From Bordetella parapertussis (lineage in GTDB: Bacteria > Pseudomonadota > Gammaproteobacteria > Burkholderiales > Burkholderiaceae_A), in NCBI GenBank assembly GCA_945862985.1, contig CAMAZF010000011.1, positions 1 to 64,000 on the forward strand: a stretch of 64,000 bases of DNA, read 5' to 3'. Below the pieces are notes generated by a model. That model saw only the letters and a program-made list of their open reading frames with translations, had not been told where the DNA came from and ran no database searches. Positions 1 through 64,000 of the stretch are shown piece after piece. A program made the translations under genes and the position numbers. How positions within the stretch are numbered: position 1 is the stretch's first letter; the number at the start of each line of letters is the position of its first letter.

Positions 1-1
1 C

Positions 2-1609
2 GCTCGACTGGCCCAGCTGTCTCAGCAGTTTTCGGAGCAGCTGCTCGACAGCACCAATGCAAGCACCGTCCACATCACTGACGAACAGCGGCTGGCCGGC
101 CTCCCCGCTCACGCGTTGGCCGCTGCCAAGGCAGAGGCGGCAAGCCGCAACCTGGAGGGTTGGGTCTTCACCCTTCAGGGACCCAGCCTGACCGCGGTTC
201 AGCAGTTCGCCGACGACCGCGAGCTGCGCGAGAGCCTCTATCGCATGAACGCGAAGAAGGCTTCTGAGCTCGCTGAAGAAGGGCCTGACCATGACAACAC
301 GCCCATCATGGGAGAGATCCTGGCCATTCGGCAGGCACAAGCCAAGCTGCTGGGCTTTGCCCATGCCGCGCAGGTCTCACTCGAGCCCAAAATGGCCTCT
401 AGTGCAGAGGAGGTCCTCAAGTTCCTGCGTGAGCTCGCGGCCAAGGCAAGACCCAGCGCAGAGCGCGACCTGGCCGAGCTGCGGGCCTTCGCCAAATCCA
501 CACTCCACCTCGATCCTCTTGAACCCTGGGACATCGCCTACGCAAGCGAAAAGCTGCGCCAATCCCGCTACAGCTTTTCAGAGGACGAGGTTCGTCAATA
601 CTTTCTCTTGCCCAATGTGCTGAGGGGACTTTTCGGGGTCATTCACAAGCTATTTGGGGCAGAAATCACCCCGTTGATGGGCCTGGCCCCGTCGCCCGCC
701 TGGCACCCCGATGTTCAAATGTTCCAAGTGAGTCGCCGGGGTCATGCGATTGGATACTTCTTTCTGGACCTCTACGCCCGATCCACCAAGCGTGGGGGTG
801 CCTGGATGGATGACAGTCGTGGCCGCAAGCTGCGTGCAGGTCACCTACAACTGCCGATTGCATTGATGACCTGCAACTTCGCGGCGCCCGTGGACGATCG
901 TCCGACCACCCTGACCCATGACGACGTCATCACCCTCTTTCATGAGTTTGGACATGGCCTCCACCACCTACTCACCGAGGTCGACGAACTCGATGTCTCG
1001 GGCATCAATGGTGTCGAGTGGGATGCGGTAGAACTGCCCAGCCAGTTTATGGAGAACTTCTGTTGGGAGTGGGACAACCTCTCTCAAATGACTGCTCACA
1101 TTGACACTGGGGCCTCTCTGCCTCGTGCGCTCTTCGACAAGATGGTCGCGGCCAAGAACTTCCAGAGCGGCCTCTTCACCCTGCGTCAGATTGAATTTGG
1201 TCTTCTGGACATGCGCATTCATGCGGAGCTCACTGCCCTCCAATCGGACCAAGCCATGGCTGCCGGTCAGCAGATCATGCAGGTGCTCCAAGAGGTTCGT
1301 GACGAAGTGGCCGTGATCAAACCCCCCGCCTACAACCGTTTTCCGCAGAGCTTTGGACACATCTTTGGCGGCGGCTATGCAGCGGGCTATTACAGCTACA
1401 AATGGGCGGAAGTTTTGTCTGCGGATGCCTATGCCGCATTCGAGGAGGCTGGAGCGGCCGAATACGAGGCCGTTGGTCGTCGATTCTGGCAAGAGATCCT
1501 CTCTCGTGGGGGGGCGCGTCCGGCCATGGACAACTTCAAGGCCTTCCGTGGTCGCGAGCCGAGCATTGAGCCTCTGCTGCGCCACTCAGGACTTCTCGAA
1601 GCGGCCTGA
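2..1609 (+). CDS. prlC: Oligopeptidase A (M3 family zinc peptidase), 5' end outside window
   Basis: Cytosolic zinc oligopeptidase of the M3/thimet family, which degrades short peptides such as released signal peptides. The frame is open from base 2, so the gene is cut by the window edge; about 535 C-terminal residues are visible of a protein usually near 680. The zinc site HEFGHGLHH is encoded from base 941, and the helix carrying the third ligand ([10 protein letters not shown]) follows about 30 residues later. A TTG at 116 is only an internal codon. The stop shares one base with the queC start (TGATG), suggesting coupled translation. It is the first visible gene of a chain of overlapping genes that reaches ccoS. 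Confidence 0.95.
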
Positions 1610-2295
1610 TGACCAGCCATCCGCCCCGTTCTGCAGTCGTGTTACTCAGCGGGGGGCTAGATTCCGCCACCTGCCTCGCCATTGCGAAGGCCGAGGGCTA
1701 CGTGGCCCACGCAGTGTCCTTTGATTATGGCCAGCGACACCGGGTCGAACTGAGCTTCGCTGAGCGATTGGCAGAACGACTTCGAGCCGACTCTCATCGT
1801 GTCTTGCGAGTGGACCTTCGTCCGATTGGCGGGTCATCCCTCACCACCGACCTTCCTGTTCCCAAACACCGCAGCGCCGATGAATTGGGAAGCGGCATTC
1901 CAAGCACCTATGTTCCAGCACGAAACACCATCTTTCTCAGCTATGGTCTCGCGCTCGCAGAGGTCCTGGGGGCGAATCGTCTCTTCATTGGCGTCAATGC
2001 CTTGGACTACAGCGGCTATCCTGACTGCAGACCCGAGTTCATTGAGAGCTTTGAGCGCATGGCGAACCTGGCCACTCGCGCAGGCGTTGAGAACGCGGAA
2101 CCCTTTCGAATCGAGGCGCCTCTGCAGCACCTGAGCAAGGCGGAGATCATTCTGAAGGCCCGTGCTCTTGGACTCGACCCTGACTGGACGCTCAGCTGCT
2201 ATGACCCGAGCCCAGAGGGCCTGCCCTGCGGAGCGTGTGATGCATGCCTGCTCCGAGCCAAAGGCATGGCGCAGGCAGAGGGGCTGCGCGCATGA
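1609..2295 (+). CDS. queC: 7-cyano-7-deazaguanine synthase QueC
   Basis: Converts 7-carboxy-7-deazaguanine to preQ0 with ATP and ammonia, a step in making queuosine for tRNA wobble positions. The N-terminus has the PP-loop ATPase motif SGGLDS at residues 14-19. The C-terminus has the zinc-binding cysteine cluster (SCYDP, then CGACDAC), typical of QueC. The 228-residue length is normal. The start overlaps the prlC stop by one base and the stop overlaps the xthA start, so it sits inside a coupled chain. No other queuosine genes are in view. Confidence 0.96.
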
Positions 2296-3095
2296 GACTC
2301 GCCAGCTGGAATGTGAACTCGCTCAAGGTTCGACTGCCGCACCTGTTGGACTGGCTAAAAGAAGCGCAGCCGGATCTCCTGGGCCTGCAAGAAACCAAGA
2401 CCATCGATGTGAAGTTTCCCCGTGAGGCCATTGAAGCGGCTGGCTATCACGTGGCCTTTGCGGGGCAGCCCACCTACAACGGCGTGGCAGTGCTTGCAAA
2501 GGCAGATCGTTTTGAGCCCCTCCAGGACTGGGAGGTGAATGACCCTCACTTTCCTGACGATCAAAAGCGACTCTTGTCGGTCACAGCCCAGCCCAAAGAC
2601 GGTGGGCATGCCCTCCGATTCATCAATGCCTACATGCCGAACGGCTCTGCGGTGGGCAGCGAGAAATACAGCTACAAGCTCGCCTGGCTCGCGGCCCTGC
2701 GAGATCGCCTCTCTGCTGAACTCAGCCACCATCCCCGGCTCGCGCTGGTGGGCGACTTCAACATCGCTCCGGCTGATGCCGATGTGCACGACCCCGCCGC
2801 ATGGGCCGGACAGATCCTCTGCTCTGATCCCGAGCGATCTGCCCTCCAGGACTTCGTCGCACTCGGTCTTCACGATAGCTTTCGCCAAATCCACCCCACC
2901 GCAGAGGCCGCCTTCTCCTGGTGGGATTACAGACAGGCGGGCTTTCGACGCAACCTCGGACTACGGATCGACCTCATCCTCGTCTCCGATGTGCTCCGGT
3001 CCGAGTTGAAGGACGCAGGCATTGACAAGGGCCCACGAAAACGTGAGCAGCCATCAGACCATGCACCGGTCTGGGCGGATTTGAGCCATGCCTGA
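2292..3095 (+). CDS. xthA: Exodeoxyribonuclease III / AP endonuclease
   Basis: Exonuclease III-family enzyme that nicks DNA at abasic sites and removes 3'-blocking groups during base excision repair. The 267-residue protein starts [11 protein letters not shown]; the metal-binding Glu is in LLGLQETK, the catalytic GDFNIAP lies mid-protein, and the terminal [10 protein letters not shown] carries the catalytic His. I chose ATG 2292 because it overlaps the queC stop (ATGA) and matches the family N-terminus; the same frame extends further upstream but only through queC sequence. It overlaps the next gene by 8 bases. Confidence 0.95.
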
Positions 3096-3849
3096 CATCT
3101 TCTCGCCAACCGCCTTGGCGATTGGCTTCTGGTCCTCTGCCCACTGCCTGGCCATGTGTGGGGGCCTCGCGATGGCGGCCGGGCATACCGCGCGCAGCCG
3201 CGGCCACCTCAACGGGTTTCAGCAGAAAGTCGAACTGCTCTTCTGGCAGCTGGGGCGCATCTTGAGCTACGCGTTCATGGGGGCGATGGCCGGCTTTATG
3301 GGCGCATTCTTTCTTCAGGCTGCGCCGATCGAATGGGCCAGGACCACTGCCATGGTATTGGCTAACCTGATGCTCATCGGGCTGGGACTCCACCTGTCTC
3401 GACTCTCCAATCTCATCCAAAGCCTGGAACAGCTCGGACAGTTTGTATGGCGCTTTTTCGCGCCCTGGGCTCAAGCCACCCTGACCCCCCAGCCGGTTCA
3501 AGGCCTCTTACCTGCCCCACCCCTCAGCGTTCGGCTGGCAAAGGCGCTTCGCACCGGTGCCCTCTGGGGCTGGCTTCCCTGCGGACTGGTCTACAGCATG
3601 CTGGTGACTGCCTCAGTCACCGGCAGCGCAGGAAAGGGCATGGGGTGGATGCTCTCTTTTGGGCTTGGAACCATCCCGGCCCTCTGGGCGACCTCCGTCT
3701 TCTCGCGCAGGCTGCTCACGCAGTTCACCCACGACCGCGTGCGTCAGGCGGCCGGCTTGCTGATCATCGCCTTCGGAGTGTGGGGCATTCTGCGAGCGTT
3801 TGAGGTCGTTTCCATTCCGTGGCTCGACGGGTTCTGTCTCACGCCATGA
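3088..3849 (+). CDS. SafE/DsbD_2-like integral membrane protein linked to cbb3 assembly
   Basis: A 253-residue polytopic membrane protein, with about six hydrophobic segments by eye. The first segment carries the HCLAMCGG signature of the sulfite exporter TauE/SafE-like (DsbD_2) proteins commonly found beside ccoI and ccoS. Members of this group are thought to take part in metal or thiol handling during cytochrome oxidase maturation; the exact substrate is not established and is inferred from context. The start overlaps xthA by 8 bases and the stop overlaps ccoI (ATGA), so it is co-expressed with the copper ATPase. The conserved Cys pair near the membrane fits metal handling. Confidence 0.8.
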   Translation: MPDIFSPTALAIGFWSSAHCLAMCGGLAMAAGHTARSRGHLNGFQQKVELLFWQLGRILSYAFMGAMAGFMGAFFLQAAPIEWARTTAMVLANLMLIGLGLHLSRLSNLIQSLEQLGQFVWRFFAPWAQATLTPQPVQGLLPAPPLSVRLAKALRTGALWGWLPCGLVYSMLVTASVTGSAGKGMGWMLSFGLGTIPALWATSVFSRRLLTQFTHDRVRQAAGLLIIAFGVWGILRAFEVVSIPWLDGFCLTP

Positions 3850-6338
3850 CCGCATCGCCCTCTTCGACCCTGCGGTGCTTTCACTGTGGAGAACCCATAT
3901 TCGGCCATGTGCGCTGGAGCGCGAAGGTTCTGGGCGAGGAGAGGCCCATGTGCTGTGCCGGATGCCAAGCGGTGGCCCAGACCATTGTTCAGGCGGGAGC
4001 AGAAGGCTATTACGAGCAGCGAACCGCAGAGGGCGTTGAGCCAGAGGCCCTGGAGCGACTCGCGCCTTGGGCCGACCTCCTAGAGGACCCCTCGTTCCAG
4101 ACCAGACAGGTCCAAGTCATCCAGCCGGCCGGGGGAACAGGGCACCACCAAACCCAATTGGCCATTGAAGGACTTCGCTGTGGGGCCTGCGCCTGGCTGA
4201 TTGAACGGGTCTTGATGGGCCTGCCGGGGATGATTTCGGCCCAGGCCAATGCGACCACTGCCCGTCTCACGCTTCGCTGGGATCCAGCACAAACCAATCT
4301 GCGCGCGGTCTCCCAGGCCCTCATACGATACGGCTATGCAGCCCTCCCATTGGGTTCTGAGGCGCTCGAGGTGAGCCGGCGGGAGGAAGAGCGCAAAGCG
4401 GGCCGAAGGCTTTTCGTGGCCGGGCTTGCGGCAGCGCAGGTGATGATGCTCGCCACCCCGGAGTATGTCGGCTTTGAAGACCTCGACGCTGAGACCATTC
4501 AGCTCCTAAGACTGGCGTCTCTCCTCATCACGCTTCCGGCCTTGGCCTACTCGGGCGCCAGCTTCTATCAGTCTGCGTGGCGAGCGCTCTCACAGGGCCG
4601 GCTCAATATGGACGTGCCCATCGCCATTGGCCTCACCCTGGCCTTTCTGGGAAGTGTGGCGGGCCTCTTACTCGCCTTCGAGCATGTCTACTTCGACTCC
4701 GTGGGGATGTTCCTCTTTCTGGTCCTCGGTGCACGCCAGATTCAGAGCCGAGTGCGCCGGCGAACACTGCAGCGGCGTGAGTCGCTCTCGCGGGATCCAC
4801 CGAGCCTCGCTCACCGCCTCAGCCCAAACCCTGGAATCGTTGCACCCTGGCAGCTCTCCATTGGCGATCAGATCCGAGTGCCATCCGGTGAACGTCTGCC
4901 AGCCGATGCCACCCTCCGGTCCCATCGCGCAGAGCTCGACCTCTCCTCCTTGACGGGCGAACAAGAGCCCATTGCTCGCAACCCTGGAGACCTCCTGCCT
5001 GAAGGGTCCGTGAATGTCGGAGCGGATCTGGAGGCCATCGTCTCCAGTGACCCAACATCCGGGACCCTCACACGCCTGGCACAGCTCGCCGAGGAGGCTG
5101 CTGCGCAGCGGCCCAATTGGGCGCTCTGGGCGGATCGCATTGCAGCGGTGTTCACTGCCACCCTTCTGACCCTGGCTGCAGGGGTCCTTGGCGTGAGCCT
5201 TTTACTCGGCCTTCCCCTGGAAGACTGGCTCCCCAGGCTGATTGCGGTCCTCGTGGTGTCCTGCCCGTGCGCCCTTTCCATTGCTGGTCCTGCGGCCTAC
5301 TCGGCGGCGCTGGCCCGACTCCTTGAACACGGCATTGCCGTCTCCAAGCCTCAAGCCATTGAATCGGCCTGGGCCCTGACCGACATGGTGTTTGACAAGA
5401 CCGGCACCCTGACCGACCCTGCGCATTCAGAGGTCCGGGTCCAATGGGCCACCACCCTCAGCCCTGAAGACCACGGGCAATACTGGCGGCTGATCGCAGA
5501 CCTGACCGAGCTCAATCGGCATCCGCTGAGCCAGGCACTGCATCGAGCTGCCCAGAGCCAGGCGTCCACGCCGTCCTTGGCCCTCGTCCATCGCCAGGTC
5601 CATTCCGGACTTGGCATTGAGGGGCTCCTCAACGACGGGCGTCAGGTTCGATTGGGGTCAGGCAGCTATGTGAATGCGCCCCTTGGAAGTGAGTCCAACC
5701 TGTATCTGGCCGTTGGGCGAGACGAAGCATTCTCGGTTGTCGCTGCCTTCGACCTCGACGACAGCATCCGGCCAGAGGCCAAGCCGCTGCTCGACTGGCT
5801 GGCCCAACGTGGGGTCTTGCGACACCTCCTGAGCGGAGACCGACAGTCCAGAGTGACGCGCGTGGGTGAGGCGCTGGGGCTCTCCCCAGAGAGCCTGTTT
5901 GGTGAGCTAAGCCCAGAGCACAAGCAGGCCTACGCCCTGGGCCTTCAGCGAAGGGGCAGAAGGGTGGGCATGGTGGGAGACGGGGTCAACGATGCACCAG
6001 TCTTGGCCTCGGCTGACCTCTCGATTGCCATGTGGGGCTCAGCGCCCCTGGCCCAGCAGCAGGCTGACTGCTACCTCCTCCGACCGGGCCTGGCGGGAGT
6101 CCAGACCCTCATCGACACTGCCCATCGCACCCGTCGCATCCTGAAGCAAAACCTCATCTGGTCCGTGGTGTACAACCTCACAGCCATTCCGCTTGCGGTG
6201 GCCGGGCTGATTTCACCCATCTGGGCAGCAGCGGGGATGTCTGCCTCTTCGCTGCTGGTGATGCTCAATGCCGCTAGACTGCTCGACAGATCATGGAAAC
6301 ACTCCCGCTCCTCATCGGCATCAGTCTCGTCGTCATAG
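3846..6338 (+). CDS. ccoI: Copper-exporting P1B-type ATPase for cbb3 oxidase (CcoI/FixI)
   Basis: Membrane ATPase that delivers copper for the CuB centre of cbb3 oxidase. In order, the 830-residue protein shows a Cys-rich N-terminus (CFHCG and CCAGCQ), a heavy-metal-associated domain with GACAW, membrane helices, an actuator with LTGEQEP, the metal-transport motif SCPCALS, the phosphorylation site DKTGT and the hinge GDGVNDAP. The N-terminal Cys-rich segment is characteristic of FixI/CcoI rather than general CopA. I chose ATG 3846 because it overlaps the previous stop (ATGA); an in-frame start at 3819 would lie inside the upstream gene. The 3' end overlaps ccoS by 46 bases. Confidence 0.95.
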   Translation: MTASPSSTLRCFHCGEPIFGHVRWSAKVLGEERPMCCAGCQAVAQTIVQAGAEGYYEQRTAEGVEPEALERLAPWADLLEDPSFQTRQVQVIQPAGGTGHHQTQLAIEGLRCGACAWLIERVLMGLPGMISAQANATTARLTLRWDPAQTNLRAVSQALIRYGYAALPLGSEALEVSRREEERKAGRRLFVAGLAAAQVMMLATPEYVGFEDLDAETIQLLRLASLLITLPALAYSGASFYQSAWRALSQGRLNMDVPIAIGLTLAFLGSVAGLLLAFEHVYFDSVGMFLFLVLGARQIQSRVRRRTLQRRESLSRDPPSLAHRLSPNPGIVAPWQLSIGDQIRVPSGERLPADATLRSHRAELDLSSLTGEQEPIARNPGDLLPEGSVNVGADLEAIVSSDPTSGTLTRLAQLAEEAAAQRPNWALWADRIAAVFTATLLTLAAGVLGVSLLLGLPLEDWLPRLIAVLVVSCPCALSIAGPAAYSAALARLLEHGIAVSKPQAIESAWALTDMVFDKTGTLTDPAHSEVRVQWATTLSPEDHGQYWRLIADLTELNRHPLSQALHRAAQSQASTPSLALVHRQVHSGLGIEGLLNDGRQVRLGSGSYVNAPLGSESNLYLAVGRDEAFSVVAAFDLDDSIRPEAKPLLDWLAQRGVLRHLLSGDRQSRVTRVGEALGLSPESLFGELSPEHKQAYALGLQRRGRRVGMVGDGVNDAPVLASADLSIAMWGSAPLAQQQADCYLLRPGLAGVQTLIDTAHRTRRILKQNLIWSVVYNLTAIPLAVAGLISPIWAAAGMSASSLLVMLNAARLLDRSWKHSRSSSASVSSS

Positions 6339-6490
6339 GACTCGTCGTTTGGCTTTTCTTCAGAATGTCGTCGAGCGGCCAGTTTGACGACCTGGAGGCT
6401 CCGGCGCGCCGTATCCTCCTGGACGACGATCGCCCTCCTCATCCCCCCGCAGGCACAGAATCCGAGAAGAAATCGGAAAGTTCCGTCTAA
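6293..6490 (+). CDS. ccoS: Cbb3-type oxidase assembly protein CcoS
   Basis: A 65-residue single-pass membrane protein needed for incorporation of cofactors into cbb3 oxidase. It begins METLPLLIGISLVVIGL, one hydrophobic helix, followed by the typical FDDLEAPARRIL segment and a charged, proline-containing tail. The length and the position directly after ccoI are those of the CcoS family. Its first 46 bases lie inside the ccoI coding sequence in another frame, indicating tight coupling. It is the last gene before the separate ccoN promoter. Confidence 0.92.
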   Translation: METLPLLIGISLVVIGLVVWLFFRMSSSGQFDDLEAPARRILLDDDRPPHPPAGTESEKKSESSV

Positions 6491-6522
6491 AGGCTGAGCG
6501 TCTGACTCGGGTTTTCACGGAA

Positions 6523-6536
6523 TTGACCTAGATCAA
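6523..6536 (+). promoter_or_regulatory. FNR/Anr-type binding site before ccoN
   Basis: The 14-base sequence TTGACCTAGATCAA matches the FNR/Anr/FixK consensus TTGAT-N4-ATCAA in nine of ten defined positions and is nearly a perfect inverted repeat. Its centre (6529.5) is 41.5 bases upstream of the start point predicted from the -10 element at 6558-6563, the usual position for class-II activation. It fits low-oxygen induction of ccoNOQP. Binding is inferred, not shown. Confidence 0.85.
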
Positions 6537-6557
6537 GGCAATATGCTCTCAGAAGCA

Positions 6558-6571
6558 TATAGTCCAAAAAA
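6558..6571 (+). promoter_or_regulatory. ccoN promoter -10 element and predicted transcription start
   Basis: TATAGT at 6558-6563 resembles the sigma-70 -10 hexamer and places the start of transcription near 6570-6571. No good -35 hexamer is present; the FNR-type site occupies that region, as expected for an activator-dependent promoter. The leader to the ccoN ATG would be about 26 bases and contains the ribosome-binding sequence GAGGGAGAA at 6581-6589. Confidence 0.7.
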
Positions 6572-6596
6572 TAACAATCCGAGGGAGAAATCCGCC

Positions 6597-8075
6597 ATGG
6601 CTGCAGTTCTTGACCCCATGGGTCACGCCACCACGCGTTCCGGTGGCCCATCTGACACCGCTCAGACCTACAACTACGACGTCGTTCGACTCTTCGCATA
6701 CGCGACCGTGCTCTGGGGCATCGTCGGCATGTTCGTGGGGGTCTGGATCGCCGCACAGCTGGCCTTCCCTACTCTGGCCGAGGGTATCTCTTGGCTCTCC
6801 TTCGGGCGGCTCCGCCCCCTCCATACCAATGCGGTAATTTTTGCCTTCGGAGGCAACGCATTGCTGGCGACCTCCTACTACGTGGTTCAGCGCACCTGCC
6901 ACACCCGGCTGTTTGGCGGGCCACTCGCCATGTTCACCTTCATTGGCTATCAGGCCGTGATCGTGCTGGCGGCACTGACCCTTCCCCTGGGGCTGACCTC
7001 CACACATGAATACGCCGAGCTCATTTGGCCGGTTGACCTGCTCCTTGCAGTGACCTGGGTGGCGTATGCAATCGTCTTTTTTGGCACCCTCATGACCCGC
7101 AAGGTGGAACACATTTATGTGGCCAACTGGTTTTATGGCGCCTTCATTCTGACGGTTGCCCTGCTCCACATCGTTCGCAGCGCTGCCATCCCCATCAGCC
7201 TGACGGAGGCCATCCCAGTCTACGCAGGTGTGCAAGACGCCATGGTTCAGTGGTGGTACGGACACAATGCAGTCGGCTTCTTCCTGACCGCTGGCTTCCT
7301 GGGCATGATGTATTACTTCATCCCCAAGCAGGCTGAGCGCCCCGTCTACTCCTATCGCCTCTCCATTGTTCACTTCTGGGCGCTGATCTTCACCTACATG
7401 TGGGCTGGCCCCCACCACTTGCACTACACAGCCTTGCCAGACTGGACCCAGTCCTTGGGCATGGTCTTCTCTCTCATCCTGCTGGCTCCCTCTTGGGGCG
7501 GCATGATCAACGGCATCATGACCATGTCGGGTGCCTGGCATAAGCTGCGCAACGACCCCATCCTGAAGTTCCTGATCGTGTCCGTGTCCTTCTACGGCAT
7601 GTCGACCTTCGAGGGCCCCATGATGGCCATCAAAACGGTGAATGCCCTGTCGCACTACACCGACTGGACCATTGGTCACGTGCACTCTGGGGCGCTGGGC
7701 TGGGTGGGCTTTATCTCCATCGGCTCCCTCTATTACCTCATCCCCCGCCTCGTGGGTCGAACCAGCATGTATTCATCCAAGGCGGTTGAACTGCACTTCT
7801 GGATCGCCACCATCGGCATCGTCCTCTACATCGCTGCCATGTGGATCTCTGGCGTCATGCAAGGCCTGATGTGGCGTGCCCTCAATGACGACGGTTCGCT
7901 CACCTACACCTTTGTCGAGAGCGTCAAGGCCACGATGCCCTACTACGTCATTCGACTCTCAGGCGGCATCCTCTACCTCTCGGGCATGGTGATCATGGCC
8001 TGGAACGTGGTGATGACGGTTCGCAACCCTCAGCCAGTCAACAACAGCATCCCTGCTGTTGCTCACCACGCTTAA
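6597..8075 (+). CDS. ccoN: Cytochrome c oxidase cbb3-type subunit I (CcoN)
   Basis: Catalytic haem-copper subunit of cbb3 oxidase in the inner membrane; it reduces oxygen to water at a haem b3-CuB site and pumps protons. The 492-residue protein is polytopic, with family segments such as [13 protein letters not shown] and [15 protein letters not shown] carrying conserved histidines. I chose ATG 6597 because the ribosome-binding site GGGAGAA lies just before it; an upstream in-frame ATG at 6543 would place the start before the predicted transcription start. It is the first gene of ccoNOQPGH, under the FNR-type promoter. Confidence 0.97.
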
Positions 8076-8101
8076 GTCGACCCTTCATAGGAATCAAGAA
8101 C

Positions 8102-8719
8102 ATGGGTTTTCGTCACGAAATCATTGAAAAGCGTCCCACCCTGCTCATCGTCATGACCCTCTTGGTGGTGGCGGTCGGCGGTTTGGTGGAAATTGTTCCC
8201 CTCTTCTTCCAGAAGTCCACCACGGAGGCGGTGACGGGCATGAAGCCCCATACGGCATTGGAGCTGGCGGGCCGCAACCTGTACATCCGCGAGGGCTGTG
8301 TGGGATGCCACTCGCAGATGATCCGTCCCTTCCGAGCAGAGACTGAGCGCTATGGCCATTACTCCGTCGCGGGCGAGTCTGTCTACGACCGTCCCTTCCT
8401 CTGGGGCTCTAAGCGCACCGGACCCGACCTCGCTCGCGTGGGGGGTCGTTACTCCGATGAATGGCATCGCGTTCACCTGGTCAACCCCCGCGATGTGGTT
8501 CCAGAGTCAGTGATGCCCGCCTACCCCTGGCTGGAGGGCACTCCCGTCAAGATGCCGCATATTCAGGCACAGATGAAGGGACTCAAAGGATTTGGAGTGC
8601 CCTATTCCGACGAACAAATCGCCGCCGCTCCCAGTGAACTCGAAGGCAAGACAGAGATGGAGGCCATGATCGCTTACCTCCAGTCCCTCGGGCTCGCACT
8701 CAAGGACAAGCGGTCATGA
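8102..8719 (+). CDS. ccoO: Cytochrome c oxidase cbb3-type subunit II (CcoO)
   Basis: Membrane-anchored monohaem cytochrome c that passes electrons to CcoN. The 205-residue protein has one N-terminal transmembrane helix (about residues 13-35) and a periplasmic domain with the haem motif CVGCH at residues 66-70, followed by the family-specific [10 protein letters not shown]. Met residues later in the chain can supply the second axial ligand. It follows ccoN by 26 bases, with a weak Shine-Dalgarno (AGGAATC), and its stop overlaps the ccoQ start. Confidence 0.97.
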
Positions 8720-8883
8720 ACGACCTTCACGCAGCGTTAACGACGCTCTTCTTCCTCATCTTCGTCGGCATCATTGCCTGGACCTACAGCAGGGGTCAGA
8801 AGCAGAAGATGGACGAGGCCGCGCAGATTCCGCTGCATGACGACGAACCCATTGAACATTCTCGAGGCAAGCAAAATGGCTGA
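8716..8883 (+). CDS. ccoQ: Cbb3-type oxidase small subunit CcoQ
   Basis: A 55-residue single-pass membrane protein that stabilises the cbb3 complex. The ATG overlaps the ccoO stop (ATGA). Translation begins [20 protein letters not shown], one helix, then [15 protein letters not shown], the usual short basic and acidic tail of CcoQ. It ends in TGA at 8881-8883, overlapping the ccoP start by 8 bases. Small size makes this gene easy to miss; position between ccoO and ccoP and the family-like sequence support it. Confidence 0.93.
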
Positions 8884-9781
8884 CTTCACCCATTCATTCT
8901 GGAACCTATTTGTCATCATCGGCACGATCGTGAGCGTGCTGGCCTGTGGTGTTTTTCTCTATTTCCTCTCTCGTACCAAGATCCAGTTCAAAGATGGAAA
9001 GGTCGAAACGACCGGCCACGTGTGGGACGAGAACCTCGCCGAATACAACAATCCGCTCCCCCGCTGGTGGATGATTCTGTTCTACCTCACCATCGTCTTT
9101 GCCATCGTTTACCTCGTTCTGTTTCCCGGTCTCGGTGACGCCAAGGGCAGCCTGAGCTGGTCATCCACGGGTCAGTACGACAAGGAAGTCGCAGCCGCTC
9201 ACCAGAAATTTGGTCCCATCTACGCAAAGTACGCTGCAACTCCTATCGAGGAAGTCGCCAAGGATGAGGCGGCCCTGAAGATCGGGCAGCGCATCTTCGT
9301 GAACAACTGCGCACAGTGCCACGGCACCGACGCGCGCGGCGGCAAGGGCTTCCCCAACCTGACCGACAGCGACTGGCTGTATGGTGGAGATGGCTTGGCC
9401 ATTAAAACCGGCGTGCTCGAAGGCCGAATGGGCATGATGCCCCCCATGGCTGATGCGGTCGGTGGTGCAACAGGGGTGGAGAATGTGGCTCACTATGTCC
9501 TGAGTCTCTCGGGCAGCGCACATGACTCGGTAAAAGCGACATTGGGTCAGGAACAGTTTGCGGCGTGTGCCGCCTGTCATGGCGCCGATGGAAAGGGCAT
9601 GGCTGCCATGGGCGCCCCCAACCTCACGGATAAGGTGTGGCTCTATGGTGGGTCTCTGGCCTCCATCACCGAGACCATCAACAAAGGACGTGGTGGGGTG
9701 ATGCCCGCGTGGAAAGACATCCTGGGTGAGGAACGCTCCCACCTGGTCTCCGCCTACGTCTACAGCCTGAGCAACAAATGA
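8876..9781 (+). CDS. ccoP: Cytochrome c oxidase cbb3-type subunit III (CcoP)
   Basis: Dihaem cytochrome c subunit that takes electrons from soluble cytochromes for cbb3 oxidase. The 301-residue protein has an N-terminal membrane region with two helices (about residues 9-31 and 65-84) joined by the family motif VWDENLAEYNNPLPRWW, then two periplasmic cytochrome domains with CAQCH at 145-149 and CAACH at 232-236. I chose ATG 8876, which overlaps ccoQ by 8 bases and matches the family N-terminus; the frame is open further upstream but there it only reads through ccoQ. The stop overlaps ccoG (ATGA). Confidence 0.96.
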   Translation: MADFTHSFWNLFVIIGTIVSVLACGVFLYFLSRTKIQFKDGKVETTGHVWDENLAEYNNPLPRWWMILFYLTIVFAIVYLVLFPGLGDAKGSLSWSSTGQYDKEVAAAHQKFGPIYAKYAATPIEEVAKDEAALKIGQRIFVNNCAQCHGTDARGGKGFPNLTDSDWLYGGDGLAIKTGVLEGRMGMMPPMADAVGGATGVENVAHYVLSLSGSAHDSVKATLGQEQFAACAACHGADGKGMAAMGAPNLTDKVWLYGGSLASITETINKGRGGVMPAWKDILGEERSHLVSAYVYSLSNK

Positions 9782-11235
9782 CCGAAGGCCCCGCCAATCC
9801 GCCGGGCAGCCCGTCTGGCGGGGCTTCCCCATCGGGTGCCGTGGTCGAACAGACTGTTCTGCTGTATGCGCCCGGCAAGAAAATCTATGCCAGGGCGACG
9901 CAAGGTCGCTTTAATAGCTGGCGCTGGATCTTTGTTTTCCTGACTCAAGCGGTCTACTACCTTACCCCTTGGATTCAATGGAAGGGTCGCCAGGCGGTTC
10001 TCTTTGACCTCGAGGCCCGACGCTTCTATATCTTTGACCTGGTGCTGGTCCCCCAGGACTTCATCTACCTGACCGGCCTTTTGCTGATCTCCGCCCTCGG
10101 CCTCTTTTTGTTCACAGCCATTGCGGGGCGACTCTTCTGCGGCTATGCCTGTCCCCAGACGGTCTACACCGAGATCTTTATGCAGGTCGAGCGCTGGATT
10201 GAAGGTGACCGCCACGTCCGCATGCGGCGTGACCGAGAGAAGTCTTGGTCTGCTCGTCTGCCCTTGAAGCTCGGGAAATGGACCGTGTGGGCACTCATCG
10301 CACTCTGGACCGGGTTTACCTTTGGTGGCTACTTCACACCGATTGATCAGCTTGGACTCGGAGTACTCGCAGGCACACTCGGCTTCTGGCAGAGCTTCTG
10401 GATCCTCTTCTACGCGTTCTTTACCCTCATGCAGGCTGGCTTTATGCGAGAGCAGGTTTGCAAGTACATGTGCCCATACGCACGCTTTCAGAGTGCCATG
10501 TTCGACCGGGACACCCTGATCGTCAGCTACGACCAAGAGCGAGGAGAACCACGCGGCAAGAGAGCCAAAAACGTGGACCCGAAGTCTGTCGGTAAGGGCG
10601 ATTGCATTGACTGCGGCGTCTGCGTGGAGGTCTGTCCCACCGGGATCGACATCCGTGATGGGCTTCAGTATGAGTGCATTGGGTGCGGCCTCTGCGCAGA
10701 TGCCTGCAACACGATCATGGATCGGATGGGCACACCCCGCGGTCTGGTTCGTTACGCCACCCTCAATGCACTGGAGCACCGACTCACGGAGAAAGAGGTT
10801 CGACAGCACTTCTTCCGCCCCCGAGTCCTCATTTACGGCACGATTCTCTTGACCGTGACCGTGGCCATTCTGACCTCCCTGGCCATGCGCACCCCACTGA
10901 AAGTGAACGTCATTCGAGACCGAGGCGCTCTCGCACGCGAGGTAGAAGGTCAATATATTGAGAACACCTACCGCCTACAGATCAACAACACCAGTGACCG
11001 AGCGCATCGATTTGTGATCGTGCCTCACGGAATCAATCACCTCAAGGCAGATGGAGACACGTCAGTGACCGTCGAGGCTGGCGCCGTCAATACAGCGATT
11101 GTGAGCGTGCAGCTCCCACTGGCCGATGCAGATGCAATGGCGAAGGGCTCACACAAGATTGAGATTGAAGTGCGTTCCGAGGATGATCGAGCGCTCGCTG
11201 TGACGGAGAAGGCCGCCTTCTTCCTTCCACGCTGA
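9778..11235 (+). CDS. ccoG: Cytochrome c oxidase accessory protein CcoG (RdxA/FixG)
   Basis: Membrane iron-sulphur protein required for cbb3 oxidase biogenesis; in studied species it acts in copper reduction for the oxidase. The 485-residue protein has several transmembrane helices, the membrane-proximal CGYACPQTVYTE and CKYMCPYARFQ motifs, and a ferredoxin domain with CIDCGVCVEVCP and CIGCGLCADAC for two 4Fe-4S clusters. The C-terminal 130 residues form the Ig-like FixG domain. Start and stop overlap ccoP and ccoH, so it is part of the same operon. Confidence 0.96.
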   Translation: MTEGPANPPGSPSGGASPSGAVVEQTVLLYAPGKKIYARATQGRFNSWRWIFVFLTQAVYYLTPWIQWKGRQAVLFDLEARRFYIFDLVLVPQDFIYLTGLLLISALGLFLFTAIAGRLFCGYACPQTVYTEIFMQVERWIEGDRHVRMRRDREKSWSARLPLKLGKWTVWALIALWTGFTFGGYFTPIDQLGLGVLAGTLGFWQSFWILFYAFFTLMQAGFMREQVCKYMCPYARFQSAMFDRDTLIVSYDQERGEPRGKRAKNVDPKSVGKGDCIDCGVCVEVCPTGIDIRDGLQYECIGCGLCADACNTIMDRMGTPRGLVRYATLNALEHRLTEKEVRQHFFRPRVLIYGTILLTVTVAILTSLAMRTPLKVNVIRDRGALAREVEGQYIENTYRLQINNTSDRAHRFVIVPHGINHLKADGDTSVTVEAGAVNTAIVSVQLPLADADAMAKGSHKIEIEVRSEDDRALAVTEKAAFFLPR

Positions 11236-11756
11236 TGAAACCGCCCTCCATGCCTCCAAGCTCCTCAGGGCACACCACAGCCCCCCGTCATTGGTCCCGT
11301 GAGCCCTGGCCCTGGATCATTCTGGGCATGCTGAGCACCGTCGTGGTTGCGAGCTTCATCACGCTCATGATCGCCATGGACACCTCCGACAGCCTGGTTG
11401 CCGATGACTACACCAAGCACGGAAAGGCGATTAATCAGCGACTTGAAAAGGACGAGGCCGCTCATCGCCTTGGAGTGGTCCTCACGCCCACGGTCACGCC
11501 TCAGGGAGATGGGCTGGTGCGCATTGAGGCTGCACTCCGCATCGCAGATCCATCAGCCACACAGCCGGAGTCTTTGAGGCTCAGCCTCTCTCACCCCACG
11601 ATCAACAAGCTCGACACTCAGCTCACGCTTGCGCGCCTGCCCTCTGGTGCCTACTTCGTTGTGGTCGCTCCCCCAAAGCCTGGACTTTGGCACGCGTCTT
11701 TTGAGAGCCCAGACGGCACTTGGAGGGTACGAACCAGACTTGAAATTTCGCCATAG
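11235..11756 (+). CDS. ccoH: FixH/CcoH family cbb3 oxidase assembly protein
   Basis: A 173-residue protein with one transmembrane helix near residues 25-48 (WPWIILGMLSTVVVASFITL) and a periplasmic domain. The segment DSLVADDYTKHGKAINQRLEKD after the helix is the FixH family hallmark. CcoH acts late in cbb3 assembly with the CcoI copper pump. The start shares a base with the ccoG stop (TGATG). A gap of 35 bases with a good ribosome-binding site separates it from the next gene. Confidence 0.9.
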   Translation: MKPPSMPPSSSGHTTAPRHWSREPWPWIILGMLSTVVVASFITLMIAMDTSDSLVADDYTKHGKAINQRLEKDEAAHRLGVVLTPTVTPQGDGLVRIEAALRIADPSATQPESLRLSLSHPTINKLDTQLTLARLPSGAYFVVVAPPKPGLWHASFESPDGTWRVRTRLEISP

Positions 11757-11791
11757 ACTGCCTTATAAACATGAAAACAAAGGAGACATCC

Positions 11792-12118
11792 ATGGCCACC
11801 GAGATCCCCATTCAAGAAGGCGTGCGAGACCCGCGTTTAACCCCATGCATGGCACGTGCAGCCATGAGCATTGCTTGGCCCTCTTTCCTCGCGGCTACCG
11901 CTCTCACGGGTTTGTTCTTCTCGTCCGTCGATCCCAACGAGCTCGTGATTTTTGGTGTTCCCCTCGACTTGGGACGGCGTGAGGCCTATGGGCTGGGATT
12001 CATGATTTTCTGGGGGTTTGCGGCACTGGCAAGCTCCATGACTTACCTGCTGGCTCGCCCCCCCAAATCAGAGCCCCAACCCTACGTGCCCTACTCCGCC
12101 TCTAAACCGAGAGCCTGA
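11792..12118 (+). CDS. Small two-helix membrane protein at the end of the cco operon
   Basis: I do not recognise this 108-residue protein. Residues 20-45 (ARAAMSIAWPSFLAATALTG) and about 65-88 (GLGFMIFWGFAALASSM) look like two membrane helices, followed by a proline-rich tail. I chose ATG 11792 because AAGGAGA lies 7 bases before it; an ATG 21 bases upstream lacks such a site. It follows ccoH in the same direction with no terminator between them, so a link to cbb3 oxidase is inferred. The last 28 bases overlap the 3' end of ntrC on the other strand, and I see no terminator between the converging genes. Confidence 0.75.
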   Translation: MATEIPIQEGVRDPRLTPCMARAAMSIAWPSFLAATALTGLFFSSVDPNELVIFGVPLDLGRREAYGLGFMIFWGFAALASSMTYLLARPPKSEPQPYVPYSASKPRA

Positions 12119-13575
12119 ATCTTGCGCGTGATGGTGTTGCGGCCCACCTGCAGCACCTGAGCGGCCTCGAGACGGCGTCCGCGGGTGAGCTTGAGGGCCG
12201 TCCCGTAGACCGCAGTTTCAAAAAGCCGCTCCCAATGGGCCATTTCTGCCTCGGAGGCATGGCTCGGGTCTCTCTGAGCACGCTGAATCGCCTCTGCCAC
12301 CGCCTGGACCAGGGGCTCAATCCAGAGTTCATCCCCTCGAGTACCAGAGACAACAGCTGCGGTCTGCTCTGGCGCTAAAGCAGATGGACTTGGCGCAGTC
12401 TGGGGACGCTCATGTGCACGATCTCGGAACTCCAGAGGTAAATCGTCGATCTCCACCCGTGGGCTCGGGGCCATGACCGTCAGCCAATGGCAGAGGTTTT
12501 CCAGCTGACGTACGTTTCCTGGAAACGGGTGCGCACGGAGTGCATCCATGGCGGCTGGCGAGAGCCTCCGGACTTCACTGCCCAGCTGGCGCGCAGAGCG
12601 ATCCAGAAAATGCCTGGCGAGATCGGGGATGTCTTCAGCTCGCTCACGCAGAGGCGGCAAACGCAGCCGAATGACATTGAGGCGATGGAAGAGGTCCTCT
12701 CGAAACTTTCCATCCGCCACCCGCCGCTCAAGGTCTTGATGAGTCGCCGCAATTACGCGCACGTTGGCCTTGAGTGGCTGATGCCCTCCGACCCGGTAAT
12801 ACTGCCCGTCAGACAGGATGCGCAAGAGACGCGTCTGTAGATCGAGCGGCATGTCCCCAATCTCGTCCAGAAACAATGTGCCACCCTCTGCCTGCTCAAA
12901 GCGCCCCCTTCGCTGCGCCTGAGCACCCGTGAAGGCACCCCGTTCATGGCCAAAGAGTTCAGACTCGAGCAAGTCCTTCGGAATGGCAGCCGTATTCAGA
13001 GCAACGAAGGCACGATCGGCTCGAGGACTGTGTCGATGGAGCGCCTGCGCAACCACCTCCTTTCCAGTGCCTGACTCACCCGTGATCAAGACGGTGGCAG
13101 TGGATTGAGAAAGACGCCCAATCGCGCGAAACACGTCCTGCATTGCGGGGGCCTGACCCAACATCTCGAGCACTGCAGTGGTCTTCGGCGCATCCCCTCC
13201 GGCGAGGTTCTGTCCACGCTGACAGGCCTTCAAGATCAGTGCAGTGGCATCATCTACATCGAAGGGTTTCGGAAGGTACTCATAGGCTCCGCCTTGGAAG
13301 GCCGAGACCGCGCTGTCCAGGTCAGAGAAGCCCGTCATGATGATGACCGGCAGCTCAGGCAGTCGCGCCTTCACCTGCTCGAGCAGCTCCAGGCCCGTGT
13401 CTCCAGGCATACGAATGTCCGAGACCAGCACCTGGGGCACATCCTCGGCCTGCAGGGCCTTCATAACATCCTGGGCATTCTCAAAGAGCCTGCAAGGCAG
13501 CTCGGCGCGACGAAGTGCTCGCTCTAACACCCATCGAATCGATGCATCGTCGTCGACGATCCAGACTGGCTTCAT
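12091..13575 (-). CDS. ntrC: Nitrogen regulation response regulator NtrC (GlnG)
   Basis: Sigma-54-dependent activator that switches on glnA and other nitrogen genes when phosphorylated by NtrB. The 494-residue protein has a receiver domain with acidic pocket VDDD and phosphoacceptor Asp53 (SDIRMPG), a AAA+ domain with Walker A GESGTGKE and the sigma-54 contact loop GAFTGA, and a C-terminal Fis-type helix-turn-helix ([18 protein letters not shown]). It overlaps ntrB by 4 bases. Its probable targets in this window are the sites at 16271-16307 before glnA. Confidence 0.96.
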
Positions 13576-14651
13576 AGTGATTTGGCTCCCTCAGTCGCAA
13601 GCGGTAAAACAATCTCAAACACGGATCCGGCGGTCGTACTGCTGCAACTGATCGCACCTCCATGCTGATGCACAACCGTCTGAGCAATAGTCAAGCCAAG
13701 CCCGTGGCCTTGCGGATGCCCAGACACCAAAGGATCGAAAATCTCCTCGCGAATGGCCTCGGGAATGCCTGGGCCATTGTCGGAAATCGACAAGGCAATC
13801 GCGAGTCGATGCCGACGTCGGTGCAGCGTGACCTGGCGCGCTGCACGCGTTCGAAGCACAATTCTCCCCACCTCAGTGCGCTGGCTGCTCGAGGCCTCGA
13901 GTGCCTGTGCAGCATTTCGCACGATATTGAGCACCATCTGAATCAGTTGCTCCAGATCGCCCTCGATCTCGGGAAGGCTCGTATCGTAATCTCGGCGTAC
14001 CTCAAGCTCCTGAGAAAACTCTGCCAGGACCAGTCGACGCACGCGCTCCAGCACCTCGTGAATGTTGACGGGATGGCGATTCTGACTCCGACGCACAGGG
14101 GCCAGCATGCGGTCGACCAGAGACTGCAGCCGATCGGATTCTTTGATGATGACCTGTGTGTATTCACGCAGGCCCGCACTGGGGAGCTCAGCGTCTAGCA
14201 GCTGGGCCGCTCCGCGAATCCCGCCAAGCGGGTTCTTCACTTCATGTCCCAGATTCCTGAGCAGTGATTGGTTCCGCTGAAGCATCTCTGCCTGTCGCTC
14301 CTCACGGTCGATTCGGTGAAAGGCATCTGGGTCACGAAGCTCGACGGAGGCCATCAGGCCCCGCTCTGCGATGGTGTGAATGGTGGTATCTAGCAAAACC
14401 GTGCCGCGCAGCCCACCACGCCATGGAAGATGCTGCCGAAAGATACTGTGCTCCCCAGACCACGCTCCAGCGAAGGCCTGCTCTGCGCTCGCTGCATCCG
14501 CGATGAGACCCTCAATATCCGCCCCCGTGAGCTGTACCTCAGAGAGTCCGAGCAGAGACTGCGCGGGTGAGTTTGCGTATGCAACCTGACCACGGCTGTC
14601 AACCAGCATGACAGCGGTGCTCAGGAGATCGAAGAGACTGTAGTCAGCCAT
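13572..14651 (-). CDS. ntrB: Nitrogen regulation sensor histidine kinase NtrB (GlnL)
   Basis: Cytosolic two-component kinase that phosphorylates or dephosphorylates NtrC under PII control. The 359-residue protein has an N-terminal PAS domain (residues 1-110), a dimerisation domain with phosphoacceptor His136 in LGHEVKNPLGG, and an ATPase domain with an N box near residue 245 (NIVRNAAQALE), the G1 motif SDNGPGIP and the G2 motif GHGLGLTIA. No membrane helices are present, as usual for NtrB. It lies directly downstream of glnA, past a terminator, so some expression probably comes from read-through. Confidence 0.95.
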   Translation of the reverse strand: MADYSLFDLLSTAVMLVDSRGQVAYANSPAQSLLGLSEVQLTGADIEGLIADAASAEQAFAGAWSGEHSIFRQHLPWRGGLRGTVLLDTTIHTIAERGLMASVELRDPDAFHRIDREERQAEMLQRNQSLLRNLGHEVKNPLGGIRGAAQLLDAELPSAGLREYTQVIIKESDRLQSLVDRMLAPVRRSQNRHPVNIHEVLERVRRLVLAEFSQELEVRRDYDTSLPEIEGDLEQLIQMVLNIVRNAAQALEASSSQRTEVGRIVLRTRAARQVTLHRRRHRLAIALSISDNGPGIPEAIREEIFDPLVSGHPQGHGLGLTIAQTVVHQHGGAISCSSTTAGSVFEIVLPLATEGAKSL

Positions 14652-14656
14652 GGGCT

Positions 14657-14685
14657 AAAAAAAAGGGGGCGACGCGCGCCCCCTT
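14657..14685 (-). terminator. Intrinsic terminator after glnA
   Basis: Read on the minus strand this is an 8-bp perfect stem (AAGGGGGC paired with GCCCCCTT) with a 7-base loop, then a run of eight T residues counted with the stem tail. It lies 22 bases after the glnA stop and before the ntrB start. It should end most glnA transcripts and reduce ntrBC expression relative to glnA. Confidence 0.92.
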
Positions 14686-14706
14686 CTCTCATGCCTCATC
14701 GAGCGC

Positions 14707-16119
14707 TTAGGCCGAGTAGTACATATCAAACTCAACAGGGTGCGTCGTCATGCGGAAACGCGTGACTTCATCCATCTTGAGGTTGATATACGCATCGATC
14801 ATGGCGTCGCTGAACACGCCACCACGGGTGAGGAACTCACGATCGTGGTCGAGACACTCCAACGCCTGATCCAGAGAGGAGCAAACGGTGGGGATCTTTT
14901 TGTCTTCCTCGGGAGGCAGATCGTAGAGGTTCTTGTCGGCGGCATCTCCCGGATGAATCTTGTTCATCACGCCATCCAGACCAGCCATCATGAGCGCTGA
15001 GAATGCGAGATATGGGTTGGCCGTGGGATCGGGGAAACGAACTTCAATGCGGCGACCCTTGGGACTGGCCACGTAAGGGATGCGAATCGAAGCAGAACGG
15101 TTACGGGCAGAGTAGGCCAGTTTCACCGGAGCCTCAAAGCCAGGAACCAGGCGCTTATAGCTGTTGGTGCCTGGGTTGGTGATGGCGTTCAACGCACGAG
15201 CGTGCTTGATGATGCCGCCGATGTAGTGCAGGGCAAACTCAGAGAGCCCAGCGTAGCCATTGCCCGCAAACAGATTCTCGCCGTTCTTCCAGATGGACTG
15301 GTGGACGTGCATGCCGGAGCCGTTGTCGCCCACGACGGGTTTGGGCATGAAAGTAGCCGTCTTCCCATAGCTGGCCGAAACGTTGTGCACCACATACTTC
15401 AGGATCTGCGTCCAGTCTGCACGCTGAACCAGCGAAGAGAACCTGGTGCCAATTTCGCACTGACCGGCACCAGCAACCTCGTGGTGATGGACTTCAACGG
15501 GCACGCCCATCTGCTCCAGGATGAGACACATCTCGGAGCGGATGTCTTGGAAGGAATCGACGGGAGGAACCGGGAAATAGCCGCCCTTCACCGCGGGACG
15601 ATGCGCGAGGTTGCCGCCTTCGTAATCAATGCCGGTGGACCAGCTGGCCTCCTCAGACTTGATCTTGACGCCACAGCCTGCCATGTCAACGTTCCAGGTG
15701 ACGCCATCGAAAATAAAGAACTCTGGTTCTGGACCAAAGTAGGCGACATCGCCAATTCCAGATGATTTCAGAAAGGCTTCAGCGCGCTTGGCGATGGAGC
15801 GGGGATCAAGATCGTATCCCTTGCCATCAGAGGGCTCCACCACGTCGCAAGTGATGTTCAGAGTGGACTCTTCGCGGAAAGGGTCCATCACGGCGGTCCC
15901 TGCATCGGGCATCAGCAGCATGTCTGAGGCCTCGATGCCTTTCCAACCCGCAATAGATGAGCCGTCAAAGGCGTGACCAGACTCAAACTTGTCCTCGTCG
16001 ACCTGGTGGGCAGGAACAGAGACGTGCTGCTCTTTGCCGCGCGTGTCGGTGAAACGGAAATCCACGAACTTGACCTCGTGGTCGGAAATCATTTTCAAAA
16101 CATCTTTGGCGCTGGCCAT
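14707..16119 (-). CDS. glnA: Glutamine synthetase type I
   Basis: Assimilates ammonia by converting glutamate to glutamine with ATP; a cytosolic dodecamer. The 470-residue protein has normal GSI length, the N-terminal beta-grasp region, the catalytic block with GSGMHVHQS, and the adenylylation site Tyr in [10 protein letters not shown] near residue 400, so its activity is probably controlled by GlnE. The ribosome-binding site AGGAGAA lies about 6 bases before the ATG. A sigma-54-type promoter and NtrC sites upstream match nitrogen-controlled expression, and ntrB and ntrC follow on the same strand. Confidence 0.98.
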
Positions 16120-16181
16120 TGAGAGCTTCTCCTGGTGTTCTAAAAGGTCTAAGAAAAACGTCTGAGTTCGGGAGGATACTG

Positions 16182-16197
16182 TGCAGATTCTGTGCCA
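16182..16197 (-). promoter_or_regulatory. Sigma-54 promoter of glnA
   Basis: The minus-strand sequence TGGCACAGAATCTGCA fits the sigma-54 consensus TGGCAC-N5-TTGCW: the invariant GG and GC doublets are present with correct 10-base spacing, and only the first T of TTGCA is replaced by C. Predicted transcription starts near 16171, giving a leader of about 52 bases before the glnA ATG at 16119. Together with the NtrC-like sites about 110-130 bases upstream this is a classical Ntr promoter. Confidence 0.85.
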
Positions 16198-16254
16198 GCG
16201 TCCAAGCGGGCGATTTTTTGAAGCCCCCTGACGGGAGACCCCGCGGACGCACCA

Positions 16255-17442
16255 TTATTGTGCCACTATCTGCACCAATTTGGATTTTTTTGGTTTATTT
16301 TGGTGCATAAACAGCAGCTGGAGATCACTCAACAGATCGAGCCCTCGCCCCGTGGGTCGCCAACGAGGCGAGCGCTTCTCCATGAGCCCGAGGCTCTGAG
16401 CCTGAGACACCCCCGCGAAGAGATCCTCCAAGGGGCGACCCGTCTGCTCCACATAACGCACGGGCTCAATGCCGTCGACCAGCCTGAGTGCATTCATCAT
16501 GAACTCAAAGGCGAGGTCTTCCTCCCGAATCCACTCCGTCCGCCGATGCCCTCCGTCCCCCAACTGAACGGCCTCCATGTATTGCGAGGGGGCGCGAAGA
16601 CACCACTGGCGCATGGTCCCCCGCTCCGGCAGACGCAGTTTGCTGTGGGCCCCGGCTCCAATGCCCAAGTAATCACCAAACGTCCAGTAATTCAGGTTAT
16701 GGGCACATCGCTCACCTGGTCTTGCGTAGGCAGAGACCTCGTATCGATGTAGCCCCGCACGCTGAATGCGAGCGATCAATGCATCCTGCATATCGCCAAT
16801 GAGGTCGTCGTGAGGAAGCACCGGGGGATGTCGCGCGAACTCGGTATTGGGCTCCACGGTGAGCTGATAGAGCGAGAGATGTCCAACACCAGCCGCCAGG
16901 GCTCGGTCCACATCCTGGAGTGCCTGCTCCAAAGTCTGACCCGGGAGCCCATACATCAGGTCAATATTCACGCGATCAAAAACCGCGCGAGCCGCCAACG
17001 CCGCATCCCACGCCTGCTCAGGATTGTGAATACGACCGATGCGCGCCAGATGCTCAGCCGAAAAGGTCTGCACCCCAAGAGAGAGGCGCGTGATGCCAGC
17101 CTCCCTCAGCGCATGAAACTGTCCATCCTGCGCCGCGCCCGGATTCGCCTCAAGGGTGATTTCGCAGCCCGGTGACACTCGAATACGGGCACGAATATCT
17201 GAGAGCAATCTCGCAATGCCCTCAGGAGAGATCAGGTTAGGTGTGCCCCCGCCAAAGAAGATGGTCTCGACCGAGCGCCCCCACACCGTGGGGAGTGCCT
17301 GCTCAAGATCGAGCACGAGGGCATCGAGATAGGCCCGCTCCGGAAGCTGCCCATCCACCCCAATGCCGTGAGAATTAAAGTCGCAATAGGGACACTTGCG
17401 CACGCACCACGGCATGTGCACATAGAGCCCAATTCCACTCAT
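16255..17442 (-). CDS. hemW: HemW, radical SAM haem chaperone (HemN-like)
   Basis: Radical SAM protein related to oxygen-independent coproporphyrinogen oxidase. HemW proteins bind haem and deliver it to respiratory enzymes rather than oxidising coproporphyrinogen. The 395-residue protein begins near [25 protein letters not shown], with the SAM cluster motif CVRKCPYC; the short N-terminus before this motif is typical of HemW, not HemN. The motif FFGGGTPNL follows. It overlaps rdgB by 4 bases. Its last 20 codons include a basic stretch (NKPKKSK) and the sites assigned to glnA control. Confidence 0.9.
   Translation of the reverse strand: MSGIGLYVHMPWCVRKCPYCDFNSHGIGVDGQLPERAYLDALVLDLEQALPTVWGRSVETIFFGGGTPNLISPEGIARLLSDIRARIRVSPGCEITLEANPGAAQDGQFHALREAGITRLSLGVQTFSAEHLARIGRIHNPEQAWDAALAARAVFDRVNIDLMYGLPGQTLEQALQDVDRALAAGVGHLSLYQLTVEPNTEFARHPPVLPHDDLIGDMQDALIARIQRAGLHRYEVSAYARPGERCAHNLNYWTFGDYLGIGAGAHSKLRLPERGTMRQWCLRAPSQYMEAVQLGDGGHRRTEWIREEDLAFEFMMNALRLVDGIEPVRYVEQTGRPLEDLFAGVSQAQSLGLMEKRSPRWRPTGRGLDLLSDLQLLFMHQNKPKKSKLVQIVAQ
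16271..16307 (-). promoter_or_regulatory. Paired NtrC-like enhancer sites within the 3' end of hemW
   Basis: TGCACCA at 16271-16277 and TGGTGCA at 16301-16307 are perfect half-sites of the NtrC consensus TGCACYA-N3-TRGTGCA. Each can anchor a 17-bp site (16271-16287 and 16291-16307) whose other half is weak. Their centres are about 108 and 128 bases upstream of the predicted glnA start, where NtrC enhancers usually lie. Both are inside the last codons of hemW. Confidence 0.65.
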
Positions 17443-18011
17443 GCGTGAGACCAGCTCGCAAGCATGGCACGGGCAGCCTGCCCGCGGTGACTGAGCGCAT
17501 TCTTCTGTTCAACACTCATCTGGGCTGCGGTGCATCCGCGCTCAGCGTCGAAGAAGACGGGGTCATAACCGAACCCACTCTCACCCTGAGCGACCAGACT
17601 GATCTGTCCATGCCAACGGCCTTGCGCAATCAGAGGCAGTGGATCATCGGGGGATCGAATGGCCACCAACACACAGATGAAGGAGGCCGACCGGAGCCCC
17701 TCCGGAACCTCCCGCATCTGTTCGAGAAGCCACCGCCAGTCGTGATCGGATGTCCTCACCCCTGGCCGACCAGCGAGTGCATCCACCATCAATCCAGAAT
17801 CGTCGGCCAACGCGGGAAGGCCAGTGATCAAGCTGGCGTGCCGCGCCTTGGCAAGGGCGTTCTCGACGAAACCAAGAAAAGGCTCCTCACAAGACTCAAC
17901 CCCAAAGGCAGACTGAGGCTGAATATCCAGCTCCAACGGAGCCAACAGACGCGACAGCTCTCGCGCCTTGCCTGAGCTGCTGGTCGCCAACACCCAGGGA
18001 CGCGGGCTCAT
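17439..18011 (-). CDS. rdgB: RdgB/HAM1-family nucleotide pyrophosphatase, missing a conserved segment
   Basis: Homologue of the house-cleaning enzyme that hydrolyses dITP, XTP and similar non-canonical nucleotides. The 190-residue protein keeps the Lys of the N-terminal motif ([12 protein letters not shown]), [13 protein letters not shown], the acidic [14 protein letters not shown] and SHRGQA. Two features are unusual: the normal TGN before GK reads TSS, and between GRPGV and LLEQM only nine residues (RTSDHDWRW) remain where family members have about 18 including a conserved SARYAG. Homology continues in frame on both sides, so a frameshift is unlikely. It overlaps hemW and rph by 4 bases each. 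Activity may be altered. Confidence 0.85.
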
Positions 18012-18751
18012 TTCTCGAGCCCTGCCTCCAACTGATCCGGGTTCTGCATCAGCATCGCCTGCAGTCCATGGAGTCTTACCAGACCAGCCGTTCCAAGATC
18101 GACTAGCCGGTCAAGCTCATTCCGTGAGAACGGCTTGCCCTCCGCAGTCCCTTGGATTTCGATGAGCCCCCCGCTGGCTGTCATGGCCAGATTCAGGTCT
18201 GTGTCGCAGCCGGAATCCTCCTCATAGTTCAGATCCAGCATGGGCTCACCGGAGACAATCCCGACGGAGACCGCAGCGACCCGATCGAGCATGCAGGCCG
18301 TCAGCCCCGCTGAATGAAGGGCATCAAAGAGGGCTAGGCAGGCGCCCGTGATGCTCGCCGTTCGGGTCCCACCGTCGGCCTGCAGCACATCACAGTCCAG
18401 CGTGATGGTCCGCTCGCCCAGCGCGCCGAGGTCGATCACGGTCCTCAGGCTGCGGCCGATCAGTCGCTGAATCTCGAGGGTTCTTCCCCCCTGTTTCCCA
18501 CGCGCAGCCTCTCGATCACTTCGCGTGTGGGTTGATCGCGGCAGCATGCCGTACTCTGCAGTCACCCAACCCTGCCCCTTCCCCTTCAGAAAGCTCGGAA
18601 CACGCTCCTCAATCGAGGCTGTGCAGAGCACTTGAGTGCGTCCGAAACTCACCAGAACCGACCCTTCGGCATGACAGGTGAATCGTCGCTTGAGGGTGAC
18701 GGGTCGCAGGGCATCAAGGGTCCTTTGGTCGGACCGAATCACGAGGGACAT
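18008..18751 (-). CDS. rph: Ribonuclease PH
   Basis: Phosphorolytic 3'-5' exoribonuclease that trims tRNA precursors; a hexamer. Family features include [19 protein letters not shown] at the N-terminus, [45 protein letters not shown], and the phosphate-binding C-terminal half. About 247 residues are encoded from ATG 18751 ([10 protein letters not shown]), which I prefer because RNase PH normally starts close to this sequence; an ATG six codons earlier (18769) is possible. It overlaps rdgB by 4 bases and is divergent from yicC. Confidence 0.92.
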
Positions 18752-18796
18752 GGGGTTCTCCGTTTCCACTGTTTGGGCGCACTACAATACAGCGCT

Positions 18797-19702
18797 ATGA
18801 CGATTCTAAGCATGACGGGCTTCGGCTCCGCCGCAGGAGAGACGCCTCTGGGTATGGCCACCGTTGACGTGCGAACCGTCAACAGCCGGTTCTTTGAGTT
18901 CACCGCACGCATACCCGACGACCTGCGTGGCTCGGTGGAATCGAACCTGCGAGACCTCGCACAGCGCAGCATCAGCCGAGGAAAAATCGATCTGCGCATC
19001 TCCATCGCACGAAACGATCAGCAGGGGCGGCTCCACGCGATCGACCTTGAACGCGTCGCGGAGATCGCGGACGCCCTTCGGCAGATCCAGAGTCTTCCTC
19101 AAGGGGCTGACCTTGTTCAGCCGATGCCGCTTTCCGACCTCCTTCGCTGGCCCGGCGTGATGGCTCAGAACCCAGCAGACCCTGGGCAGGTTGAACATGC
19201 CATACGCACGATTGCTGGAGAGGCCTTCGAGGCATTGCAGGCGTCTCGCGCGCGTGAGGGAGAGCGATTGGCGCAGCTGATCACTGACCGGCTGCTCACA
19301 CTTGAGGCCCTGGCTGCGCAGGCACAGGAGCTGATGCCAGAGGCCATGGCTGCGCTGCGAGAGAAGCTCAGCCAAAGACTCCACGAAGCCTTTGAGGGTC
19401 TCAGCGGCGCTGACTTTCATGCAGCACTCGCTGAGCGGATTCGCGCAGAGGCGCATGCGGCTTCGATTCGAAGTGATATCGCTGAAGAGATCGACCGACT
19501 CCGAGCCCATATTCAGGAAACTCGACGCACCCTGGTGTCCCAACAGCCCGTGGGTAAGCGCCTCGATTTCCTAGCCCAGGAGCTCAACCGCGAGGCCAAT
19601 ACCTTGGGCTCCAAGGCGGCGAGCCTCTCTCTGAGCCAGACCGCGATGGACTTGAAGGTCTGCATCGAGCAGATTCGGGAACAAGTTCAGAATCTTCAAT
19701 GA
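18797..19702 (+). CDS. yicC: YicC-family endoribonuclease
   Basis: Member of the YicC family, now known as endoribonucleases. The 301-residue protein starts [12 protein letters not shown], the family's usual opening, and ends with the conserved DUF1732 region ([32 protein letters not shown]). I chose ATG 18797 because of this N-terminus; in-frame codons further upstream would reach into rph. TACAAT at 18783-18788 could be a -10 element, but then the leader is only a few bases. The stop overlaps an ATG of gmk (ATGA), and yicC-gmk-rpoZ-spoT is a common order. Confidence 0.92.
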
Positions 19703-19722
19703 GCACTTGGAAGGACCGCACC

Positions 19723-20301
19723 ATGCCTCCATCAAGTCAGGGCCGCCTCTTCATCGTCTCCGCGCCCTCGGGTGCAGGCAAGACCAGCCTCGTCAAAGCC
19801 CTGCTCGAGGACCCCAGCAACCAGATTCAGTTGAGTATTTCCACCACCACACGCCCTCCTCGCCCCGGCGAGTCACACGGCCGTGAATACTTCTTTACGA
19901 GCCGCGAGGCGTTCATCGCCCAGACCCAGGCCGGAGCCTTTATTGAGTGGGCCGAGGTACATGGCAACCTCTACGGCACCGCCAAGAAAACCATCGCTGA
20001 CGCATTAGGCCGCGGAGAGGATCTGCTGCTTGAGATTGATTGGCAGGGCGCTGCGCAGGTTCGAGCGCAATTTCCAGAGCAGGTGGTCAGCATTTTCATC
20101 CTCCCCCCATCCCTCGAGGAGCTTCGTCGCAGGCTAGAGACGCGGGGCCAGGATTCTGCAGAAGTGATCGATGCTCGGTTAAGGGCTGCTCAGGCCGAAA
20201 TGGAGCACGCGACTGAGTTCGATCATGTTATTATGAATCAAGACTTTAGCGTGGCTTTGCAGGCGCTCAAGGCGCTGACTCAGACCCACGCAACCCCCTG
20301 A
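19723..20301 (+). CDS. gmk: Guanylate kinase
   Basis: Converts GMP to GDP with ATP. The 192-residue protein has the P-loop [11 protein letters not shown] near its start, then [11 protein letters not shown] and REYFF (GMP binding) and [20 protein letters not shown] prefer ATG 19723 because GGAAGGA precedes it by 7 bases; ATG 19699 overlaps the yicC stop (ATGA) and would add eight residues. It is followed by rpoZ and spoT, which links GTP supply with the (p)ppGpp enzyme. Confidence 0.95.
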
Positions 20302-20317
20302 TAAAAGGACCTTTCTA

Positions 20318-20521
20318 ATGGCTCGTATCACTGTTGAAGACTGCCTGGCGCAAATCCCAAATCGTTTCGAACTCGTGCTCTCGGCCGCCTATCGCGCGCG
20401 TCAGCTTGCCCAAGGCGCTACCCCCAAGCTCGACTCCAAGGACAAGCCCACCGTCACTGCCTTGCGTGAAGTTGCGGCTGGACTCGTTGGGCGTGAGATG
20501 CTGCGTAAGGTGCCCATCTAA
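20318..20521 (+). CDS. rpoZ: RNA polymerase omega subunit
   Basis: Small subunit that assists RNA polymerase assembly and forms part of the ppGpp site 1 in proteobacteria. The 67-residue protein starts [21 protein letters not shown] and contains [11 protein letters not shown], the typical omega core. AAGGACC lies just before the ATG. It is followed after 5 bases by spoT, the usual proteobacterial arrangement. Confidence 0.97.
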
Positions 20522-20526
20522 GCACT

Positions 20527-22743
20527 TTGCCCAAATCCATCGAGGCGCTCCTCAGCGCAACCTCTTACCTCGACTCTGATGACCGCGCCCTGCTCTGCAG
20601 GGCTTATGAGTTCGGAGAGCATGCTCACGCTGGCCAGTTTCGCCAGAGCGGCGAACCTTACATCACCCACCCCCTTGCAGTCGCTGGCGTCTGTGCTCAT
20701 TGGCAGCTCGACATTGACGCCCTACGCGCTGCACTGCTCCATGACACCGTAGAAGACTGCGGGGTCTCACACGACACCATCGCCGGGACTTTCGGGCCGA
20801 CTGTCTCTGCGCTCGTCAGGGGCCTCACGAAGCTCGATCAGCTTGAGTTCCAGTCACGTGAGGAGGCCCAGGCCGAGAACTTTCGCAAGATGTTCATGGC
20901 CATGGCCGATGATGTCCGCGTCATTCTGATCAAGCTGGCCGATCGTCTCCACAACATGCGAACGCTCGCAGGCGTGGGCCAAGCCAAAAGGGCTCGGGTG
21001 GCGCACGAGACGCTGGAGATCTACGCACCCATTGCACATCGGCTTGGTCTCAATGAGGCCTACCGTGAGTTTGAAGACCTCTGTTTCGCCGGCTTGTATC
21101 CCAGGCGACATCGCGTTCTTCAGCAATCGCTGCTCACCGCCCGTGGCAACCGAAAAGAGGTCGTGAATCGACTCACCGAACAGATCATCGAGCACCTCCC
21201 CAAATTCGGACTCCAGGCTGAGGTGAGCGGGCGGGAAAAGAGCCTCTTTTCCATCTATCAGAAAATGCGAGAGAAACATCTCTCCTTTGCCGAAGTCCTG
21301 GACATATACGGATTTCGAGTCACCGTGGACACCATCCCCCAGTGCTATCTCGCACTCGGCGCGCTGCATGCGCTCTATAAGCCATCGCCTGGGCGATTCA
21401 AAGACTACATTGCGCTGCCGAAATCGAATGGATACCAATCGCTACACACCGTGGTGATTGGCCCCTATGGCACCCCTCTGGAGTTTCAGATTCGAACCCG
21501 CGGCATGCATCAAGTGGCAGAGGCTGGGGTTGCGGCCCACTGGCTCTACAAGGAGCAGGCCCAAGAGGTGAGCCCCCTCCAGCAGAAGGCTCACGAATGG
21601 ATGCAGTCTTTGCTGGCAGTCCAGACCACGGAGCCCAGGGAGTTTCTCGACCACCTCAAGATCGACCTCTTCCCCGACGTGGTCTATGTCTTTACCCCGA
21701 AAGGCGCCATCAAGGAGTTGCCCCGAGGTGCCACGCCAGTGGACTTTGCCTACACCGTCCACACAGACGTCGGAAACCACTGCGTGGGTGCGCTCATCAA
21801 TGGCCAATCCAAGCCACTGGATGTCGAGCTACGCAATGGGGATGTCATCAAGATCGAGACACGTCCAGACTCTGTTCCGCACCCCGGTTGGCTGGGTTTC
21901 GTGAAGACCGCGAAGGCAAGAGCCGAGATTCGGCACGTGCTCAAAACGACCACTCAGGAGCGTGCCATCAGCTTCGGGCGTCGGCTGCTCGACCATGCGG
22001 TTCGAGCCCTCGGCGCGAAGGGCTTAGATGACGAGTGCCTTCAATGGGACATGGTCTGGCACGAGATGCCCGCGAATGATCGAGAGAGTCTCTTCGCATC
22101 GATCGGGCTGGGACACAGCCTGGCCAACGTGGTTGCCCGCAGACTCCTAACCAACACCAACGAACCCTCGAATACGCGACGAGAGCGCCGCCTCAGTCCC
22201 TTTGCAGAGCGTGCGCTCAAGCTCTCCGCCGAGCACCTCACGCACGAGGAGTCGGGCATCACCATCAATGGGTCAGAAGGAACTGCGGTTCAGTATGCCC
22301 ACTGCTGTTACCCCATCGCCGGCGACAATGCCTGCGGACATATGCGCGGGGGCACGGGTCTGATGGTACACAGAGCCAGTTGCCTGACAGCCAAACGGCA
22401 AAGGGCGAAGGAGCCCCAACGCTGGGCCGACATTCATTGGGGCGAGCCCATGCACCGCACCTTCGAAACCCACCTTGTGGTGGATGTCACAGACTCCCCT
22501 GGCGTCTTGGCCCTCGTGGCAGCAGCCATTTCCACGGCCAATGGAAACATTCTCGACCTTCGCATTGAGCGGCAAGGGACCGGATTTCCGTCGATGCACA
22601 TTGCCATCGAGGTCAAAGACCGGCATCACCTCGCCGAAGTTTTGCGCAAGATTCGGCGCACGAGCTCCGTGACCAAAGCAAGCCGCGCGAGTCGAGTGGG
22701 TCATTCAGAGCGGATCGTTCAAGGCGTGCGCCCCGGCATGTAG
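20527..22743 (+). CDS. spoT: Bifunctional (p)ppGpp synthetase/hydrolase SpoT
   Basis: Makes and degrades the stringent-response alarmone (p)ppGpp. The 738-residue protein has an intact HD hydrolase domain (His48, His72-Asp73 in LLHDTVED), a synthetase domain with SGREKSLFSIYQKM and the RFKD motif characteristic of bifunctional enzymes, then a TGS domain (LPRGATPVDFAYTVH) and a C-terminal ACT domain. The frame opens with TTG at 20527, 5 bases after the rpoZ stop; I see no better start. A RelA paralogue is encoded nearby at 25888-27861. The 3' end is 7 bases from the converging pmbA. Confidence 0.95.
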   Translation: MPKSIEALLSATSYLDSDDRALLCRAYEFGEHAHAGQFRQSGEPYITHPLAVAGVCAHWQLDIDALRAALLHDTVEDCGVSHDTIAGTFGPTVSALVRGLTKLDQLEFQSREEAQAENFRKMFMAMADDVRVILIKLADRLHNMRTLAGVGQAKRARVAHETLEIYAPIAHRLGLNEAYREFEDLCFAGLYPRRHRVLQQSLLTARGNRKEVVNRLTEQIIEHLPKFGLQAEVSGREKSLFSIYQKMREKHLSFAEVLDIYGFRVTVDTIPQCYLALGALHALYKPSPGRFKDYIALPKSNGYQSLHTVVIGPYGTPLEFQIRTRGMHQVAEAGVAAHWLYKEQAQEVSPLQQKAHEWMQSLLAVQTTEPREFLDHLKIDLFPDVVYVFTPKGAIKELPRGATPVDFAYTVHTDVGNHCVGALINGQSKPLDVELRNGDVIKIETRPDSVPHPGWLGFVKTAKARAEIRHVLKTTTQERAISFGRRLLDHAVRALGAKGLDDECLQWDMVWHEMPANDRESLFASIGLGHSLANVVARRLLTNTNEPSNTRRERRLSPFAERALKLSAEHLTHEESGITINGSEGTAVQYAHCCYPIAGDNACGHMRGGTGLMVHRASCLTAKRQRAKEPQRWADIHWGEPMHRTFETHLVVDVTDSPGVLALVAAAISTANGNILDLRIERQGTGFPSMHIAIEVKDRHHLAEVLRKIRRTSSVTKASRASRVGHSERIVQGVRPGM

Positions 22744-22750
22744 GCCTTGT

Positions 22751-24112
22751 TCAGGCCCCAGCAATGGTCATGGAATCGATGAGGATAGAACCACAGGTCT
22801 TGTTCCCTCGAATCACCTCATCTGCACCGACCGCCACAATCCCTTTAAACATGTCCTTGAGGTTCCCCGCAATGGTGACCTCCTCGACAGGGTGTTGAAT
22901 CTGGCCGTGCTCAACCCAATATCCAAACACGCCTCGGGAATAGTCGCCCGTCAGTCCATTGACGCCTTGGCCCATCACCTCGGTCACCAGCAGTCCTCTT
23001 CCCATTTGCCGCAGGAGGGATTCGAGATCATCTGAGGCCCGAGTCTTGCGACTTGAAAACCTCAGGTTATGAGAGCCGCCTGCGTTTCCAGTGGTCTTCA
23101 TTCCCATCTTTCGGGCGGAATAGCTCGAGAGGAAATAACCCGATACGGTTCCACCGTCGATCACTCTGCGCGCGCGAACCTTGACACCCTCGTCGTCGAA
23201 GGGGCTGCTTCCCGCCCCCAAGGGAACAAAAGGATCCTCGTCCAGCATGATCTCCTGAGGGAAGATCTGCTCCCCCATCGAGTCCAGCAGAAAACTGGCC
23301 CGACGATACAAGGCCGATCCGCTCAGAGCTTGAACCAGCGCACCCACCAGCCCGATAGCCAGTGGTGCCTCAAAAATAACGGGGCAGGTCATGGTGGGAA
23401 TTCGGCGAGCCCCCAAACGAGAGAGCGCGCGACGAGCGGCATACTCTCCGATTCGGCGAGGGTCTCCCAGCGCGGCTGGATCACGGCTGGTTCCGTACCA
23501 GTCATCCCTTTGCATCGCATCACCCTGCTGGGCGATGGGGGCCACGCTGAGCCAATGGCGGCTCGAGGGAAAGCCTCCCATAAAACCGCGGCTGTTGGCC
23601 ATCACAAACTGACCGTGGTTCGCCGATACCGATGCTCCGTCGCTGTTGCGAATCAGTGGACTCACTCCACGAGCGGCAGACTCACAAGCCAAGGCAAGGT
23701 CTGCAGCCGCGTCGGCCTCAATCGACCAAGGGCGATAGAGATCGAGCGTTCGAGGGCTGGTCTCGATGTCTTCTGCATCGGGGAGCCCCGAGAAAGGATC
23801 TTCTGCAGTAAAGGACGCCAGATCCGCCGCGCGACGCACTGTTTCCAAAAGCGCGTCCTCACGCAGGTCTGCACTGGTGGCATGTCCTTTCCGATGACCC
23901 TTATAGACCGTGATGGACGCCGCCCGATCTCTGGTGCGCTCGATGGTCTCGAGCTGGCCCATGCGGGCGGTGACCGAGAGGCCACTGTGCTCCGAGACCT
24001 CAACCGAGGCATCACTCGCGCCCTGCTCGCGTGCCATTTGAAGGAGGGTCTGGGCCGCCGACTCGAGTTGGGCGGGCTCATAGAAAAAGGAGGATTTCGA
24101 TGGAGAGCTCAT
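22751..24112 (-). CDS. pmbA: PmbA/TldE, metalloprotease regulator family
   Basis: Partner of TldD; the TldD/TldE pair is a cytosolic protease that matures modified peptides such as microcin B17 and degrades CcdA in Escherichia coli. The 453-residue protein has the family's N-terminal region (RDRAASITVYKGHRKGHAT) and the C-terminal GNAGGSHNLRF, GVNGLTGDYSRGVFGYWVE and EVTIAGNLKDMF. I chose ATG 24112 (MSSPSKSSFF): it gives the normal length, whereas earlier codons would read through mog. tldD is not in the window. The start codon overlaps the divergent mog start within the palindrome CATG. Confidence 0.93.
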   Translation of the reverse strand: MSSPSKSSFFYEPAQLESAAQTLLQMAREQGASDASVEVSEHSGLSVTARMGQLETIERTRDRAASITVYKGHRKGHATSADLREDALLETVRRAADLASFTAEDPFSGLPDAEDIETSPRTLDLYRPWSIEADAAADLALACESAARGVSPLIRNSDGASVSANHGQFVMANSRGFMGGFPSSRHWLSVAPIAQQGDAMQRDDWYGTSRDPAALGDPRRIGEYAARRALSRLGARRIPTMTCPVIFEAPLAIGLVGALVQALSGSALYRRASFLLDSMGEQIFPQEIMLDEDPFVPLGAGSSPFDDEGVKVRARRVIDGGTVSGYFLSSYSARKMGMKTTGNAGGSHNLRFSSRKTRASDDLESLLRQMGRGLLVTEVMGQGVNGLTGDYSRGVFGYWVEHGQIQHPVEEVTIAGNLKDMFKGIVAVGADEVIRGNKTCGSILIDSMTIAGA

Positions 24113-24722
24113 GCGGCAGAATATTGCCATGAACAGCACCGACCGACTCAGAGACCCCACGACCACCCGAATTGGCCTGATCTCCATCAGCGATCGAGCC
24201 AGCGCGGGCGTATACCCCGACGAAGGGCTCCCATCGCTCAGACAATGGCTCACACGGGCACTCACCAGCCCTTGGACCTGCCTGGAACGCCTGATCCCTG
24301 ATGAGCAAGAGCAGGTCTCTCAGACGCTCATCGACTTGGTCGACCACGAGCGTTGCGACCTCATCCTAACGACCGGGGGAACAGGCCCATCTCCCCGAGA
24401 TGTGACCCCAGAGGCCACCCTCGCAGTGGCAGACAAAACGCTGCCAGGATTTGGAGAGCAGATGCGCCAGATCTCTCTGCAATTTGTGCCCACAGCCATC
24501 TTGTCTCGACAAGTGGCCGTCATTCGCAAACAGTCACTCATCATCAACCTGCCTGGCCGGCCACGTGCGATACAGGAGACCCTAGAGGGGCTCCGAGATG
24601 CAGAGGGCAAGGTGGTGGTGCCCGGAATCTTCGCGGCTGTGCCCTATGGGCTTGAACTGATTGGGGGGCCCAGCCTCTTCACAGATCCTGCGATTTGTCA
24701 GGCGTTTCGGCCCAAGAAATAA
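24111..24722 (+). CDS. mog: Molybdopterin adenylyltransferase Mog (MoaB/Mog family)
   Basis: Adenylylates molybdopterin before molybdenum insertion in molybdenum cofactor synthesis. The 203-residue protein has IGLISISDRASAGVY, typical of Mog, then the substrate-binding LILTTGGTGPSPRDVTPEAT and the later INLPGRP. GGAG lies 5 bases before ATG 24111; ATG 24129 is an alternative that would remove six residues. The 3' end overlaps the aminotransferase gene by 25 bases. No other molybdenum cofactor genes are visible. Confidence 0.93.
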   Translation: MRQNIAMNSTDRLRDPTTTRIGLISISDRASAGVYPDEGLPSLRQWLTRALTSPWTCLERLIPDEQEQVSQTLIDLVDHERCDLILTTGGTGPSPRDVTPEATLAVADKTLPGFGEQMRQISLQFVPTAILSRQVAVIRKQSLIINLPGRPRAIQETLEGLRDAEGKVVVPGIFAAVPYGLELIGGPSLFTDPAICQAFRPKK

Positions 24723-25891
24723 GCCTCGAGGCGGCGAACGCCTTCACTGAGAACGGGGATGGGCTTTGGAAATGAGACCCGGACCATGCGCTCGGGAGCC
24801 TGTGCTGTGAAATCCCGCCCGGGCGCCATGAGCACACCCAGTTCATCGCAGACCTGTTCGCAGAACCGCGCACTGTCCGTGGTGTGAGCGGAGAGGTCGC
24901 AGTACACGTAAAAGGCCCCCTGCGGCAACGCAGGAACCTGAAACCCAATCGCTTGAAGCGCAGGCACCAGATACTCCGCCTGGGCCGCATAGGCGTCTCG
25001 ATAGCGGTCTACGATCTGACGGGTCTCAGGTGTGAAAGCCGCGAGCGCAGCCTTTTGCGAGAGCACGGGCGGAGAGATAAAGAGGTTCTGGGAGAGTCTC
25101 TCCAGTGCTGGGATCATGCCCAGGGGCGCCACCAGCCAGCCCAGCCTCCAGCCCGTCATGGCATAGGTCTTTGAAAAACTATTAATGGAAATGACGCAGT
25201 CATCCATGCCCTGACGCAGATGCAGCAGCGACCGCGCGGGCTGGCCATAGACCAATCGAAGGTAAATCTCGTCGGCAAGCAGCCACCCCCCCAAGGAGCG
25301 GACCGCGTCGATCACCCCTTGTGCCTGACCCTCGGGAATGAGCGTTCCCGTCGGATTAGAGGGCGTCGCAAGGAGCAGCGCCCGAGTCTTGGGGCCCCAT
25401 GCCTCACGAACCACCTCAGCCGTGGGCTGAAACCCGTGCTCAGCGGACAGCAAGAGTGGCTTGGCCACCCCGCCAAGGGCCTCAACGAAGGCTCGGTTGC
25501 AGGGATAGCCGGGATCCGGAATCAGGACCTCATCGCCCGGATCTATGACTGCAGCCAAGGCCAGCAAAAGCGCCGCAGAGGCACCTGCGGTCACCACCAC
25601 CTGCTCGGGGGAGACCTGGATCAGGTCTCGCTCGTGATAGTCGAGTGCGATGCTCGCTCGAAGTTCGGGCATACCCAAGGCGGAGGTGTAGTGAATGCGA
25701 TTCTCCACCAGCGCACGCTGAGCGGCCTCAACCACCGGGGCAGGCGTTGGGAAATCTGGTTCGCCGACCACAAGGTTCACAAGGCTTCCCAAGGATGGAG
25801 GCCTTCGGGCGGCACGCGACAGAATTTCCATCACGTAGAACGGCTGAATCTGATGGGCACGCTGGGAGAGAGAGGGATGCATACCGCTCAT
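24698..25891 (-). CDS. PLP-dependent class I/II aminotransferase
   Basis: Fold-type I aminotransferase of 397 residues. Visible are the N-terminal substrate region, VVTAGASAALLLAL, DPGYPCNR, ATPSNPTGT, ADEIYLRLVYG and the PLP-binding lysine in SINSFSKTYAMTGWRLGW. It resembles AlaC/aspartate-type aminotransferases that move amino groups between alanine, aspartate or similar amino acids and 2-oxoglutarate; the exact substrate cannot be told from sequence. It overlaps relA by 4 bases on the same strand and mog by 25 bases on the other strand. Confidence 0.9.
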   Translation of the reverse strand: MSGMHPSLSQRAHQIQPFYVMEILSRAARRPPSLGSLVNLVVGEPDFPTPAPVVEAAQRALVENRIHYTSALGMPELRASIALDYHERDLIQVSPEQVVVTAGASAALLLALAAVIDPGDEVLIPDPGYPCNRAFVEALGGVAKPLLLSAEHGFQPTAEVVREAWGPKTRALLLATPSNPTGTLIPEGQAQGVIDAVRSLGGWLLADEIYLRLVYGQPARSLLHLRQGMDDCVISINSFSKTYAMTGWRLGWLVAPLGMIPALERLSQNLFISPPVLSQKAALAAFTPETRQIVDRYRDAYAAQAEYLVPALQAIGFQVPALPQGAFYVYCDLSAHTTDSARFCEQVCDELGVLMAPGRDFTAQAPERMVRVSFPKPIPVLSEGVRRLEAYFLGRNA

Positions 25892-27861
25892 TCTCTCACC
25901 GCACTGCGGACTCCAGTGAGCCCTCGAATGAAGGCAAGCACGCGATTGAGCGTGGAGTGATCTGCCAACTGGACCTCGACTCGAATGCTCAGATCCCCAG
26001 CGCGCCTCTGACTGGCCAGACGGAGAATGGGAACCTTCTCTCGAACCAGCCCATCCGTCACCTCCTTGAGGAGACTGTCGCTCGCCTCCGCGGAAATGCG
26101 AATGGCAGCCTCATACCGTCCGTCAGAAGTTGACGCGTCACCCCAACTGGTTTCAATCATTCGATCTGGGTTGGCCAGCATGAGGCGCTCGGCAGCCGGA
26201 CATCCCCTCCGATGAATGGAGACGCCCTTCCCCCTCGTGACAAACCCCACGATGTCATCGGGAGGCAGCGGCCTGCAGCACTTGGCCATGGAGGTCAGTA
26301 GTCGATCCACACCCAAGACCAGAACGCGGCTCTTGGACGGCTGAACGCCACGCGTGCTCCATCGAAGCGGTCCCGCGTCGACCTCCTGAGGAGTCCCACG
26401 CGGCTCAGCCCTCTCGGGCTTCTCCTCTCGATCGTCTCGTTCCTCCTCCTGCGCGTGAAACCAGGCTCGTACCTTGGCGCGAGCCCGACTGGACACCAGA
26501 TACCCGGATTCAGCCAACATCCAATCTCGACTGGGACCACCTTGTTTGGTCGTGAGCAGCTCAACGGTCTGCCCTGTCTTCAAAGGGGTCTGGAGGGTGA
26601 CGATCTGACCATCGACCTTGGCCCCCCGGCATCGGTGACCCAACTCGGTGTGCAGCACATACGCAAAGTCGAGTGGAGTTGCTCCCACAGGAAGCTCAAT
26701 GATTTTTGCGCGTGGCGTGAGCACATAGATGCGATCACCAGAGAGCTTGACCTGTCCAACACTCTCTCCCCATGCCAACATCTGGCGCAGCCATTGGATC
26801 TGAGCCTCATACCCCTGCGCAGAGGCTCGCTCAGACCCACCAGCCTCCTTATATTTCCAGTGCGCAGCCACCCCGTACTCTGCTCGCAGGTGCATCTCCC
26901 GAGTACGAATCTGGATCTCAAAGGGACGCCCATCGAGGTCGAGCACCACCGTATGCAGCGACTGATAACCATTGGGCTTGGGGCGGCTGATGTAGTCATC
27001 AAACTCATCGTCCATGGGCGTGAACGCCGCGTGGACCACCGCCAGAGCCTCATAACAGTCACGCTCTTCATGGACCAGCACCCTAAACGCACGCAGATCC
27101 CGCAAGGCGTCGAATGCGAGGCCCTTATTCCTCATCTTGTTGAAGATGCTGTAGAGATGCTTGGGTCGTCCGCTCACCTCCGCGACAATGCCGGCATCCT
27201 TCATGAGCGCTTCCAGTGAGGCCTGAGTGCGGGAGATGAAGGCCTCCCGTTCGGACCTACGCTCGTCGAGCCAGCCGGCAATCTGTCGGTAGCGCTCGGG
27301 CTCACTCAGTCGAAAGGCATGGTCCTCTAAAGCCCATTTCAGTTGCCAGATCCCGAGGCGATTGGCCAGCGGCGCCTGAACCCTCAGCGTCTCCTCTCCG
27401 AGCCTCTGTCCCTCTGGCGAGCGAGCATTGCGAACCATGCGCTCAAGCCGCACCAGATGTTGGGCCAGACGCATCAAGACCACCCGCAGGTCTTCGCTGA
27501 GGGCCAACAACATCCGGCGTAAGGCCTCCGCCTGATTGGCGTTCTCAACCACTCCGGTCACAGCGGAGAGCCGATCAAGTCCCTGCCAGAGGGTGGCGCA
27601 TTCCTCACCCCAAGACTTTCGAATGGCCTCTGGATGTCCGAGTGCGCGAGGCACGGCGGGATACAACAGGCAAGCGGTCCGACTGGTGGAATCTAGCCCC
27701 AGCCGACCCAACCACTCAGCAGCGCGAGCCGCATCCTCTTGCTCCTCAGGCGTATTCCATGCCTCGGGATGCGAGGCGAGCCAGTGGACCGCCTGAGCCT
27801 CCAGTGCCGACGGTGAGGAGGGATCAGGCTGACCTGGAGAGGTGCCGTTCGACAAGGTCAC
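25888..27861 (-). CDS. relA: (p)ppGpp synthetase RelA with degenerate HD domain
   Basis: Ribosome-associated alarmone synthetase. The region aligned with the hydrolase lacks the HD pair (ACLLYPAVPRALGHPEA), so hydrolysis is not expected. The synthetase is intact: SGRPKHLYSIFNKM and the acidic EFDD motif typical of monofunctional RelA, followed by YISRPKPNGYQSLHTVV. A TGS domain (ELPVGATPLDFAYVLHTELGH), a Cys-containing region (MAKCCRPLPPDDIVG) and an ACT domain follow. GTG 27861 gives 657 residues; the frame is open to 27936 and the true start is unsure. It overlaps gmhA by tens of bases, so the two are coupled. Confidence 0.92.
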   Translation of the reverse strand: MTLSNGTSPGQPDPSSPSALEAQAVHWLASHPEAWNTPEEQEDAARAAEWLGRLGLDSTSRTACLLYPAVPRALGHPEAIRKSWGEECATLWQGLDRLSAVTGVVENANQAEALRRMLLALSEDLRVVLMRLAQHLVRLERMVRNARSPEGQRLGEETLRVQAPLANRLGIWQLKWALEDHAFRLSEPERYRQIAGWLDERRSEREAFISRTQASLEALMKDAGIVAEVSGRPKHLYSIFNKMRNKGLAFDALRDLRAFRVLVHEERDCYEALAVVHAAFTPMDDEFDDYISRPKPNGYQSLHTVVLDLDGRPFEIQIRTREMHLRAEYGVAAHWKYKEAGGSERASAQGYEAQIQWLRQMLAWGESVGQVKLSGDRIYVLTPRAKIIELPVGATPLDFAYVLHTELGHRCRGAKVDGQIVTLQTPLKTGQTVELLTTKQGGPSRDWMLAESGYLVSSRARAKVRAWFHAQEEERDDREEKPERAEPRGTPQEVDAGPLRWSTRGVQPSKSRVLVLGVDRLLTSMAKCCRPLPPDDIVGFVTRGKGVSIHRRGCPAAERLMLANPDRMIETSWGDASTSDGRYEAAIRISAEASDSLLKEVTDGLVREKVPILRLASQRRAGDLSIRVEVQLADHSTLNRVLAFIRGLTGVRSAVRE

Positions 27862-28420
27862 AGAGCAGATGCCCCAGGACGAGATGACCCTCTTGGATCT
27901 GAGGTGTGTGGCTAGACGGAACCGCAAGCACCACATCAGCCAACTGACCCATGTCTCTCGGGTCGGAGCCTGTCATGGCGATGGTGGAAATGCCCATCTG
28001 ACGAGCAGCCTCCATGGCCAGAAGGATGTTCTTGGATCGGCCAGAAGTGGAGAGAGCCACGAGGACATCCCCGTGCTGGCCGAGGCCTTGAAGCTGGCGC
28101 GAAAACACCTGCTCAAAACCGAAGTCGTTGCCAATCGCGGTCATGGCCGAGGTATCGACATGTAAAGCCATGGCAGGCAGGGGTGCACGATCGATCAGAA
28201 AGCGCCCCAGGAGTTCAGCAGCAAAGTGTTGCGCCTCCGCCGCACTTCCTCCGTTACCTGCAAAAAACACTCGTCGACGCTGGGAAAGGGCAGCAGAACA
28301 GACCGCGACAGCCTGTAAGAGAGCCTCGTGAAGCGCAGGCTGCTCGAGCATGGCCTGAGCCACCTGCTGAGTGGCCCGAAGGGACTGCTTCAGGTGATCA
28401 AGACTCTCAGGCTCGGTCAT
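27824..28420 (-). CDS. gmhA: Phosphoheptose isomerase GmhA (SIS domain)
   Basis: Converts sedoheptulose 7-phosphate to D-glycero-D-manno-heptose 7-phosphate, the first step of LPS inner-core heptose. The 198-residue SIS-domain protein contains FFAGNGGSAAEAQHFAAEL, AIGNDFGFE, ALSTSGRSKNI, TGSDP and the terminal VPSSHTPQIQEGHLVLGHLL, matching GmhA closely. The related DiaA family is an alternative, but the GNDFGFE and sugar-phosphate motifs favour GmhA. It overlaps typA by 4 bases; no other heptose genes are in the window. Confidence 0.85.
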   Translation of the reverse strand: MTEPESLDHLKQSLRATQQVAQAMLEQPALHEALLQAVAVCSAALSQRRRVFFAGNGGSAAEAQHFAAELLGRFLIDRAPLPAMALHVDTSAMTAIGNDFGFEQVFSRQLQGLGQHGDVLVALSTSGRSKNILLAMEAARQMGISTIAMTGSDPRDMGQLADVVLAVPSSHTPQIQEGHLVLGHLLCDLVERHLSRSA

Positions 28421-30240
28421 GCTGCAGCTTCCTCACGGGAGGCCTTGCGACGCTCGTGCTCGACCAGGTGCCGCTTGCGAAGGCGAATGCTCTGAGGCGT
28501 GATCTCGACGAGCTCATCGTCGGCGATGAACTCCACCGCTTTCTCAAGGGTGAGCTGGATGGGGGTGGTGAGGTCGATGTGCTCGTCCTTTCCAGAGGCC
28601 CGCACGTTGGTGAGCTTCTTTTCTTTGACGGGGTTGACCACCAGATCATTGTCGCGCGAATGAATACCAATGATCATGCCCTCGTAGAGCTTCTCGCCGG
28701 GGGACACAAACATGCGGCCACGCTCCTGGAGCTTCCAGAGGGCGTAGGCGACAGCCTCTCCGTCGTCTTGCGAGATCAGCACGCCATTGCGACGCTCTGC
28801 GAGCTCACCCTTGAAGGGGCCATAGGCATCAAAGATGTGGCTCATGAGGCCGGTGCCTCTCGTGATGGTGAGGAACTCCCCCTGAAAGCCGATGAGTCCG
28901 CGGGCCGGGATGCGGTATTCCAGACGAACGCGCCCTTTGTCGTCAGGAACCATGTCCATCAAGTCACCCTTACGTAATCCGAGGTTCTCCATGACTGGGC
29001 CCTGATGTTCCTGTTCGACGTCGACGGTCAGCATCTCGTAGGGCTCAAGGCGCTCACCTGACTCGTCCGTCTTGAAGACCACACGGGGTCGGGATACGGC
29101 CAGCTCATAGCCCTCACGGCGCATGTTCTCGAGCAGGATGGTGAGGTGGAGCTCACCGCGACCAGACACCAAGAATGTATCCGTGTCGGCACCAAACTCC
29201 ACACGCAGCGCCACGTTGGCCTTGAGCTCTCGCTCGAGACGCTCTCGAATCTGACGGCTGGTCACAAACTTCCCCTCACGACCGGCCAAGGGAGAGCTGT
29301 TCACCATAAAGTTCATGGAGAGCGTGGGCTCATCCACCTTGAGCATGGGCAGTGGATCGACAGCATCTGGGGCACAGACTGTGGTTCCAATGTTGAGCTC
29401 GTCGATGCCATTGATGAGCACAATGTCGCCTGCCTCTGCCTCATCCACGGTCTCACGCTCAAGGCCACGAAACTTCAGAACCTGGTTGATTCGTGCCTTC
29501 TTGGGCGCACCCTCAGGGCCATCCTGAATGATGACTTCTTGCAGAGGGCGAAGCCGTCCACGAGCCACACGGCCAATCCCGATCTTGCCCACATAGCTGG
29601 AATAGTCGAGTGAACAGATCTGAAGCTGCAACGGCGCATTGGACTCATCGTCTCGAACCGGAACGTATTTGAGAACAGTCTCGAAGAGGTCCCGCATGTC
29701 GGTTCCGGGCTTGCTGTGATCCAGCGTCGCAAATCCCTGAAGCGCAGAGGCATAGACCACGGGGAAATCGAGCTGCTCTTCCGTGGCACCAAGCTTGTCG
29801 AAGAGATCGAAGGTCTGACTCACCACCCAGTCGGGGCGTGCACCGGGACGATCAATCTTGTTCACCACCACGATGGGCTTGAGGCCTTGGGCCAATGCCT
29901 TACGCGTCACGAACCGAGTCTGGGGCATCGGCCCCTCTACGGCGTCCACCAGCAACAGCACGCCATCGACCATGGAGAGCACGCGCTCGACCTCTCCACC
30001 GAAATCAGCGTGTCCCGGGGTGTCAACGATGTTGATGTGAGTACCTTCGTACTCGACCGCACAGTTCTTGGCCAGGATGGTAATGCCTCGCTCTTTTTCA
30101 AGATCATTCGAGTCCATGACCCGCTCGCTGACCGCCTGATTGGAACGAAAGGTGCCCGCCTGCTGCAGCAGCTTGTCGACCAAGGTGGTTTTACCGTGGT
30201 CAACGTGGGCGATGATGGCAATGTTGCGCAACTGGCGCAT
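28417..30240 (-). CDS. typA: Translational GTPase TypA/BipA
   Basis: Ribosome-associated GTPase involved in 50S assembly and stress adaptation. The 607-residue protein has G1 [10 protein letters not shown] at residues 9-18, the switch region [31 protein letters not shown] and the elongation factor-like C-terminal domains, ending in a BipA-specific region ([16 protein letters not shown]). I chose ATG 30240 because AGGAGAG precedes it by 6 bases; an in-frame start nine codons earlier lacks support. A small inverted repeat without a T run sits between truB and typA. Confidence 0.96.
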
Positions 30241-30271
30241 AAAACTCTCCTGGGTGAACCGAGTCAATCGG

Positions 30272-31186
30272 TTAGGGGGTGGGTGATTGAGACAAAAGCC
30301 TTTGTGGATGGAGCTGACCGGATCGGAACACGCCGACTCCGAGGAAATTCTGTTGCACGCTCATGACGCGAATACGACGATCTGAGGGCTCCTGGGCAAA
30401 ACCGCCCGCCTGAACGGGATTGCCATGGAGAAATCGAGCGGTCTCAGACGCTGCGAGGGTGACCGAGGGCCAGTCCTGAATAAGAAAGTCGACCGGATGA
30501 AGCCAGGCGTCCCGCGACTCGAGTGTGGCCTGTTCGAGGGCTTCCAGCGAATGAGAGGTCTCAATGGTGAGCGCCCCCACGCGGGTTCTGCGAAGCCCGA
30601 CCAGATGAGCGCCGCAGCCAAGCACCTCACCCAGATCTTCCGCCAGGGTCCGAATATAAGTTCCCTTAGAGCAATCCACGCGAATTCGAATCTGCGGAAG
30701 ATCGCAGCTCAAGAGCTCAAGGCGATGGATGGTGACCTGACGGGTCTCTCGCTCCAGGGTCTGTCCGGAGCGGGCGTAAGCATAGAGAGGCTTCCCATTG
30801 ACCTTCAGCGCAGAGTACATGGGAGGGCGCTGTTCAATCTCTCCTAAAAAACGCTTTAAGGCTGACTCGATTTCGGGCCGAGCAGAGGTGACGGCACGCG
30901 TGGAGACCACCTCCCCTTCGGCATCGCCTGTCGTGGTGGTCTGGCCCAGCAGGACATCGGCCTCATAGGCCTTATCCGCGTCGAGACCCTCCTGTGCAAA
31001 CTTGGTGGCATCTCCAAAGAGAATGGGCAACAGTCCTGTGGCCATGGGATCGAGGGTCCCCCCATGACCCGCCTTGGCGGCGCCATAGAGAAACCGGACC
31101 CGACCCAGGAACTGGGTGGACGACGGACCCCGAGGCTTATCTGCCACCAGGACACCATGAACGGGTCTTCGCATGCCGGAACCCAA
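30272..31186 (-). CDS. truB: tRNA pseudouridine(55) synthase TruB
   Basis: Makes pseudouridine 55 in the T loop of tRNAs. The 304-residue protein begins with [22 protein letters not shown], then has [16 protein letters not shown] containing the catalytic Asp, and [18 protein letters not shown]. The C-terminal half carries [24 protein letters not shown]. It lies 6 bases after rbfA. ATG 31186 or ATG 31174 (MRRPVHG) may be the start; both are in frame. The order nusA-infB-rbfA-truB is a conserved translation operon. Confidence 0.95.
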
Positions 31187-31192
31187 GGGGAC

Positions 31193-31597
31193 CTAGTCCT
31201 CGACCGCACGAACGCGATTGGCTTCGTCGATCAGGCCGCTGAGCTCGACACCACGAGCCACCGAGGTGTCGTGAACAAAATGAAGCTCCGGGGTTTGATG
31301 GATCTGGAGCAACTGCCCGAGGCGCGAACGAAGAAAGCCGCGGCAGGCGGTTAATCCCTGTGCGGACTTCACTCGCTGCTCCTCACTGTCTGGAAGGACG
31401 GTATAGAACACCTTTGCGTGGGCGTAATCGGAGGTCACCTCGACCTCTGAGATGGTGATGAGGCCGAGGCGAGGATCCTTCGCCTCGGTCTGAAGCAGAA
31501 CCGCCAGGTCACGCTGAATCTGATCAGCGACCCGAAAGCCCCGCTCCACCACTGACCTAGAGGGTCCGCGCGATTTCTTGGATTTCGAAGACCTCAA
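31193..31597 (-). CDS. rbfA: 30S ribosome-binding factor A
   Basis: Binds the 30S subunit and helps mature the 5' end of 16S rRNA. Core features are [37 protein letters not shown] and [22 protein letters not shown]. The 134-residue form starts at 31597, overlapping infB by 41 bases and adding a basic N-terminus ([13 protein letters not shown]); GTG codons at 31552 and 31549 just after the infB stop could be the real start and give about 119 residues. Operon position is the usual one. Confidence 0.93.
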
Positions 31598-34361
31598 GCT
31601 GGTCTCCTTCCTGGATGTCGTCGTAACCCTTCAAGGTCAGACCGCACTCAAAGCCCTCGCGCACTTCCTTGGCATCGTCTTTGAAACGCTTCAACGAGTC
31701 GAGGTAGCCCGTCCAGATCACCACATTCTCTCGGATGAGGCGAATGTGTGCGTCACGTCGAACGATGCCCTCGAGGACCATACATCCCGCGATGTTGCCC
31801 AGCTTGGAGACCTTGAAGACCTGACGGATCTCAACCATGCCCAGAGTGTTTTCACGCCGCTCGGGTGCCAGCATGCCCTGCATGGCGCTCTTCACCTCAT
31901 CCACTGCATCGTAGATGATGGTGTAGTAGCGCAGGTCAACGCCATTGGCTTCGGCCAGCTTCCTGGAGGTTTGATCTGCCCTGACATTAAAGCCAATGAT
32001 GACGGCCTTAGACGCAATCGCCAGATTGATGTCGGTCTCGGTGATGGCACCGACGCCAGAGTGAACCACCACCACCCGAACTTCCTCAGTCGAGAGCTTC
32101 AAGAGGGACGCAGAGAGCGCCTCCTGTGAACCCTGGACATCGGCCTTGATGATGAGCGCCAGGGTCTTTGCACCCTCACCCATGTTCTCGAAGATGTTTT
32201 CAAGCTTGGCCGCCTGCTGCTTGGCGAGTCGAACGTCTCGGAACTTGCCCTGACGGAAGAGCGCAATCTCACGTGCTTTGCGCTCATCGGCCAAGACCAG
32301 CATCTCGTCACCGGCCGAAGGCACCTCGGTCAGACCGAGAATCTCGGCTGGAATCGAGGGACCCGCCTCATTGATGTTTCGGCCCGACTCGTCGAGCATG
32401 GCGCGAACCCGCCCGAATGAGCTTCCTGCTAGAACGATGTCACCCTTTTTGAGGGTTCCTGCTTGCACCAGAACAGTGGCAACGGGACCGCGGCCACGGT
32501 CGATTCGAGCCTCAATCACCAGTCCCTTGGCAGGCGCATCGACGGGGGCGGTAAGCTCGAGCACTTCGGCCTGCAAAAGTACGTTCTCCAGCAACGCATC
32601 AATGCCCTCACCGGTCTTTGCCGAGACCGGGACAAAGGGCGAGTCGCCGCCGAACTCCTCTGGCACCACTTCCTCTGCCACCAGCTCATTCCGAACGCGA
32701 TCTGGGTTGGCATCGGGCTTATCGATCTTGTTGATGGCAACCACGATGGGCACCTTCGCGGCCTTGGCGTGTGCGATGGCCTCCTTGGTCTGAGGCATGA
32801 CGCCGTCATCGGCGGCCACCACCAGAATGACGATGTCGGTCGCGTTGGCTCCACGGGCTCGCATGGCCGTAAAGGCCTCGTGACCCGGGGTGTCGAGGAA
32901 TGTGATCACGCCTCGTGGCGTGTCCACGTGATAGGCCCCGATGTGCTGGGTAATTCCCCCCGCCTCGCCGGCTGCCACCTTGGTACGGCGAATGGTGTCG
33001 AGCAGCGAGGTCTTTCCGTGGTCGACGTGACCCATGATGGTGACCACAGGTGGGCGGTTGGTGGACTCGGCCTGAACCTCCTCTGGGGTCTCCTCCAGAA
33101 AGGCTTCGGGATCGTCGAGCTTGGCCGCGTAAGCCTTGTGGCCCATCTCCTCCACCACAATCATGGCGGTCTCTTGATCGAGCACCTGGTTAATGGTGAC
33201 CATCTGTCCCATCTTCATGAGCGTCTTGACCACCTCAGCACCCTTGACCGACATCTTGTGGGCCAAGTCTGCGACAGTGATGGTCTCAGGAACGTGAACA
33301 TCACGCGTGAGTGGCTCGGTCGGTGCTTGGAAATTGCTGGTCTCGGAGTTGTTGCCGCGCGAGCCTCTGGACTTCGGCCCCGCTCTCCAGCCTCCCGTTC
33401 CACCCGTCGCATCTCCCCTGGTTTTGAGTGCACGCCGTTTCTGCGCGTCATCTTGCCAAGTCGATGAGAGCTGCGAGGACTTCACGGACTTCTCAGACTT
33501 CTTGTCTTTGGGGCGATCGGTCGACTCTTCGCCAGGCTTCTTCGCCGGCTTGTTCAGCGTGATCGTGGTGTCCGGCTTAGGCGCCTCGGGCTTGGGTGGC
33601 TCAGGCGCCTTCGCAGTGGCCGCGAGTTTGCCGCTGCGAGCTGCACTCATCAGGCGGTTGATCGCAGCCACCTCATCTTCCACTGCACGACGGGCATCGG
33701 CAGCAGCCTGAGTGGCCGCCTGTTCGGCGGTGACCTTCCGCACGCGAGACTTCTTGGCCTCGGCTGCATCGGCAGAGCCCTCAGCCTGAGCGGTCGCATC
33801 GGCTGGAACCTCGGGCTGTTCTGGGGCCTCGGCAGAATCGGGGGCGGCCTCCGTGGCCTTTTGAGAGAGCTCCTGAGCGGCCTTCGCACGGGCGACGGCC
33901 TCCTCCTCTGCGCGCAGGCGAGCCTGACGCTCCTCCTCCTGGCGCGCAAGCAGCTCTTGCTGGCGCTTGGCCTCTGCCTCTCGGCGGGCGAGTTCGGCCT
34001 CATCGATGGCTGGCGCTGCAGGTGCCGAGGGCGCTGAAGGCGCCGGAGTTCCTTCTGGCTCATCTCGCTTGACGAACGTACGCTTCTTGCGAACCTCCAC
34101 CTGAATCGTGCGTGACTTGCCCGATGAATCGGCCTGGCGGATCTCGGACGTCTGCCGTTTGGTGATGGTGATTTTCTTGCGTGCTGCGTCTTCTGAACCA
34201 TGGGCTCGACGCAGAGCGTCAAGCAATCGTTCTTTGTCGGACTCCTTGAGCGGATCACTGGCGCTGGAAGCCTGCACTCCGGCAGACTTCAGTTGTTCCA
34301 GCAATGTCGCAACGGGGACCTTCAGTTCGGCGGCAAAACTCTCGACTGTATTAACGGCCAT
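31557..34361 (-). CDS. infB: Translation initiation factor IF-2
   Basis: GTPase that brings initiator tRNA to the ribosome. The 934-residue protein has an N-terminal IF2_N domain ([22 protein letters not shown]), a long, low-complexity linker rich in Ala, Glu, Lys and Pro (roughly residues 90-320), a second IF2_N-like segment, and the G domain with [29 protein letters not shown] and NKIDKP, then domains II-IV. I chose ATG 34361 because the protein then begins with the usual [10 protein letters not shown]; the start lies inside the last 11 bases of nusA. Purifying enzymes or folding predictions are not needed to recognise this family. Confidence 0.97.
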
Positions 34362-35853
34362 CCTGCGTCTCGCCTCCTTCTTCTGCAAACCAATGGGCGC
34401 GCGCCTTCATGATGAGATCGCTGGCGGAGGCCTCATCGAGGCCAGCCATTTCAACGAGCTCGTCAACCGCCAGTTCGGCCAGGTCGTCACGCGAAAAGAC
34501 CTTGTGATCGGCGAGCTTGGCCGCGAGATCGTGGGTCATGGTGTCGAGGTCGAGCAGATCTTGAGCGGTGGTCTCAAGCTTCTCTTCCTTGGCGATTTCC
34601 TCTGTCAGCAGCGCATTCCGAGCCCGGGTGCGGAGCTCATTGACGGTGTCCTCGTCGAACGCCTCAATCTCGAGCATTTCAGCCAGCGGCACATAGGCAA
34701 TTTCCTCGAGGCTAGAGAAGCCCTCATCGACGAGAACCTCAGCCACCTCTTGATCGACATCCAGCTTGTCCATGAAGGACTGAAGTACCGACTGACGCTC
34801 GGACTCCAGACGCTGCTGAGACTCCTCTGAGGTCATGATGTTGATCTGCCAACCTGTGAGCTCTGAGGCGAGCCTGACATTCTGACCACCACGTCCAATG
34901 GCGACTGCGAGCTGATCTTCCTCGACCACCACGTCCATGGCGTGACGCTCTTCGTCGACCAGGATGGAGCTGACGTTGGCCGGGGCGAGGGCTCCAATCA
35001 CAAACTGAGCTGGATCTTCAGACCAAAGAACAATATCTACGCGCTCGCCTGCAAGTTCATGGGTGACCGCCTGAACACGGCTTCCTCGGACACCCACACA
35101 GGTTCCGATTGGGTCGATACGGCGATCTTTGGTATGGACCGCAATCTTGGCCCGAACGCCGGAATCCCGCGCTGCGGATTTAATCTGCATCAGACCCTGT
35201 TCAATCTCAGGAACCTCGAGCTCAAAGAGCTTCATGATGAAGTCGGGAGCCGTGCGAGAGAGAATGATCTGCGGCCCTCTGGGGGTGCGGTCCACGCGCA
35301 AGAGGTAGGCACGGACACGATCACCTGGCCGGAGATTCTCTTTCGGAATCATCTGGTCACGAGGAAGGCGAGCCTCGATCTTGCCCGCTTCAACAATCAC
35401 ATCACCGCGCTCCATGCGCTTGACGGTGCCATTGATGACGGACTCTCCACGCTCCAGAAAGTCTTTCAGAATCTGCTCACGCTCGGCTTCACGAATGCGC
35501 TGCAGGATGACCTGCTTCGCTGCCTGCGCACCAATTCGCCCAAAGGGAACCGCTTCCATTTCCTCTTCAATGAAGTCGCCGACCTCGATGTCGTCAATCT
35601 GCTTGCGAGCTTCGGTGAGAATGATCTGGAGGTCGTGGTCCTCGAGTTCACCATCCGGCACCACCTGCCAGCGACGGAAGGCCTCGTAGTCGCCAGAATC
35701 TCGGTCGATGCTCACGCGAACATCCACCTCATCTGAGAACTGCTTCTTGGTCGCGGAAGCCAGCGCCATCTCCAAGGCCTGGAACACAATGTCACGCTCC
35801 ACACTTTTCTCACGCGCCAAAGCATCAGCTAACAGCAGAATCTCGCGGCTCAT
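34351..35853 (-). CDS. nusA: Transcription termination/antitermination factor NusA
   Basis: RNA polymerase-binding factor that modulates pausing, termination and antitermination. The 500-residue protein shows the N-terminal RNA polymerase-binding domain, an S1 domain ([18 protein letters not shown]), two KH domains ([19 protein letters not shown] and [14 protein letters not shown]), and two acidic C-terminal repeats of the gammaproteobacterial/betaproteobacterial type. It overlaps rimP by 4 bases. An intrinsic-terminator-like hairpin in the operon leader (36388-36419) lies where NusA could influence its own expression; this is an inference. Confidence 0.97.
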
Positions 35854-36353
35854 CGCCCTTTCTCCTTAAATGAAAACTGAGGGACCAGGCGAACCTGGTC
35901 CACATCATCCAGACAAAAATCCAGTGCCATGGGCTCTCCGCCCTTGCCTGCAAAACCAATTCGGTAGGTTGGCGCCTCAGGCGCCTCGGGATTGGGGTCT
36001 GCGATGACCTCCAGCAGCCCCTCAAAATTACGCTGACCATTCACAGGGCGACGCAGCCGAGCTTTCACAGGCTCCCCCGCGAACCGAACAAAATGGGAAT
36101 GGCGACTCAGGCGGCGATCCATTCCGGGAGAGGAGACCTCAAGCCTCTCGAAATCGACTCCCTCGACTGGAAGCGCATGCAAGAGCTGATTGGACAATGA
36201 CTCGCAATCCGAGATGCTGATGAGCTTCTCGCCGCTCGGGAAGTCAATGAACACCCGCAAGACGCCGCCCTGAGCCAGTTCAAGATCAACCAGCTCATAG
36301 CCTAAGTCTTGAGCGTTCGCCTCAATGATGGGCCATATGGCCTCTGCAGACAT
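35850..36353 (-). CDS. rimP: Ribosome maturation factor RimP
   Basis: Helps assemble the 30S subunit. The 167-residue protein contains [21 protein letters not shown], the [10 protein letters not shown] helix and [19 protein letters not shown], the core RimP features, and a C-terminal SH3-like domain. I chose ATG 36353 because AGGAA precedes it by 8 bases; the frame is open upstream to a TTG beside the leader hairpin. It begins the rimP-nusA-infB-rbfA-truB-typA run. Confidence 0.95.
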
Positions 36354-36387
36354 GCCGAATTCCTGTTGGGTTCGCGTTCGTGACGCC

Positions 36388-36419
36388 AAAAAAAAATGGG
36401 CTCTACGGAGCCCATTTTT
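36388..36419 (-). terminator. Intrinsic-terminator-like hairpin between rluB and rimP
   Basis: On the minus strand the stem TGGGCTC pairs with GAGCCCA around a four-base loop (CGTA), extended by A-T pairs, and is followed by nine T residues. It would terminate transcripts from rluB, but it also lies immediately downstream of a predicted promoter (36434-36463) and upstream of rimP. It can therefore act as a leader attenuator. The T run read on the other strand is shorter, and no plus-strand gene ends here. Confidence 0.88.
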
Positions 36420-36433
36420 CGTGGATTGGTCGG

Positions 36434-36463
36434 ATTATAACGGCCAGCAGGCTATTGGAGCAA
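36434..36463 (-). promoter_or_regulatory. Predicted sigma-70 promoter for rimP-nusA-infB
   Basis: On the minus strand TTGCTC (36463-36458) and a perfect TATAAT (36439-36434) are separated by 18 bases, just past the rluB stop at 36471. Transcription would start near 36427, about 74 bases before the rimP ATG. The hairpin at 36388-36419 is then transcribed only 8 to 13 bases after the start. Confidence 0.7.
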
Positions 36464-36470
36464 GCTCAAA

Positions 36471-37910
36471 CTAGGTGGGTCGCTTGCCGCCTCGTGGCCC
36501 GCCCGCCGACCCACGGCCTCCTGCGGGCTTCGCTCGCGCAGGCCTCTTGCCACCATTGCCCCCACCCCCCTTGCCTCCTGGTCTCTGAGGAGCGGAGAGC
36601 GAGGGGCCACTGGGCTTGGCTGTGCCCCAACTGGTCTGTAGGGGATTGGGCTTTTTGGCGCCTTGGCGCTTTTTCATCGGACCACCCAGCTGAGACAGAT
36701 GGGCATCGGCTCCGCTGGGTTGCCACTCGTCATCATCGTGCCCCTCTCGCAATGGCTCAGACGAGGTCTGTAAGTGGTCAAGAATGCCTGGCGCCATACC
36801 CTTGGCTACGACGGCCCCCTCTGTCGCACTGTGAGGCTTTCGACCAGACCGAGGCCCGCCACCCCGAGGAGCGTTCTGTCCCGGCGCCACCATGCGAGCA
36901 GCCGCCCGCCCCCCCTTGCCCTTGGGACCCCTGGGGCGAGCCTGGGGCTTCATTCCCACAGAATCGAGCAGTGCCTGCAAGGCGTCCGGTGCGAGGTCAG
37001 CGGATTGACCGCGACGAAGGGTGGAGGGCAGTGCGATAGGTCCGTACCGGACGCGGATGAGCCGGCTGACCGTCAGCCCGACCGCTTCAAACATGCGACG
37101 GACCTCTCGGTTGCGCCCTTCTTTGATCACCACCTTGAGCCAACGATTGGCGCCCTCTCCACCGGCGAACTCTATCTTGTCGAACTTGGCCGGCCCGTCT
37201 GAGAGTTCAACGCCGTCTTGGAGTTGCTGAATGGCCTCGTCGCTGATTTCTCCGAACACACGGACCGCATACTCGCGGTCGACCTCGGATCGGGGATGCA
37301 TCAGTCGATTGGCAAGATCACCAGAGGTGGTGAACAACAGCAAGCCCTCGGTGCTGACATCGAGCCGACCAACCGTGATCCAGCGGCCAAACTTCACGGG
37401 AGGAAGCTTTCGAAAAACGGTGACCCGCTGCTGGGGGTCGGATTTGGTCACGATCTCGCCCGAAGGCTTGTGGTAAGCCAGAACTCGAACGGGCGGGGGC
37501 TCCACACGCACCTTGATGGGCTTACCGTTCACCTTGACCTGATCGGCGTGTGTGATGCGCTGGCCGATGTGCGCGGGGGTGCCGTTGACGGACACCCGGC
37601 CCGCGAGGATCAGCTCCTCCATTTCCCGCCGCGACCCAATTCCCGCATCCGCAAGAACCTTGTGCAATTTGGGCGGGTCGTAGCTCAGTCCAGACGGCCG
37701 GCCGGCCTGAACCTGCGACTGCTCCCCCACAGGAAGAAGCTCGATCAGTTCCTCCTCCACCGGTGGCGCAGACTCCTGACTGGCTAAGAACTCAGCCTCC
37801 GCTTTTTTGAGCGCAGCCTCCTCCTCAGCCTCAGAGGGGTCGGCGTGGGCAGAGGACGCCTCAAGCATATCGGCGTCGGGTGCCTCGTTGGGCTCAAATT
37901 CAGCGTTCAT
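36471..37910 (-). CDS. rluB: 23S rRNA pseudouridine synthase RluB with long disordered tail
   Basis: RluB/RsuA-family enzyme that modifies U2605 of 23S rRNA. The 479-residue protein has an acidic N-terminal extension (about 70 residues), an S4 RNA-binding domain ([21 protein letters not shown]), and a catalytic domain with [14 protein letters not shown] including the catalytic Asp. After about residue 310 a tail of roughly 165 residues is rich in Gly, Arg, Lys and Pro and probably disordered, much like an RNA-binding RGG-type region. The start overlaps the scpB stop by 4 bases, the normal pairing. Confidence 0.93.
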
Positions 37911-38473
37911 GTCAGTCCTTCAGATGGGGAGCTCAAGAGCATGGCGGAGGCGGCCTCTGACCAGCCCTCCTCTAGCGGGGGGAGTTCTTCAAGGGAGCGC
38001 AGCCCGAGATCATCGAGAAACGCACGTGTGGTGCCGTAAAGCGCCGGTCGACCAGGCGCATCTCGATGCCCGATGGCCTCGATCCAGCCCCGGTCCTCTA
38101 GTGATTTCACAACCGTGCTGGCCACTGCCACGCCACGAATGTCCTCAATGTCGCCCCGAGTCACCGGCTGACGGTAGGCAATGATGGCTAAGGTCTCGAG
38201 CGCTGCCCTCGAATAGCGAGGGGGCTTCTCCTGCCGCAGCTTGTCCAGGGCCTCCCGAAGCTCAGGGCGAGACTGAAATCTCCAGCCCGAGGCGAGGGGG
38301 ACAAGCTCCACCCCGCGGTCTGACCAATCGCGTCGGAGATCGTCGAGCAGCACCCTGAGGGTTTCCTCATCGAATGCATCATCAAAGAGCCGCCCAAGCG
38401 CCTGCAAGGTCAGGGGTTCTGAACTCGTCAAAAGGGCGGCCTCGAGCAGTTGCTTTGCTTGGGCCGTATTCAT
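37907..38473 (-). CDS. scpB: Segregation and condensation protein ScpB
   Basis: Winged-helix partner of the SMC-ScpA chromosome condensation complex. The 188-residue protein contains [62 protein letters not shown] and the following winged-helix [22 protein letters not shown]. It lies directly upstream of rluB with a 4-base overlap. scpA is not in the window, so it is probably elsewhere, since the upstream neighbour is a tRNA gene. Confidence 0.94.
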
Positions 38474-38481
38474 GTCTGTAG

Positions 38482-38499
38482 AAAACCCGCTGTGGCGGG
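38482..38499 (-). terminator. Short hairpin after tRNA-Ser
   Basis: On the minus strand CCCGC and GCGGG form a 5-bp stem with loop CACA, followed by four T residues. It lies between the tRNA-Ser 3' end and the scpB ATG, so it is likely to end the tRNA transcript. The T run is short, so read-through into scpB is plausible. Confidence 0.55.
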
Positions 38500-38509
38500 C
38501 GATGTTGCT

Positions 38510-38600
38510 TGGCGGAGACGGTGGGATTCGAACCCACGATGGGCTTTTGGCCCATACTCCCTTAGCAGGGGAGCACCTTCGGCCTCTCGGTCACGTCTCC
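38510..38600 (-). tRNA. tRNA-Ser (GCT anticodon)
   Basis: Ninety-one bases on the minus strand fold as a class-II tRNA. The acceptor stem is GGAGACG with CGTCTCC, the anticodon stem is CTCCC/GGGAG around loop CTGCTAA (anticodon GCT, reading AGC and AGT), a variable arm ATGGGC-CAAAA-GCCCAT follows, and the T arm has GGGTTCGAATCCC. The discriminator is G and the 3' CCA is encoded. A possible -10 TAGAAT lies at 38622-38617 inside the end of lysC. Confidence 0.97.
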
Positions 38601-38611
38601 AAGCCGACAAA

Positions 38612-39859
38612 CTATGATTCTAACCCGAAGGCCTTGTGTAAGGCGCGAACGGCCAATTCCATGTATTTGTCGGCGATCACGACCGAGATCTTGATCTCAC
38701 TGGTGCTGATCATTTGGATGTTAATGCCTTCCGCTGCGAGCGTCTCAAACATCTGACTGGCCACGCCGACGTGCGAGCGCATGCCGATCCCCACGACGCT
38801 TACCTTACAGATCTCGCTGTCGCTCGAAATACTCTGCGCGCCAATCTGCGGCTGCACCTGCGCCTGAATCACCTCAAGCGCCTTGGCCAATTCATTTCGA
38901 TGCACCGTGAAAGAAAAGTCAGTCATGCCATCGTGACTGGCGTTCTGAATGATCATGTCGACATCAATGTTTGCTTGCGCCACAGGGCCAAGAATCTTGT
39001 ATGCAATTCCGGGCTTGTCCGGCACACCGGCAATGGTGATCTTGGCCTCATCGCGGTTAAAGGCGATGCCAGAAATAACGGCCTGCTCCATGGTTTCGTC
39101 TTCCTCGTAAGTAATCAGGGTGCCCGACTGGGACTCAGTGTGAAGATCCATGTCGGGATCGGTCAGGCTCGAGAGCACACGCGTCTTGACCTTGTACTTG
39201 CCCGCAAACTCCACCGAGCGAATCTGTAAGACCTTCGAGCCAAGGCTGGCCATCTCCAACATTTCCTCAAAGGTGATCTTCTGCAGACGCTTAGCCTGTG
39301 GCTCGACGCGTGGATCTGTGGTGTAGACCCCATCCACGTCGGTGTAGATCAGACATTCCTCCGCCCTCAGTGCTGCGGCTACAGCCACTGCAGAGGTATC
39401 TGACCCCCCGCGCCCAAGTGTGGTGATGTTTCCGAGCGCATCGACCCCCTGAAAGCCCGTGATGATGACCACCCTCCCCGCCTCTAAGTCGGCGCGCACC
39501 CGTGCGTCATCGATCGACTCGATTCGGGCTTTGGTGTAGGCGCTGTCCGTCTTGATGGGAACCTGCCAGCCCGCATAGCTGACCGCCGGCACGCCTTGAG
39601 CCTGAAGCGCGAGGGCCAACAAACCAACCGAGACTTGCTCCCCCGTGGCTGCGATGAGATCAAGCTCCCGAGGATCAGGCCGACTGGTGATCTCCTTGGC
39701 CAGACCGAGGAGTCGGTTGGTCTCTCCTGACATGGCTGAAGGCACCACCACCATCTGGTGACCCGCTCGGTGCCATTTCGCCACTCGACGGGCCACATTC
39801 TGGATGCGTTCGGTCGAACCCATGGAGGTTCCACCGTATTTATGAACAATGAGGGACAT
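38612..39859 (-). CDS. lysC: Aspartate kinase
   Basis: First enzyme of the aspartate pathway to lysine, threonine and methionine. The 415-residue protein starts with [19 protein letters not shown], has the kinase core with TLGRGGSDTSAVAVAA, and two C-terminal ACT domains for feedback control (GVPDKPGIAYKIL and VVGIGMRSHVGVAS). ATG 39859 ([10 protein letters not shown]) is preferred: GGAAA precedes it and the frame's earlier codons lie inside tilS. It overlaps tilS by 20 bases. dapA (53507) acts in the same pathway. Confidence 0.96.
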   Translation of the reverse strand: MSLIVHKYGGTSMGSTERIQNVARRVAKWHRAGHQMVVVPSAMSGETNRLLGLAKEITSRPDPRELDLIAATGEQVSVGLLALALQAQGVPAVSYAGWQVPIKTDSAYTKARIESIDDARVRADLEAGRVVIITGFQGVDALGNITTLGRGGSDTSAVAVAAALRAEECLIYTDVDGVYTTDPRVEPQAKRLQKITFEEMLEMASLGSKVLQIRSVEFAGKYKVKTRVLSSLTDPDMDLHTESQSGTLITYEEDETMEQAVISGIAFNRDEAKITIAGVPDKPGIAYKILGPVAQANIDVDMIIQNASHDGMTDFSFTVHRNELAKALEVIQAQVQPQIGAQSISSDSEICKVSVVGIGMRSHVGVASQMFETLAAEGINIQMISTSEIKISVVIADKYMELAVRALHKAFGLES

Positions 39860-40871
39860 GCGTTTCCGGAGCCAGAGGCTCTGCAATCAGTAAGGTAGCC
39901 CGCAAAAATACCCGAAAGGGGCGGTCCGCATCAAATTGGGGGGCCACCACCCGCATCTCTGCCTGTGATCCAGGCCCCGCCGCCCGAAGCTGACGAATGA
40001 GCTCCTCCATGCGCCGCGTGGCTGGCATGGGAAAGCCCAGCAGCGCAATCCAGGCGCGAATCACCCGAGTCATTCTCGCGTCAGACATGGCTCTCAGCGC
40101 ACAGAGACAGAGCGATGGACGCGCAGCCCCGGGCTGCAAGCATCGCGACAGGTCGAGTGAGGTCCACTCCTCCAGCAGACTCCGATCGGACTGAAGGTGG
40201 GAGATGCTTCTGCCCATGGCCTCCAAGGCTCCCGGGCGCATGCGAATAAGGCGAGGAATGACCTCGATGCGCAGTCGATTCCGGTCCAGGTCGGGCGACT
40301 GGTTCGACGGATCTTCAACCCACCGGAGCATTCGAGACTCCCCAAGCTCCGAGAGGGCCTCCTTGGAGACCCCAAGCAGTGGGCGCCAGAGCGCGATCTC
40401 CTCTGGACCGCTCACTCTCCACTCGGGCATGGCAGTGAGCCCCTCAAGGCCGGCCCCACGCATCCATTGGAGCAAGGTGGTCTCGACCTGATCATTGAGG
40501 TGATGAGCCAAGGCGATCACCTTCGACCCAGCTGCCACAGCCATCTCCGAGAGGGCCTTGCGGCGAGCACTTCGAGCCGCAGCTTCCACACCCATCAGCT
40601 GCTGCTGCTCCTGCGGAATGTGAACATGGCGAATCCAGAGCCGTAGCCCCAGCCGCTGACATTGCGACTCAGCCGACTCGAGGAATCGGTCTGCTTCTGG
40701 TTGCAGGCCATGATGGACATGGGCCCCATGCAGCGAGATGCCCTGCCAATCGGGATCGAGTCGCACGCGCTCTGCGAGGAGGTCGAGGAGAACAGCGGAA
40801 TCGAGCCCTCCGGAGACCCCGACGAGGAGTGGGCCCGAGGAGAGCTTAGGCGGCCTCTTTAAAACGACCAT
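39840..40871 (-). CDS. tilS: tRNA(Ile)-lysidine synthase TilS
   Basis: Converts the wobble cytidine of tRNA-Ile(CAU) to lysidine so that it reads AUA. The 343-residue protein has the PP-loop motif [10 protein letters not shown] at residues 17-26, then [27 protein letters not shown] and the substrate-recognition domain. It is shorter than the roughly 430-residue enzyme of Escherichia coli; the C-terminal domain seems reduced or absent, as in other short TilS proteins. It overlaps accA by 26 bases and lysC by 20. Confidence 0.93.
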
Positions 40872-41808
40872 AGGCCCGCAGCCTCTGCTGCCTTCGGTCC
40901 ATCAGGGCCTCTGGGGTCAGCCCATCGAGACCTTTGAGGGCCTTGAGAATCTCTTTCTTGAGGCGGTTCGCCATGTCTGATGGACTGCGATGTGCACCTC
41001 CGAGCGGCTCCGCAACGACACGATCGACCAGCCCAAGCTTTGACAATCGATCTGCGGTGATGCCGAGTGACTCCGCTGCGTCAGCTGCCTTAGCCGCACT
41101 TTTCCAGAGAATGGAAGCACATCCCTCAGGCGAGATCACGGAATACGTCGAGTACTGGAGCATGAGAACCTCGTCGGCCACGGCAATGGCCAGGGCACCA
41201 CCAGAGCCTCCCTCCCCGATGACGGTTGCAATCAAGGGGACCCGCAGACCCGCCATCACGAAGAGGTTTCGGCCAATGGCCTCCGACTGGCCTCGCTCCT
41301 CGGCACCGATTCCAGGGTAGGCCCCTGGCGTATCGACAAACGTAAGAATGGGCAGCCCGAACTTCTCGGCCAGCTTCATCAGGCGCTCGGCCTTTCGATA
41401 GCCCTCGGGGCGTGGCATGCCGAAGTTTCGATACGTCCGTTCTTTGAGGTCGCGCCCTTTCTGGTGACCGATCACCACCACTGCACGTCCATCTAAGCGA
41501 GCGAGCCCACCCACAATGGCGGGGTCATCTGCAAACGAGCGATCGCCGTGGAGTTCCACAAAATCGGTCACCACGAGGCCCAGGTAATCGAGTGTGTAAG
41601 GCCGCTGGGGGTGCCGCGCGACCTGGGAGATCTGCCACGGCGTGAGCTTGCCATATAGGCCCTCGAGCAGTTCAGACGATTTCTGACGAAGCCGAACCAC
41701 CTCTTCCTCAATGTCGATCCCACCGTCAGACTGCATGAAACGCAGCTCTTCGATCTTTGCCTCAAGCTCTGCAACCGGCTGCTCAAAATCGAGATAGGTC
41801 AGTGCCAT
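40846..41808 (-). CDS. accA: Acetyl-CoA carboxylase carboxyltransferase alpha subunit
   Basis: Works with AccD to transfer the carboxyl group from biotin to acetyl-CoA, the first committed step of fatty-acid synthesis. The 320-residue protein starts [11 protein letters not shown] and has [46 protein letters not shown] and [13 protein letters not shown] chose ATG 41808 for the usual length and the AGGGAG site before it; an in-frame codon at 41829 overlaps cysS. accD is not in the window. Confidence 0.97.
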
Positions 41809-41809
41809 A

Positions 41810-43270
41810 TCACTCCCTGTGGGCGACAAATCGCCACGTAGTGCCCTGCGGGCTGTCCTCGAGGACCACCCCTTTGGACATCAAGTCTGCACGAATCGCG
41901 TCGGCATCGGAATAACGCTTCTCCGACTTGGCCTGCGCTCGAGACTGAATCAGTTCCTCAATCTCCTGCGGGGATAAGCCCTTCATGCCCGACTGTTTGA
42001 TTTCGGAAGCCGCATACTCCAAGAGTCCTAGGGTCAGCGCAAGACCGCGCAACAGATCTGCCATCGATCGAGCTCGAACTGGATCCATTGGCTGTAGCCT
42101 CTGAACCTCACTGGCGAGACCAAAGAGCGCCGCAAAGGCCTCGGGCGTGTTCAGATCGTCGTTCATGGCCTCACGAAACGCCTGGGCTTGAGGATGATCT
42201 GAGTGCATGGCCCTCTCCGAGAGCAGCGCACGAGCGGAGGCGTCGATGGGGCCATCTAGGCCCGCCGCCTCACAGGCGTTATAGAGTCGAACCAAGCTCT
42301 GGCGAGTCTCTTCAAGGGCCACGTCCGAATAGTTCAGAGGGCTCCGGTAGTGGGTGCGGAGCAGGAAACAACGCAGCACCTCAGGATGCACCCGCGCGAG
42401 CACATCTTTGATCGTGAAGAAGTTACCCAAGGACTTGGACATCTTCTCATCGTCGATCCGTACAAATCCGTTGTGCATCCAGAGCCGAACGAAGGGCTCG
42501 TCAATCTCGGGGCGATATGCACCCTCCGATTGCGCGATCTCATTCTCATGGTGGGGAAACTGAAGGTCTGCACCCCCACCATGAATGTCGAAGGGATAGC
42601 CCAGAAGGTCACAGCCCATTGCCGAGCACTCGATGTGCCAACCCGGCCGACCAGGGCCATAAGCGGACTGCCAGATGGCATCCTGAGGTTCATTCGGCTT
42701 GGCACGCTTCCAGAGGACAAAGTCCAATGGGTCTCTCTTGCCTTCTGCAACCGCCACCCGCTCCCCTGCGCGAAGCTCCTCGATGGATTTCCCCGAGAGG
42801 CGTCCATAGCCGGCAAACCCTCTGACGGCGTAATGAACATCTCCAGCCTCGCCATGGACATCATCCTGATAGGCCAGGCCTTTGTGCTCAAGGCGTTGAA
42901 TCATGGAGAGCATTTGAGGGACGTACTGAGTGGCGCGCGGTTCATGGTCTGGAGGCAGAATATGAAGCGCAGCGCAGTCCTCGGCCATCGAGCGAATCAT
43001 CTCCTCGGTGAGCTGCGAGATGGGGATGCCTCGCTCGACCGCACGACGAATGATCTTGTCATCGATGTCGGTGATGTTGCGCACGAACGTCACACGCAAC
43101 CCCGTGGCCATCAGCCAACGACGCAACAAATCAAAGGCGACCAACATTCGCGCATGTCCAACATGGCAGTGGTCATAGACCGTGATGCCACAGACATAGA
43201 CCCGCGCGTGGCCCGGCTCGATGGGGGTAAAGTCCTGCTTAGACCGAGATAAGGTATTGAATAATTTCAA
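41810..43270 (-). CDS. cysS: Cysteinyl-tRNA synthetase
   Basis: Class-I aminoacyl-tRNA synthetase for cysteine. The 486-residue protein has the zinc-site cysteine and signature region [19 protein letters not shown] (HIGH-like), [26 protein letters not shown] and KMSKSLGN near residue 270. The C-terminal DALR-type domain follows. It is the first gene in transcription order of the long minus-strand block and is divergent from the TPR gene. Confidence 0.97.
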
Positions 43271-43308
43271 GAATTCACCATGCTAGACTGCCCACTTTAA
43301 CACCTCAG

Positions 43309-43962
43309 ATGGCGTGGGAATCTGCGCATTTTATGGCCTGTCTGCATCTTGTTCGTTTTGACCGCCTCGCAAAGGCGCTCCTCAGCGGCGTTCTGCTGAT
43401 CGGAGCCCTGCCCAGTGCATGGGCCCAGATGAGCGAGTCCCCTCTGGCCTCCCGCACGGCTCCCGCCCTCTCGGCCGAGATGAATCAGGCCATGGAGTGG
43501 CTGGAGCTTCGTTCGCTCGAGCGGGCCCAATCCATCATCGAGGCCTCCCTCCAAGTGAACCCACGAAGCCCGGTCTGGCGATTTCTCAAGGCCACACTCC
43601 TGGCCGAATTGGGACAGGATGCAGAGGCCATCATGGCCCTGGAAGACTTTTCCAGCGAGTTCCCCGAGCTCGCAGAGCCTCATAACAATCTCGCCGTGCT
43701 TTATCAGCGAACCGGTCAGTCACAGAAGGCGCGAGAGGCCCTTGAGCGGGCTCTGTTGAATCGTCCCGGATATTCGCTTGCCTACGAGAACCTGGGTGAT
43801 CTCTACGCAGCGCTCGCCCTTCAAACGTATGAGCGAGGCCTTACAACCCGACAACCCTCAGCCTTATTGCGCGCAAAGCAGCAGCACCTTCTGGCCCTAC
43901 CCAAGGCCGCACCGCTGAGGCTCACTCCCCGACTCACTCAAACCGAAAGGACACTCCCGTGA
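43309..43962 (+). CDS. Periplasmic tetratricopeptide-repeat protein
   Basis: A 217-residue protein with a likely signal peptide (hydrophobic KALLSGVLLIGALPSAWAQ, cleavage after AWA) and several TPR helices (residues about 60-160, including EPHNNLAVLYQRTGQSQKAREALERAL). Such proteins bind partner proteins; this one has no assigned function. Homologues commonly stand between cysS and ppiB in Burkholderiales, which is the order seen here. ATG 43333 is an alternative start that still keeps the signal peptide. It overlaps ppiB by 4 bases (GTGA). Confidence 0.85.
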   Translation: MAWESAHFMACLHLVRFDRLAKALLSGVLLIGALPSAWAQMSESPLASRTAPALSAEMNQAMEWLELRSLERAQSIIEASLQVNPRSPVWRFLKATLLAELGQDAEAIMALEDFSSEFPELAEPHNNLAVLYQRTGQSQKAREALERALLNRPGYSLAYENLGDLYAALALQTYERGLTTRQPSALLRAKQQHLLALPKAAPLRLTPRLTQTERTLP

Positions 43963-44453
43963 TTGAATTCAAGACTTCGATGGGCAGCTTTACGCTCACC
44001 CTGAATGCCGAAAAGGCACCCAAGACCTGCGAGAACTTCACTCAGTACGTTCAAGATGGTCACTTTGACGGCACCATCTTTCATCGCGTGATCGACGGCT
44101 TCATGATTCAAGGTGGCGGGTTTGACGCCAACATGAACCAGAAGCCCACCCGCGATCCGATCGACAATGAAGCAGCCAATGGGCTCAAGAATCAACGCTA
44201 CACCGTTGCGATGGCCCGTACAAACGACCCCCATTCAGCCACGGCTCAGTTCTTCATCAATGTGGCGGACAACGAGTTTTTGAACTTCCGCGCTCCCATG
44301 GCAGATGGCTGGGGATACGCCGTCTTCGGCGAAGTCACCGCTGGCCAAGATGTGATTGATGCCATTCGCGCGGTGAAGACTGGCCGTCATGGCTTCCATC
44401 AAGATGTGCCAGTGGAGCCAGTCATCATCGAGTCCGCTCGCGTCCTTGCTTAG
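43959..44453 (+). CDS. ppiB: Peptidyl-prolyl cis-trans isomerase B (cyclophilin)
   Basis: Cytosolic cyclophilin that speeds proline isomerisation in protein folding. The 164-residue protein begins MIEFKTSMGSFTLTLNAEKAP and contains FDGTIFHRVIDGFMIQGGGF (active-site Arg) and SATAQFFINVADN. The length matches PpiB; there is no signal peptide, separating it from periplasmic PpiA. It starts with GTG overlapping the stop of the TPR gene. lpxH follows, overlapping its end. Confidence 0.95.
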   Translation: MIEFKTSMGSFTLTLNAEKAPKTCENFTQYVQDGHFDGTIFHRVIDGFMIQGGGFDANMNQKPTRDPIDNEAANGLKNQRYTVAMARTNDPHSATAQFFINVADNEFLNFRAPMADGWGYAVFGEVTAGQDVIDAIRAVKTGRHGFHQDVPVEPVIIESARVLA

Positions 44454-45219
44454 GCCGTCATTCAGCGAACAAGATCGCGTTTTGGTGGTCTCGGATCTGC
44501 ATCTTGCAGACGAGGCCCCAAGCCTCACCCGTTTCTGCCTGGACTGGATCGATCGCACTGTCCAGGAGCACTTGCCCAGTCATCTCTGGATCCTGGGCGA
44601 TCTCTTTGATGCCTGGGTGGGTGATGATCAGCTCCATGAATGCAACGCCGCGCAGCAGGTGGCTCAGGCCCTAACCCGCTATGCCCACGAGGGTCTGAAG
44701 GTGGGCCTGATGCATGGAAATCGGGACTTTCTTTTAGGAGCGGGCTTCGCTCAGGCATGTGGGGCGAGCCTGCTTCCTGATGAGTGGGCTGGCCGGCTTC
44801 CAGACGGGACATCAGCCCTCATTTGCCACGGAGATGCCCTTTGTCTAGACGACACGGACTACCTCCAATTTCGGACACTGACGCGTGATCCTGAATGGCA
44901 GGCGTCATTTCTGGCCCAGCCGCTTGAGCAGCGTTTAGCGACTGCCCGGCAGATTCGATCCGAGAGCGACTCGGCGAAAGCCACCAAGCCCATCGAGATC
45001 ATGGATCTGCGGATTTCTGCTGCAATCGAGAGGCTTCGGGCCAGTCAGAGCGAGCTACTCATTCACGGCCACACCCATAGACCTGGACACAGTCGACTCG
45101 ATCAGACCTTCTGGCGATGGGTCCTCCCCGATTGGGCAGTCTCGGATGGGCCTCGTGGGGGCGGGCTTCTGCTCACCCAAAGCGGCATTCATTCCCTCGG
45201 CGTTTCGGCCCCTCGTTGA
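44446..45219 (+). CDS. lpxH: UDP-2,3-diacylglucosamine diphosphatase LpxH
   Basis: Cleaves UDP-2,3-diacylglucosamine to lipid X in lipid A synthesis, at the inner face of the membrane. Calcineurin-like motifs for the two manganese ions are present: [39 protein letters not shown] and HGHTHRPG. The frame is open back to ATG 44389, but that start would overlap ppiB by 65 bases; TTG 44446 gives 257 residues and a short overlap and is preferred with limited confidence. The 3' end overlaps the converging cysE by 31 bases. Confidence 0.93.
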
Positions 45220-45911
45220 TGCTTGAGCTCTGAGCGCAGCGCGTCAATCTCACGTTGCTGTCGAGCCATCTCATCTCGCATCTGATGCAAGAGCACATCC
45301 AGCGGGTCCTGTGCGCTCGGAGCAAGTCCATAGGCAGCGAATGCATCACCCTGACGCTGGCGAGAGAGTGAATCCGCCTGCTCCTCGTTGACCACTCGAG
45401 CGGGAATGCCCACCACGGTGACCCCTGGCGGTACAGCCTTCACCACCACGGCATTCGATCCAATCTTGGCCCCAGCACCAACAGTGAATGGCCCCAACAC
45501 CTTCGCACCCGCACCCACGACGACTCCAGCCTCCAGTGTGGGGTGGCGCTTTTCTCCCTTGGTGAGCGAGGTGCCACCAAGGGTGACGCCCTGATAAATG
45601 GTGCAATCGTTCTGCACTTCGGCCGTTTCACCGATCACCACACCGTGGCCATGATCGATAAAAACACGCCGACCCAGTCGAGCACCCGGGTGAATCTCAA
45701 TACCCGTCAGCCACCGGGTGAGCGTCGAGAGAAACCGGGCCAGAATGCGAAGCGGCCAGAACTGAAGCGACCATAAGCCGTGTGCCAGGCGGTGGAGCCA
45801 AATGGCGTGTAGCCCGGGGTAGCAGATCATGACCTCAAAGCGCGAACGCGCAGCCGGGTCGCGATGCAGAATGGTGTCCAGATCTTCTAAGAATCGGTTC
45901 AGCACGCTCAA
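45189..45911 (-). CDS. cysE: Serine O-acetyltransferase
   Basis: Makes O-acetylserine for cysteine synthesis. The 240-residue protein has an N-terminal helical region ([13 protein letters not shown]) and a left-handed beta-helix of hexapeptide repeats ([28 protein letters not shown], catalytic His and Asp). It resembles the shorter EpsC-type acetyltransferases rather than the longer enzyme of Escherichia coli. The C-terminal tail after the repeats is about 60 residues. It overlaps trmJ by 4 bases on the same strand. Confidence 0.93.
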
Positions 45912-46690
45912 ACCTTGCGATGAAGTTGTCGTTCCATCTCGCTGAGGATACCCCGCAACATCTGTACTTCGTCTTCAAGCAAACCCGAGCGGGCCCAAAG
46001 ACGGCGCAAACGGTCATGCATCCGGCCTGGATTCTCAGGGTCGAGCGCCTCGCAGGCCAGAGCAACGCGCAGCAGATGGTGATGCAGACCCTCGACCGCT
46101 TCGGCCCGGGCAGGCACTGCACTGGGGCGCCCAGCACCACCCGTCGTGGGTGGGGCCCTTTCAACCAGATTCAAATCCCGCAGACTCATCCGCAGGGCAT
46201 AGCTCACCAGCTGAACCGCCTGGGAGAGATTGAGCGAACTGAAGGTCGGGTTCACGTCCAGGCCACAGACACGATTGCACAGGAGCAAATGCTCATTGGA
46301 GAGGCCAGACCGCTCTGGGCCGAACACCAGGGCAACCTCCGCGTCTGGTTGGTCTGCCAGCCAGCGCCCAAACTCACTCGCGGCGTCAGCCAAAGACCTT
46401 CGAGGCGGCTCGAACTCTCTGGGCCGTGCAGTCAATGCAAGACTCAGCGTGGTTGGGCCCAGCGCCGCCTCCAGGCTGCCAAAGACCACATCCCGCAGCA
46501 CCTGATCTGCACCTGAGGCCATCGCAATCGCCTGCGGGTCTGTTGTGAGCCCGCGATCCACATCGGCGATGTAGAGGCGACTGAGGCCCATGGCCAACAT
46601 CGCCCGCGCACACGCTCCCACATTGCCTGGATGGGTGGGCTCGACCAAGACCACGCGAACCCTCGACAGCCAGAAATTCAGATTGTCCAT
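45908..46690 (-). CDS. trmJ: tRNA (cytidine/uridine-2'-O-)-methyltransferase TrmJ
   Basis: SPOUT-family enzyme that methylates the 2'-OH at position 32 of several tRNAs. The 260-residue protein has motif 1 [22 protein letters not shown], motif 2 [17 protein letters not shown] and motif 3 [15 protein letters not shown], all clear family features. The C-terminal part is an extra helical domain typical of TrmJ. It is divergent from suhB with a 57-base gap; a weak TAAAAT at 46713-46718 is the only promoter-like element I see there. Confidence 0.94.
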
Positions 46691-46747
46691 CGGTCATGCC
46701 TTCGAAGCAGATTAAAATGCGCGTTGCTCTTCAACAATCGAGTGGCC

Positions 46748-47593
46748 ATGCATCCCTTGCTCAATACTGCGGTGAAAGCCGCACGTCGGGCCGGCGCAAT
46801 CATCAATCGCGCCAGCCTAGATCTCGACCTGGTTCAGGTCGCCCGTAAAGACCGGAACGATTTTGTCACGGAAGTCGACAAGGCCTGCGAGGCCGCCATC
46901 ATCGACATCCTGGCCACAGCCTATCCAGACCATGGTTTTCTTGCAGAAGAGACTGGCTACACACGCGGCGGGAAGCCCGCCGTTGGCTCTCTGGAGAACG
47001 TCTGGATCATCGACCCCCTCGATGGAACGACCAACTTTATCCACGGCATGCCCGTCTATGCAGTCTCCATCGCGCTCATGCAGAAGGGTCAGATCACCCA
47101 GGCGGTGGTGTATGACCCCAGCCGTGATGAGCTCTTTCTGGCCTCTAAGGGAAAGGGGGCCATGCTCAATGATCGCCGCCTGCGCGTCTCCAAGCGAGAC
47201 CGAATCGACGAGGCTCTCATTGGTACCGGATTCCCATTCAAGCGCCAAGAACAGATCGACCTCTACCTCTCCATGTTCAAGGCTTTCAGCAGCCGAGTTG
47301 CGGGCCTTCGCCGCCCCGGTGCTGCCGCGATCGATCTGGCCTACGTCGCTGCAGGCCGTTACGACGGTTTCTTTGAGATGGGCCTACAGCCATGGGATGC
47401 TGCAGCGGGGAGTCTACTGATCACCGAGGCTGGTGGCTATGTCGGAAATTTCAAGGGCGAGCCCGACTATCTCTTCTCCGAGAACCTGATTGCAGCTGGC
47501 CCCAAGGTGTTTGCTCAGATGGTCGCGATGCTCTCGCCCTACACCCTGCCTGAGGCCACCGAGACCCGGGCGCTCATGCCGCAGCAGGGGTAG
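46748..47593 (+). CDS. suhB: Inositol-1-monophosphatase family protein SuhB
   Basis: Magnesium-dependent phosphatase; SuhB also binds Nus factors during ribosomal RNA transcription in Escherichia coli. The 281-residue protein starts [16 protein letters not shown] and has [22 protein letters not shown] and [15 protein letters not shown], which form the metal site. ATG 46748 is chosen because it matches the family N-terminus; upstream in-frame codons would overlap trmJ. mutS follows four bases later. The match to SuhB, rather than to histidinol phosphatase, is the closest by motif. Confidence 0.92.
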
Positions 47594-47597
47594 GCCC

Positions 47598-50060
47598 ATG
47601 GCCGTGTCTCCGGCCCACACGCCCATGATGCAGCAGTACCTGCGCATCAAGGCTGAGCACCCGCATGCCCTCTTGTTTTACCGCATGGGTGACTTCTACG
47701 AGATGTTTTACGACGATGCTGAGCGCGGCGCTCGACTATTGGGCATCACGCTCACCACTCGTGGCCAGAGCGCCGGTGAGCCGATTGTCATGGCAGGCGT
47801 TCCTGTCGTCTCCGCAGAGGCAACCCTCGCCCGCCTCCTGAAGGCCGGTGAGACGGTTGCCATCTGCGAGCAGATTGGCGACCCGAGCACCAGCAAGGGC
47901 CCGGTTGAGCGCAAGGTCGTGCGTGTCGCCACACCAGGAACACTCTGCGAGGAAGGTCTCCTGCCCTCCAGGTCTTCGGCCTGGTTGATGGGCTTGAGTC
48001 CAGATGAATCTGCAGCCTGCTGGGTCGATGTCTCCACCGGCGAGGTCTGGTGGGCCACACTCAGCAGTCCTGATCAGACAGAGACCCTTCTCTCTCGTCT
48101 CAACCCTGCCGAGCTCATACGCTCGGAGGCCATGGCGGCAGACGCCCGGTCCTTGTTGGTGCCCGTGATTCGAAAGCTGCCGTCATGGCACTTCGATGCC
48201 GCACTTGGGGAACGCCTGCTGAAGGATCGATTGGGCGTCCTGAGCCTGGCAGCCTTTGGGCTGGACGCGCAGCCTCAGTCCGAGGCCGTTCTGTCGGCCC
48301 TGGGCGCCACCTTGGGCTATGCAGAGCGCAGCCTCGGCCGCCCCCTCCATCATCTGCGCGCACCCCGTCAGGAGAGACAGGATCACCAGCTCATTCTCGA
48401 TGCCGTTGCCCGACGCACACTCGAGCTCACTGGATCCCTGCTGGCTGAGCCAGATGCCCCTCAGGTGAGCCTGCTCGAATCGATTGACCGCTGTCAATGT
48501 GCTGCGGGTGCCCGATTGCTTCGACAGTGGCTGCTCTCGCCAAGCCTAGACAATCTGCTGATCACCAGGCGGCACGAGTCGCAGCGCTGGCTGCTCTCCG
48601 AGCAGGGCCGAATGGAGCGGACGCAAGCTGCCCTCAAGCCCATCTACGACCTGGGACGCTTGGCTGCAAGGCTCGCGCTCGCGCACGCGAAACCACGAGA
48701 CCTCACTGCACTGGCGAGGTCTCTACGCGGTTTGCAGCCCTTGCAGATCGAGACCGCTGAATCCGCTGCAGAAGATATCGCTGCGATCCATGGCGCCCTT
48801 GCGAACCCCTCACTCCAGCAATGTGCCCAAGACATTGAGCAGGCCATTCAGGACGAGCCCGCCGTCCAGGTTCGTGATGGCAATGTCATTCGAGAGGGCT
48901 ATCACCCAGACCTAGACGAGCTGCGAAGCCTTCAAACCGAAGGCCACTCCTTTCTCCTTCGGCTGGAGGAGCAGGAACGCGAGAGCACCGGCATCCCGAA
49001 TCTCAGAGTCGGCTTTCATTCGGTGCACGGTTACTACATCGAGATCACCAGCAGCCACCTGGGACGCGTTCCCCCTCATTACCAGCGGCGCCAAACCCTC
49101 AAAAATGCAGAGCGGTTCATCACACCTGAGCTCAAGGCCTTCGAGGACAAAGCACTCTCCGCACAAGACCGTGCCCTCGCACTCGAGAAAAGCCTGTTTG
49201 AGGCGCTTCTCTCTGACCTCTCCCAATATATAGCTGCCATTCAAGAGGCCGCACAGGCGGTTGCGGAGCTAGACGCCATTGCCAGCTTGGCCAGCCTCCA
49301 AACCGAATTGGGTTGGCGCTTGCCCGAGCTCACCCAAGAGGCAGAGCTCGACATCCAAGGCGGCCGTCATCCCGTGCTCTGCCAGCAGCTCGAAGCCTTC
49401 ACGCCCAATGACAGCCAACTTCACCCTGATCGACGAATGCTGATCATTACGGGGCCCAACATGGGCGGCAAGTCCACCTATATGCGTCAGACCGCACTGA
49501 TGGTCATCCTTGCGCGCATGGGCGCACCGGTTCCCGCCCAGCGTGCGAAAGTCGGCCGCATCGATCGAATTTTTACCCGAATTGGAGCAGCCGACGACCT
49601 GGCCGGCGGTCGTTCGACCTTCATGGTGGAGATGACAGAGGCTGCACTGATCCTGCATCAAGCCAACGCCCATAGCCTGGTGCTCATGGACGAAATCGGT
49701 CGAGGCACATCCACCTCGGATGGACTGGCACTGGCCGAGTCGATTGCCCATACGCTCGCCACTCAGAACCAGTGTCTCTGCCTGTTCGCGACACACTACT
49801 TTGAGCTGACCGCCCTCGCGCAGACGATTGATGGGGTCCAGAATGTGCACGTGGGCGCTGTTGAACACGGGCACAAGATTGTGTTCTTGCATGAGATCCA
49901 GGCGGGTCCGGCGAGCCAAAGCTATGGACTACAAGTCGCTCGACTTGCAGGTATCCCTGAAACCGTTCTGACCCGAGCCCGGGCACGTCAATCCGCTCCT
50001 CCCAAGGTGCGTGACACGGGCCAGACACAGCAGATCACCCTTTTTCCGACAGACCTATGA
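47598..50060 (+). CDS. mutS: DNA mismatch repair protein MutS
   Basis: Detects base mismatches and starts repair with MutL. The 820-residue protein has the mismatch-reading motif FYEMF in [14 protein letters not shown] near residue 35, connector and core domains, and the ATPase with Walker [15 protein letters not shown] near residue 613, Walker [13 protein letters not shown], and ATHYFELT. I chose ATG 47598 ([18 protein letters not shown]) because AGGGGTAGG precedes it; the frame's earlier codons lie inside suhB. The stop overlaps roxA. Confidence 0.97.
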
Positions 50061-51286
50061 ACCTACAGCGCCCACTTCCCTGGCTCGGTGGCCTCACCGC
50101 AAACGCCTTCATGCGAGACTACTGGCAGAAGCGACCTCTTTTCGTGAAGGGAGCTTTTCGTGAGCCCTTCGCTCAGTCGCTTCCCCTCACGGAAGGTGCC
50201 TTTCGTGAGCTGTGCAGCCATCCAGAGCTACCCGTTCGCCTGGTCAAAGACTCGGGCGCGAAGCTGGTTGATGGCCCGCTACGGCCGAGTCAACTGCCCA
50301 AACCCAAGGCATCGGGCTGGGCCATTCTGATCCAGCAGGTCAACACGGCCATCCCACAAGCCGAGGCCTTTCTCGACGCGTTTCGGTTCATTCCTGACGC
50401 GAGACTCGAAGACTTGATGGTGAGCTTGGCTGGCCCTCAGGGCGGCATTGGGCCACATGTCGATTCCTATGATGTTTTTCTGGTGCAAGCCGCAGGAACA
50501 CGAGACTGGTCCATTGCTCAGCATTTTGACCCAAGCCTGGTGGAGGATATTCCGCTGCGGGTCCTGAGTCGTTACGAGCCTGAGCAGGTCTTTCACTGTG
50601 AACCAGGTGACCTCCTGTATCTACCTCCCAATATTGCGCACCACGGCATTGCCACGGGGGTGGGGTGTATGACCTACTCCGTCGGATTTCGGGCACCTGA
50701 CCCAGTCGAAATCGCCGATGAGGCGGTGGGACTCAAGCTAGACGAGCTTGAATCGATGGGCTGGTCTGATCCCTGGCTCAAGGCCACAAAACGGCCGTCA
50801 GAGGTTCCTCAGGCCATGATGGAGGCCATGATTCAGGCTGCGCGTCAGTGCCTTCCCAGCGACGCGGAATTGGCGCGATCAGCGCTCCTCACCCTCTCAA
50901 GGCTTCACCCTGGAGCCCACTGGCCTACCCCAGGGCGCCTCACCTATAAGGCTTTTCTCAATAGACTCACTCGGGGCCAGGGGTGCCGGCTGAGGCTCTC
51001 CCCTGGTGCTCGCGTCATACGGTATGAGGGTCTGGTTGCAGCCAATGGCGAAGCGGTCGACCTCAGCGCACTGCGAGCGAGTGAGCGCAAAAATCTGCTG
51101 CAGTGCATCCAAAGCTTGGCCGAAAGCCGCACCCTCGATCAGACCCCAGCATTCTGGCAGGAGAAGCGGACTGAATTTATTCAAATCTTTCATCAACTTC
51201 ACCAGAGCGGCGTGTTGTTAGTTTTGTCGAAATTCACCCGTGCACAGCGCACAAAAAAGGCTATGATTGCGGACGGAACTGAGTGA
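50057..51286 (+). CDS. roxA: Ribosomal protein L16 arginine hydroxylase (RoxA/YcfD-like cupin)
   Basis: JmjC-type 2-oxoglutarate and Fe(II)-dependent oxygenase. YcfD of Escherichia coli hydroxylates Arg81 of ribosomal protein L16. The 409-residue protein has the iron motif [10 protein letters not shown] (His and Asp) near residue 135 and the second His in PNIAHHGIA near residue 195. A C-terminal winged-helix region follows. ATGA overlap with mutS shows coupling. The oxygenase family is clear; the exact substrate here is inferred. Confidence 0.9.
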
Positions 51287-51331
51287 ATCCGCTCTTCCTC
51301 TCATTTTTTAAAATTATCCCAAGGAACTAAC

Positions 51332-51559
51332 ATGACCAAGTCGATTCTCGTTGCTGCTCTGTTTGCTGTTGGCCTGGCCGCTTGCGGCAAAAAAGAAGAG
51401 AAGCCTGCTGAGGCTCCTGCTGCTGCTCCCGCTCCTGCTGCTGCTCCTGCCGCTGAGCAGAAGCCTGCTGACGCTGCCGCTCCTGCTGCTGGCGCACCTG
51501 CTGCTGCTCCCGCCGCACCTGCTGCACCTGCTGCTCCTGCAGAGCCCGCCAAGAAGTAA
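51332..51559 (+). CDS. Small Ala/Pro-rich lipoprotein
   Basis: A 75-residue protein with a lipoprotein signal (MTKSILVAALFAVGLAAC, Cys18 as the lipid site), then GKKEEKPAEAP and a tail made almost only of Ala and Pro ending in EPAKK. The tail is encoded mainly by GCT, GCA and CCT codons, giving a quasi-repetitive DNA sequence. AAGGAAC lies 6 bases before the ATG and a strong terminator follows, so this looks like a separate, well-expressed gene. I do not recognise a family; a spacer or wall-linking role would be speculation. The repeat also opens long reading frames on the minus strand that are artefacts. Confidence 0.85.
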   Translation: MTKSILVAALFAVGLAACGKKEEKPAEAPAAAPAPAAAPAAEQKPADAAAPAAGAPAAAPAAPAAPAAPAEPAKK

Positions 51560-51573
51560 TTCTTTGGGCTGAC

Positions 51574-51606
51574 AAAAAAGGCGCTGCATCTGCAGCGCCT
51601 TTTTTT
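51574..51606. terminator. Bidirectional intrinsic terminator
   Basis: The inverted repeat AGGCGCTGCA-TC-TGCAGCGCCT is flanked by A6 on the left and T6 on the right, so it can terminate transcripts from both sides: the lipoprotein gene (+) and the MBL hydrolase gene (-), whose stop codon lies in the flanking T run at 51605-51607. Confidence 0.93.
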
Positions 51607-52393
51607 ATTCCAGAACCACCCAGTCCATGCCTGCATGCTGAGAGGCCACCTCGAAGCAGGTTGCGCCCCAGTCCATCTCTGCGACACTTCCCCGCACGCG
51701 ATCTTCATGATTGTTGACTTGGCTGAGATGAGCAGCGACCACACGTTGCAGCCGAGCACTTTGAACACGTTGCAGAAGATCTGAGGCCTGCTCATTCGAC
51801 AGGTGACCATAGTCTCCACCCACCCTCGCCTTGAGCTTGGGGGCGTAGGGCCCCTGCCGAAGCATGTCCACGTCGTGATTAAACTCCAGGAATAATGCAT
51901 CGAGCTCACGCAGAGAGTTCACCACATGGGGCGAGACATGCCCAAGGTCTGTGACCACAGCCATCGACATCTGACCAGCGGCGACCCGAACCGCGATGGG
52001 CTCACGTGCATCATGAGGAACAGTGAGCAGGTTCACTTGGAGGCCCATCCACTCAAACGTCGCTCCGGCATGGACGAGCGCCAGTTCTTCAATTCCATCA
52101 AAGGCCTCACCCATGGCGAGTCGGGTCCCATGGGTAGAGATCACAGGGCATCGAGCCGCCTTGGCAGCACGCGCAATGCCGGCGCTGTGATCGCCGTGCT
52201 CGTGTGTCACCAAAATGAGGTCAATGGCAGCGGGCTCTAGCCCGCGCTGGGCCATGCGATCGGTGAGATCCCGAATGCCCAGGCCACAATCAACCAAGAT
52301 TCGAGCGGTTGGATGCCCTGAAACCCTCGCCTCGAGCAGGAGGGCATTGCCCTCACTGCCACTGCCAAGGCTGGTAAACCGTAACCGGTTCAA
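51605..52393 (-). CDS. MBL-fold metallo-hydrolase
   Basis: A 262-residue metallo-beta-lactamase-fold hydrolase. The metal motif THEHGDHSAG is at residues 63-72, preceded by LGSGSEGNALLLE and ILVDCGL; later LLTVPHDA, AVVTDLGH and FLEFNHD supply further ligands. It is closest in form to the YycJ/WalJ group, whose members act on nucleic acids or similar phosphodiesters; the substrate here is unknown. It follows bamC and dapA on the same strand, a common betaproteobacterial order, and ends in a shared terminator. Confidence 0.88.
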   Translation of the reverse strand: MNRLRFTSLGSGSEGNALLLEARVSGHPTARILVDCGLGIRDLTDRMAQRGLEPAAIDLILVTHEHGDHSAGIARAAKAARCPVISTHGTRLAMGEAFDGIEELALVHAGATFEWMGLQVNLLTVPHDAREPIAVRVAAGQMSMAVVTDLGHVSPHVVNSLRELDALFLEFNHDVDMLRQGPYAPKLKARVGGDYGHLSNEQASDLLQRVQSARLQRVVAAHLSQVNNHEDRVRGSVAEMDWGATCFEVASQHAGMDWVVLE

Positions 52394-52397
52394 CGCC

Positions 52398-53510
52398 CTA
52401 CTTCAGGCGCTCGAACAACACCGTCAACATCTTTTGTGCGTTTGCATCGTTGACCGGCTTACCGCTCTTATCTAGCACCTGCAGACTGCTCTTATCACCC
52501 TGAGAGGTGATCTTGAGCTGGTAAGTGGTGGCTGGATCGGGCTCGTCTCCCGCGAAGAGACGACCAAAGAATCCCTTCGTGCTGCCTGCCACGCTCGGGT
52601 CTCGATAGCGAACAAACAACAAGCCTTTGGCGCGGTCACGATCATCGACGGAGAAACCAAGCCGATCGATTGCAACACCGACACGACGCCATGCTCGATC
52701 GAAGGGCTCATCTAGGTTAATCGCCAGACGACCCGAAGCGTTGTCTAGGCGAACCGCCGCGAGGGTCTGCGGGGCACCAGCCTGCAACAGTGCTTTGGCC
52801 TTTTCGTCGGAGGCTCCCAGGCGAATCATGATGCGACGGAGGAAATCCTGCTCCAGTTGGGGATCCGACGGACGATTCACCCAACGCGTACCCGAATTGT
52901 CACTATTGCCCGTTTCCTGCTCCAGCAGGCCACGGTGGCTCAGGCTCATTTCTGTCTGCCCATCAGGCCGGCGCTCCACACGAAGGCGGAACTTGTCACG
53001 CTCGCCGGTATCGTAAATGCCCTCTACCAGGCGCCCGAGGGAACGACGAATAAAGTCTTGAGGAATCTTTGCCCGGTTCTCAGCCCACTCTGTTTCGAGG
53101 ACGCCACGCTCCTCACTGTCAATCACCAGCGTGAACCCGAGCTCAGTCCAGAACTGACGCAGCACTGGCCACACCTGCTCGACCGGCTTATTGACCACCA
53201 AAACGCGCAGATCCCCCTGCCGCTCAAAGCGCATGTCGGAGAAACTCGGCAACACCCCTGAGGGCGAAGCAACACCCGAGCGCTGACCCTGCTCGAAGGC
53301 AGCCCTGCTGGCGACACCCGATGCAGGCACGGAAAAACGCTCATCTGCTCCGGGCTTGAGGAGATCTGGGGGAACATCAAGCGGCGTGTTGCGTGCCTTA
53401 GACGATTGATAGTCGACATCACTGCTTCCTGTGAGCGTGCTGCAGCCAGATAAGGCGAGCACCAAGGCCATGGCGATACCAGTGAGACGAGGACGAACAA
53501 GGACGGTCAT
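52398..53510 (-). CDS. bamC: Outer-membrane assembly lipoprotein BamC
   Basis: Lipoprotein of the BAM complex that inserts beta-barrel proteins in the outer membrane. The 370-residue protein has a lipoprotein signal ending LALSGC (Cys23), a disordered stretch with [19 protein letters not shown], the BamC N-terminal hallmark, and two helix-grip domains (for example [21 protein letters not shown] and [21 protein letters not shown]). It overlaps dapA by 4 bases, the common bamC-dapA linkage. Confidence 0.93.
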
Positions 53511-54406
53511 GCAAGCGCTCCGAGAGATTTGAGGGCAGCCTCAACCGAGGCCTGTCCAGCCTCCGACAAGGAGACCAGGGGAAGGCGAATACCACCCGGC
53601 ATTCGCCCCATGCGAGAGAGAGCCCATTTCACAGGGATCGGGTTAGCCTCACAGAAGAGGGCCTTGTGCAGAGGCATGAGGGCACGATTCAGAGCCGCAG
53701 CCTCCTCAGCACGACCAGCCATAGCCAGACCGCAGAGTTCGGCCATTTGCTTGGGAAGCACATTCGCTGTGACAGAGATGTTGCCTTTTCCACCCAAGAG
53801 CATCAGCGCAACCGCAGTGGGATCATCTCCACTGTAGACGGCAAAGCCGTCTGGGAGGTCACGAATCAGCCACTGCGCTCGCTCAATGTTGCCAGTGGCT
53901 TCCTTGATGCCAACGATGTTGTCGATCTGTGCGAGACGAACCACCGTCTCGTGGGCCAGGTCCGCCACGGTTCGACCAGGAACGTTGTAGAGAATGACGG
54001 GAATATCGACCGCCTCCGCGACGGCGCGGAAGTGCCTGTAAAGCCCCTCTTGAGGAGGCTTGTTGTAATAAGGAACAACCTGAAGCGAAGCATCGGCTCC
54101 GACGCGAAGCGCTTCTCGGGTCAGTTCGATTGCCTCTGCAGTTGAGTTGGCGCCCGATCCTGCAATCACAGGGACCCGCCCAGCAGCCTGCTCCACGGCG
54201 ATCTGGATGAGCTCGAGGTGTTCCTCGACATTCACGGTCGGCGACTCACCGGTCGTACCCACCGCCACAATGGCGTGGGTTCCCTCGGCGATGTGCCAAT
54301 CGATGAGGCGGCGATAGGCATCCAGGTCTAGGCTTCCATCGGGATGCATCGGCGTAACGATGGCCACGAGGCTTCCCGTGATGGGGTCTCTTAGACGCTT
54401 ATTCAT
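53507..54406 (-). CDS. dapA: 4-hydroxy-tetrahydrodipicolinate synthase
   Basis: Condenses pyruvate with aspartate semialdehyde in lysine and peptidoglycan precursor synthesis. The 299-residue protein has [10 protein letters not shown], the active-site region [21 protein letters not shown] with the catalytic Tyr, and the Schiff-base Lys in VGIKEATGN near residue 168. It lies between trpS and bamC on the same strand. lysC in this window supplies the preceding pathway step. Confidence 0.97.
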
Positions 54407-54427
54407 ATCGGGGGATCCTTTCTCGCA

Positions 54428-55630
54428 TCAGCCAAAGTCGAGGCCCATGGCCTCTCGAACATCCCGCATGGTTTGACGCGCCAATTCGCGAGCGCGCTCA
54501 CAGCCGTCCGCCACGATGTTCTTTACGAGATCGAGATCTTCCTCGTAGGGACGAGCTCTCTCGCGAAACTCAGCCTGTTCCGCAATCACGGCGTCAATGA
54601 GCGGCTGTTTGCAGTCGAGGCAGCCAATCCCGGCTGTTCGACAGCCCTCTTGCACCCACTGCCGGCGGTCATCTGGGGAGTAAATCTCATGCAAGGCCCA
54701 AACCGGGCAACGCTCAGGCTCACCTGGGTCCGTTCTGCGGACGCGAGCTGGGTCGGTGGGCATGGTGCGTATTTTCTTGGAGACCGAGTCGGGCTCCTCC
54801 CGCATGGCAATGGTGTTGTTGTAGCTCTTGGACATTTTCTGGCCGTCGAGCCCAGGCATGCGTGAGGCCTGAGTGAGCAAGGCCTGAGGCTCAACCAGAA
54901 TCAGTCGGCGCGCACCCTCCAGATAGCCAAAGAGTCGCTCACGGTCATCCAAGGTGAGATTCTGGCTGTCCTGAAGCAGAGCCTTTGCAGACTCAAGCGC
55001 CTCATCATCGCCCTGCTCCTGATAGCGGGCCCGCATCTCGAGCAAAAGACGCGCACGCTTGGAGCCCAATTTCTTTGCCGCCTCCTGCGCCTTCTCCTCA
55101 AAGTGAGGCTCCCGGCCATAGAGGTGATTGAAGCGTCGAGCAACCTCGCGCGTGAGCTCGACGTGGGGGACTTGGTCCTCTCCCACAGGAACTTGCCCTG
55201 CACGATAAATGAGGATGTCGGCTGCCTGAAGCAAGGGATAGCCCAGAAAACCATAGGTGGAGAGGTCTCGATCGGTGAGACGCTCCTGCTGATCCTTGAA
55301 GCTTGGAACCCGCTCGAGCCAGCCCAGTGGGGTGCACATGGACAGAAGCAGGTGGAGTTCTGCGTGCTCGGGCACCCGGGATTGAATAAAGAGCGTGGCC
55401 TGATTCGGTTCAATGCCCGCGGCCAGCCAGTCAATCACCATATTCCAGACGTTGGCCTGGATGACGTGGGGCTCTTCGTAATGGGTGGTGAGTGCGTGCC
55501 AATCCGCCACGAAGAATAGGCACTCGTACTCATTCTGGAGTTGAACCCAGTTTTTGAGTACACCGTGGTAGTGACCCAGGTGAAGGGCACCAGTGGGCCG
55601 CATGCCCGACAGGACGCGTTGGGGATACAT
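54428..55630 (-). CDS. trpS: Tryptophanyl-tRNA synthetase
   Basis: Class-I aminoacyl-tRNA synthetase for tryptophan. The 400-residue protein starts MYPQRVLSGMRPTGALHLGHYHG with the HIGH-like HLGH at residues 17-20 and has KMSKSYNN near residue 265. It is longer than the 334-residue enzyme of Escherichia coli, with an insert of about 65 residues after residue 165 (rich in charged residues), as in many betaproteobacterial proteins. No tryptophan leader or attenuator is visible before the ATG. It is followed by dapA after 21 bases. Confidence 0.96.
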   Translation of the reverse strand: MYPQRVLSGMRPTGALHLGHYHGVLKNWVQLQNEYECLFFVADWHALTTHYEEPHVIQANVWNMVIDWLAAGIEPNQATLFIQSRVPEHAELHLLLSMCTPLGWLERVPSFKDQQERLTDRDLSTYGFLGYPLLQAADILIYRAGQVPVGEDQVPHVELTREVARRFNHLYGREPHFEEKAQEAAKKLGSKRARLLLEMRARYQEQGDDEALESAKALLQDSQNLTLDDRERLFGYLEGARRLILVEPQALLTQASRMPGLDGQKMSKSYNNTIAMREEPDSVSKKIRTMPTDPARVRRTDPGEPERCPVWALHEIYSPDDRRQWVQEGCRTAGIGCLDCKQPLIDAVIAEQAEFRERARPYEEDLDLVKNIVADGCERARELARQTMRDVREAMGLDFG

Positions 55631-55645
55631 AGAACCGGAATTCTA

Positions 55646-56512
55646 TCAGTGCGCCCGAGCGCACTGAACGGTCCAGCCAGCCCAAACCGGTAGGGTGCCG
55701 TCCGGCAACGGGGGCGCGCGACCCACATCACAACGGCTCTCCTTGGGGCAGTGGAAGTCTGACCCACGTGAGGCCTTCAAGCCGAGCTCGACGGAGAGCC
55801 TCTGATATCGCCGCGTGTCGTCCTGAGTGTGGCTTCCCGTTGAAACCTCGATGGCGGTCCCGCCAAGTGCCATGTATTCCTGCATCAAGGCCCAGTGGGC
55901 TGTGTCATTCAAGCGATATCGTGCCGGATGGGCCAGCACAGGCACGCCGCCCGCCGAGAGGATCCAGCCCATGGCCTCTCTCAGGCTTGCCCATTGGTGA
56001 GAGACATAGCCTGGCTTGCCAGGCGTGAGAAATCGATCGAAGACCTCTTGAACCCCACGACAGACGCCAGCGTCCACCAACGCCCGAGCAAAGTGCGTTC
56101 GGCCAATCAGGTTTGGATTCCCTGCAAAGCCCAGTGCAGCCTCCAAGACCGATGGCAGACCAGACTGAACCAAGGCACGATCCATGTCGCGCGCACGCTC
56201 AAAACGGCTGGTCTGCATCTCGTGCAGGGCGCCAGCCAGTGCTGGATGGTCACGATCGAATCCAAGACCCACGAGGTGCAGCGTCTCGCCCCCCCAGGTG
56301 ACTGAAATCTCAACCCCGTTGAGAAAGGGGACATTGAGATCCAGAGCGGCCTCTTCGCCTTCGGCCAGGCCATCAATCGTGTCATGGTCGGTGATGGCCA
56401 TCAACTGAACCCCGTGGTCTTTTCCGCGAGAAACCAACGCAGCCGGACGCAACACCCCATCAGAGGCGGTGGAATGCATATGGAGGTCTACATTAAGATC
56501 GTGTGGCAGCAT
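55646..56512 (-). CDS. PHP-domain phosphatase (RNase AM/YciV-like)
   Basis: A 288-residue PHP-domain metal-dependent phosphatase. Metal motifs are DLHMHSTASDG, ITDHDTIDG, NGVEISV and, near the C-terminus, RGSDFHCPKE. This pattern matches the YciV/RNase AM group, which removes phosphates from nucleoside 3',5'-bisphosphates and trims RNA 5' ends. Substrate is inferred from family. It is divergent from the next gene with only 22 bases between the starts, and is followed by trpS on the same strand. Confidence 0.87.
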   Translation of the reverse strand: MLPHDLNVDLHMHSTASDGVLRPAALVSRGKDHGVQLMAITDHDTIDGLAEGEEAALDLNVPFLNGVEISVTWGGETLHLVGLGFDRDHPALAGALHEMQTSRFERARDMDRALVQSGLPSVLEAALGFAGNPNLIGRTHFARALVDAGVCRGVQEVFDRFLTPGKPGYVSHQWASLREAMGWILSAGGVPVLAHPARYRLNDTAHWALMQEYMALGGTAIEVSTGSHTQDDTRRYQRLSVELGLKASRGSDFHCPKESRCDVGRAPPLPDGTLPVWAGWTVQCARAH

Positions 56513-56534
56513 GACATCATTCTCTCACCCTCTT

Positions 56535-57062
56535 ATGCCCATCTACCAACTCGAAGACCGGATCCCTCTCCTCGACCCCACCAGCTACGTGGCCCCTGGC
56601 GCGCAGGTCATTGGGTCGGTCCGACTGCATGCAGAATCCAGCGTCTGGTTCAACGCAGTCCTGAGGGCTGACCATGCAGACATCGAGGTCGGAGCCGGCT
56701 CCAACGTACAAGATGGCGCTGTGCTGCACGTGGATCCGGGCTGCCCCATTCACATCGGTGAGCGCGTCACGATTGGCCACCAAGCCATGATTCATGGGTG
56801 CACGATCGGCCCTGAGAGCCTCATCGGCATTCAGGCCATCATCCTGAACCATGCCTCCATTGGGTCGCACTGCCTCATTGGAGCTGGCGCACTGGTCACG
56901 GCAGGGTGCGTCATCCCAGACGGAAGCCTGGTGTTGGGTAGTCCGGCGAAGGTGGTGCGCGCACTCAAGCCAGAGGAGATCGAGGACCTCCTGCGCGCGG
57001 CGCAGAGCTATCGGAACCGTGCCAAGCAATACCGCACAGGCCTGCTGGCATGCGAGCCATGA
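56535..57062 (+). CDS. Gamma-carbonic-anhydrase-like hexapeptide protein
   Basis: A 175-residue left-handed beta-helix protein of the gamma-carbonic anhydrase/YrdA family. Repeats include SVWFNAVLRADHADIEVGAGSNVQDGAVLHVDPG, and the zinc histidines lie in HIGERVTIGHQAMIHGCTIG. Many members are inactive as anhydrases or have other roles, so activity is uncertain. I chose ATG 56535 (MPIYQLEDRIPLL) because it gives the normal family start; upstream codons in frame lie inside the PHP gene's 5' end. It overlaps hslO by 13 bases. Confidence 0.9.
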   Translation: MPIYQLEDRIPLLDPTSYVAPGAQVIGSVRLHAESSVWFNAVLRADHADIEVGAGSNVQDGAVLHVDPGCPIHIGERVTIGHQAMIHGCTIGPESLIGIQAIILNHASIGSHCLIGAGALVTAGCVIPDGSLVLGSPAKVVRALKPEEIEDLLRAAQSYRNRAKQYRTGLLACEP

Positions 57063-58036
57063 TGTCTGGCATTGGTTCCAGCGAAGACGGCCTTTGGAGG
57101 CTTCTTTTTGAAGACGCCCACGCTCGGGCTCATCTCATTCGGCTGGATCAGAGCTTTCAGGGCATCGTCAGCAGGCACGCATCTCTGGCTGCCCCTGTGA
57201 TTCAGCTGCTGGGAGAAATGGCTGCCTCGGCTGCATTGCTCAGCGGCTCACTTAAGTTTGAGGGGTCCGTCCTGCTCCAGCTCCATGGGGACGGACCTGT
57301 GCGCCTCGCCATCGCCGAGTGCACTGCAGACCTTCAGTTGAGAGGCACTGCCACTTGCGACGAGTCTCAGGTCATCCTTCCCACAGCAGACCTGAGAGCC
57401 ATGGCCAATCGCAACGCGCTCGGGCGCCTGAGCCTCATTCTGGACCCTCAAAAGCCTGGCCAAAAGCCCTACCAGGGCATTGTCGCCCTCGAAGCTGAGC
57501 GACTCGCACAAGCAGTAGAGGACTACATGTCTCAGTCTGAGCAGGTCAAGACCCGGCTCTGGCTAGCCTGTGACGGGCAACGTGCCGCTGGCCTGATGAT
57601 CCAACAGATGCCGCTTGAAGGGGGACACTCAAGTCAGCCAGCCCTCCCCGCATCGCTGGAGCGCGCACAGCGGGAGGAAGGCTTTCATCGGCTCTGCCTC
57701 CTCGGAGATACGCTGCAATCCGAGGAACTCCTCACCACACCCGCAGAACAACTCCTGCACCAACTCTTCTGGGACGAGAATGCTCGGCTACTCGAGCAAC
57801 GGCCCGTTCAGTTCGGATGCCCCTGCAATCGAATGAGAGTAGGACGCATGCTCACGAGCCTCGGGAGAGCAGAGATCGAGAGCATTCTGTCTGAGCAAGG
57901 ACAGGTTGAGATTCACTGTCACTTCTGCAATGCGGGGTATCGATTCGACCCCATCGACTGTGCGCGTCTTTTTACCGAGACGGATCTTGGGCTGGAGGCT
58001 TCAACGGGGCCGGGGCCGAGCCAGACCCACCACTAG
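57050..58036 (+). CDS. hslO: Hsp33 redox-regulated chaperone
   Basis: Cytosolic holdase activated by oxidative unfolding. The 328-residue protein has an N-terminal domain with LLGEMAASAALLSGSLKFEGSV and the C-terminal zinc switch with CPCNR and CHFCNAGYRFD, the CxC and CxxC pairs that form disulphides under oxidative stress. Possible starts are ATG 57050, 57059 and 57062; all overlap the end of the preceding gene. The last 65 bases overlap ftsB on the opposite strand. Confidence 0.94.
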   Translation: MRAMMSGIGSSEDGLWRLLFEDAHARAHLIRLDQSFQGIVSRHASLAAPVIQLLGEMAASAALLSGSLKFEGSVLLQLHGDGPVRLAIAECTADLQLRGTATCDESQVILPTADLRAMANRNALGRLSLILDPQKPGQKPYQGIVALEAERLAQAVEDYMSQSEQVKTRLWLACDGQRAAGLMIQQMPLEGGHSSQPALPASLERAQREEGFHRLCLLGDTLQSEELLTTPAEQLLHQLFWDENARLLEQRPVQFGCPCNRMRVGRMLTSLGRAEIESILSEQGQVEIHCHFCNAGYRFDPIDCARLFTETDLGLEASTGPGPSQTHH

Positions 58037-58340
58037 ACGGACTTGAGAACTGAAAAAACTTTTCCCCGGGGCGTTTGAGGCCGAGCTCATAACGAGCACG
58101 CTCTTCCACCGCAGATAGGCCGGTTTGGAGGTCGCGGACCTCTGCCTCCAGGGCCTCAATCTGCTCGCGCTGCGCCTGGACCTTCGCCCGGCGCTCCTCG
58201 AGCTCTCGCTCCAAACGCCAGACATGGAGCCAGCCACCCTGCCCCAGCCAGAGCGGCCACTGCATGAGCAACACCGCTGCCAGCAACGTCTCGCTGAGAG
58301 TAGGCATCCGAAGGCGCGACAGCCATTGCTTGAACTTCAC
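57972..58340 (-). CDS. ftsB: Cell division protein FtsB (septum formation initiator)
   Basis: Bitopic membrane protein of the FtsQLB divisome complex. The 122-residue protein has a transmembrane helix (about residues 16-36, LSETLLAAVLLMQWPLWLG), a coiled-coil region rich in Glu and Arg (residues 43-75), and the conserved EERARYELGLKRPGE motif. A proline- and serine-rich tail of about 25 residues follows. eno is next upstream, the usual eno-ftsB pairing. The 3' end overlaps hslO by 65 bases. Confidence 0.92.
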   Translation of the reverse strand: MKFKQWLSRLRMPTLSETLLAAVLLMQWPLWLGQGGWLHVWRLERELEERRAKVQAQREQIEALEAEVRDLQTGLSAVEERARYELGLKRPGEKFFQFSSPSSGGSGSAPAPLKPPAQDPSR

Positions 58341-58371
58341 TGTGCGCCTCAGGGCTTAGTGCACGCCGGTC

Positions 58372-61313
<2,942 letters not shown>

Positions 61314-61958
61314 TCAGACCCCAATCAGACGGCAGCCTGTCTTGGCCTGGACCTCGTGGGCATCTACCCCGGGAGCGAGCTCTTTGAGCTCGAGCCCATG
61401 ACGCGTCACCTCCATAACCGCCAGGTCCGTGATGATCATGTCGACCACTCCCACACCGGTGAGAGGGAGATTGCAGGACTTGAGGATTTTGATGTCTTCG
61501 GTGCCGTCTTTCTTCTTGGCCGTGTGCTCCATGAGCACAATCACTTTGTCGACCCCTGCAACCAAATCCATGGCACCGCCCATGCCCTTGACCATCTTTC
61601 CTGGAATCATCCAGTTGGCAAGATCTCCGTGTTCTGAGACCTGCATGGCTCCGAGAATGGCGAGATTGATATGGCCTCCGCGAATCATGGCGAAGCTATC
61701 GGCACTTGAAAAAATAGCGGATCCGGGCAGCGTCGTGACCGTCTGCTTGGAGGCATTGATGAGGTCGGCATCGACCTCTTCGTCGAGAGGATAAGGACCA
61801 ATCCCCAACAGACCATTCTCTGACTGGAGCCACACCTCGATGCCCTCCGGCACGTTGTTGGCGACCAGCGCAGGAATGCCAATTCCAAGGTTTACATAGA
61901 AGCCATCGCGCAGCTCTTGCGCTGCACGTTTGGCCATTTCATCTCGAGTCCAGGGCAT
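61314..61958 (-). CDS. scoB: 3-oxoacid CoA-transferase subunit B
   Basis: Beta subunit of a type-I CoA-transferase that moves CoA between succinyl-CoA and a 3-oxoacid such as acetoacetate. The 214-residue protein has the N-terminal [13 protein letters not shown] and the catalytic Glu in [10 protein letters not shown] near residue 46, plus [18 protein letters not shown]. It follows scoA by 20 bases and ends 3 bases before pyrG. The precise acid substrate is not certain from sequence. Confidence 0.92.
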
Positions 61959-61978
61959 GTCTCTCTCCAGAATGGGGG

Positions 61979-62677
61979 TTAGGCGGCACGCGTGGTTCGC
62001 TGCTCGATCGCCTTTTCGGGGTTTGCGTTGAGCACGATGCGTTTGACGTAAATGCTGGGTGTGTGAATCTCTGCAGGATCGAGCTCGCCGTTCTCAACAA
62101 TCTCTTCGACTTCAGCAATGGTCATGTAGCTCGCTGTGGCCACATTCGGGTTGAAGTTACGGGAGGTGAGGCGGTACACGAGATTGCCAGCCTTATCTGC
62201 TTTCCAGGCCTTCACCAGTGAGATGTCTGCGAACAGACTGCGCTCCATGACGTACTGCTCGCCATCAAACTCACGCACCTCCTTGCCTTCGGCCACGACC
62301 GTTCCAACGCCAGTTTTGGTGAAAAAAGCGGGAATTCCAGCACCGCCAGCACGAAGCTTCTCGGCCAGCGTGCCCTGGGGCGTGAATTCCAACTGAAGCT
62401 CGCCCGCGAGAAACTGACGCTCAAACTCTTTGTTCTCGCCCACGTAAGACGAGATCATTTTCTTGACCTGACGCGTCGCGAGCAGTTGACCCAACCCTTT
62501 TCCATCCACTCCCGCGTTGTTGCTGATGGCGGTGAGGTTCTGGGCGCCCAGATCCCGAACCGCATCAATCAGCGCCTCCGGGATGCCGCAGAGGCCAAAG
62601 CCCCCGACCGCAAGTGTCATGTTGTCTTTGAGCACATCCTCAAGCGCAGCGCGGGCGCTGGGGTAGATCTTATTCAT
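61979..62677 (-). CDS. scoA: 3-oxoacid CoA-transferase subunit A
   Basis: Alpha subunit that pairs with ScoB. The 232-residue protein starts [16 protein letters not shown] and has [30 protein letters not shown] and the [16 protein letters not shown] region typical of the SCOT alpha subunit. I chose ATG 62677 because it gives the normal length and TGGAG precedes it; the open frame upstream reads antisense through the ETF gene. It is divergent from the ETF:ubiquinone oxidoreductase gene. The pair probably serves ketone body or amino acid breakdown. Confidence 0.93.
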
Positions 62678-62759
62678 ACCAACTCCAGGGGGGTCATTAA
62701 AAAGGTCAAGCCCGTAAAATGGCGGATTCTCATAGTTTACTGGCTCGGAGGGGTCTCTC

Positions 62760-64000
62760 ATGGAACGTGAAACCATGGAGTTTGATGTAGTCATCGTCGG
62801 CGCAGGTCCCGCAGGGCTTTCCGCCGCCATCCGACTCAAGCAGCTCGCGGCTGAACAAGGGCGAGACGTGAATGTCTGCGTTCTAGAAAAGGCTGGCGAG
62901 GTCGGGGCCCATATTCTCTCTGGCGCGGTCATGGATCCCATTGCCTTGAGCGAGCTGTTCCCCGATTGGAAGGCCCAAGGTGCGCCCCTTCATACCCCCG
63001 TCACCGAAGACCGGTTTCTCTTTCTCTCCGCGACCAGCCACTGGAAGACGCCCAACTGGATGCTGCCGGGCTGCTTCCAGAACCATGGCAACTATGTCAT
63101 TAGCCTTTCAGACGTCACCAAATGGCTGGGAGAACAGGCCGAGGCACTGGGCGTCGACATTTACCCAGGCTTTCCCGCCGCAGAGCTGATTTACGGTGCA
63201 GAAGGCGAGGTTTTGGGGGTCATCACCGGCGATATGGGCATTGGGAAAGATGGCCAGCCCACGGACCAGCATCAGCCTGGCATGGCCCTGATGGCGCGCT
63301 ACACCCTGCTGGCCGAAGGGGCGAGGGGACACCTCGGCCGAGCGGTCATGGATCGATACCAGCTTCAGCGCCGGTCAGATCCACAGTCCTATGGCATTGG
63401 CATCAAAGAACTCTGGGAGGTCGACCCTGCCCAGTCCAAGCCTGGCCTGGTGGTGCATACGGCCGGCTGGCCCCTCTCGAATGACACCTATGGCGGCTCT
63501 TTTCTCTACCACCTCCAAGACAACCGAGTCGCTGTCGGGTTTGTCCTCGGGCTGAACTACAAAAATCCCTGGCTCTCACCCTTCGAAGAATTCCAGCGAT
63601 ACAAGACGCACCCAGCCATCCGGCCCACCTTTGAAGGGGGCAGACGCATTGGATACGGGGCGCGCGCGCTCACCGCAGGGGGCCTCAACAGCCTGCCGGA
63701 CCTTGCCTTCCCGGGAGGCGCCTTACTGGGCTGCGATGCAGGCTTTCTGAACGCCTCTCGCATCAAGGGCAGCCATGCGGCCATCAAGAGCGGCATGCTC
63801 GCCGCTGAGGCCTGCTTTGATGCACTCGGACAGAGCGAGCCCCCTCGCGTGCTGGAGGGCTATGCCAGTCGGTTCAAGGCCTCCTGGCTTCACCAAGAGC
63901 TCCACAAAGCCCGAAACTTCAAGCCGGCGATGTCCAAAGGCCTCTGGCTTGGAAGCCTGATCGTGGGCATCGACCAGACGCTCTTTGGCGGCAAGGCTCC
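62760..64000 (+). CDS. Electron transfer flavoprotein:ubiquinone oxidoreductase, 3' end outside window
   Basis: Membrane-associated flavo-iron-sulphur enzyme that passes electrons from ETF to ubiquinone during fatty-acid and amino-acid oxidation. The frame is open from ATG 62760 to the window end (413 codons) without a stop, so the gene is partial; the complete protein is about 550 residues. Visible are the FAD motif VIVGAGPAGLSAA near residue 14, KAGEVGAHILSGAVMDP, and GCDAGFLNASRIKGSHAAIKSG. GGAGGGG lies 9 bases before the ATG. Other acyl-CoA oxidation genes are not in view. Confidence 0.96.
   Translation, partial: MERETMEFDVVIVGAGPAGLSAAIRLKQLAAEQGRDVNVCVLEKAGEVGAHILSGAVMDPIALSELFPDWKAQGAPLHTPVTEDRFLFLSATSHWKTPNWMLPGCFQNHGNYVISLSDVTKWLGEQAEALGVDIYPGFPAAELIYGAEGEVLGVITGDMGIGKDGQPTDQHQPGMALMARYTLLAEGARGHLGRAVMDRYQLQRRSDPQSYGIGIKELWEVDPAQSKPGLVVHTAGWPLSNDTYGGSFLYHLQDNRVAVGFVLGLNYKNPWLSPFEEFQRYKTHPAIRPTFEGGRRIGYGARALTAGGLNSLPDLAFPGGALLGCDAGFLNASRIKGSHAAIKSGMLAAEACFDALGQSEPPRVLEGYASRFKASWLHQELHKARNFKPAMSKGLWLGSLIVGIDQTLFGGKA

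Follow-up and report, generated by a model that had tools for sequence, protein, structure and literature searches.

A promoter that runs straight into an intrinsic terminator raises the question of which gene the terminator belongs to, the one before it or the one behind it, and what decides whether RNA polymerase passes. This arrangement stands in front of rimP-nusA-infB in the window, by which we mean the whole stretch of 64,000 nucleotides analyzed here. Read 5′ to 3′ on the minus strand, the locus consists of rluB, TTGCTC, 18 bp, TATAAT, CCGACCAATCCAC (13 nt), a hairpin, a T-run, 34 nt and the ATG of rimP (Table 1). Pfam searches placed RimP, NusA and IF-2 directly 3′ of the leader and an S4/pseudouridine synthase protein resembling RluB 5′ of it. 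Direct reading of the sequence bore out the TATAAT, the 18-base spacing, the hairpin, the nine T residues and the coordinates given in a first-pass annotation of this DNA, and the transcription start that it had estimated near 36427 agrees with the one predicted about 7 nt 3′ of the -10 element. From this start, RNA ending at the terminator would measure about 37-39 nt. The -35 hexamer that it had called fair is present, but with 3/6 matches to TTGACA it is weak. The ORF lister proposed TTG at 36389 as start of rimP, which is improbable because this position sits within the T-run; ATG at 36353 was preferred.

Table 1. Features of the rluB-rimP intergenic region and the neighboring genes in the window.
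Feature	Position	Strand	Basis
rluB-like pseudouridine synthase, upstream gene	36471..37910	-	Pfam S4, PseudoU_synth_2
-35-like hexamer TTGCTC, 3/6 versus TTGACA, 18 bp from -10	36458..36463	-	Sequence
-10 element TATAAT, G at extended -10 position	36434..36439	-	Sequence
Predicted transcription start, ±2	36427	-	Inferred, about 7 nt 3′ of -10
rimP-leader terminator hairpin GAAAAATGGGCTC-CGTA-GAGCCCATTTTTT, core GGGC/GCCC	36391..36420	-	Sequence, fold, conservation, pattern specificity
Nine-T run, terminator U-tract	36388..36396	-	Sequence
Probable rimP ribosome-binding site AGGA, 7 nt 5′ of ATG	36361..36364	-	Sequence
rimP, ATG at 36353	35850..36353	-	Pfam RimP_N, RimP C-terminal domain
nusA	34351..35853	-	Pfam NusA_N, S1, KH_5, HHH_5
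infB (IF-2), true start may fall within the ORF	31557..34388	-	ORF list and Pfam

The leader of the window folds with -24 kcal/mol (z = -2.8), a value reached by one of 200 shuffled sequences, and its one strong stem is the hairpin. Within this stem, the GGGc(...)gCCC feature described for rimP leaders is present as ATGGGCTC-CGTA-GAGCCCAT (36396-36415), and the 34 nt between the end of the T-run and the rimP start codon lie inside the 4-130 nt range of such leaders. The pattern RTGGGC-N(2-8)-GCCCATTTTTT has a single match in the genome from which the window is taken, and this match is the leader site. A generic promoter and terminator scan of the window called neither the leader promoter nor the terminator. 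The promoter was missed because the scanner demands 4/6 matches in the -35 region, and the terminator was probably missed as A/T pairs get absorbed into the stem; the negative outcome of the scan was therefore not counted as evidence.

The first-pass annotation had suggested aligning the same leader in related genomes. Searches for RimP covered 61 relatives, followed by 200 genomes from the window's order, and 167 leaders, nearly all from this order, were assembled. A GGGC...GCCC hairpin with a T-run was found 5′ of rimP in 164 of the 167 sampled genomes, and the three exceptions (L066, L082, L145) have variant stem letters with pairing kept. The core GGG/CCC was constant in 100% and the next C/G pair in about 98% of the leaders; the invariance of GGG/CCC is partly built into the motif search, which was free to fail and failed three times only. 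The pair above the core varies and mostly still pairs (TA 54, GC 27, TG 19, CG 6 and AT 4 of 144). After GCCCA, T occurs at 90-100% from +1 to +6 in the 164 leaders. About 50 families of the order show this link between the hairpin core and rimP. When 150 genomes were searched with RTGGGC-N(2-8)-GCCCATTTTTT, 107 matches were obtained, compared to one for the reversed control, and 85 of the 90 matches that could be placed, i.e., for which the position of rimP was known, were located just 5′ of rimP on the same strand according to a hand count. Pseudomonas-type and other gammaproteobacterial leaders carry the same hairpin behind the terminator of a tRNA gene. Leaders from other classes of the phylum (L198-L200, L202, L203, L207) have a variant hairpin before rimP, GAGTGGGTCCACCCGGTCCCGCTC-TTTTTT or CGCAAGGACCCGCTC-TTTTTT, which is more complex than the GGGC/GCCC form.

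Beyond the T-run, a further motif, RTTTGTG, is conserved from +7 to +13 after GCCCA in much of the window's order (L034-L179), with T 95%, T 96%, T 76%, G 61%, T 71% and G 68% at the positions following the purine; its gammaproteobacterial equivalents are RTTTCTG and RTTTCTA. The motif exceeds what a terminator needs. It is absent from the window, where GGCG stands after the T-run.

The promoter signature is likewise shared by many of these leaders. Among 163 of them, -10-like hexamers (at least 5/6) located 15-24 nt 5′ of GGG were observed 61 times versus 5.4 expected. When 115 leaders were aligned on the -10 hexamer alone, TT emerged at the -35 position (84% and 78%) with a spacing of 17 bp, and the TG of an extended -10 element appeared at 67% and 79%; neither of these had been used for choosing the aligned sites. 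A promoter score of at least 10 was reached in 42 of 127 non-redundant leaders (shuffle mean 2.2, maximum 7). The window itself scored 11 at that distance, which was equalled in 2 of 2000 dinucleotide shuffles. Since the score was designed after the -10 alignment had been seen, it confirms rather than discovers the promoter. Relatives of the same genus have TATAAT with TTGCCT, TTGATT, TTGAGC or TTGCCA as -35 hexamer at matching places, and two close relatives (L013, L024) showed no recognizable promoter at that distance. About half of the non-redundant leaders had no clear promoter score at this place, suggesting that some genomes are served by other promoters. The presence of a conserved promoter immediately 5′ of the hairpin in many genomes would place the hairpin inside the rimP transcript. 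In three leaders of a sister genus (L018, L019, L021), the -10 element is located 52-54 nt upstream. These leaders share a AGTAAAATCAAGCACATACGACGCG block, conserved at 50-80 nt 5′ of the hairpin, which suggests that their promoter lies further upstream and that their leader is longer than in the genus of the window.

These data bear on the reading that the hairpin is a plain terminator of rluB, that the operon depends on read-through or on a promoter at another site and that TATAAT is incidental. The hairpin lies 50-80 nt past the rluB stop codon, the window shows no second terminator for rluB, and the generic promoter scanner gave the site no score. However, in 17 of 164 leaders a second strong terminator, with another sequence, stands 5′ of the promoter region, and at eight loci a tRNA gene is located at most 420 nt upstream, and the GGGC/GCCC hairpin is still found with rimP. 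Because it stays with rimP despite a separate terminator or a tRNA gene, the hairpin is a rimP element. Moreover, the enrichment of the promoter signature falls precisely into the interval from the upstream gene to the hairpin, and an invariant stem sequence is unexpected for an ordinary terminator. We therefore consider a mere rluB terminator highly improbable. In the window's genome the hairpin must serve both purposes, as rimP leader and as stop for rluB, since it would also halt polymerase arriving from rluB with no other terminator in between. The proposal of the first-pass annotation that the site is a terminator-based attenuator rather than just the rluB terminator thus gains support from the hairpin tied to rimP, from the conserved promoter and from the rimP leader already described in the literature.

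Naville and Gautheret (2010) ranked the rimP-leader first, as the most ubiquitous transcription attenuator, and proposed NusA as its regulator (PMC2965389). The general form depicted there (Figure 2b) comprises the place before rimP, GGGc(...)gCCC, a U-stretch, a distance of 4-130 nt and no antiterminator, and the window has all of these features. In the window, a predicted promoter directly precedes the hairpin, and for this order none is described in that text; RTTTGTG after the T-run, found in much of the order and replaced by GGCG in the window, is likewise a difference from that form. The same operon and layout are known from the Gram-positive Streptococcus agalactiae (gbs0413-gbs0418, rimP-nusA-infB), in which RNA-seq revealed a short and a long RNA from one start, with termination at an intrinsic terminator 31 nt on; the authors proposed feedback by NusA (PMC4448216). 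These mapped 31 nt compare with a predicted length of about 38 nt in the window. B. subtilis NusA controls its own synthesis: experiments showed that it stimulates intrinsic termination within the leader and that this termination governs entry into the operon (Mondal et al., 2016, cited from PMC12288461). The B. subtilis nusA-operon leader is about 180 nt long (PMC2965389), compared to the minimal leader of the window. E. coli metY-rimP-nusA-infB shares the operon and the terminator before rimP with the window, and its transcripts rise once NusA-dependent termination is reduced (PMC6511841). The autoregulation of the E. coli nusA operon that the first-pass annotation had mentioned is documented in this paper as read-through controlled by NusA. 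The E. coli leader is unlike that of the window in containing a tRNA gene, several promoters, tandem terminators and possibly an antiterminator. Rfam family RF01770, the gammaproteobacterial rimP leader (cut-off 47 bits), did not match the window, also when hits up to E ≤ 10 were admitted; from the same library it matched L188 and L190, two gammaproteobacterial leaders, with 84-88 bits. RF01770 models the longer gammaproteobacterial form and is narrower than the general rimP-leader.

NusA stimulates pausing at hairpins and intrinsic termination. Taken together, we regard it as highly likely that the window element is a minimal rimP-leader attenuator of rimP-nusA-infB, with the choice between stop and go most likely set by NusA. 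A sigma70-type promoter would start the RNA near 36427, approximately 10-15 nt before the GGGC/GCCC hairpin, and polymerase would arrive at the U-tract after about 35-40 nt, in line with the first-pass annotation, according to which the transcript meets the hairpin within about 40 bases. Part of the polymerases would stop there, and the remainder would read through into rimP-nusA-infB. This ratio most likely depends on a protein that acts at the paused complex, and NusA, which is encoded directly after rimP, is the most likely candidate by homology to the operons above: more NusA would lead to more stopping and hence to less NusA. The same hairpin would block transcription coming from rluB. 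An antiterminator RNA was rejected as the deciding element. Only about 7 nt separate the predicted start from the paired region, and no conserved sequence occurs there; in the leader alignment, the positions 5′ of the stem carry little information (0.03-0.24 bits at -12 to -5). RNA this short and variable cannot provide an antiterminator, and the decision therefore falls to the transcription complex and its factors.

An attenuator controlled by something other than NusA, be it feedback by RimP, another RNA-binding protein or coupling to the 30S subunit or translation, appears unlikely. Since GGGC/GCCC is invariant, the core may be recognized by its sequence and not just form a hairpin, the conserved RTTTGTG behind the T-run could be an additional signal, and RimP is mentioned as a possibility by Naville and Gautheret (PMC2965389). 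Nevertheless, feedback by NusA on this operon is documented for E. coli (PMC6511841) and B. subtilis (PMC12288461), and no interaction of RimP with the leader was encountered in PMC2965389, PMC12288461, PMC4448216 and PMC6511841. It is improbable that the terminator acts as a constitutive throttle of fixed efficiency that keeps the operon at a low level without regulation. A throttle would suit the lack of a visible sensing structure and the mere 10-15 nt from start to stem; yet a constant one could do with any stem sequence, and the known homologues respond to NusA (PMC12288461, PMC6511841).

Another reading assigns the site to the opposite strand, on which it would encode an antisense or bidirectional small RNA belonging to the Burkholderia sRNA family RF02420 (Bp1_162). 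In the window, RF02420 matches the plus strand (36389-36446), antisense to the leader, with 19.7 bits and the sense strand with 14.6 bits, neither of which reaches the cut-off of 50. The sole match above this cut-off in 150 genomes lies opposite a rimP leader (G141:C44:373275-373371, plus strand, L040; 69.9 bits), the rimP gene of this genome being located at 372720-373163 on the minus strand, and a weaker match (G042:C5:92934-93007, L041) has the same relation to rimP. A- and T-runs flank the hairpin, so that termination is possible from either direction. Against a small RNA on this strand, the conserved -10 and -35 elements point towards rimP, and both the rimP -10 element and the hairpin occur in reverse complement within the RF02420 consensus. 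Moreover, the original RT-PCR used oligo-dT-primed cDNA and primers inside the candidate (PMC3521395), and such a combination does not fix the strand of RF02420. We therefore consider an antisense small RNA at this site extremely improbable; the simplest account of RF02420 appears to be that it is the reverse strand of the rimP leader. As homologues of the window element, STnc320, Atu_C8 and, apart from this question of strand, Bp1_162 itself were rejected, their Rfam matches being far below the cut-offs.

The kind of element found here, a rimP-leader attenuator, is already well described. What the present analysis adds is the promoter just 5′ of the hairpin, conserved in much of the order, together with the minimal length of the leader and RTTTGTG after the T-run. 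A large bacterial order can thereby be counted firmly among the carriers of the rimP-leader, and an Rfam sRNA family, RF02420, is suggested to correspond to its reverse strand. With the layout reduced to promoter and terminator, about 150 bp of template DNA would make for an easy test of NusA feedback. A question since 2010 has been why GGGC/GCCC is invariant, given that any G+C-rich stem would terminate, and the 167 leaders supply natural variants for addressing it. In one speculative reading, to which we give little weight, the invariant core and, in many relatives, RTTTGTG together form a sequence-specific signal that NusA reads when polymerase is only just clear of the promoter and may still carry sigma, the RNA made by then being little more than the hairpin.

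Further downstream in the operon, a perfect 8-bp stem, GGACCAGG-TTCG-CCTGGTCC (35882-35901, minus strand), with a weak T tail is located in the final codons of rimP, about 30 nt 5′ of the start of nusA. This stem could adjust the expression of rimP versus nusA.
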